Source of the DNA: Palleronia caenipelagi
Lineage (GTDB): Bacteria > Pseudomonadota > Alphaproteobacteria > Rhodobacterales > Rhodobacteraceae
Assembly: GCF_007004065.1 (NCBI RefSeq)
Contig: NZ_VFSV01000032.1
Span: 1 to 34,773 of the forward strand
Length of the DNA stretch: 34,773 bases
Direction of reading: 5' to 3'
The notes beneath the pieces are model-generated. The model saw only the letters and a program-made list of their open reading frames with translations. It did no database searches and was not told where the DNA came from. The first letter of the stretch is position 1. The number at the start of each line of letters is the position of its first letter. Positions 1-34,773 of this stretch are shown here, one piece after another. The position numbers and the translations under genes are program-made.

Positions 1-323
1 CTCGAACGCTCCCGGCGCAAGTAATACCGGCGAAGGTGCTCTTCGATCACCGCTTCGACCTTGCCGGATATCAAGGTCGTACCGGCCGGACGGCCCCGTT
101 TTCGCGGAGCCAGCGCGCTGCTGCGCCCACCCTCTTCCGCCAGCCGCTTTATCCAACGCCAGACCGTCGCCCTGCTGACACCAAGCTCCCAAACGGCGTC
201 ATTGATGCCACTTTCCAGACTGCCAGCCCCATTGAGATATGCCTGAACAAGCGGACGTAGCACGGCGGCCCTGCGCGACTCTTCAGCACCAACTGCAACA
301 GAGGCTTCGCCATCATCATCCAT
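1..323 (-). CDS. TniA/TnsB-like Mu-type transposase, N-terminal part (runs off window)
   Basis: The minus-strand frame opens with ATG at 321-323 and stays open to the window edge, giving 107 residues. It begins MDDDGEASVAVGAEESRR. A helix-turn-helix-like stretch (WELGVSRATVWRWIKRL, about residues 46-62) is followed by a basic linker (RKRGRPAG) and a helix with EEHLRRYYLRRER. This arrangement matches the N-terminal DNA-binding part of TniA/TnsB transposases of the Tn5053/Tn402/Tn7 type, which bind repeated sites at the transposon ends and carry a downstream DDE core. The DDE core lies outside the window. Iterated repeats immediately upstream (375-469) support the call. Family membership is judged from remembered sequence patterns, not a search. 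Whether tniB/tniQ partners exist cannot be seen. Confidence 0.72.
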   Translation of the reverse strand, partial: MDDDGEASVAVGAEESRRAAVLRPLVQAYLNGAGSLESGINDAVWELGVSRATVWRWIKRLAEEGGRSSALAPRKRGRPAGTTLISGKVEAVIEEHLRRYYLRRERS

Positions 324-327
324 CGAT

Positions 328-340
328 ATTTGCAGCAAAT
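328..340. promoter_or_regulatory. Small perfect dyad ahead of the transposase start
   Basis: ATTTGC-A-GCAAAT is a perfect inverted repeat five bases upstream of the transposase ATG (minus strand). It could be an operator or chance. PhaR-type regulators of phasin genes also bind GC-A/TGC-rich dyads, so it could belong to the phasin gene on the other side instead. Confidence 0.25.
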
Positions 341-374
341 GTCTGTGAACTCCGTCTCAGGTTTTGGGGCAAGA

Positions 375-469
375 ATATCGGAGTTAAAGGCAAAATCTCA
401 TATTTAAGGGCAAAGGACAGCCGTTGATTTCATTGGATTTCTCATCTCACAATTAAGGGCTACGCGACA
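375..469 (-). repeat. Iterated transposon-end repeats (putative TniA/TnsB binding sites)
   Basis: Read on the minus strand, two copies share TGTC followed by GCCCTTAA, two to three variable bases and TGAGAT (444-469 and 395-419). A third, weaker copy (GCCTTTAA, about 375-394) follows. The outermost copy begins TGTCGCG at 469. Elements of the Tn7/Tn5053 group end in TGT and carry several 19-22 bp transposase-binding repeats inside each end, with the transposase gene reading away from that end. The layout here fits: 469 would be the transposon tip and 470 the first flanking base. The other end and any target duplication are outside the window. Confidence 0.6.
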
Positions 470-479
470 GGAGGCCCCC

Positions 480-884
480 ATGGCTGCCACTGCTAAAAAA
501 GTCGAAACCAAAGTCGAAAACGCCGCCGAGAAGGTGGAGAACAAGGTCGAGAAGCTTGCCGACCGCGCCAGCGCCAACCTCAGCGCGGCGACCTCCGAGG
601 CCCGCACCTTCGCCTCGCTCTATACGACCGCCCTGCGCAGCTTTGCCGAGGGCGTGATCGAGGTCGACAAGCTGATCCTGTCGAAGCTGAGCAACGCCGC
701 TTCCGAGACCGTGCAGCAGGGCCAGCAGATCCTGAAGGCCCGCGACGTGAAGACCGCCATCGCCATGACCGCCGTCTCCACCCAGTCGGCCCTTGACCGC
801 AACGTGTCGGACACGAAGGAAGTCCTCGACCTCGCCAATGCCCGCCTCCAGGAGAGCCTCGAGCCCTTCAAGACCTACGCCTGA
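480..884 (+). CDS. Phasin family protein (polyhydroxyalkanoate granule-associated)
   Basis: This 134-residue protein is rich in Ala, Lys, Glu and Val, with a lysine/glutamate heptad-like N-terminus (MAATAKKVETKVENAAEKVE) and amphipathic helices through to the C-terminus. The central ASLYTTALRSFAEGVIEVDKL segment resembles the Phasin_2 domain. Phasins coat PHA granules and control their size and number. Length and composition match the family (110-160 residues). The start has a strong Shine-Dalgarno (AGGAGG, 469-474) six bases upstream. That motif sits at the very edge of the apparent transposon end, so the native promoter may have been displaced. A strong hairpin follows the stop. No other PHA gene is in the window, so the role rests on the sequence alone. 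Confidence 0.8.
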   Translation: MAATAKKVETKVENAAEKVENKVEKLADRASANLSAATSEARTFASLYTTALRSFAEGVIEVDKLILSKLSNAASETVQQGQQILKARDVKTAIAMTAVSTQSALDRNVSDTKEVLDLANARLQESLEPFKTYA

Positions 885-912
885 TCCAAACCCCTCCCTG
901 ACGGATCAAGCA

Positions 913-960
913 AACGCCCCGCCCGCGCCACACAGCGCGGGCGGTTGCGTTTGGGGCGTT
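913..960. terminator. Compound hairpin between convergent phasin and LysR genes
   Basis: An inner 8-bp stem GCCCGCGC/GCGCGGGC (921-928 with 935-942, six-base loop) sits inside an outer 8-bp stem AACGCCCC/GGGGCGTT (913-920 with 953-960). It lies exactly between the stop of the phasin gene and the stop of the convergent LysR gene, so it probably ends transcription from both sides. It lacks a long T tract on the plus side. Confidence 0.65.
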
Positions 961-1930
961 AATCTGTTCCATATGTTCGCTCTGAGAGATTTGTCTCTGC
1001 CAAGCTCTGGCGTAGCTCGTGGAGAAAACTGTGTTCGGCCTCGGACAGGCGGCGGTCGGGGTTGGTGATGATGTAGATGGATACCTCCGGCAGGCCGTCC
1101 AGAGGGGGGAGCTGGTGCAGGGATCCTGCGGCGACGTCGCGGGCGGCCACGTGAACGGGGAGGGCGCCAATCCCGATGCCCGCCATGATCATCCGCCGGA
1201 TTTCCGTCAGGTTCGATGACACACCCCGCCAGTTGCTGGACATTCCCATCCGGGCCCGGAGATGGGAAATTGCCTCCAACGGGCCACCCTCGGCTTCGGT
1301 TTGAAACGCCACAAAGGGCTCATCCGCAAGATCCTCGGTGCCGATGTGATCGGTGTTGAAGAGCCGGTGACGGGGTCCGCAATAGAGGCCGAAATACTCC
1401 TTGTAGAGCACCTCAGCGGTCAGTCGATCCGGAATCCGGGACAGAAGGCAGATGCCGAGACTCGCCCGGTTTTGAGCGATCATCGTCTCCACGTCGTGGC
1501 TTTCCAGCACCTGAAATCCATAGGTGATCTTTGGATGGGTGGCTGCGAAGCGGTTCAGAAACGCGTCGAAGTGATCCGACATCACATGACTGGTCGTGGA
1601 GATGGCGATATGCCCGCGCAGCGTATCTCCGGCGACATCCATCAGCTCAGGCAATTGCGACACGGCGCCAAAGATCGTGGCGCTTTGGGTGTAGAGGACT
1701 TGTCCGGCCCGGGTGACAGAAAATTCGTTCGGCTTCCGGATGATCAGTGTTTTCCCGACGGTTGCTTCGAGCCGCTTGAGCGCGGCGGAAACGGTGGGCT
1801 GTTTCAGGCCCAGCACATCCGCTGCCTTCGAGATCCCCCGCTTCTCAACAACCACCATAAAGGTGCGCAACAGGTTCCAGTCGAGATTCCAGGGAAAACG
1901 CTGTGGGCCCGGCGAGGTCATAGATTTCAT
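959..1930 (-). CDS. LysR-family transcriptional regulator
   Basis: At 323 residues this is the usual length for LysR regulators. The N-terminal winged helix-turn-helix spans about residues 15-75 (LLRTFMVVVEKRGISKAADV, then KQPTVSAALKRLE). It is followed by the linker helix and a two-lobed effector domain (about 95-310). The start at 1930 has no clear ribosome-binding site, and ATG at 1921 (MTSPGPQ) is an equally good candidate. The gene is divergent from the amino-acid transporter and catabolic operon starting at 2066, the classic LysR arrangement. It is therefore inferred to sense a substrate or intermediate of that pathway and to act on the 1931-2065 promoter region. The ligand is unknown. 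Confidence 0.9.
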   Translation of the reverse strand: MKSMTSPGPQRFPWNLDWNLLRTFMVVVEKRGISKAADVLGLKQPTVSAALKRLEATVGKTLIIRKPNEFSVTRAGQVLYTQSATIFGAVSQLPELMDVAGDTLRGHIAISTTSHVMSDHFDAFLNRFAATHPKITYGFQVLESHDVETMIAQNRASLGICLLSRIPDRLTAEVLYKEYFGLYCGPRHRLFNTDHIGTEDLADEPFVAFQTEAEGGPLEAISHLRARMGMSSNWRGVSSNLTEIRRMIMAGIGIGALPVHVAARDVAAGSLHQLPPLDGLPEVSIYIITNPDRRLSEAEHSFLHELRQSLAETNLSERTYGTD

Positions 1931-2065
1931 CTATTTTGATAATGCGTGGTATTTATTTGCCGGATGCAGTGCGCCTGTGCAAGCCTTGAGACTGAGGAGC
2001 TTCTGCCGGGTCTCAACACCACTGTGTTGTCTCCCGCAGTGAGGACACCAGAGGGAGAACAAGAC
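1931..2065. promoter_or_regulatory. Divergent promoter region between LysR gene and catabolic operon
   Basis: This intergenic stretch must hold both promoters. An AT-rich dyad, ATAA-N10-TTAT (1939-1956), resembles the T-N11-A style of LysR operator but is weak. No convincing -35/-10 pair could be picked by eye. A structured leader (2003-2039) follows, and then a Shine-Dalgarno (GGGAG at 2053-2057) before the ATG at 2066. Confidence 0.5.
2003..2039 (+). promoter_or_regulatory. Two-tier hairpin in the leader of the binding-protein gene
   Basis: CAACAC/GTGTTG (2014-2019 with 2024-2029, loop CACT) is nested in CTGCcGGG/CCCGCAG (2003-2010 with 2033-2039), with a symmetrical TCT/TCT internal loop. 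It lies 27 bases before the start codon. It could be an attenuator-like or mRNA-stability element, or as DNA an extended operator for the LysR regulator. No riboswitch family is recognised. Confidence 0.4.
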
Positions 2066-2842
2066 ATGACGGTTCGTCGTACCATTCTGAAATCCGCGAT
2101 TGCTGCCGCCGGTCTGGCGGTCTTTGGCCTCGGCGCGGCGATGGCTGAAGAGCTGGAGATGCTGAAGGAAAAAGGCGTCATCCGCATCGCCATGTCGGGC
2201 GCTTATCCTCCGTTCAACTTCGTCAATGACGAAAACGAGGTCGTGGGGTTTGATCCTGCTGTCGGGACCGAGATCGCCAAACGCATGGGGCTGGAAGCAG
2301 AGATTGTGACCACCGCCTGGGACGGGATCATCGGAGGTCTGCTGGCCAATAAATACGACGCTATCGTCGGATCCATGACGATCACCGAAGAGCGCGACGA
2401 GGTCGTGGATTTCGTCGGGCCGTACTATTCTGACCGCCGTGCGATCTTTACCCAGCCCGATGCCGGCATTGGCAGCCTTGAGGACCTTGATGGCAAGAAA
2501 GTCGGGCTGACCCTCGGCGAGACCCATGAGGACTGGGCCCGGGAAAAGGGGTATGACATCGCGACCTATAAGGGCCTGCCGGAGTTGCTTCTGGAGCTGG
2601 AGAACGGCCGCGTGGATGCCATCGTGAACGACTCCATCGCCGCCATCCTCGCCATGAAGGCCAAGGGGCAGGAGTTTGAGATGTTCAACGATCCGGGGAC
2701 CGAGCCCTTTGGCGCAGGAATCGCGATCCGTGAAGGCAATCCCGAACTGGCCTCGGCCATGCAGGAGGCACTCGATTCGATGATGGAGGATGGCACCTAC
2801 ATGGAGCTGGCCATGGAGTGGATCGGCGCCGACATCCGCTGA
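2066..2842 (+). CDS. Periplasmic amino-acid binding protein (solute-binding family 3)
   Basis: This is the receptor of a polar amino-acid ABC importer. The 258-residue protein begins with a Sec signal peptide (TVRRTILKSAIAAAGLAVFG, cleavage probably after AMA, about residue 27). It then shows the family-3 signature GVIRIAMSGAYPPFNF, the segment GFDPAVGTEIAKRMG, and DAIVGSMTITEERDEVVDFVGPYY, which is typical of His/Arg/Gln-type receptors. The ATG at 2066 is chosen because the signal peptide starts there and GGGAG precedes it by eight bases; a longer in-frame extension upstream has no such features. The two permeases and the ATPase follow. Ligand specificity cannot be read directly; downstream enzymes suggest an amino acid degraded through a 3-keto acid. 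Confidence 0.92.
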   Translation: MTVRRTILKSAIAAAGLAVFGLGAAMAEELEMLKEKGVIRIAMSGAYPPFNFVNDENEVVGFDPAVGTEIAKRMGLEAEIVTTAWDGIIGGLLANKYDAIVGSMTITEERDEVVDFVGPYYSDRRAIFTQPDAGIGSLEDLDGKKVGLTLGETHEDWAREKGYDIATYKGLPELLLELENGRVDAIVNDSIAAILAMKAKGQEFEMFNDPGTEPFGAGIAIREGNPELASAMQEALDSMMEDGTYMELAMEWIGADIR

Positions 2843-2853
2843 TACACCGACTA

Positions 2854-2872
2854 TCACCCCGATTAGGGGTGA
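2854..2872 (+). other. Intercistronic hairpin after the binding-protein gene
   Basis: TCACCCC (2854-2860) pairs with GGGGTGA (2866-2872) around a GATTA loop, 12 bases past the stop. There is no T tract, so it is more likely a 3' stabiliser or partial attenuator. Such an element would let the receptor be made in excess over the permeases, as is common in ABC import operons. Confidence 0.55.
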
Positions 2873-2908
2873 AGACCGCCTGACCCCTGAGACAGGAGGC
2901 GCTGCGCC

Positions 2909-3556
2909 ATGGACACCGAGCTGATGCTCAAGGTCTATCCGTTCTTTCTGGAAGCGGCCTGGGTCACGATTCAGCTGTCGGTCCTGACGGCGGTGCTCGG
3001 ACTGATCTGCGGGGCACTCGGGACTGCGGCGCGTCTGTCGCGTCTGGCCGTGATGCGCTTTGTCGGGGCGGCCTATGTCAGCGTCTTTCGCGGCACGCCC
3101 GCGCTGATCCAGCTCTTTATCCTCTATTTCGGCGGTCCTCAGATCGGCATCCAGCTCGATGCTTTCGAGGCCGGGGTGATCGGGCTGGGGATCAATGCGG
3201 GCGCCTATATGACAGAAACGATGCGCGGCGCGATTATCTCCATTGATAAGGGGCAGCGCGAGGCGGCACGCACACTGGGGCTGAGCCGCTGGCAGGCGAT
3301 GTACAAGGTTATCCTGCCTCAGGCTGCGCGACTGATGGTGCGGCCTTTGGGGGTGAATCTGAACATGCTGATCAAGTCCACTGCCCTCGTCGCCGCCATC
3401 GCCGTGGTCGAACTGACTTATACGGCGCAGCGCTATATCGGCTCGACTTACAAGCCCTTCGAGATGTTCCTGCTCGCGGGCATTCTCTACATGATCATCA
3501 TCACCGTGGTGGGCAAAGGTGTGTCCTGGCTCGACCGCAAGGTCCAGATCACCTGA
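2909..3556 (+). CDS. Amino-acid ABC transporter permease (HisM/GlnP type), first of two
   Basis: This 215-residue inner-membrane protein has about five predicted membrane helices. It carries the coupling (EAA) loop [22 protein letters not shown] around residues 128-149, which docks on the ATPase. The segment SVFRGTPALIQLFILYFG is typical of the His/Glu/Gln/Arg permease family. A Shine-Dalgarno (AGGAGG, 2894-2899) precedes the ATG. It is followed 18 bases later by its paralogue, and the two are expected to form the heterodimeric channel. Confidence 0.92.
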   Translation: MDTELMLKVYPFFLEAAWVTIQLSVLTAVLGLICGALGTAARLSRLAVMRFVGAAYVSVFRGTPALIQLFILYFGGPQIGIQLDAFEAGVIGLGINAGAYMTETMRGAIISIDKGQREAARTLGLSRWQAMYKVILPQAARLMVRPLGVNLNMLIKSTALVAAIAVVELTYTAQRYIGSTYKPFEMFLLAGILYMIIITVVGKGVSWLDRKVQIT

Positions 3557-3574
3557 TCGCCGGGAGGGCACCTT

Positions 3575-4231
3575 ATGGGCCTCGATTTCTCTATCGTTCC
3601 CAAATACATGGACATCATCCTGCTGGGCTGTGCCTGGACTTTGGGAATCACGGTGGCGGCCGCGCTGCTGAGTTTCGTTGGCGGGATCGTCTTTGCAGTA
3701 ATCGCCCTCTACGCGCCGTGGATCATCAGGCAGCCCTTCCGGCTGGTGGAATGGGTGTTCATGGGCACGCCGCTCCTGTTGCAGCTGTTTCTGATCTATT
3801 TCGGCCTCGTGCAGATTGGGATCGACCTGCCTGCCTTTGTCGCCGGGATCATCGGGCTGGGGCTGCATTTCGCCGTCTATAATTCTGAGCTGATCCAGAC
3901 CGCCATCCTCGCGGTTGACAAGGGCCAGATGGAAGCCGCGCGGACGCTGGGCCTCAGCCGGGGGCAAGCGTTGCGCAAGGTGGTAATCCCTCAGGCGGTG
4001 CGCGATGTGATCCCCCCCATCGGCAACAACATGATTGCGCTTCTGAAGGACAGCGCGCTGGTCTCGGTGATTGGCGTTAGCGAACTGACTCTCTCGGCTC
4101 AGCGCATCATCGGCAAGACCTACCGCCCCTTCGAATTCTACGTGCTCGCCGCTGCCTTCTACTACGTCATCAATCTGGGCATGGAATGGGTGCAGCGCCG
4201 GATCGAACGCCGCATCTCTCTGTCCCGATGA
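3575..4231 (+). CDS. Amino-acid ABC transporter permease (HisQ/GlnP type), second of two
   Basis: This 218-residue paralogue of the upstream permease carries [16 protein letters not shown] and the EAA loop [24 protein letters not shown] (about residues 126-149). The start follows GGGAGG with good spacing. The C-terminus ends in a basic cytoplasmic tail ([12 protein letters not shown]). It should pair with the preceding permease and bind the ATPase encoded just downstream. Confidence 0.92.
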
Positions 4232-4245
4232 CCGGAAGGCCTGAT

Positions 4246-5016
4246 ATGACCGACCAGACCGCTTTCGTTGATATCCGCCACGCCCAGAAATCCTACGGCG
4301 CGCTGGAGGTGCTGAAGGATATCAGCCTGACCGTCGAGCAAGGCCAGATTGTCGCGATCATCGGGCCGTCGGGCTCGGGGAAATCCACGCTCCTGCGGGC
4401 GATCAATGACCTCGATGCGCTGACCGGCGGGGAGATCTGGCTCGATGGAGTGCAGGTAAACAAGTCGCTGCCGCATCGCCAATATGAAAAGCATATCAAC
4501 GAGATGCGCCAGCAGATCGGGATGGTTTTCCAGCATTTCAACCTGTTCCCGCATCTGACCGTGCGCGAAAATGTCACCATGGCGCCGACCTTGCTCAAGG
4601 GTCTGTCGAAGGATGCCGCCGAGCAGCTTGCGCGTGAGCAGCTCGATCATGTGGGGATGCTGGACCGCATCGACTATTACCCCTCACAACTCTCGGGCGG
4701 GCAAAAACAACGCGTGGCGATTGCCCGGGCGCTGGCGATGAAGCCCAAGCTGATGCTGTTCGACGAGGCCACCTCGGCGCTCGACCCGGAACTGGTGGAC
4801 GAGGTCAATCAGGTCATGAAGAAGCTCGCCGAAGATCAGATGACCATGATCATCGTGACCCATGAGATGGACTTCGCCGCCGCGGTTTGTGACAGGGTGC
4901 TGTTCATGGATCAGGGCGTGGTCGTCGAGGAAGGTCCCCCGGAGGTCGTCTTTCGCAATCCCACGCAGCAGCGCACGAAGGAGTTTCTGCGCAAGCATCT
5001 GGCGGGGGCAAAGTGA
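4246..5016 (+). CDS. Amino-acid ABC transporter ATP-binding protein (HisP/GlnQ type)
   Basis: A 256-residue ABC ATPase. Walker A is GPSGSGKST (about residues 39-47), followed by the Q-loop region [13 protein letters not shown], the signature LSGGQKQR, Walker [13 protein letters not shown] and the H-loop [22 protein letters not shown] is characteristic of the polar amino-acid import family. ATG 4246 has GGAAGG six bases upstream and is preferred over ATG 4228, which overlaps the permease stop (ATGA). The gene energises import through the two preceding permeases. Its stop overlaps the GTG start of the aminotransferase, tying uptake to catabolism. Confidence 0.93.
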
Positions 5017-6365
5017 CCGACGCGCCCTCATATCTGTTCTATCAGACCCGCAATCCGCGCCCCTTTCTGGACCGCGCCGAGGGGATCTACATGTTCGACG
5101 AGGACGGACGGCGCTATATCGACGGGTCTTCTGGCGCGATGGTGTCCAATATCGGCCATTCCAATCCGCGTGTCTTGGCGAAAATGAAGGCGCAGATGAA
5201 CCGCGCCACCTTTGGCTACCGGCTCCATTTCCGTACGCACCCGTCCGAGGATCTTGCGGCAAAGACGGTGGCGATGACGCCTGAAGGCCTCGACCGGGTG
5301 TTCTTTGTCTCCGGCGGATCGGAGGCGGTCGAGAGTGCGGTGAAACTCGCCCGGCAATATGCTCTGACGCAGGGGCAGGGGAAGCGGCACAAGGTGATCT
5401 CGCGCTTCCCGTCCTATCACGGCTGCACCTTCGGCGCGCTGGACCTGACCGGCTATGACCCGCTGCGCGAGCCGTTCGCGCCGATGATGGAGGGGATGCC
5501 CAAGGTTGCTGCGCCGGTGACCTATCTTGACCGCGATGATCTGAGCGAAGAGGCGCGCGGGTTGAAATATGCCGAGGCGCTGCGGACCCGGATTCTTGAA
5601 CTGGGGCCGGAGACCGTGCTGGCTTTTGTCATGGAGCCCGTGGGCGGTGCCTCGACCGGCGCGCTGGTGGCGCCGGACAGCTATTATGGCCGGGTGCGCG
5701 AGGTCTGCGACGAATTCGGTGTCATCCTGATCTATGACGAGGTGATGACTGGGGCGGGGCGGACCGGCAAATTTCTGGCCGCAGAACACTGGGGCATCAC
5801 CCCCGATATTGTCGCTCTGTCAAAGGGGTTTGGCGCGGGCTACGCCCCCCTTGGGGCCATCGTCGCCCGCCATGAATTGGTCGAGCCGGTGCTGGATGCG
5901 GGGGGCTTTGCCCATGGGTTCACCTATGCGGGGAATCCTCTGGCCTGTGCGGCCGGGCTGGCGGTGCTGGAGGAGATCGAAGAGCAGGACCTGATCGGCA
6001 ATGCGGCGCGGATGGGCGAGGTTCTGATGTCTGAGCTGCGGCAGTTGATGGCGGAGTACGACTTTATTGGCCATGTGCGGGGCAAGGGGCTGCTGACGGC
6101 CTTTGAGCTGGTCTCCGACCGCGCCACCATGACGCCACTTGATCCGGGGCTGAACGCTTATGACCGGCTGGTGAACCTGGCCTATGAGCGCGGGCTGATC
6201 CTCTATTCCCGGCGCACGCGCGGTGGGACGGCGGGCGATCATTTCCTGCTCGCGCCGCCGCTGATTATTACCGAGGCGCAGATCGCGGAGATGATGGCGA
6301 TCCTGCGGGATGGGCTCGATGCTTTTGCCGGCGAGACGGGGTTGCGTCAGGAGGTGGCATCGTGA
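5013..6365 (+). CDS. Class-III (omega/beta) PLP-dependent aminotransferase
   Basis: This 450-residue fold-type I enzyme has the class-III layout. [17 protein letters not shown] binds the cofactor phosphate. [13 protein letters not shown] contains the Asp that contacts the pyridine ring. [15 protein letters not shown] carries the Schiff-base lysine (about K271). [15 protein letters not shown] is the usual C-terminal motif. It transfers an amino group, usually from a non-alpha amine or a beta-/omega-amino acid, to pyruvate or 2-oxoglutarate. The start is GTG and overlaps the ATPase stop by four bases (GTGA); its own stop overlaps the CoA-transferase start the same way. With a 3-oxoacid CoA-transferase and a thiolase downstream, a beta-amino acid giving a 3-keto acid is the best guess; exact substrate unknown. 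Confidence 0.9.
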
Positions 6366-7054
6366 GGCTGCCGGAAAAAATCTGTGCCATGGAGGACGCC
6401 ATCGCGCAGATCCGCGACGGGGACACCGTGATGGTGGGCGGGTTTGGCGTGCCGGGCACGCCGATGACGCTGATCCGCGCGCTGGTCGCACATGGGGCAC
6501 GCGATCTTACCCTGGTCAAGAATGACGCGAATGAGCCCGGCATGGGTATCGACCACTTGCTGCAAAGCGGTCAGGTCGCCCGGCTCATCACCACCCATCT
6601 GGGGCTGAACAGCCATGCTATCGGCTTGATGAACAGCGGGCGCATCGCGGTCGAGTTCAACGCCCAGGGCATCCTTGCCGAGCGCATTCGCGCAGGTGGA
6701 TCTGGTCTCGGGGCCGTCCTCAGCGATATCGGTCTGGGGACCGAGTTGGCGGAGGGGAAGCAGGTCGTGCAGGTCGCGGGTCAGGACTATCTGGTGGAGC
6801 CTGCCCTGCGGGCCGGCATTGCCCTGATCCATGCCGAACGGGCAGACCCCTTTGGAAACCTGACCTACGCGGCGACGGCGCGGAATTTCAATCCGCTGAT
6901 GGCCATGGCGGCGGATCAGGTGATCGTCGAAGTCGAGGAAATCGTTCCATTGGGCGCTCTGCCACCTGAGGCGGTTCACACGCCCGGTGTGTTCGTCGAT
7001 CAGGTGGTGCCGCTGGGGACCTTGTCCGGGGAGTATGCCGTTGTCCGACGCTAA
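6362..7054 (+). CDS. 3-oxoacid CoA-transferase, subunit A
   Basis: At 230 residues this matches the alpha subunit of AtoD/ScoA/PcaI-type CoA-transferases. It shows the glycine-rich CoA-binding stretch VMVGGFGVPGTPMTLI (about residues 23-38), NDANEPGMGI, and ADPFGNLTYAATARNFNPLMA near the C-terminus. With the next gene it should move CoA from succinyl-CoA or acetyl-CoA to a 3-keto acid. The start is GTG and overlaps the aminotransferase stop by four bases. It is the one catabolic gene here ending in TAA. The acceptor acid cannot be told from sequence; the aminotransferase/thiolase context suggests the transaminated product. Confidence 0.9.
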   Translation: MRLPEKICAMEDAIAQIRDGDTVMVGGFGVPGTPMTLIRALVAHGARDLTLVKNDANEPGMGIDHLLQSGQVARLITTHLGLNSHAIGLMNSGRIAVEFNAQGILAERIRAGGSGLGAVLSDIGLGTELAEGKQVVQVAGQDYLVEPALRAGIALIHAERADPFGNLTYAATARNFNPLMAMAADQVIVEVEEIVPLGALPPEAVHTPGVFVDQVVPLGTLSGEYAVVRR

Positions 7055-7694
7055 GACCCGCATGCTGCGCCGCGCCGCCCGAGAGATCACTCCGGGCATG
7101 GTCGTCAATTTGGGGATCGGCTTGCCAACGCAGGTGGTCAACCACCTCGCGCCCGATCTGCCCGTGTGCCTGCATACCGAAAACGGGCTCACCGGGATCG
7201 GTCCGACCCTGCCCCCCGAGCGGGCCGACCGGAACCTGATCGACGCGGGCGGGGCCTATGTTTCGGAGGTTCCGGGCTCGGCCTTTTTTGACAGCGCCAC
7301 GAGCTTTGCCATGGTGCGGGCGGGACGGCTCGATCTGACCATGCTGGGTGCATTCGAGGTGTCGGAGACGGGTGATCTGGCCAATTGGAAGATCCCGGGG
7401 AAATTCAGTCCCGGCGTGGGTGGCGGGATCGAGCTCGCGCAAAAGGCCCGCCGGGTGGTCGTGCTCAGCACCCATACGGACCGCGCCGGCAACCCCAAAC
7501 TCCTCACCGCCTGCACCCTGCCCCTGACGGCCCGGAACCGTGTGGCGCGGGTCTTCACCGACATGGCGGTGGTGGATGTAGAGCCCGGCGGATTTGTCCT
7601 CACCGAGCTGGCCGAAGGGGTCAGCGTCGCCGAGGTGTCCGAGGCCACCGGCGCGCCGCTGCGCCTGCCCGACACAGCCTTGCCCCGCTTTTGA
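7035..7694 (+). CDS. 3-oxoacid CoA-transferase, subunit B
   Basis: The beta subunit contains GMVVNLGIGLPTQVVNHL, then HTENG with the catalytic glutamate (about residue 49), then VSEVPGSAFFDSATSFAMVRAG and GAFEVSETGDLANWKIPGK, all hallmarks of AtoA/ScoB/PcaJ proteins. The start is uncertain. ATG 7035 overlaps subunit A by 20 bases but is only one base after GGGGAG (7028-7033). TTG 7041 has ideal spacing to the same Shine-Dalgarno and gives the family-typical beginning SDAKTRMLRRAARE. Both are in frame, so only two residues differ. The protein works as an A2B2 or AB complex with subunit A. Confidence 0.9.
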   Translation: MPLSDAKTRMLRRAAREITPGMVVNLGIGLPTQVVNHLAPDLPVCLHTENGLTGIGPTLPPERADRNLIDAGGAYVSEVPGSAFFDSATSFAMVRAGRLDLTMLGAFEVSETGDLANWKIPGKFSPGVGGGIELAQKARRVVVLSTHTDRAGNPKLLTACTLPLTARNRVARVFTDMAVVDVEPGGFVLTELAEGVSVAEVSEATGAPLRLPDTALPRF

Positions 7695-7705
7695 GAGATG
7701 CGCTG

Positions 7706-8998
7706 ATGACCGATGCGATGAAGTCCCGGATTTGCTATGCGGTGGATACCGCCTTTGACCAGCAGGTGTCGTTTTTGGCGGCGCTCACGGCATTCCGCTC
7801 GACCCGGGGGAATGAGCAGGCTGCGCAGGATTTCATGGCCGAAGCGCTGGTAGCGCGCGGATACGAGGTGGACCGCTGGCAGATCGATTTGGATGAGATC
7901 CGTCACCTGCCCGGCTTTTCCCCGGTCGCTGAACCCTATGACGACGCGGTGAATGTGGTCGGCACCCATCGTGCAAAAGCCGGCGGCGGGCGGTCGTTGA
8001 TCCTGAATGGCCATATCGACGTCGTGCCCGCGGGACCGGAGGAGATGTGGGATAGCCCGCCCTTTGAGCCGCGCGTCGCCGATGGCTGGCTCTATGGCCG
8101 CGGCGCCGGGGATATGAAGGCGGGGCTGGTCTCGAACCTCTTTGCGCTCGATGCGCTGCGGGCTTGCGGGCTTGCGCCCTGCGGAGACATCCATGTCCAG
8201 TCCGTGGTCGAGGAAGAATGTACCGGCAACGGGGCGCTGGCCTGCCTTGCGCGCGGGTATCGCGCCGACGCGGCTCTGATCCCTGAACCCTTCTCCGAAC
8301 ATCTGGTCACGGCGCAGCTGGGCGTCATCTGGTTTCAGGTGCATTTGAAGGGCCTGCCCACCCATGTGGCCTATGCGGGGAGCGGGTCGAATGCCATCGA
8401 GGCCGCCATTCCCCTCATCGACGCGCTTCACCGGATGGAGGCGCGCTGGAACGCCGCCGCCAACCGGACTGCCGACTACGCCCATATGGATCACGCCCTG
8501 AACCTGAATGTCGGGCGGATCGCTGGCGGCGACTGGACAAGTTCGGTCCCGGCCTGGTGCGTTTTCGACGTGCGGATGGCGATTTTTCCGGGGCAATCTC
8601 TCGACGCGGCACAGGCGGAGATTGGACAGGTCATTCGGGATGCGGCCTCCGAGGTTCCGTTTCTGCGTGAGGCCCGGCCCGAGATCGTCTGGCATGGCTT
8701 TCTCGCCGAGGGATACGCCCTGTCGCAAGACAGCTCGGCCCGGGCGACGGAGGCCATCGGGGCACTGGAGGCTGCGCATCGCGGGGTTACCGGCGCGGGC
8801 CTGACCCGCGAGGCGATCACTGCGACGACCGACGCGCGGTTCTTCGGGCTCTACGCGGATACACCCGCGCTGGTCTATGGCCCCCGGGCCGAGGCGATCC
8901 ACGGCTTCAACGAGCGGGTTGAGCTGGACAGCATGCGCCGCATCACGAAATCCACTGCCCTGTTCATCGCCGACTGGTGCGGCACTGAGGAGATCTGA
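7706..8998 (+). CDS. ArgE/DapE-type M20 metallo-deacylase
   Basis: A 430-residue M20 peptidase-family zinc enzyme. The metal ligands appear in order: NGHIDVVPAG (H about 103, D 105), GAGDMKAG (bridging Asp), VEEECTGNG (catalytic Glu and metal Glu), TDARFF (Asp) and a C-terminal HGFNE (His). Members remove N-acyl groups from amino acids (ArgE, DapE) or related amides. It sits between the CoA-transferase and thiolase genes with an 11-base gap, so it likely releases the free amino acid from an imported N-acyl derivative. It should act in the cytoplasm, since no signal peptide is seen. The particular acyl group is unknown. Confidence 0.87.
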   Translation: MTDAMKSRICYAVDTAFDQQVSFLAALTAFRSTRGNEQAAQDFMAEALVARGYEVDRWQIDLDEIRHLPGFSPVAEPYDDAVNVVGTHRAKAGGGRSLILNGHIDVVPAGPEEMWDSPPFEPRVADGWLYGRGAGDMKAGLVSNLFALDALRACGLAPCGDIHVQSVVEEECTGNGALACLARGYRADAALIPEPFSEHLVTAQLGVIWFQVHLKGLPTHVAYAGSGSNAIEAAIPLIDALHRMEARWNAAANRTADYAHMDHALNLNVGRIAGGDWTSSVPAWCVFDVRMAIFPGQSLDAAQAEIGQVIRDAASEVPFLREARPEIVWHGFLAEGYALSQDSSARATEAIGALEAAHRGVTGAGLTREAITATTDARFFGLYADTPALVYGPRAEAIHGFNERVELDSMRRITKSTALFIADWCGTEEI

Positions 8999-9004
8999 GA
9001 CCCC

Positions 9005-10180
9005 ATGCGCGACGCCGTCATCGTTTCTTTCGCCCGCACGCCAATCGCCAAGGCGTATCGCGGCGCGTTCAACAATCTGGAGGCCCCGAGCCTTGCCGTC
9101 CCCGCGACGCGCGCCGCGTTGGATAGGGCTGGGCTTGCGGGTGCAGAGATCGAGGATGCGATCTTTGGCTGTGCGCTGACCCAGGGGACGGCCGGTGTCA
9201 ACGTCGCCCGCCATATCGCGCAAGCGGCTGGACTGCCGGACAGCGTCGCGGGCGCGACCGTGGACCGGCAATGCGCCTCAGGGCTGAACGCGATCGCGAT
9301 GGCCTCGAATGTGGTACGGTGTGACGGCGTTGACGTTGCGCTGGCCGGGGGGCTCGACAGTATTTCGCTGGTGCAAGAGGCCCATTGGAATGCACATCGC
9401 TACCGGGATCCCAACGTGGCGGAGCGCTATTACATGACGATGCTCGACACCGCCGAACACGTGGCCAAGCGCTATGGTGTCACGCGCGCGGCACAGGACG
9501 CGCTCGCATTGCACAGCCAGCGCCGCACGGCTGCGGCTCAGACGGCGGGGCTCTTTGCCGATGAAATCGTCCCGGTTCAGGCGCAAAAGCTGGTGACGGA
9601 CAAACAGACCGGCGAAACCCGGGTCGATGCCGTGCGTCTGGACCGGGACGAATGCAACCGACCCGATACCACGGCTGAGGGTCTGGCTGCTCTGACCCCG
9701 GTTCGCGGCGATGGGGCGACGGTCACTGCCGGCAATGCCAGCCAGCTCTCGGACGGCGCTGCCGCGCTGGTGGTGATGGAGGCCGCCGAGGCCAGTCGCC
9801 GGGGCCTGACACCGCTTGGTGCGCTGCGGGGTTTTGCCGTCGCGGGGGTCGCCCCTGAGGAGATGGGGATCGGGCCCGTTCACGCGATCCCGCGTCTTCT
9901 GGAACGGGCGGGGACGTCGGTGGACGGGATTGACTTGTGGGAGATCAACGAAGCTTTTGCCGCGCAGCTGATCCCCTGCCGCGATGCCCTTGGCATCCCG
10001 GACGACCGGCTGAATGTGAATGGCGGTGCCATTGCAATTGGTCATCCATATGGCATGTCTGGAGCTCGGATGGCCGGTCATCTGCTGCTCGAAGGCCGCC
10101 GGCGCGGCGCACGCTGGGGTGTGGTGTCCATGTGCGTGGGCGGTGGGCAGGGTGCGGCGGGCTTGTTCGAGATTTTCTGA
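9005..10180 (+). CDS. Thiolase (acetyl-CoA C-acyltransferase family)
   Basis: This 391-residue thiolase carries the acyl-accepting cysteine in [10 protein letters not shown] (about C90), [16 protein letters not shown] (H about 347) and the base cysteine in [12 protein letters not shown] (about C377). Length and all three catalytic motifs are intact. In a catabolic operon it should cleave a 3-ketoacyl-CoA with CoA into acetyl-CoA plus a shortened acyl-CoA. It follows directly on the step catalysed by the CoA-transferase encoded upstream. VDRQCASG replaces the commoner VNRxCxSG, a known variation among degradative thiolases. Confidence 0.91.
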
Positions 10181-10192
10181 GAGGCCAAGAGC

Positions 10193-11341
10193 ATGTTGAC
10201 TGCGGACCAACTGGCCGGACTGACCGCGCTGCGCCACGATCTGCATCGTCGCCCGGAGGTGTCGGGCGCCGAGATGGAAACCGCCGCCCGCATCGCCGCC
10301 GAACTGGATCCGCTCGGCCCCGACCGGATCTGGCGTGGGCTTGGCGGGCATGGTGTCGCGGCGGAGTTTCGGGGGGTTGAACCCGGTCCAACGGTTCTCC
10401 TGCGCTGTGAGTTGGACGGGCTGCCGATCCGTGAGATTTCCGACCTCCCTTATCGCTCGGAAATCCCGGACAAGGGGCATCTTTGCGGTCATGACGGTCA
10501 CATGGCGGTGCTGATCGGGGTCGCACGGGTGCTGTCAAACCGCAGGCCGGGGCCGGGCAGGGTGATCCTCCTGTTCCAGCCCGCCGAGGAGACCGGCGCA
10601 GGCGCAGAGGCCGTGATTGAAGATCCCCGGTGGCCCCAGATCCGGCCGGATTACGCCTTTGCCTGGCACAATGTACCGGGGCGTCCGCTGGGTGAGGTTG
10701 GGCTCTGCGTGGGCGAAGGAAACTGCGCGTCCCGGGGGATGCAGATCCTGCTAACGGGCAAGAGCTCTCACGCCGCAGCGCCCGAGGATGGGATCTCGCC
10801 CGGCCCGGCGATGGCGCGTCTGATGACGAAGTTGCCCGCGCTCAGCACAGGCGGGATTGCCGATCCTGAATTTGCGCTTGCGACCCTGACCCATGCCCGG
10901 CTCGGCGAACCGGCCTTTGGCATCGCGCCGGGGCAGGGCGAGCTGCGCGCCACGCTGCGGAGCCGAAGCAACGACCGCATGGAGGCGTTGATGTCTGAGG
11001 CCACCCAACAGGTCGCCGCCGCAACTGAGGGGCTGGAAACGGAGGTCCACTGGCATGACGTGTTCCGCGCCGTGGTGAATGATGCCGGGGCGGCCGCATT
11101 GGCCGGAGCAGCGGCTCGCGATGCTGGCTTGTCGGTCTATGAGATGCCGCAGCCCATGCGCTGGTCCGAGGATTTCGGGCGCTTTGGCGATGACGGCGCG
11201 CGGGCGGCGTTGCTCTATGTCGGGGCGGGGGAGGATCACCCCCAGCTCCACAACCCCGATTACGATTTCCCCGATGCGCTGCTGCCGGTGATGGTCGATC
11301 TGTTTTGCGCTCTGCTCAAGCGGATCCCGGCCCCGGCGTGA
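10193..11341 (+). CDS. M20D amidohydrolase (hippurate/IAA-amino acid hydrolase type)
   Basis: At 382 residues it has the M20D pattern: LRHDLHRRPEVSGAE near the N-terminus, LCGHDGHMA (metal Cys98, His100 and nearby His103), and FQPAEETGAGA with the catalytic and metal glutamates. HNVPGRPLG (His) follows, and a late HPQLHNPDYDFPD with the last metal histidine. These enzymes hydrolyse N-acyl or N-aroyl amino acids. It is the second M20-fold hydrolase of the operon, from a different subfamily than 7706-8998, suggesting that several masked forms of the substrate are used. Its TGA overlaps the ATG of the racemase-like gene (TGATG). Confidence 0.87.
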   Translation: MLTADQLAGLTALRHDLHRRPEVSGAEMETAARIAAELDPLGPDRIWRGLGGHGVAAEFRGVEPGPTVLLRCELDGLPIREISDLPYRSEIPDKGHLCGHDGHMAVLIGVARVLSNRRPGPGRVILLFQPAEETGAGAEAVIEDPRWPQIRPDYAFAWHNVPGRPLGEVGLCVGEGNCASRGMQILLTGKSSHAAAPEDGISPGPAMARLMTKLPALSTGGIADPEFALATLTHARLGEPAFGIAPGQGELRATLRSRSNDRMEALMSEATQQVAAATEGLETEVHWHDVFRAVVNDAGAAALAGAAARDAGLSVYEMPQPMRWSEDFGRFGDDGARAALLYVGAGEDHPQLHNPDYDFPDALLPVMVDLFCALLKRIPAPA

Positions 11342-12450
11342 TGCCCGTTGTGGATCCCAGCCTGAGCGCCTGGTGTGAGATCCATACCGACCGGATTGCC
11401 CGCAATCTGGAACGCGCGCGGGCTCTGGTCCCGGCGGGGCGGAGCTTTTGCGCGGTGTTGAAGGCCGACGCCTACGGGCACGGCATCGGTCATGTGGTCC
11501 CGATCATCATGGCGCAGGGGATTGACTGCGTCGGCATCACCTCGAATGCCGAAGCACTGGCAGTGCGACAGGCCGGATTTGGCGGGACGATGATCCGTCT
11601 GAGGGCTGCAACCCCGACCGAGATCCGGGCGGCGGCGCCTCTCGATATCGAGGAGCAGGTTGCATCGCGAGAGGTCGCCCAAACGCTTGTTGAGATGGCT
11701 CAGGCGGGTCATCCGGTCCGCGCCCATCTGGCGCTGAATGCGGCCGGGATGGGGCGCGATGGGCTGGAGATCGGGACCGCCGACGGCTGGCAGATCTGTC
11801 TGGAGATCCTCAAGACGCTCAGGGAACGGATCGTTGGCATCTCTACCCATTTTGCCTGTAATCTCCCCGAGAACCTGCGCAGGAGCGCCGTCCGGTTTCA
11901 CGAAGACGCTGCGCGGGTTCTGTCCGCGAGTGGACTTGATCGGGAGGATGTGACCGTCCACGCGGGCAGCTCGCTGACCCTGATCTCGGACGAGCCTGTG
12001 CAAACCGACATGTATCGCTGTGGTGCGATCCTCTACGGCATTCTGAAACCTGAACTGGGCTTCCGCCCGACCATGACGGTGAAGACCCATGTCCTGAGTT
12101 TGCAGAACTACCCCGCAGGGGCGACGGTTGGCTACGACCGCGCCTGCGTGCTCAAGCGGGACAGCCGCGTCGCCACTCTGGCGGCGGGCTATGCCAATGG
12201 TATCCGGCGGTGTTCTTTCGGCAGAATGACGGTGGAGGTTTCCGGGACGCGTGTACCTGTCATCGGTAAGGTTTCCATGAATACGCTGACCGTGGATGTG
12301 ACCGGTCTGCCAGGGGTGTCAGTGGGAGACGAAGTTTTGATCTTTGCCGGAGATCCTTCCGCAATCCGGCTCGCCGAGGCGCAGTTTCAGACGATCATGG
12401 CGGAGCTCTACACCGACTGGGGCCAACGCAACCCGTTGGTCATTGATTGA
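11341..12450 (+). CDS. Alanine-racemase-family PLP enzyme
   Basis: This 369-residue fold-type III enzyme has the cofactor lysine in AVLKADAYGHG (about K41). The second catalytic residue, a tyrosine, lies in AAGYANGIRR (about Y284) in the C-terminal beta domain. Start ATG 11341 overlaps the previous stop; an in-frame upstream start would extend it into the amidohydrolase. The family racemises alanine, but members in catabolic operons often act on other amino acids or as broad-specificity racemases. GYANGIRR instead of the usual GYADGYPR hints at altered specificity. It is the last plus-strand gene of the operon. Its role is inferred to be converting one enantiomer of the released amino acid into the usable one. 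Confidence 0.83.
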   Translation: MPVVDPSLSAWCEIHTDRIARNLERARALVPAGRSFCAVLKADAYGHGIGHVVPIIMAQGIDCVGITSNAEALAVRQAGFGGTMIRLRAATPTEIRAAAPLDIEEQVASREVAQTLVEMAQAGHPVRAHLALNAAGMGRDGLEIGTADGWQICLEILKTLRERIVGISTHFACNLPENLRRSAVRFHEDAARVLSASGLDREDVTVHAGSSLTLISDEPVQTDMYRCGAILYGILKPELGFRPTMTVKTHVLSLQNYPAGATVGYDRACVLKRDSRVATLAAGYANGIRRCSFGRMTVEVSGTRVPVIGKVSMNTLTVDVTGLPGVSVGDEVLIFAGDPSAIRLAEAQFQTIMAELYTDWGQRNPLVID

Positions 12451-12451
12451 C

Positions 12452-12485
12452 GGCGCGTCCCCGGATCGGGATTTGGTTGCGCGCC
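12452..12485. terminator. Weak hairpin between convergent genes
   Basis: GGCGCG (12452-12457) can pair with CGCGCC (12480-12485), with an inner TCCC/GGGA. It lies between the racemase stop and the stop of the convergent minus-strand carbamoylase, a likely shared termination zone. There is no T tract. Confidence 0.3.
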
Positions 12486-12503
12486 CTTCCGTGATCGCGT
12501 GAT

Positions 12504-13715
12504 CTAGACAGACAATCCGTCGTGGATAAGTCGCGCCAGAACGGAGATCGCGGCGCTCATATCTTCGGCGGTCGCGTCTTCATCGAGATGGTGGCTGATG
12601 CCGCTGCGACAGCGGACAAAGAGCATCGCCACAGGGCAAAGATCAGCCATCGCCGAGGCGTCATGGGTTGCCCCGGAGGGCAAGAGGAGCGCATCAGGTG
12701 CGGCGGATCGGAGCCGCCCAGACAAAGCCGCATCGCAGGGCTACGCGGGCTGAGCATAGCTTCGGGTGCAGATCACACGGAGCCCGGTCTCTACCGCGAG
12801 TTCTTCGGCAAAGCAATGAAGTGCGGCCCCCGCTGCCTCTCTGGTGTCGTCTTCGGGAGAGCGGAACTCGGCGGTCATGCGGACCTCACGGGGCACTGCA
12901 TTTACCACATTGGGGCTGACCTCACGGGCACCGACCGTGCCGCGCAGATCAGGGGTGGTGCGGGCTAGCCGGTTCACTTCGGTGACCAGCGCCGCCGCGC
13001 CCACCAACGCATCGCGCCGACCCTCCATGGGCAGCGTCCCTGCATGGCCGGTCTCGCCGGTGAGGGTGATCTGATGGCGCTCGATCCCGCAAATGCTTGT
13101 GACGAGTCCGAGCGGCTGGTCCGCGCGTTCCAGAACAGGGCCCTGCTCGATATGGGTTTCGATAAAGCCCATGATTTCGGACGGTTTGCGCCCGAGGCTG
13201 TGCACCTGATCCGGATCGAGGCCGAACTCACGCATTACCGTCCTCAGGGAGATCCAGGTGGCGTCGCACATCTCTAGCACAGCCGGGTCGACGGTCCCGG
13301 CCAGAGCACGGGAGCCCACCAGCGCGGTTGGGAAACGGACACCTTCCTCGTCAGCGAAGGCGAGGATTTCGACCGAAACGGGCAGGACGCTCCCGTCGGC
13401 GCGCAGCTTCTCCAGTGCCAGGAGCGGCAGAACGACCCCCATGATCCCATCATAAGCGCCGCCTTCGCGGACGGAATCCTGATGCGAGCCCAGAAGGAGG
13501 GTCTTGCTGCCCGGCGGTTCTTCGGCGCGACCGATCAGGGTGCCAGCGGCGTCGAGCGTGACCGTCAGCCCTGCCGCCTCCATGCGCGCCGTCAGGATTT
13601 TCAACGTCGCGCGGTGCTCTGGCGTGAAAGGCAGGCGGGTCACGCCGGGGCCGGGCTCGGAACAGGCGGACAGTTCCGCGCGCAGGACTCCGGCTTCTGC
13701 GCCCCAATCAGTCAA
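12504..13715 (-). pseudogene. M20 hydantoinase/N-carbamoyl-amino-acid hydrolase, broken by an in-frame TAG
   Basis: The frame starts at TTG 13713-13715 (AAGGAG seven bases upstream, overlapping the DUF1028 stop). It encodes an AllC/HyuC-type enzyme: GSHQDSVREGGAYDGIMGV (metal His and Asp), FADEEGVRF (Glu pair), HIEQGPVLE, GETGHAGT, and ending GATHDASAMADLCPVAMLFV and GISHHLDE. These enzymes hydrolyse N-carbamoyl amino acids, ureidopropionate or allantoate. At codon 325 (12741-12743) a TAG interrupts the frame. The same frame then continues without a shift for the expected 79 C-terminal residues. Total length (about 402) is normal for the family, so this is a single nonsense lesion, a suppressed codon or a sequencing error. 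The lost C-terminus includes a metal-site histidine region, so the truncated form should be inactive. Confidence 0.85.
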
Positions 13716-14373
13716 GAACCCGCTCCTTGTCGGTCGCCACGGGGACTTGCCGCGCCCATGTCGCGTATTCGCCCGTGGTGGCTTGGCGATGCAAAGCGCT
13801 GAGCGCTCCCAGCGGATCGTCGGGTTGATAGTCGACCCGCAGCGTCAGAGGCGGGTGATCGGGATGCAGAACCAGCATTGCCGCCGATTGGAGCCCCCGA
13901 AAGTCTCCGCCAGCCGCGTTTGCCGCGTGGAGCGCTGCGAGAAGCCGGGTGTCGAGCGGGCCTGTTGCGATCGTGAACGCCTCGGCGAGTACAGTAAGAA
14001 CGTGTTCGCCCGCAAGCATATTGCCTGCGGCAATTCCGCCGTCAAACGCCAGCGCATCGCGCGAGGGTTGGTTCTGGTCGCCGGTAAAGGCGCCAGTGTT
14101 TCCCGCCATATCGAGCGCGCTCAGTTGCCGGGACGCGCGCCCGCTGTCGGCGTCGGTGATCTGTTGCACTGCGTCTGAGGCAGTGAGTCCATCGGCCATC
14201 CGGTCCAGCACGTCCTCGCCCCAAAAGGTTGAGGGGGCCGCGCCCTGACTGGCCGAGAGCCCGGGCCCGAGGCGCCCGCGCAGGACCCAGCCGCCAACGC
14301 AGAGCGATCCCGTGGCCGCGGCTCCGCCCAAGGCACCTGTCTCCTGATCTCGCGCAAGGATGGCAAATGTCAT
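13708..14373 (-). CDS. DUF1028 family protein (Ntn-hydrolase-like fold)
   Basis: This 221-residue protein begins MTFAILARDQETGALGGAAA and contains ALDMAGNTGAFTG, then GGIAAGNMLAGEHVLTVLAEAF, then PLTLRVDY. This is the conserved layout of DUF1028, a family of unknown biochemistry often placed beside peptide transporters and M20 hydrolases. ATG 14373 is preferred: AAGGTGAGG lies six bases upstream, while the in-frame GTG at 14385 is part of that Shine-Dalgarno. It is transcribed with the carbamoylase (8-base overlap) and divergently from the dipeptide-type transporter. A role as a hydrolase acting on the imported compound is plausible but unproven. The frame is intact although both neighbours are broken. 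Confidence 0.82.
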   Translation of the reverse strand: MTFAILARDQETGALGGAAATGSLCVGGWVLRGRLGPGLSASQGAAPSTFWGEDVLDRMADGLTASDAVQQITDADSGRASRQLSALDMAGNTGAFTGDQNQPSRDALAFDGGIAAGNMLAGEHVLTVLAEAFTIATGPLDTRLLAALHAANAAGGDFRGLQSAAMLVLHPDHPPLTLRVDYQPDDPLGALSALHRQATTGEYATWARQVPVATDKERVLD

Positions 14374-14399
14374 GGTACGCCTCACCTTATGTACAGTTT

Positions 14400-14415
14400 A
14401 ATTATCATGATAATT
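14400..14415. promoter_or_regulatory. Perfect 16-bp palindromic operator in a divergent promoter
   Basis: AATTATCATGATAATT is its own reverse complement. It lies between the divergent DUF1028 and binding-protein genes, 27 bases downstream of the DUF1028 start on one side and 29 bases before the ATG of the other. Size and AT-rich arms fit a GntR/FadR-family operator. The only such regulator in this cluster is encoded at the far end (about 19870-20613). Linking the two is inference. Confidence 0.6.
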
Positions 14416-14444
14416 TGCCCAAAAGCAGAACAGGGAGGTTTGTG

Positions 14445-16026
14445 ATGACGGTACTGAATATGACCCGCCGGGGCCTGATGGCGGCAACTGCGGCGGCGGC
14501 GTTGGCCTTCGGGGTTCTGCCCGATGCGGGTGTGGCGCAAACCCCTCCGGGAGTGCTGATCGTGGGGCAGATCGCGGAGCCGAAATCTCTCGACCCTGCG
14601 GCCGTGACTGCGGTGAACGACTTCCGCATTCTGGTGAATGTCTACGAGGGGCTGACCCGCTACAAATCCGGCACGCTGGAGGTCGAGCCCGGCCTCGCCA
14701 CGGACTGGCAGATCAGCGATGACGGCACCGAGTACACCTTTACCCTGCGCGATGGCGTCAGCTTCCATGACAGGACGCCGTTCAATGCCGAGGCAGTGGT
14801 GTTCAACTTTGAGCGGATGCTTAACGAGGATCACCCCTATCACAATACCGGCCCGTTCCCGTTGGCGTTCTTCTTCTCGGCGGTTGGAGGGGTCGAAGCC
14901 GTTGATGACTTGACGGTGAAGTTCACCCTGAACGCGCCCTATGCGCCATCCCTGTCGAACCTCGCCTATCCCACGGGCCTGATGGTGACATCCGAAGCGG
15001 TCAAAACCAACGGCGCCGAATTCGGGCGCAACCCGGTTGGCACCGGTCCGTTCAAATTCGCCGAGTGGCGCTCCAATGAGGCGGTGGTGATCGAGTAGAA
15101 CCCCGATTACTGAGGCGATATGGCCGGGACTGACGCGGTGGTATTCCGCCCGATCACCGACGCCAACACCCGCGTGGCCGAGATGCTGGCGGGCGGGATC
15201 GACATGATGGTCGAGGTGCCGCCCACATCGCTGGGTCAGTTTGATGGCGATATGTTCAGCATTGTCGAGCAAGGCCGGCCCCCACGTCTGGTTTCTGATC
15301 CTGAACGCCAAAGAAGGCCCCTTTGCCGATAAACGCGTGCGGCAGGCCGCCAATTACGCGATCAATAAGGAAGCGATTGTGAACGATGTGCTGGAGGGCA
15401 CTGCCACCGTTGCCGCCGGTCCGACCCCGCCCGCCTTTGCCTGGGCCTATAACGAAGAGCTCGACCCCTATCCCTATGATCCGGAAAAAGCGAAATCGCT
15501 GATCGCTGAGGCCGGCGCCGAAGGCGCAGAGCTGACCTTCTACGTGACCGAGGGCGGGTCGGGGATGCTCGATCCGATCCCGATGGGTACGGTGATACAG
15601 ACGGATCTGAAGGCCGTCGGCCTGGATGTGAAGATCGAGACTTACGAGTGGAACACTTTCCTTGGCGAAGTGAACCCGGGTCTGGAGGGCAAGGCCGACA
15701 TGGCCGAGATGGCGTGGATGACCAACGACCCCGATACGCTGCCTTATCTGGCGCTGCGCTCGCAGGCCTGGCCCGATCAGGGTGGGTTCAACTCGGGCTA
15801 CTACGCCAACGAGACCGTCGATGAGTTGCTGGACGCGGCCCGCACCGCGACGGATCAGGATGAGCGCGCCCGGCTCTATCGCGAGATGCAGGCCATCGTT
15901 CAGGAGGACGCACCCTGGGTTTTCGTGGCGAACTGGAAGCAGAACGCCGTGACCAGCGACCGGGTGGAGAACTTCTCTCTCGAACCTTCCTTCCTGCTGC
16001 ACCTGCAGGATGTGACGAAGAACTGA
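14445..16026 (+). pseudogene. Dipeptide-type (family 5) substrate-binding protein, broken by two stops and a frameshift
   Basis: ATG 14445 follows GGGAGG and begins a twin-arginine-like/Sec signal (MTRRGLMAATAAAALAFG). Family-5 landmarks follow: IAEPKSLDPAAVTAVNDFRILVNVYEGL, LATDWQISDDGTEYTFTLRDGV and PVGTGPFKFAEW. The frame then meets TAG at 15096-15098 and, four codons later, TGA at 15111-15113, where NPDYW is expected (TGG to TGA). It resumes in the same frame (GTDAVVFRPITDANTRVAEM) until an extra G near 15273-15274. After that the +1 frame continues AGPHVWFLILNAKEGPFADKR to the normal C-terminus. Joined, the protein is about 526 residues, normal for DppA/OppA-type receptors. Three lesions make a functional product very unlikely, so the transporter has probably lost its receptor. 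Confidence 0.88.
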
Positions 16027-16041
16027 TCGTCCAATCGGGGG

Positions 16042-16065
16042 CCGGAAAAATGTCAATTTTTCCGG
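16042..16065 (+). terminator. Perfect 10-bp hairpin plus T-rich tail after the binding-protein gene
   Basis: CCGGAAAAAT pairs perfectly with ATTTTTCCGG around GTCA, followed by TTCGTTTTTT (16066-16075). It looks like an intrinsic terminator or attenuator between the receptor gene and the permeases, able to lower expression of the downstream genes relative to the receptor. Confidence 0.68.
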
Positions 16066-16114
16066 TTCGTTTTTTCGGCGAAAAAACGTGCCCCCTTGCA
16101 AGCCGGGGACCGGG

Positions 16115-17062
16115 ATGGGTGGATATATCGCAAAACGGCTGATCTCGGCCATCCCGGTTCTTCTGGGGATCACGATCATTGTGTTTCTGATCATGTCGCT
16201 GATCCCCGGCGATCCGGCCACGGCCATTCTCGGCTCCTACGCCACGCCGGAAAATGTGGAGAAGCTGAACCGTGATCTTGGCCTCGATAAGCCCATGGTG
16301 CAGCGCTATTTCATCTGGCTCGGCAATATGCTGACCGGGGATTTCGGTCGCTCGTTCTCGCTGAACCGGCCCGTTCTTGATGAGATCGTCGAGCGCTTTG
16401 GCGCCACGCTCGTTCTGGCGGGGACCAGCTTTGTACTCTGTTCCCTGCTGGGCATTCTCGCGGGTGTCGTCTCCGCCGCCCGGCAATACGGCGCGGCGGA
16501 TAAGCTCATCACCCTCGTGGTCCTCATCGGTATCTCTGTACCGTCCTTCTTCCTCGGGATGATGATGATCCTGCTCTTTGCCGTTGAGCTCCGCTGGCTT
16601 CCGGTCTCGGGGATGTACGCGATCTATGGCGGTGGCGATCTGCCGGACCTTCTGCGGCATCTGATCATGCCAGCCCTTGCGCTCGCTGCGGTGGCAACCG
16701 GTGTGATCGCCCGGCTGTCCCGGGCGGCGATGCTGGAGGTGCTGCGCCAGGATTACATCCGCACCGCGCGGGCCAAGGGCGTCCGGGAATCGCGCGTCAT
16801 CTGGGGCCATGCCCTGCGCGCAGCGATGGTCTCGATTATCCCGGTGTTGGGCATTCAGGCCGGGTTTGTCCTGTCCGGCGCGGTCTATATCGAGATCGTG
16901 TTCCAGTGGCCCGGGGTCGGACGGATGCTGGTGGATGCGATCCTTAAGCGTGATCTCCTGCTGGTGCAGGGCGGTGTGGTCTTCGTCGCCGCCTGCTACG
17001 TTTTCTTCAACATCGCCGTGGATGTGGCGCAAGCGATGCTCGACCCGAGAATAAAGACATGA
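16115..17062 (+). CDS. Dipeptide-type ABC transporter permease (DppB family)
   Basis: This 315-residue membrane protein begins GGYIAKRLISAIPVLLGIT. It has the DppB pattern SLIPGDPA near residue 30, GLDKPMVQRYFIWLGNMLTGDFGRS, and the EAA-like loop DYIRTARAKGVRESRVIWGHALR (about residues 214-236). It ends with FQWPGVGRMLVDAILKRD and MLDPRIK. About six membrane helices are predicted. ATG 16115 is chosen because family proteins begin with the first membrane helix there; an in-frame GTG at 16088 would add nine residues. The stop overlaps dppC (ATGA). The frame is intact, but its receptor and one ATPase are broken. Confidence 0.9.
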   Translation: MGGYIAKRLISAIPVLLGITIIVFLIMSLIPGDPATAILGSYATPENVEKLNRDLGLDKPMVQRYFIWLGNMLTGDFGRSFSLNRPVLDEIVERFGATLVLAGTSFVLCSLLGILAGVVSAARQYGAADKLITLVVLIGISVPSFFLGMMMILLFAVELRWLPVSGMYAIYGGGDLPDLLRHLIMPALALAAVATGVIARLSRAAMLEVLRQDYIRTARAKGVRESRVIWGHALRAAMVSIIPVLGIQAGFVLSGAVYIEIVFQWPGVGRMLVDAILKRDLLLVQGGVVFVAACYVFFNIAVDVAQAMLDPRIKT

Positions 17063-17991
17063 GGGTCTTTGCCGCGCTCCTGTTTCGCAACCGGCTGGCG
17101 GCCTTTGGGGCGGTGGTGCTGGGGCTGATCCTGATACTGGTGCTGCTGACGCCGCTTCTGCCGCTGCCCGATCCGGATCAGACCAGCACCGGGGACCGCT
17201 TCCTGCGACCCCTGTCTCCCGGCCATCTGCTGGGCACCGATCATCTGGGACGTGACCTGCTGGCGCGGCTCCTCCACGGCACCCGGCTCAGTCTCGCCGT
17301 TGGCGCGGCAGCCGCCCTGATCGCGGCCACGATCGGCTCGAGCATTGGCATCGTGGCGGGCTATTTCGGCGGGCGGATCGACAATGTCATCATGCGCTTC
17401 GTCGACATGCTCATGGCGTTTCCCTACATCCTGCTGGCGTTGGCCATCGTCGCCGCGCTGGGGCCGGGGCTGATGAATGCGCTGATCGCCGTGGCCGCCG
17501 TGAACGTCCCGTTTTTCGCCCGCAACATCCGGGGCATTGCCGTGGGGCTGGCCGGGCGCGAGTTCATCGACGCGGCGCGCCTCTCGGGCATGGGGCATGG
17601 GCGCATCATCCTGACCGAACTGCTGCCGAATGTCCTGCCGGTGATCGTCATCGCCATGTCCACGACGGTGGGATGGATGATCCTTGAGACGGCGGGGCTG
17701 AGCTTTCTCGGCCTCGGGTCGCAACCGCCGCAGGCCGATCTGGGCTCGATGCTGGGTGAGGGGCGCTCGGCGCTCATTTCCCATCCCCATACGTCGGTCG
17801 TGCCGGGGGTGATGATTTTTCTCATCGTCATGTCGGTCAACCTGCTGGGCGACGGGGTGCGGGACGCACTGGATCCGCGCTTGCGGTCCGGCGCGCTCAG
17901 CCGTCCCCAAGCCATGACCCGCGTGGCCCGGACCGGCGCGGTGCCGGCCGCCACCGAAGATCTGCTCGCCATTCAGGAGCTGGAAACCTAG
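17059..17991 (+). CDS. Dipeptide-type ABC transporter permease (DppC family), reading in frame into dppD
   Basis: This DppC-family permease has PLSPGHLLGTDHLGRDLLARLLHGTRLS (about residues 52-79), the coupling loop FIDAARLSGMGHGRIILTELLPN, and the closing NLLGDGVRDALDPRLR. The family normally ends a few residues after DPRLR (about 17885). Here the frame has no stop and continues through 35 extra residues that look like the N-terminus of a DppD ATPase (from ATG 17914: MTRVARTGAV, then LLAIQELET) until the TAG at 17989-17991. A one-base insertion near 17887 would explain this: without it the frame would read DPRLRP and stop at a TGA overlapping ATG 17914. This is inferred, not observed. Confidence 0.82.
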   Translation: MRVFAALLFRNRLAAFGAVVLGLILILVLLTPLLPLPDPDQTSTGDRFLRPLSPGHLLGTDHLGRDLLARLLHGTRLSLAVGAAAALIAATIGSSIGIVAGYFGGRIDNVIMRFVDMLMAFPYILLALAIVAALGPGLMNALIAVAAVNVPFFARNIRGIAVGLAGREFIDAARLSGMGHGRIILTELLPNVLPVIVIAMSTTVGWMILETAGLSFLGLGSQPPQADLGSMLGEGRSALISHPHTSVVPGVMIFLIVMSVNLLGDGVRDALDPRLRSGALSRPQAMTRVARTGAVPAATEDLLAIQELET

Positions 17992-18924
17992 TTCCATGTG
18001 GGCACGCGGGTCTATCGCGCGGTGGGAGGCGTCAGCCTGTCGGTGCGGCCCGGTGAATGTCTGGGCGTGATCGGCGAGAGCGGCTCGGGCAAGTCGGTCA
18101 CCGCGCTCAGCGTCATGGGTCTCGTCGCCTCGCCGCCGGGGGTGATTACCGGAGGCGCGGTGCGGTTCGAGGGCGAGGACCTGATCGGCGCGCCCTATGA
18201 GACCCTGCGTCGGAGGCGCGGCGATCGCGTGGCCTATATTTTCCAGGACCCGCTGGCGACCCTGCACCCGCTCTACCGGATCGGCGACCAGCTCGCCGAG
18301 GCGATCCGTGCCCATCACAGCATCAGCGCTGGTGAGGCGCGTGAACGGGCGATCCGCCTTCTCAACGACGTGCGGATCCCCAATGCCGGGGCCCGAATTG
18401 ACGATTATCCGCATAAATTGTCCGGCGGGATGCGTCAGCGGGTGAGCATTGCCATGGCGCTGGCGAACGAGCCCGATGTGATCATCGCGGATGAGCCGAC
18501 CACTGCGCTCGATGTGACGGTGCAGGCACAAATTCTGGCGCTGCTGGACGATCTGCGACGGGACCGCGGGCTGGCGATCATCTTCATCACCCACGATTTC
18601 GGCGTTGTGGCGCAGCTCTGCGACCGGATCGCAGTAATGTATGCGGGCCGCATCGTTGAGGAAGGTCCTACCGCCGCGGTCCTGGAGGCGCCTGCCCACC
18701 CCTACACGAGACGCCTGATCGACTGTGTGCCGGAGCTCGGACAGGGCAAGCGGCGGCTCGAAGCCATCCCCGGTCTGCCGCCCATGGTGGATGCACTGCC
18801 CGAAGGCTGTGCCTTTGCGCCGCGTTGCACGAAAGCGGTTCCCGACTGCGCCCGTGGCGATATCGCGTTGGAGCGCACGGGGACCCGGGCGGTCCGCTGC
18901 CTGATGCCGGAGGAAAGCGCCTGA
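17914..18924 (+). pseudogene. Dipeptide-type ABC transporter ATPase (DppD family), interrupted by in-frame TAG
   Basis: The ABC domain is complete downstream of the stop: Walker A GESGSGKS, Q-loop FQDPLATLHPLYRIG, signature LSGGMRQR, Walker [14 protein letters not shown]-loop ITHDFG. The oligopeptide-specific C-terminus contains the cysteines of a DppD/OppD motif (GCAFAPRCTKAVPDC). The N-terminal strand LLAIQELET-(TAG)-FHVGTRVYRAVGGVSL matches the usual DppD start if the TAG at 17989-17991 is read through. Translation could restart only at GTG/ATG-like codons after the stop (GTG 17998), losing the first beta strand. The protein is therefore probably defective, unless the TAG is suppressed. 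The end overlaps dppF (TGATG). Confidence 0.82.
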
Positions 18925-19880
18925 TGCCCGCCCTCAACGTTGATCACTTGTCGAAGACAGTCGCCCAGAAGAAGCCGCTCCTGAGGTCGGCCCCGCCCGG
19001 CGTGCGCGCGGTCCAGCTCATGAGTTTTGCGGTGGAGAAAGGCGAGACACTGGGCATCGTAGGCGAATCCGGCTGCGGCAAGTCCACGCTTGCGCGGATG
19101 CTGGTGGGTTTGCTGGAGCCCAGCGCGGGTCATATCGAGATCGCAGGCCGCGCGCTCAACACGGCGGATCCGGCAGCGTTCGGGCGGCTGATCCAATACG
19201 TCTTTCAGGACCCGATCAGCAGCCTCAACCCGCGCAAGACCATCCGGCAGATTATGGGGGCCCCGCTGCGCCATCTTTACCGGATGCCGGCGGCCGAGCG
19301 GCAGACTCGCATTGCCGAGATCTTTGCCTCGGTGAACCTGCGCGACGACTTCCTCGACCGCTACCCACACGAATTTTCCGGCGGACAGGCCCACCGCATT
19401 GGTATCGCCCGGGCGCTCGCGGCCAGCCCCGAGATCATCGTGCTGGATGAGCCCGTCTCCGCCCTCGACGTGTCCGTGCAGGCGCAGGTCCTGAACCAGC
19501 TGGCGGATCTGAAACGCCAGTTCGGGCTGACCTATCTTTTCATCACCCATGATCTCGCGGTGGTCGAGGCGGTGAGCGACCGGATCATGGTGCTTTACTT
19601 CGGATCTGTGGTCGAGATGGGGCGCGCCGAGCAGATCTTTGCACGGCCCCGCCACCCCTATACAAGGCTTCTGGCGGAGAGTGCTCCTGTCGTCGGTCGC
19701 GCGCTGAAAGCGCCCGAGCAAAAAGGCAGCGAACTGCCCGATCCGCTGAACCCGCCGCCGGGATGCGCCTTTGCCGGGCGGTGCCCGCTGGCCACCGATT
19801 TGTGCCGTCGCGAAATACCGGAATTGCGTTCTATGGGAGATGACCAGCTTGCCGCCTGCCACCACCTGATCCCCGGCTGA
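18924..19880 (+). CDS. Dipeptide-type ABC transporter ATPase (DppF family)
   Basis: At 318 residues it has Walker [11 protein letters not shown]-loop [14 protein letters not shown], Walker [13 protein letters not shown] and H-loop ITHDLAVV. The oligopeptide-type C-terminal cysteine motif is [15 protein letters not shown]. The ABC signature reads FSGGQAHR rather than the common LSGGQRQR. Start ATG 18924 overlaps the dppD stop; a longer frame upstream lies inside dppD. It should pair with DppD to power the DppB/DppC channel. Its own frame is intact, but the system around it is decaying. The regulator gene that follows begins at or just after its stop. Confidence 0.9.
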
Positions 19881-20613
19881 CACAAAGCCGAGCCGCCCGC
19901 TTCAGGTCGCCGAAGCGATCAAGGACTGGGTCGTCGAACAGGGTCTGCGCGCCGGGGACCGGCTGCCCGGCGAGGCCGAACTGATCGACCGCTTTGGTAT
20001 GTCCAAGGGGACGGTGCGCGAGGCCATGCGGATCCTTAAGGCTCAGGGGCTGATCCGGACCCGCACCGGTCCCGGCGGCGGTAATTTCGTCCATGAGGTC
20101 AGCCGCGAGCGCGCGCGGGCGCTGCTTGGCAATTATTTCTACTTCCAGAACCTGACCATCGATGACATCTACCAGCTCCGCCGCGTGCTGGAACCTGAGC
20201 TGGCTGCGACTTTGGCGGGACATGTGCCCGAAGATGTCCTTGCGCGCCTCGAAGCGAACCTGGCCGCCTATGCGCTGCCAGCCGCGACGCCGGAGGAGGA
20301 GCGCGCGCAGCACGTCGCGTCCCTGCGGTTCCATGCTATTCTGGCGGAACAGTCCGGCAATCCCCTCCTCGGCTTCGTCATTGATTTCATGGTCAAGCTC
20401 CTCTCGGATCTCACGGTCTATCGCAGACTTTACGAGCCGCAGAATCTGGAGCTCTGGAAACAGGGGCTCGACCATCACCGACGCCTTATTCTTGCGCTAC
20501 GCTCGGGTGACTCCACCGCTGCCCGCAGCACCATGGCGGATCACATGGAAATGGCTTGTACGCTGATGCGCGCTCAGGAAGCCATCATGGAGCACCGGTT
20601 TCTGTCGGATTAA
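19870..20613 (+). pseudogene. FadR-type GntR transcriptional regulator without a usable start codon
   Basis: The open frame encodes a complete FadR-subfamily regulator. The winged HTH is PLQVAEAIKDWVVEQGLRAGDRLPGEAELIDRFGMSKGTVREAMRILKAQGLI. The all-helical FCD effector domain follows (YQLRRVLEPELAATLAGHVPE; LRFHAILAEQSGNPLLGFV; HRRLILALRSGDSTAARSTMADHM). No ATG, GTG or TTG occurs in this frame between the preceding stop (19867-19869) and ATG 19999. That ATG lies in the middle of the HTH and would remove its first helices. Either initiation uses a rare codon (CTG or ATC), or the gene lost its start; a small deletion at the dppF junction is likely. If functional it would be the natural ligand for the palindrome at 14400-14415. 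Confidence 0.75.
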
Positions 20614-20710
20614 AGGGCTCAAAGATCAGTGGTTGGCTCCCGCTTTGCGATGATTTTTCGCAGACCGGTCAATGACATGGTCTGTCCGGCCCGCGTATAT
20701 GCAGCTGGCC
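20614..20710. other. Short intergenic stretch before IS6 element
   Basis: No gene is seen. CAGACC and GGTCTG can form a weak 6-bp stem near 20661-20685. The stretch ends at the left inverted repeat of the IS6-family element. Confidence 0.4.
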
Positions 20711-21514
20711 GGCACCGTAAAGTTAAGGCGGTGATCGGTGAGATATGCGATCTGGCAGCATGACCAGGACCGACCTCCATCGCCGCCATCGATTCCCGCC
20801 GGACGTGATCGCTTAGGCAGTTTGGCTGTACTTCAAGTTTCCGCTGAGTTTGCGAATGGTTGATGACCTGCTGGCGGCGCGCGGGATCATCGTGTCGCAC
20901 CAGACTGTGCGGGCCTGGGCGGAGAAATTCGGTCGGCAGTACGCCAGAAAGATCCGCGAACGGTCAACCGGGCAGATGGGCGACAAGTGGCACCTTGATG
21001 AAGTTGTGGTTAAGATCCGGGGCAGGAAACACTGGCTCTGGCGCGCCGTAGATCAGGAAGGTTTCGTCCTTGATGTCCTCGTCCAGAGCCGCCGGGACAA
21101 GAAGGCCGCCAAGCGTCTTCTCCGCAAGCTTCTGAAAAGGCACGGCGTTCCCCGTGTCATGATCACCGACAAGCTGCGGTCCTATCCGGCGGCGAAGAAG
21201 GAGATCGCGCCGGGTGTCGAGCATCGATCCCACAAAGGCATTAACAATCGTGGCGAAAACTCTCACCAACCGGTGCGACGAAGGGAGCGGATCATGAAGG
21301 GCTTCAAATCTGCGGCGCACCTACAACGCTTCGTCTCGATCCACGACCCGATTGCCAATCTGTTCCAGTTGCCCCGCCATGAAATGACCTCCGAAGAATT
21401 CCGCGATCTCCGTAAAACTGCAATGGACCATTGGTGGTCCATCGCAGACATCGAGGTCGCTTGATCAAACGGCCAACCTTCAACTCAACTAAACCAAGTT
21501 AACTTTACGGTGCC
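20711..21514 (+). mobile_element. IS6-family insertion sequence (804 bp)
   Basis: Perfect terminal inverted repeats GGCACCGTAAAGTTAA (20711-20726) and its reverse complement (21499-21514) bound one transposase frame. The match extends two more bases outward (CC/GG). Length and single-gene layout are typical of IS6. The eight bases outside each end differ (AGCTGGCC and GGTTCAAC), so no target duplication is visible. That agrees with replicative transposition and later recombination between copies, a usual IS6 behaviour that also joins and deletes flanking DNA. Confidence 0.87.
20760..21464 (+). pseudogene. IS6-family transposase, interrupted by an in-frame TAG
   Basis: From ATG 20760 the frame reads MTRTDLHRRHRFPPDVIA, then TAG (20814-20816), then AVWLYFKFPLSLRMVDDLLAARGI, which is the standard IS6 N-terminal HTH. 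A CAG-to-TAG change would explain the stop. The DDE core is present: HLDEVVVKI, MITDKLRSY and a Glu in RRRERIMKGFKS, followed by the usual C-terminus. Internal initiation at 20850 or 20856 would miss part of the DNA-binding region, so this copy is probably immobile by itself. Confidence 0.83.
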
Positions 21515-21697
21515 GGTTCAACCATTTCCGAACGGCTTCCCGGCTTCCCGGCTGACGATGACGCCTCGCTCGGCGAGCAGATCCGCTACATCCGCCGTGC
21601 TCAGCGCGAACCGATGACAGGCCCAAACGGCGTAGACGACGACTTCACGGGGAAAGCGGTAGCCCTTCAGGCGCGGCATCTCAGTTGGTATGTTCAT
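21515..21697 (-). pseudogene. 5' fragment of a second, different IS6-family transposase
   Basis: On the minus strand, ATG 21695-21697 opens MNIPTEMPRLKGYRFPREVV, then VYAVWACHRFALSTADVADL and LAERGVIVSRE. This is the N-terminal HTH of another IS6-family subgroup. It then loses frame at an 8-bp tandem duplication (CGGCTTCC twice, 21533-21548). Removing one copy restores the expected AVRKWLN up to the edge of the neighbouring IS6 element, which has replaced the rest. It is a dead remnant. Confidence 0.7.
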
Positions 21698-21931
21698 CGT
21701 GACCGGCTAAACACCCTCGGGTGCGTCTGCAAGTTGGCAATCCCTTTGGGACAGCTTTGGGGATCTGAACAACGGATGGATTCTGGTCCATCGTAGCCAT
21801 TAAGGAGCGAAGATGAACCAGAAACCTACCACATTACTTGCTGTGTGATATGCCCCATCTGGCGCGGTGTCTCACCTGCCAACCTTCTGCTGCCGCGTTA
21901 ATATCTCCGATAACAGGTACGTTCATACGGA
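21698..21931. other. Non-coding junction with a possible 11-codon ORF
   Basis: No recognisable gene. A strong Shine-Dalgarno (AAGGAG, 21802-21807) precedes ATG 21813, but the frame stops after MNQKPTTLLAV (TGA 21846-21848). It may be the severed 5' end of an older gene or a leader peptide. The promoter of the glycosyltransferase gene at 21932 should lie here, but none was obvious. Confidence 0.3.
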
Positions 21932-22909
21932 ATGGATTCGGAGATGACAGCCAGTATTGCTTTCTTTGCATCGGCTCGTTCAGGGCTCGGCCATTTGCAG
22001 CGCATCGGGAATATCGGTGCTGCGCTGCGAGCCTGTGGTTATGATGGTCATCTCAGCTTGCTTTGTAACGCCGAGGCAGACGCTGTCGATCTGATGACCT
22101 TCGACCGCGTTATCGTGACGCCCCGGGAACAGATGTCGAAAGTAGCGGGAGAGAGCGGCACAACCCTTGCGGTGTCGGACATGATGATTGTTCCCGGGAT
22201 CAAACATGTCGGCAAGCATCGTGTTTTGATACTCCGCGAGACGCCAGCGGAGCGGCTTCATCGGTTCTTTGGCGGTGAGAGTTGCTGGAATCATGTGCTT
22301 GTTCCCAATCCATCCGACCACTGGAGGCCACCAGTTGACTTGATGCCTCCCGAACGCGTTCACCCTGTCGGGTGGATTGCGCGACGGAACTGTCCACGCC
22401 AGAGAAATGATGAACGGATCGGCGTCCTGCTCGCCACCGGCGGCGGCGGAACTGCGGAGACCCGCGCGTCATTGTACCCAATGCTGTCGCAGATTCTGAG
22501 ACTGGCGCGTGGCCGGACCCGGTTTTTGGTGCATCAGGCTGTTGGTCCGCGCGCTCGGGGGGAGGTGCTCGACGAGGCGGACGCGCTTCTGGACCCGGGA
22601 TCGCGCTTGGACCTTCTGTTTCGCAGAGCAGACGTGGTCATTTCCACTGCGGGCTACAACTCTGTTCTGGAGCTGGCGGGGACTGACACCCCCACTCTGC
22701 TGGTCGCGATTCCAAGGAGTTACGATGATCAGCAGGCCCGTGTGCGCCAATGGGGCCCACGTCTCGGCCACGGGGTGGAACCCGGAGAAGAGCAGGCGGC
22801 CGCGAACTGGCTGGCAGAGCACGTCGCCCGTCCAAAGCGTCGCTCACCGGTGGATCTGGGCCCCGATGGAAGCGTCGCGGCGGCCAAAATTCTCTGCAGG
22901 CTCGCATGA
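21932..22909 (+). CDS. MurG-like (GT28/GT-B) glycosyltransferase
   Basis: A 325-residue GT-B-type protein. The N-terminal FASARSGLGHLQRIGNIGAAL corresponds to the glycine-rich acceptor loop of MurG-like enzymes. The C-terminal half has GVLLATGGGG and then VVISTAGYNSVLELAGTDTPTLLVAIPRSYDDQQARV, the sugar-nucleotide binding site (the TAGYNS-E pattern matches TGYNS-E in the fusion protein at 26414-27970). The start may be ATG 21932 or ATG 21944; neither has a strong ribosome-binding site. Its stop overlaps the phosphotransferase-fold gene (ATGA), so the two form a unit. The donor and acceptor are unknown. It is probably a specialised paralogue of the fused enzyme. Confidence 0.75.
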   Translation: MDSEMTASIAFFASARSGLGHLQRIGNIGAALRACGYDGHLSLLCNAEADAVDLMTFDRVIVTPREQMSKVAGESGTTLAVSDMMIVPGIKHVGKHRVLILRETPAERLHRFFGGESCWNHVLVPNPSDHWRPPVDLMPPERVHPVGWIARRNCPRQRNDERIGVLLATGGGGTAETRASLYPMLSQILRLARGRTRFLVHQAVGPRARGEVLDEADALLDPGSRLDLLFRRADVVISTAGYNSVLELAGTDTPTLLVAIPRSYDDQQARVRQWGPRLGHGVEPGEEQAAANWLAEHVARPKRRSPVDLGPDGSVAAAKILCRLA

Positions 22910-23634
22910 CGGACTTCGTCAAGCACTTTGCGGACGCATTTACGGCGAAACAGATCGCTTCGCGCAGCATGTCTCTGCGGGCACAGGGCTTGATCACTCC
23001 CGCTGCCCGACCGGATGGTTGCGCGGTCAGGTTCGACCGGATCGATGGGAAATCAGGCCTTTGCCTGAGTCGGATAGATCCGATCCGATGGCTTCGGCCT
23101 TTGAGCGCATTGCACCGTTGCACGCTTCCGGGACTGTGCCGGCTTGATCCCCAGCTCCGCATTCGGCCCCGTCTCCATCACCTGACCTCCCAAGACATCG
23201 CCGAAGCTTTACACGCGCTGGGTCGCCTACCGACCAAGGGCAATGCGCTGTTACACGGTGATATGCATCTGGGACAGATGATTGACGCGTCGGATGGGAC
23301 GGTCTGGCTGATTGATCTGGACGATCTTTGTCTCGGACCTGCCGAGGCAGATCTGGGCAATCTGATCGCCAATCTGGCCACGCAGGCGCAGCTGGGAGAC
23401 AGTTTTGCCAAACGCCTCGCATTCTGGCGCCGCGAGGTTGAGGCGGCCTGGGCGAAACTGGTGGAACCGGTCTGCCCGGACATCCTCGAGCGCTACATCG
23501 CGCTTGCCCTGATCCGGCGGCATCTGAAATTCCGCGAGGCCGGTCGTCCCGATTATGAGGCCGAGATCGTCGCCTGGATCAATCCCGTTGCAGCTCGAAT
23601 TTCTCCATCCGGTAGCGCAGGGTATCCCGGGTGA
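22906..23634 (+). CDS. Small phosphotransferase-fold protein (APH/choline-kinase type), mostly C-lobe
   Basis: At 242 residues it is shorter than typical aminoglycoside-phosphotransferase-fold kinases (280-400). The catalytic loop LLHGDMHLGQMI (H about 117, catalytic D about 119) and the metal-binding LIDLDDLCLGPAEADLGNL (D about 137) are intact. The N-terminal lobe (ATP-binding strands) is short or degenerate. It is translationally coupled to the preceding glycosyltransferase. Its last 56 bases overlap the convergent regulator gene. Such enzymes phosphorylate small hydroxylated or amino compounds, including sugars; here a saccharide intermediate is inferred. Two longer relatives lie at 32094-34482. 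Confidence 0.72.
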   Translation: MTDFVKHFADAFTAKQIASRSMSLRAQGLITPAARPDGCAVRFDRIDGKSGLCLSRIDPIRWLRPLSALHRCTLPGLCRLDPQLRIRPRLHHLTSQDIAEALHALGRLPTKGNALLHGDMHLGQMIDASDGTVWLIDLDDLCLGPAEADLGNLIANLATQAQLGDSFAKRLAFWRREVEAAWAKLVEPVCPDILERYIALALIRRHLKFREAGRPDYEAEIVAWINPVAARISPSGSAGYPG

Positions 23635-24811
23635 TGCCGAGCATTTCGGCTGCTCGGGAGACATTACCGCCGGTCTGTGCCAGAGCTTTGCGGATGGCTC
23701 CCAGTTCAAGCTCCCTGAGCGTCGGCACCGGATCAGTGGCTGGATCAATTGTTGCCGAAAATGGCCGGATATGCGTAGCTTCGATCGTGTCCGCTTCACG
23801 CATGAGCATCGCGCGCTGGATACAGTTGACCAGCTCCGCAACATTCCCCGGCCAGTCATATTCAAGCAATTTCGCCCGCGCTCCCGAAGACCAGCGGGGG
23901 CGGGACTGGCCGGCCGCGCGGGCCAGTTGACGAGCGACAAAATCGGCGATCGGAAGGATATCCGCGGTTCGCTCCGAGAGGGCCGGGACATCGATCCACC
24001 CCACCTGAAGCCGAAACAAGAGATCCGGGAGGAAATCATTACTGCTAAGATGCGCGTTGGCCGTGGCGATCAGGGCGGGCGCAGCCGCTGATCTGTCGAG
24101 CAGGCGCAGCAGACTGGCCTGCGCCACCCGTTCGAGCTGACACACATTGCACAACAGGAGCGTTCCACTCTCTGCCGCGCGCACAGCTTCGGTCAGGCTC
24201 GCGGTGGCATTCTCGTCAAGCAACGTGCAATCGACGCGCACCTGCGTGCCACTCAGTGGGGTGCTTTCGTGTAGTGCCGTGGCGATCAGCTCTTTGCCAC
24301 TGCCCGGCGGGCCGACAATCAGCACACCGGGGCGCGGTTCGCCCGATAAGACGGCGGTGGCGAGCTGCTTCACATGTTTCCGCAGCGCATTTGCGGCCGA
24401 TGAGCGTCCAATAATCCGACCCACGCCTACCGGATCCAGCCCGGCGCCCATGTCATCCAGCATCAGGTCTGAGGCAAGTGCCGCAATTGAGGCGAGAGAG
24501 GCGGGTTTGGTCAGAAAATCACGTGCACCGGCTTTCATCGCCTGTACGGCCACCGAGACATCCCCATGGCCCGTCATCATCACAATCTGAACCCGGTCAT
24601 CCCGCTGTTGCATCCAGCGCAGCAACTCCAGCCCGTCATCCGTGTTCAGCTTGTAGTCGAGGATCACCATGCGCGGAATCTGTTCCTCAAACATGGCACG
24701 GGCCGAGGATGCATCGACCGCAAACCGCGCTGGAAAGCCACGTCGCTCCAGAAAGGCGACGATAGACCGTGCCAACACCGTTTCGTCTTCGACAACCAGA
24801 ATATCACTCAT
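23579..24811 (-). CDS. NtrC-like response regulator with degenerate AAA+ domain
   Basis: The 410-residue protein has three domains. The receiver (1-120) carries acidic residues E8/D9, phosphorylatable D52, T80 and K102. The AAA+ domain (about 130-340) keeps Walker A GPPGSGKE (167-174) and the sensor-like DLLFRLQV. It lacks the GAFTGA loop: only about 20 residues separate VDCTLLDE from the next motif. Walker B reads GTLLLCNVCQL instead of the usual GTLFLDE. The Fis-type HTH is at the end (ALAQTGGNVSRAAEMLGITRDTLRYRM). GAFTGA contacts sigma-54, so this protein probably does not activate sigma-54 promoters. NtrC of Rhodobacter capsulatus also lacks that loop and works with the housekeeping polymerase. 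It is cotranscribed with the histidine kinase 24 bases upstream. Confidence 0.88.
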   Translation of the reverse strand: MSDILVVEDETVLARSIVAFLERRGFPARFAVDASSARAMFEEQIPRMVILDYKLNTDDGLELLRWMQQRDDRVQIVMMTGHGDVSVAVQAMKAGARDFLTKPASLASIAALASDLMLDDMGAGLDPVGVGRIIGRSSAANALRKHVKQLATAVLSGEPRPGVLIVGPPGSGKELIATALHESTPLSGTQVRVDCTLLDENATASLTEAVRAAESGTLLLCNVCQLERVAQASLLRLLDRSAAAPALIATANAHLSSNDFLPDLLFRLQVGWIDVPALSERTADILPIADFVARQLARAAGQSRPRWSSGARAKLLEYDWPGNVAELVNCIQRAMLMREADTIEATHIRPFSATIDPATDPVPTLRELELGAIRKALAQTGGNVSRAAEMLGITRDTLRYRMEKFELQRD

Positions 24812-24835
24812 CGTTCATTACTCGTCAGTCATACC

Positions 24836-26212
24836 TTACGCCCTTGCTGGTAAAGTAAGAACCGCTTCGACGCCACGCTCACGTCCGTTGCGCAGATCGA
24901 GCGATCCGCCCAGCCTTTCCGCGATCCGCCGACCCAGCGCCAGCCCGACCCCCAGTCCTGACGCTTTCGAGGTCTGGAAGGGCGTGAAGATCTGGTCAAG
25001 TTGCGCTTCGCTCAGGCCCGGGCCGCTATCGGCCACGGTCACTGCGATCCTGCCTCCCGGAGCCGGGGCCCACCCCACGTGGATGGTCCCCCCCTCCACC
25101 ATGGCTTCGACGGCATTTGAAAGGATCGTGCTCAGCACCTGTTCAATTTCCGCAGCGCCCCCCTGAGCAACCGAGCTGCTCTCGTTTCGTTCGACGACGA
25201 CAGAAATGCCGCGCCTGCGAAATTGCGACTCGAAATTGCGTAGACACTTTTCGATGATGAGACTGATATGCGCGCTATCTCCGGCCCCAGCCGGGTCGCT
25301 GCGGGTGCGCAGGAGAAACGAGCGGATCCACGTTTCGAGCCGGTCGACCTGATCAATGATATCGTGGACACTCTCCCGACTGTGATCGGGCAGGTCATCC
25401 TCGGCCATGAGTTCTGCGCAAGACCGGACCGCGGCCAGCGGATTGCGGAGGCCATGAGCCACGGCCGATGCCATCTCACCCACGACCGCCAGCCGTTCGG
25501 TCTCCACCAGCCGGGCTTCCTGACGCCGCAGGATGCGCGCAGAATACAGGACAACCATGAACAGTCCGAAAAACAGAACGCCCCCGGCGACGATTGCGCC
25601 CAGGCGCGCGAGATTGATCACCCGGTGGATTGATGCGAGCAGGCTGGCCGGGGCCTTATAGACTTCGATAGCCCCGACAACGGCGGATTGGTCGGCTGAC
25701 CAGATCGGGATATAATACTCGATATACTCCGCCACGCCTTCCGGCATAGCAACGTGGTGTTCTTCCTTAAGGTGGTCTTCAATCGTGCCAATTTCTGGAT
25801 GAAGCTCGCCCTGCATTGCGGCATCAAGCTCGGCATTGTCGGTAAATACGCGCCCAACCAGTTCCTTGTCTGTTGACCAAAGAACCCGGCCATCATGGGC
25901 GTAGACGTTCGCCCGAAAGATATCAGGCATATGCGACACATGGGCGATGAGCTCCTTCGAACCGGGTTGCTCGTTGTCGTCAGGAGGGTCTTTGAGGAAG
26001 TAGCCTGTGGAATTCTCGACCTGAACGATGGCGTTGAGAAAATCCATGGAGACCTGCGCTTCGCGCATCAACATCTGGCGGGTCATGAAGTTCGCCAGGG
26101 ACGTCGAGAGGATTGCGGTAGTCGTAAAAATCGCGATCAGGCTCGATACGACGAAGATCGCCAAAACCCTGCCGTAGTGAGGAGATTCGCGGAGTGAAAG
26201 GGGGCCAGACAT
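24836..26212 (-). CDS. Membrane histidine kinase with periplasmic sensor domain
   Basis: The 458-residue sensor has membrane helices at about 16-38 and 204-225, enclosing an extracytoplasmic domain of about 165 residues that resembles a single-Cache sensor (YAHDGRVLWSTDKELVG; EYYIPIWSADQSAVVGAIEVY). The cytoplasmic part has the H-box GEMASAVAHGLRNPLAAV (H253), N-box LSTILSNAVEAM, G1 VADSGPGLSE and G2 SGLGVGLALGRRIAERLGG. ATG 26212 is preferred because the first membrane helix follows at once; the frame remains open upstream through the GC-rich operator region without coding character. It should phosphorylate the NtrC-like regulator encoded next. The second receiver, fused to the glycosyltransferase on the opposite strand, is a natural extra target (inference). 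Confidence 0.9.
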   Translation of the reverse strand: MSGPLSLRESPHYGRVLAIFVVSSLIAIFTTTAILSTSLANFMTRQMLMREAQVSMDFLNAIVQVENSTGYFLKDPPDDNEQPGSKELIAHVSHMPDIFRANVYAHDGRVLWSTDKELVGRVFTDNAELDAAMQGELHPEIGTIEDHLKEEHHVAMPEGVAEYIEYYIPIWSADQSAVVGAIEVYKAPASLLASIHRVINLARLGAIVAGGVLFFGLFMVVLYSARILRRQEARLVETERLAVVGEMASAVAHGLRNPLAAVRSCAELMAEDDLPDHSRESVHDIIDQVDRLETWIRSFLLRTRSDPAGAGDSAHISLIIEKCLRNFESQFRRRGISVVVERNESSSVAQGGAAEIEQVLSTILSNAVEAMVEGGTIHVGWAPAPGGRIAVTVADSGPGLSEAQLDQIFTPFQTSKASGLGVGLALGRRIAERLGGSLDLRNGRERGVEAVLTLPARA

Positions 26213-26413
26213 ATCGCTCACTTCGATTGCGGGTCGCGTGTTGCGCGTCTGACAGAGCGTACCTGGTGACAGAGGCCCCGACAATCCGGGCGGGATCCCC
26301 GAGGCTGGGGGATATCCCCCAAATTGTCTGGGGGACAGGCCCCAATCCAACCCTTGCGGTCCATCGCCCACCTTCGGCTACCGTGGCAAAAATCCCGCCA
26401 GAAGGGATAAACC
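26213..26413. promoter_or_regulatory. Divergent promoter region of the glycan locus
   Basis: This 200-bp stretch separates the kinase/regulator operon from the receiver-glycosyltransferase operon. It holds a GGGATCCC palindrome (26292-26299) and two larger dyads listed separately. No convincing sigma-54 -24/-12 motif was seen: a TGGCA at 26384 lacks the TTGC partner at the right distance. The plus-strand start has AAGGGA (26402-26407) six bases before ATG 26414. Confidence 0.55.
26306..26344. promoter_or_regulatory. Tandem 16-bp dyads, probable response-regulator sites
   Basis: TGGGGGATATCCCCCA (26306-26321) is a perfect palindrome. TGGGGGACAGGCCCCA (26329-26344) is a diverged copy with the same half-sites, displaced by 23 bp, about two helix turns, so both face the same side of the DNA. 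NtrC-family regulators bind paired dyads of this size. The NtrC-like protein encoded at 23579-24811 is the obvious candidate (inference). Confidence 0.62.
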
Positions 26414-27970
26414 ATGACTCGTGTTTTGTTGTGCGAAGATGAAGCTCTGCTGGCCCGGAATATCAGCCTTGCGCTCGCAAAGACCGGGGTTGAGGTGCGC
26501 CATGCGGGATCGGCCAGCGAGGCTCGTGCGGCGCTGAAATTACCTCACTGGGACCTCGTGATTGCCGATATTTCTCTCGGCAATGGCGACGGTATCGACC
26601 TCTTGTTTGAGGCCCGGGACCATTTGCGCGATACGCCAGTGATCATCATTACTGGCCAGGACAGCATCGCCAACCGGCTGCGCGCCGAGAGCATTGCGGC
26701 TGTGACCTTTCTGGCCAAACCCTTCGCCCTGTCGCGCCTTCGGGAACTGGTCGCCGCTTTCACCCGCGGGCAATCCGGCACCATGCAGCCCGCCCGCCAC
26801 GCTCCTTCGGTGGTGATGTATTCTCATGACACTCTGGGGCTGGGGCATATGCGCCGGAACTCCGCGATCGCCCGGTCATTGGTGGCGCGGATTCCCGGAG
26901 CATCGGTCCTGATGCTGGTGGGTTCCCCGGCGGGCATGGTATTCGAGAGTGCGCCCGGAATTGACTACGTAAAGCTGCCGTCTCTGGCGAAACTCGGGCG
27001 CGGGCTGTTCGGGGCTGGTAGCTTGCGCCTCGACAGCGACGCGATCCGTCGATTGCGCATGAGCGTGATTGACGGTGTGCTGAATAATCTACGCCCCGAC
27101 CTGCTTCTCGTAGACCACGAACCGGCCGGTGTCATGAACGAGCTTGAGCCCGCTCTGAGGCGTCTGCGTCTGGAGGGCCGGACCCGTACCGTTCTGGGCT
27201 TGCGCGACATCCTCGACGCCCCCGAACGCATTGCACGGAGCTGGCAGGAAAACGGAACGGCGAGGATTATTTCCGAGCTGTATGACGACGTACTAGTCTA
27301 TGGCGATCCAAGTTTCTTCGACACTGCCTCCGCCTACAACTTACCCCCCAGAACACGGTCTTGCGGCGTGGTGACGACGACACGCCGGACCTCCCCCAGA
27401 CCATTTGGCCGCCCGCCGCAGCGGGTTCTCGTGTCAGGTGGCGGCGGACGGGATGCCTATCCCCTGATCGATGCAGCGATCACGGCTATGGTCGAATTAC
27501 CGTCGGCGCAACGACCGGCCATGACCATCGTCACCGGGCCTCTGATGGATGAGGAGTTGCAAGCGGAAACACTGGCGCGCTCGGCGCCGCTCGGCATTCT
27601 GGTCCACACCCATGTCCCGGATCTCACCATCGAGATGGCGCGCTCGGATCTTTTGATCACCATGACCGGATATAACTCCATCAACGAAGCGATGGCACTC
27701 GGTTGCCCGATCGTCACTGTCCCCCGCCTCGGACCTTCTGCAGAGCAAAGCATTCGCGCCGAAAGGCTTGAGACACTGGGATTGGCGCGCGTCCTGCATC
27801 GCGAAGCCTTGTCTGGGCGAGCCCTCGCCAGGTTCCTGACCGGTGATCTCCCACCTCCGCCCGCCATGAAGCTGCGGTTGGATGGCGCCGAAACTGCCGC
27901 GAAAAAACTGCAAAAGCTCCTTGAACAGAGCCCTTTCCCCCGAGAGGTCGCCTATGTCGCCCAGCCCTGA
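26414..27970 (+). CDS. Receiver domain fused to MurG-like glycosyltransferase
   Basis: The 518-residue protein has two parts. Residues 1-120 are a CheY-type receiver with E8/D9, phosphoacceptor D52 (LVIADISLG), T80 (IIITGQD) and K102 (LAKPF); all key residues are present. After a short linker, residues 132-510 form a GT-B glycosyltransferase: VVMYSHDTLGLGHMRRNSAIARSL, LLLVDHEPAG, RVLVSGGGGRDAYPLI, and MTGYNSINEAMALGCPIVTVPR (about 417-438). There is no DNA-binding domain, so phosphorylation would act on the enzyme itself or on its partners. It starts the plus-strand operon next to the divergent histidine kinase. The frame is continuous with no sign of a fused-frame artefact. The sugar transferred is unknown. 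Confidence 0.88.
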   Translation: MTRVLLCEDEALLARNISLALAKTGVEVRHAGSASEARAALKLPHWDLVIADISLGNGDGIDLLFEARDHLRDTPVIIITGQDSIANRLRAESIAAVTFLAKPFALSRLRELVAAFTRGQSGTMQPARHAPSVVMYSHDTLGLGHMRRNSAIARSLVARIPGASVLMLVGSPAGMVFESAPGIDYVKLPSLAKLGRGLFGAGSLRLDSDAIRRLRMSVIDGVLNNLRPDLLLVDHEPAGVMNELEPALRRLRLEGRTRTVLGLRDILDAPERIARSWQENGTARIISELYDDVLVYGDPSFFDTASAYNLPPRTRSCGVVTTTRRTSPRPFGRPPQRVLVSGGGGRDAYPLIDAAITAMVELPSAQRPAMTIVTGPLMDEELQAETLARSAPLGILVHTHVPDLTIEMARSDLLITMTGYNSINEAMALGCPIVTVPRLGPSAEQSIRAERLETLGLARVLHREALSGRALARFLTGDLPPPPAMKLRLDGAETAAKKLQKLLEQSPFPREVAYVAQP

Positions 27971-29177
27971 CAGCCCGCGCATCGCCTATGTCCTGAAGCG
28001 TTTTCCGCGGTTTTCCGAGACCTTCATCCTGAATGAACTGCTCGCTCATCAGGCCACAGGGGCGGAGCTGCATGTCTTCTCGCTCCGCCAGCCGCCCGAA
28101 GAACCGCGCCACGAGCGGTTCTCAGAACTGAGGGCAGAGATCACATATCTTGATCAGCATAGGGGTGAAGGCGTCGCCGCAATCCCCGGTGATGATGTGC
28201 TGTTTTCCGGCAAGACAGAGCGGAGCGTAGAAAAACTCAGGGCGCAAGCCCGAGCGATTTCCGAAGCGGCGCAAGCGCTCGGGATCACGCATCTGCACGC
28301 CCATTTCGGGTCGGACGCAACCACTGCCGCTCTTTTAGCTGCACGCAAGATGGGTGGGACATTTTCATTCACCGCACACGCCCGGGATATCTGGCACACC
28401 TACGTCACCCCGGAAGCGGATGACGCCATGCGGCGTGCAAAGCTGGCCGCAGCAGCCTTTACTGTGACGGTGTCGGATTATAACGCCCGCCATCTGCGCA
28501 GCCTCTGCCCCGCAGCCGCCTCCCGGATCCTGAGGCTCTACAACGGCATCGACCTGCGCAGTTTTGCCCCAGTTCATCCGACGACACAGCGCCCCGGCAC
28601 GCTCATCGCGGTCGGTCGTCTGGTGGAGAAAAAGGGCTTTGCCGATCTGATCGAAGCCAGTGCCTTGTTGCGGGACCGGGATCCGAGTTTTGAACTGGAT
28701 ATCATCGGCGACGGTCCCTTGCAGGCGGAACTTCAACAACGGATCGACATGCATAAACTGAACAGCCAGGTCCGGCTTTGTGGTCCATTGCGGCAGGAAG
28801 ACCTGATCGAACGCATGTCGCGCGCGCAGGCGGCGGTGCTTCCTTGCGTGGTCACGCCCTCAGGCGACCGCGACGGATTGCCCACAGTTCTGCTCGAAGC
28901 CATGGCGCGCGGATTGCCCGTGATCACCACGGATATCGCAGGTGGACCCGAGATCGTGGAGGATGGCGTGACGGGGCTTCTGTGTCCTGCGAATGCGCCC
29001 GACCTGCTGGCCAGGGCGTTGGCGACGGTGCTCAGCGCTCCCCACCGCGCGATGGCTATGGGTGCTGCGGGTCGTCGGCGGGCCGAACTGCTCTTCGACC
29101 TGACGACCAATGCAGGCCGCCTGCGCGCCATGCTGGCCCACCCCCATGCTGCCAAAAGTCCTGAGGAGGTCGCCTGA
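27954..29177 (+). CDS. GT4-family glycosyltransferase
   Basis: This 407-residue GT-B enzyme of family GT4 begins RIAYVLKRFPRFSETFILNE, a start typical of colanic-acid/exopolysaccharide transferases. It contains LHAHFGSDATTAALLA, TAHARDIWH, LYNGIDLRSFAP, LIAVGRLVEKKGFADLIEA and the donor-binding SGDRDGLPTVLLEAMARGLPVI with the paired glutamates. ATG 27954 follows GAGAGG by six bases and overlaps the previous gene by 17 bases; upstream in-frame codons lie inside that gene. It is the second sugar-transferring enzyme of the operon. No membrane anchor is seen, so it is probably a cytoplasmic or peripheral membrane enzyme. Confidence 0.9.
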   Translation: MSPSPDSPRIAYVLKRFPRFSETFILNELLAHQATGAELHVFSLRQPPEEPRHERFSELRAEITYLDQHRGEGVAAIPGDDVLFSGKTERSVEKLRAQARAISEAAQALGITHLHAHFGSDATTAALLAARKMGGTFSFTAHARDIWHTYVTPEADDAMRRAKLAAAAFTVTVSDYNARHLRSLCPAAASRILRLYNGIDLRSFAPVHPTTQRPGTLIAVGRLVEKKGFADLIEASALLRDRDPSFELDIIGDGPLQAELQQRIDMHKLNSQVRLCGPLRQEDLIERMSRAQAAVLPCVVTPSGDRDGLPTVLLEAMARGLPVITTDIAGGPEIVEDGVTGLLCPANAPDLLARALATVLSAPHRAMAMGAAGRRRAELLFDLTTNAGRLRAMLAHPHAAKSPEEVA

Positions 29178-30337
29178 TGCGCATTGCATATGTATCGGCT
29201 GACCGGGGCATTCCGGTTTACGGGGCAAAGGGTGCCTCAATCCATATTCAGGCGATGATGCGCGCCTTCGAGGCGCTTGGACATGAGGTGCGGTGCATCA
29301 CCGCCCGGTCAGGCGGCGAGGGGCCATTCTCAGTTGAAACGGTATCCCCGTCTCAATCGGGCGCTGACCGTGAGGCTAAGGAACGCGCGGCCATGGCTCA
29401 GGCCGAGGCTATTGCTGAGCGGCTGGAAACGCTGCATTCGGACTGGTCTTTCGACTTGATTTATGAGCGCTACTCTTTGTGGTCCGCGGCTGGCGTCAGG
29501 GCAGGCGCACGGTTGGGCGTGCCTGTGGCGGTCGAGGTCAACGCACCGCTGATCGACGAGCAGCGCGCCTTTCGAGAGCTGATCTGCGAAGCGGAGGCCC
29601 GGGCTCTGGAGAGCGAGGTTTTACGGGGCGCCAGCCTGCTGGCCGCCGTTTCGGAACAGGTCGCGACATGGCTCCGCCAGCAAGGCGCGGGAGCCGACCG
29701 AGTGCAGGTGATCGGCAATGCGGTGGACACACGCGCGTTCCACCCGGGCATCGAGCCCAATGCGTCGGTGCCAGACGGAGCTTTTTGCGTGGGCTTTACC
29801 GGGTCACTGAAACGGTGGCACGGTGTGGACACGCTCCTGACCGCGTTCCGGGCGTTGCGCGCGGACGTGCCCGAGGCTCACCTGCTCGTCGTTGGCGACG
29901 GCCCGAAACGCGGTTGGGTCGAAGGTTTCGTCGCCGGGGCAGAGTTACAGGACAGCGTGACGCTTACGGGCTGGGTCGATCACCACGATCTCCCTCCGCT
30001 GATTGCGCGGATGGACATTGCAACGGCACCCTACCCGGCATCCGAAGATCACTATTTTTCCCCGCTGAAGCTCTATGAGTATCTGGCCATGGGGCGCCCC
30101 GTGGTGGCGAGCGATATTGGCCAGACCTCCGCGCTCCTACAGGGCTCGGACGCAGCACAACTTCTGCCTCCGGGAGGTGCAGAGGCCCTGGCCCGTTGCC
30201 TGCGGGAGCTGGCCAAGAGCGCCGGGGTTCGCGCCCGAATGGCTGCGGCCAGTGCTGCCGAAGGTCGTCGTCACGATTGGATCGACAATGCCCGGGCTGT
30301 CCTCGACCATGTCGCAGCGCGGAGGTCGGCGGCATGA
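29177..30337 (+). CDS. GT4-family glycosyltransferase
   Basis: At 386 residues, this enzyme begins MRIAYVSADRGIPVYGAKGASIHIQ, an acceptor loop common in GT4 enzymes. It has NAVDTRAFHP, VGFTGSLKRWHGVDTLL, LLVVGDGPKRGW and the donor-site YFSPLKLYEYLAMGRPVVASDIG. The SPLKLYEYLAMG form (Lys and Glu) is the usual EX7E-like site of this subgroup. Start ATG overlaps the preceding stop (TGATG) and the end overlaps the ABC transporter start (ATGA). The two GT4 enzymes differ strongly from one another, so at least two different linkages are probably made. Confidence 0.9.
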   Translation: MRIAYVSADRGIPVYGAKGASIHIQAMMRAFEALGHEVRCITARSGGEGPFSVETVSPSQSGADREAKERAAMAQAEAIAERLETLHSDWSFDLIYERYSLWSAAGVRAGARLGVPVAVEVNAPLIDEQRAFRELICEAEARALESEVLRGASLLAAVSEQVATWLRQQGAGADRVQVIGNAVDTRAFHPGIEPNASVPDGAFCVGFTGSLKRWHGVDTLLTAFRALRADVPEAHLLVVGDGPKRGWVEGFVAGAELQDSVTLTGWVDHHDLPPLIARMDIATAPYPASEDHYFSPLKLYEYLAMGRPVVASDIGQTSALLQGSDAAQLLPPGGAEALARCLRELAKSAGVRARMAAASAAEGRRHDWIDNARAVLDHVAARRSAA

Positions 30338-32097
30338 GCCGGGACCGGGTCAATCCGAAAACCCTGCGCCGGTTGTTCCGCCGCATGGGTCCGCATCTTC
30401 GTCCCTGGCGTGGACAGCTCATACTTGCTGGACTAGCGATGATTGGAGTGGCGCTCGCTGAGGTCGTCCGGCCATGGCCATTGAAGATCGTCTTTGACGG
30501 GTTGCTGATCCCGCAGGAAAATCCCGACGCAGTGACCGCATGGTTCGTGGGATTATTCGGCTCCGGGAATGGCTTGCTGGCCGCAGTTGCGATCGGCTTA
30601 TTGCTGATCGCGCTGATCGGGGGAGCTGCGGGGTTTGTTCAGGCCTATCTGATCGCCGCTGTGGGTCAGAAGGTCGTCGCCGCGATCCGGTTCGACCTGT
30701 ACCGCCACATCCACCGGCTGTCCCACAGCTTTCACGACACCGCATCCACCGGAGACATCATTGCACGACTGACAGGCGACGTGCGGATGATGCGGGATCT
30801 CCTGATTGATGCGATGGTGTTCTTTGCTGCGAGAATTCTGGTGATCGCGGTGACCATCGGTGTGATGCTGTGGATGGACTGGAGGCTGACGCTGGTGGCT
30901 CTGACCATCCTGCCGCCCCTGTGGTTACTGACGCGCCATTTTGGCACCCGGATCAAGGGAGCTGCACGCAAGCAACGGCGCAAGGAGGGCAAGATCGCAG
31001 TGGTCATGACCGAGGGCATCTCGGCGATCAGCGTCGTCAAGGGGTTTGCCCGTGAAGCCTATGAAGAGGAGCGGTTTGCCCGTCAAAACGGTGCCTCGGC
31101 CGAGGCTGGCGTGCGCACCACAAAGCTTGCCGCTCATATGGACCGGATATCTCAGGTATTGCTGGCCGCGGGGACGGCGATGGTCCTGTGGTACGGCGTC
31201 TACAGGGTTCAGGCGAACGCGATCAGTCCCGGCGATCTGCTGGTCTTCACAGCCTATCTATCGACGCTCTACAAGCCCGTTCGCAAGATGGCGTCAATGA
31301 CGGCGCGGGTCGCCAAGGCCAGCGCCAGTGGCGAACGTTTGTTGGAAATCTTCGACCTGAAGCCCGGTGTCGAGGATGCCCCGAATGCCCGCGTCGCCCC
31401 ACCGCTCGACGGTCTAGTGACCTTTCAGGACGTCCGCTTCGCATATAAGGAAAATGATCCGCCGGTTCTGCGGGACGCAAGCTTCACCATCCGTCCCGGT
31501 GAAATTGTCGCGCTGGTGGGGGGCAGTGGCGCGGGCAAATCCTCGGTCGCCAAGTTGTTGATGCGGTTTTATGATCCCAATGGCGGACAAATCTCCATCG
31601 ATGGATATGACATCCGGGAATTCACTCTGGATAGCCTCAGGAGCAACATCTCCGTGGTCTTGCAGGATGCGGTGCTGTTTGGAGCGAGCATTCGCGATAA
31701 TATCGCCTATGGCCGTCTCGGGGCATCTGACGAAGAGATCTTCGCAGCCGCCCGGGACGCCGGGGCCGACGGCTTTATCCGGGCCCTGCCACAAGGCTAT
31801 GATACCACCCTTGGTGAACGGGGCGAGACGCTCTCGGGCGGCCAGCGCCAGCGGCTGACGATTGCCCGGGCTATGCTGCGGGATGCGCCAATTCTCATCC
31901 TGGATGAGCCACTGACCGGTCTGGATCGTACCACGGCGCGGGCGCTGGTGGGTCACCTGCGGACCGCAGCCGAGGGACGGGCAACGCTGCTGATCGCACA
32001 TGATCCCTTGTCACTGGAACTGGCCGACCGGGTGCTTATGCTCGAGAATGGCAGCTTCACCAAACTGGACCCCAATCGGCTGGAGATACCCGCGTGA
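30334..32097 (+). CDS. ABC exporter, fused permease-ATPase half-transporter (MsbA/ABCB type)
   Basis: This 587-residue half-transporter has an N-terminal six-helix export domain (residues about 25-320; FHDTASTGDIIARLTGDVRMMRDLL is the typical intracellular loop). Its nucleotide-binding domain shows Walker A GGSGAGKSS (about 395-403), VLQDAVLFGASIRDNIAYG, signature LSGGQRQR (about 500-507), Walker B ILILDEPLTGLD and H-loop IAHDP. It should dimerise and flip or export an amphipathic product. The preceding glycosyltransferases and following kinases make a glycolipid, glycoside or polysaccharide intermediate the likely cargo. MsbA2-type exporters beside glycosyltransferases are known from rhizobia (from memory). 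The start overlaps the preceding stop. Confidence 0.92.
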   Translation: MSRDRVNPKTLRRLFRRMGPHLRPWRGQLILAGLAMIGVALAEVVRPWPLKIVFDGLLIPQENPDAVTAWFVGLFGSGNGLLAAVAIGLLLIALIGGAAGFVQAYLIAAVGQKVVAAIRFDLYRHIHRLSHSFHDTASTGDIIARLTGDVRMMRDLLIDAMVFFAARILVIAVTIGVMLWMDWRLTLVALTILPPLWLLTRHFGTRIKGAARKQRRKEGKIAVVMTEGISAISVVKGFAREAYEEERFARQNGASAEAGVRTTKLAAHMDRISQVLLAAGTAMVLWYGVYRVQANAISPGDLLVFTAYLSTLYKPVRKMASMTARVAKASASGERLLEIFDLKPGVEDAPNARVAPPLDGLVTFQDVRFAYKENDPPVLRDASFTIRPGEIVALVGGSGAGKSSVAKLLMRFYDPNGGQISIDGYDIREFTLDSLRSNISVVLQDAVLFGASIRDNIAYGRLGASDEEIFAAARDAGADGFIRALPQGYDTTLGERGETLSGGQRQRLTIARAMLRDAPILILDEPLTGLDRTTARALVGHLRTAAEGRATLLIAHDPLSLELADRVLMLENGSFTKLDPNRLEIPA

Positions 32098-33335
32098 AAC
32101 CGCAGGCCGTCGCCATCTCCGACGCTTTGGCCGCCTTGCCGGATCTGCTGCGACGCGGCCCGTCTCCTGATGCCCTGCGTTCTGTCACCGGGTCAAAGGC
32201 GCCCCCGATCCTGCAGCGGACCCTGTTCTCCGACCGCCGCCCGTTGCAGCTGGTCTACAGACAGGGGAACCAGACCGTGATTGCAGAATATCATGGCTCG
32301 GCAGCAGAGGCTGAGGCCGATGCGCTGCGAAGTAGTCTGGCTAAGAGCCGCCGTGGTCTCCGCGCGATGCTGGACGCAGGCGCGGTCGTCGCCGATCCGG
32401 AAACGGGACTGATCCTGCGACGGCCCGGTCTGGACGCGCGTTTACCGGGGTTGAGGTTGCTCCATGATACCGATGCCGCCCGTGCGCTCTTGACCCGGAT
32501 CGAAGGTTCCGATCCCGGTGCGGTTACGACGACGCTCATGGCCCATCGACTGGGCAAACGCGCAGTGATCCGGCTCACGCCCGCGACGGGTCCGACCCGC
32601 TATCTGCGCCTGCGCGCGGTCAAGAGCCGCACGGGTCAAACCGCCTTTGACCGGCATCGCGCGCTCTGGGCTGCGGCTCGGGGCTCCGCGGCGCTTATTC
32701 TGCCGGAGCCACTGGGCGAAGAGGCTGCACTGGGCGCCACGCTCTTTGCCGCATTGCCCGGTGCGCCGCCGGGCTTCGACGGCCCCGGAGCCGGGCAGAC
32801 CTGCCGGGCGATCGCCGAGGCCATTGCATCTCTGCAAGCTTTGCCGCTCACAGGCTTGCCGCATCATGACGGAGCCGCTGAGGCCCGGCTGCTCCGGGAC
32901 TGGTTCGGCAGGTTTCAGATTGTTTTCCCGGATGACGCCGCTGATTTGGCCCTTGCACTGCAGCAGGTGACAGATGCCCTCATGACGCACCAACCTGCGC
33001 CCGTACCCTGTCACCGCGATCTGCACGAAAAGCAGATCCTCATTGATGGCCCGCTGGCCGGGCTTCTGGATTTCGATACGGTCTGCCTTGGTGCACCTGC
33101 GATGGATCCGGGAAATCTGTTGGCACATCTCGCTCTGGCCGACATTCTCAAAGAATCCTCTGGCCACGCCGAGGCAACCATGGCCGCCGCGCTCACGGGC
33201 CCGGAGGATAGCTCTCTCAGGTTGTGGCGTCGCGCCGCTCTGTTGCGGCTTCGCATGATCTATGCTTTTACGGACATGGCGGCGGCCCATCTGAACGCTC
33301 TCCTCCAAGCCGCCAGCCTGCCCCATGATCAATGA
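32094..33335 (+). CDS. Phosphotransferase-fold protein (APH/choline-kinase type)
   Basis: The 413-residue protein starts at GTG 32094, overlapping the exporter stop by four bases. The C-terminal lobe has the catalytic loop VPCHRDLHEKQILI (H about 307, D about 309) and LLDFDTVCLGAPAMDPGNLLAHLAL (metal Asp about 325). This is the same layout as the small protein at 22906-23634. The N-terminal half (about 1-200) holds two segments that look like beta-rich kinase N-lobes (RPLQLVYRQGNQTVIAEY; RLGKRAVIRLTPATGPTRYLR). It may be a kinase for a sugar or amino-sugar intermediate. Substrate unknown. Its end overlaps the next gene by 11 bases. Confidence 0.78.
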   Translation: MKPQAVAISDALAALPDLLRRGPSPDALRSVTGSKAPPILQRTLFSDRRPLQLVYRQGNQTVIAEYHGSAAEAEADALRSSLAKSRRGLRAMLDAGAVVADPETGLILRRPGLDARLPGLRLLHDTDAARALLTRIEGSDPGAVTTTLMAHRLGKRAVIRLTPATGPTRYLRLRAVKSRTGQTAFDRHRALWAAARGSAALILPEPLGEEAALGATLFAALPGAPPGFDGPGAGQTCRAIAEAIASLQALPLTGLPHHDGAAEARLLRDWFGRFQIVFPDDAADLALALQQVTDALMTHQPAPVPCHRDLHEKQILIDGPLAGLLDFDTVCLGAPAMDPGNLLAHLALADILKESSGHAEATMAAALTGPEDSSLRLWRRAALLRLRMIYAFTDMAAAHLNALLQAASLPHDQ

Positions 33336-34482
33336 CCCCAACCTGCCTGCTCTCGGGGATCTCTCTGGCGATGCGCTGGAGCGCATGACCGGCCGAAAAG
33401 ACCTCCGCTTGCTGCGCCTGCGTTACCGCAAAGGCCAGCGCGCTATTCTTCATGTGGGCAGCCCCGAAGGCGAAGGCGTCGTTTGGTTGTTCGCGGGCGG
33501 CAAGGGTCGTCGTATCGCCCGGCGCAACCCGTCTGCTTATTTCGATCCGGAGAGTGGCGCAGTCTTTGAGGACTTTCCAAATGACCACCGATTGCCAGAG
33601 ATTGCCGCACTGATCCGCGAATGGCCTGAGGTCGCTCCCCAGTTGATCGGCGGTCCCGCCGTTGGAGGGTTGGACCTGCTCCGTTACCGCCCGGGCCTCT
33701 CTGCGACGCTCCGTTGCGTGCGAGCAGATGGTCGTGTGGCTTATGTCAAAGTGATCCGGGGCGAGGATGTCACCGCCATTGCCACCGCCAACCGGCGCCA
33801 GGTCGGCCAGTTGACCGGGACAAAGCTGGAGATCGCCCCCGTACTGGGCACCGCACCGGCTCTCAGAGCGATCGCGTTTGCCAGTGCAAAAGGGGTGCCG
33901 CTGGACCAGCTCCTGCGCGAGGCGAAGGGGTTGGCGCAACTCGGAACTGTGCTTGACAGGCTCGCGTCCCTGCAACGCCAGCCAGCTGTCAGCACACGGG
34001 TCAAAGATGCGACGCATCTCCACCAGACGGCACGGGAGGCTGCCGAGGTTATCTGCACAGTGTTTCCGGATCTCTCAGACCTCACCTTCCGTCTCCTCGC
34101 AAAGCTCGATACCTTGCCGCGACCCGAAGGAAGTACCCAGATCCATGGCGATATTAAACTTGAGCACATCTTCACTGACGGCGACCGTGTAACGCTCATC
34201 GATACCGAAACAATGGCGCTGGGTCCGGCTGATTACGATCCGGCGATGCTCTCGGGTCGTATTCGAATGGCCGAGGCAGAAGCCCGCATAGCCCCGCAAG
34301 TCGCAGCAAAAGCAAGGTCAAGAATTGCTCAGCGCGCCGGGCCGTGGTTCGAATGGTGTGCCGTCGTCGTTGGTCTGCGGCTGGCCCGCTATTATGCCCA
34401 GCATCCCGAAGCCAGATCTTTTGCCCGAGCGAGCGATCTTATGAGAAGAGAGGTGGTCGCGGGATTTCGGACCGGGTGCTAA
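33325..34482 (+). CDS. Phosphotransferase-fold protein (APH/choline-kinase type), last gene of operon
   Basis: The 385-residue protein has an N-lobe-like LRLRYRKGQRAILHVG and a second DLLRYRPGLSATLRCV that repeats the same pattern. The C-lobe has the catalytic loop STQIHGDIKLEHIFT (H about 274, D about 276) and LIDTETMALGPADYDPAML (metal D about 293). It is related to the preceding gene and overlaps it. The TAA stop (34480-34482) lies two bases before the apparent left end of the IS3 element, so the native 3' flank has been displaced. Length is normal, so the protein is probably nearly or fully complete. A few C-terminal residues (FRTGC) may have been altered by the insertion. Confidence 0.76.
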   Translation: MINDPNLPALGDLSGDALERMTGRKDLRLLRLRYRKGQRAILHVGSPEGEGVVWLFAGGKGRRIARRNPSAYFDPESGAVFEDFPNDHRLPEIAALIREWPEVAPQLIGGPAVGGLDLLRYRPGLSATLRCVRADGRVAYVKVIRGEDVTAIATANRRQVGQLTGTKLEIAPVLGTAPALRAIAFASAKGVPLDQLLREAKGLAQLGTVLDRLASLQRQPAVSTRVKDATHLHQTAREAAEVICTVFPDLSDLTFRLLAKLDTLPRPEGSTQIHGDIKLEHIFTDGDRVTLIDTETMALGPADYDPAMLSGRIRMAEAEARIAPQVAAKARSRIAQRAGPWFEWCAVVVGLRLARYYAQHPEARSFARASDLMRREVVAGFRTGC

Positions 34483-34484
34483 TC

Positions 34485-34773
34485 TGTAGTGTCTGAGGAA
34501 GAACGCACAGAAATGACGAAACGGAAACGCTATTCGGCAGAGTTCAAGGCGAAGGTGGCTTTGGAAGCCATCCGCGAGGAGCTGACGACGGCCGAGCTGG
34601 CCAAGAAGTATGACAGCCACCCTACCATGATCAGCGGCTGGAAACGGACCGCGATTGAGAACATGGCACAGGCCTTCACCGGCCAGGCGACCGCGGAGCC
34701 GACGATATCGGCGGCAGAGGTCGGAAAGCTGCACGCCAAAATCGGGCAGCTGGTCGTGGAACGGGATTTTTTG
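34485..34773 (+). mobile_element. IS3-family insertion sequence, left part (runs off window)
   Basis: The sequence from TGTAGTGTCTGAGG onward, just after the last gene's stop, looks like an IS3-type left end (begins with TG), followed 28 bases later by orfA. The right end and orfB lie beyond the window, so the inverted repeat cannot be confirmed. Confidence 0.65.
34513..34773 (+). CDS. IS3-family transposase OrfA (partial)
   Basis: The frame opens at ATG 34513 and remains open to the window edge, 87 codons. It starts MTKRKRYSAEFKAKVALEAI, then the HTH TTAELAKKYDSHPTMISGWKR, and ends in a leucine-zipper-like GKLHAKIGQLVVERDFL. This is the standard OrfA of an IS3 subgroup common in Alphaproteobacteria. 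OrfB (DDE) would follow by a -1 frameshift outside the window. Confidence 0.88.
   Translation, partial: MTKRKRYSAEFKAKVALEAIREELTTAELAKKYDSHPTMISGWKRTAIENMAQAFTGQATAEPTISAAEVGKLHAKIGQLVVERDFL

Follow-up and report, generated by a model that had tools for sequence, protein, structure and literature searches.

Polysaccharide output in bacteria is usually linked to two-component systems via transcription or via c-di-GMP. A locus of Palleronia caenipelagi, in which a receiver domain and a glycosyltransferase share one frame, raises the question of whether a phosphorelay could also act directly on a glycan-assembly enzyme. If true, such control would provide a short path from sensor to surface glycan. 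The stretch of DNA analysed, here called the window, comprises 34,773 nucleotides. The feature proved to be real and conserved, and it is accompanied by a plausible cognate kinase and by a second receiver.

The fusion protein and its gene cluster

The features of the window are listed below with strand in brackets (a dot where none applies).

21932-22909 (+): GTa, second GT28-like glycosyltransferase; weak Glyco_tran_28_C match (E 1.2e-4), syntenic
22750-23634 (+): APHa, APH-type phosphotransferase (PF01636); start probably nearer 22906, as homologues align from about residue 40
23579-24811 (-): NtrC-like response regulator, in one operon with the kinase (Pfam, alignment)
24836-26212 (-): sensor histidine kinase, divergent from REC-GT; HisKA 1.4e-12 and HATPase_c 7.3e-20 (Pfam)
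26306-26321 (.): dyad TGGGGN6CCCCA, copy 1 (gap alignment, pattern scans)
26329-26344 (.): dyad TGGGGN6CCCCA, copy 2, 23 bp on (gap alignment, pattern scans)
26414-27970 (+): REC-GT, receiver and GT-B glycosyltransferase, 518 residues (continuous frame, Pfam, 8-row alignment)
26423-26752 (+): CheY-like receiver domain with E8/D9/D52/T80/K102 (Response_reg match)
26768-26806 (+): linker, about residues 119-131; pLDDT below 50 at 119-128, length variable in the alignment
26807-27928 (+): GT-B glycosyltransferase domain, about residues 132-505; Glyco_tran_28_C, Foldseek to GT1/GT28 including MurG
27882-29177 (+): GT4a, GT4 glycosyltransferase (Pfam); start probably near 27954, as homologues align from residue 33-34
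29177-30337 (+): GT4b, GT4 glycosyltransferase (Pfam, syntenic)
30334-32097 (+): MsbA-like ABC exporter (PF00664 and PF00005; MsbA_lipidA under cut-off)
32094-33335 (+): APHb, APH-type phosphotransferase (PF01636)
33325-34482 (+): APHc, APH-type phosphotransferase (PF01636)

The earlier note on this DNA, made from the letters alone, had read 26414-27970 as one frame joining a receiver to a MurG-like GT-B glycosyltransferase, and the frame is indeed continuous over its 518 residues. The domain search that it had suggested returned both expected families above their cut-offs, Response_reg at residues 4-113 (E 2.7e-20; 73 bits against 30.2) and Glyco_tran_28_C at residues 338-484 (E 2.1e-8; 34.8 bits against 22), while the third Pfam match, Glyco_trans_1_4, lies slightly under its cut-off. 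No DNA-binding family is among the Pfam matches of REC-GT, which agrees with the claim that a DNA-binding output is absent, and PF13641 (GT2) is likewise missing from these matches, a GT-B fold being present instead. The receiver residues E8, D9, D52, T80 and K102 were found where they had been placed and are conserved among the fusions: all eight aligned proteins have D9, D52 and K102, E8 is kept in the seven rows that cover it, and position 80 is T or S throughout (S in one). Judged by sequence, REC-GT thus has the acidic pocket, the phospho-accepting Asp, the Thr/Ser and the Lys of a receiver. It is the single full-length protein of its kind in its own genome, the 18 other matches being to the receiver alone or to part of the GT domain alone.

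The AlphaFold2 model of REC-GT (8-sequence input; mean pLDDT 79.4, pTM 0.78) has a receiver-like alternation up to helix 102-117, followed by a tether and a large alpha/beta enzyme part; the linker is predicted to be disordered (pLDDT below 50 at 119-128). In a Foldseek search of the PDB the top matches were GT-B enzymes of the GT1/GT28 kind, including OleD, UGT109A1, CalG1 and MurG, which share the fold and are listed without a receiver. For MurG (1f0k) the values were E 1.5e-10, target TM 0.63 and 18% identity. The MurG likeness proposed earlier therefore stands at the level of the fold, but a MurG function is not indicated. Among the 25 NCBIfam matches listed of 79, none was an equivalog above cut-off. 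H138, H145 and E425 of the GT domain are conserved in the eight aligned fused proteins, with presumptive roles as in MurG. Family profile and fold together identify REC-GT as a GT28/GT1-like GT-B glycosyltransferase with predicted activity.

The typical gene order is GTa, APHa, the NtrC-like regulator and the kinase on the opposite strand, REC-GT, GT4a, GT4b, the ABC exporter, APHb and often APHc. GT4a follows the fusion in the 10 records that reach so far, as two frames in the Tropicibacter alexandrii locus (L038). In genome G736 the order of exporter and APHb is reversed and the APHc match is weak. In locus L039 a nucleotidyl transferase (PF00483), which we take to be a GalU-type supplier of UDP-sugar, lies between kinase and fusion, and it has a DNA homologue in L040. 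By sequence and synteny, the kinase, the NtrC-like regulator and REC-GT form one conserved locus with glycan transferases, an exporter and APH-type kinases. The cluster contains three APH-type phosphotransferases, the substrate of which is perhaps a sugar or a lipid head group. An IS240-type DDE transposase frame (20850-21464; 204 residues, PF13610) separates the glycan cluster from a regulator gene, a possible sign of how the patchily distributed cluster moves.

Distribution and conservation of the fusion

A scan of contigs gave 10 loci, of which two had a receiver match only and eight had the fusion: Tropicibacter alexandrii, a Rhodobacteraceae MAG, Pseudaestuariivita atlantica, Silicimonas algicola, Defluviimonas, two alphaproteobacterial MAGs with identical scores, and a Marivita MAG (match to residue 310). 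Genome searches brought in three more fusions (G173, G035 and G736), making 12 fusion records with the window included. Nine are unbroken and of full length (the window, L039, L040, L041, L042, L043, L045, L065 and L217). The fusion of T. alexandrii (L038 8001-8060) has a stop at codon 8, the E8 codon of the other fused proteins, which is either a sequencing error or a real break; the Marivita frame stops near the end of its contig, and a 3.1-kb contig carries the G035 fragment split between two frames. The earlier note had called for a survey of homologues, with separate genes and a frameshift in the window as the finding that would speak against a fusion. The nine unbroken full-length frames rule out a frameshift or an assembly joint as its source.

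In samples of the family, class and phylum, which overlap one another, the fusion is rare. It occurs in 6 of 394 family genomes, the window's own and the G035 fragment counted in (threshold 1e-65; seven matches, one unfused), in 2 of 385 class genomes, namely that of the window and G736 of another alphaproteobacterial family (nine matches), and in 1 of 398 phylum genomes, that of the window (11 matches), the last two surveys being run at 1e-70, where very divergent fusions would escape. The distribution is patchy, with the fusion maintained in no fewer than two families.

The receiver is missing from most relatives. When 146 relatives were searched at 1e-40, 35 genomes matched, three with the fusion and 32 with matches starting at residue 108 or later; the stop-to-stop stretch upstream of the unfused match spans 14-121 residues (27 of the 32 loci read). 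In a plasmid search all of the 40 matches listed of 1013 start at residue 67 or later and hence lack a whole receiver. Unfused GT28-like transferases in alphaproteobacterial glycan clusters (among them L013, L034 and those on Ruegeria and Azospirillum plasmids) are 33-37% identical to the GT domain of REC-GT, and in six wider loci as well as in records of Ruegeria, Sulfitobacter and Azospirillum B510 they are likewise followed by a GT4 gene, but they have no receiver and the neighbourhoods examined do not contain the kinase of REC-GT. One of 13 congeners has a relative at 1e-40 (G012), and it is unfused; it heads a related GT4-GT4-ABC-APH run (L050 6287-16452). It was considered as a direct sister of REC-GT and set aside as a weaker comparison than that of genome G998 described below, as it adjoins an OmpR-type regulator and a different kinase.

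Over 28 pairs of fused proteins the mean identity is 0.65 for the receiver and 0.61 for the GT domain, the receiver being the higher in 20 of the pairs. The ratios of dN/dS (NG86), to be read with dS at about 1 or above in all pairs and infinite for the receivers of L043 and L040, are 0.08 for the receiver and 0.12 for the GT domain between L041 and L045, 0.06 and 0.08 between L039 and L040, and 0.22 and 0.13 between the window and L038. The first two are the closest pairs, with receiver values of 0.06-0.08.

A second receiver and the intergenic dyads

The kinase adjoins the fusion in all 12 records, and the NtrC-like gene is present, at least in part, in all of them. A membrane histidine kinase divergent from the fusion had been described in the earlier note; HisKA and HATPase_c on the minus strand at 24836-26212 bear out the kinase, while its membrane segments are judged by eye only. 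The view of kinase and fusion as the system was incomplete, however, since it missed two elements new to this analysis, namely the operon partner at 23579-24811, NtrC-like with a degenerate AAA+ domain, and the dyads in the kinase-fusion gap. The partner has the same order of receiver, AAA+ and Fis-type HTH as NtrC-type sigma-54 activators and keeps the HTH, but in contrast to them it has lost the GAFTGA loop and the acidic residues of Walker B. Both GAFTGA and the Walker B DE are absent from nine of nine aligned partners of fused loci, and by these motifs the protein would not be classed as a sigma-54-dependent NtrC activator. It matches the PEP_resp_reg and PgtA models along its length, both under cut-off.

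Helix alpha-1 of receivers is a main contact with kinases. It was compared in three genomes, not independent with respect to the cluster, with 30 receivers found in the own genome, 49 in G286 and 62 in G173 (141 altogether). In alpha-1 likeness to REC-GT, the NtrC-like partner ranks first of 29 in the own genome, first of 48 in G286 and second of 61 in G173. Identity between the two whole receivers is only 0.30-0.36; by this measure the partner ranks first in G286 and eighth in G173, and other receivers are closer in the own genome. The signature [LIM][AG][RK][NSA][IM] at the LARNI register, which is a description derived from the partners themselves and not a blind test, occurs only in the two partners (2/30, 2/49 and 2/62, the G286 scan covering the in-register pattern in the six frames of the loci). 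It also occurs out of register, in one more receiver of the own genome and one of G173. That the in-register signature is common only to the two partners among the 141 receivers is a new observation; together with the synteny it supports the proposed pairing of an enzyme-output response regulator with the adjoining kinase. In G736 alpha-1 of both partners reads LGR[NS]I.

In a tree of 48 receivers, the REC-GT group and the NtrC-like group are separate and REC-GT lies nearer to OmpR-like receivers, the backbone being weak (64/89) and the bootstrap not settled. This weakly resolved tree lends no support to the idea that the REC-GT receiver arose recently as a duplicate of the NtrC-like one next to it.

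The dyad TGGGGN6CCCCA is conserved in the kinase-fusion gap (seven loci aligned). With at most one mismatch it was found in the gap of all 11 loci scanned (the window, L038-L045, L065 and L217, L041 and L042 being near copies); an exact search of L049 found none. The window, L038 and L044 have pairs spaced 23 bp, and more dyads lie ahead of GTa in L038 and L043 and close to the GTa start in L065, while upstream of GTa in the window there is only a candidate with two mismatches (21842-21857). Allowing two mismatches, the window contains 28 copies against 30.5 in shuffles, so that the near-exact copies alone carry weight. The exact TGGGGN6CCCCAA occurs three times in the 4,020,978 bases of the own genome, twice in the kinase-fusion gap, and a control pattern was not found at all. 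The third copy (G000:C111:18777-18793, L096) is outside the cluster and possibly marks a further target gene. The NtrC-like regulator is the likely reader of the dyads. Scans of 26100-26500 for sigma-70 promoters and terminators found none.

At 1e-60, relatives of the kinase were found in three of 398 phylum genomes, the own genome, G998 and G1100. G998, labelled as of the same phylum and a different class, was likewise new to the analysis. Its locus L219 resembles that of the window by sequence: an NtrC-like regulator (34% identity over 4-407) and a kinase (37% over 20-454) are divergent from a glycosyltransferase with GT4 genes and an exporter after it, and the kinase-transferase gap contains the same dyad as an exact TGGGGCATTTGCCCCA. 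Unlike in the window, the transferase lacks a receiver and starts directly at the GT domain, and the regulator has GAFTDA and GTLFLDEI, both missing from the nine partners of fused loci. Alpha-1 of the NtrC-like partner is LAKNM in G998 and LARNI in G1100, the latter matching REC-GT. G1100 has a homologous kinase and NtrC-like regulator (L224 7922-10900), and relatives of the cluster transferases are absent within the 19.9 kb examined. The circuit of kinase, regulator and dyad may be older than the receiver of the transferase, or the receiver may have been lost in the G998 line, a single counterpart being indecisive.

Proposed dual output and its alternatives

On balance, and with somewhat better than even confidence, we read the locus as an envelope-glycan or glycolipid cluster with a dual-output two-component system, which would act on transcription and on a glycan-assembly enzyme. 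The neighbouring kinase would phosphorylate both receivers. The phosphorylated NtrC-like regulator would act at the TGGGGN6CCCCA dyads and set transcription of the cluster, while phosphorylation of D52 would alter the activity, oligomeric state or placement of REC-GT, the GT-B enzyme that would transfer a nucleotide-activated sugar in the assembly of an exported glycan. In this way a single signal would govern how much machinery is present and how active one of its enzymes is, and the cell may switch REC-GT directly as well as via the gene-regulating partner of the kinase. We favour dual output because the receiver chemistry is intact and strongly conserved, the kinase adjoins the fusion in 12/12 records, the alpha-1 ranks and the in-register signature tie both partners, a near-exact dyad lies in the gap of 11/11 loci and is rare in the own genome, and the enzyme part has a GT-B fold. 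Direct control of catalysis is, we infer, the leading reading.

Several observations count against dual output. The AlphaFold2 model gives no sign of a fixed receiver-GT interface, one G173 receiver has an alpha-1 closer to REC-GT than that of the partner, the tree does not place the two receivers as sisters, and there are the codon-8 stop of Tropicibacter and the frame change of G035. The unfused transferase of G998, in the same setting of kinase, regulator and dyad, also indicates that the receiver is dispensable for the pathway. More tentatively, and short of even odds, the arrangement could be a coherent feed-forward loop, in which one kinase serves two receivers with co-evolved kinase-contact helices, the regulator, having lost the sigma-54 engine, controls expression of the glycan-export cluster and the receiver gained by the transferase gates the enzyme post-translationally. 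If so, glycan assembly would respond to one signal on two time scales.

The receiver could instead be a phosphate sink or feedback device, REC-GT draining the kinase and tuning the NtrC-like regulator to the level of the machinery, with catalysis unregulated. A single kinase next to two receivers that share an alpha-1 signature would suit such a role, as would the predicted flexible linker without an evident interface. A sink, however, needs no enzyme fusion, yet the fusion has been kept in at least two families, and we regard this reading as unlikely. A role of the receiver in placement or dimerisation, whereby phosphorylation would take the transferase to the membrane kinase or another partner with turnover unchanged, is improbable; the kinase, judged membrane-bound by eye, and the fact that MurG-like enzymes act at the membrane are in favour of it. 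Signalling to REC-GT from some other cellular kinase, with the adjoining one serving only the NtrC-like regulator, appears quite improbable: the grouping with OmpR-like receivers on a weak backbone and the closer alpha-1 in G173 would fit it, but the synteny in 12/12 records and the in-register signature point the other way. A passive relic without present function, which the L038 stop and the G035 frame change might suggest, is very improbable given invariant catalytic residues, low receiver dN/dS and retention of the fusion in two families or more.

The earlier note had called the output type uncommon, and uncommon it is, but receivers joined to metabolic enzymes have been noted in bacteria as well as archaea (PMC5847659). 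The same paper describes receiver-GT2 response regulators, MTH_548 and relatives, in Methanobacteriaceae. Like REC-GT these join a receiver and a glycosyltransferase in one protein of narrow phyletic spread; by their description they are set apart as archaeal, with a BcsA-like GT2 (PF13641) and one or two receivers. Because receiver-enzyme fusions are already in print (PMC5847659), the receiver-GT-B fusion is a variant of a known sort. Other enzymatic output domains were, by its own account, set aside in PMC1183210. No report of a bacterial receiver-GT-B fusion was recognised in the literature searched, a partial coverage with the earlier response-regulator censuses outside it.

With homologous kinases and the same dyad next to both fused and unfused enzymes, the family offers a natural comparison for the gain of a receiver by an enzyme. 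A further arrangement is seen in G390 (L218 7078-15595), where regulator and kinase lie on the same strand immediately before the GT frame, which spans 571 residues from stop to stop.
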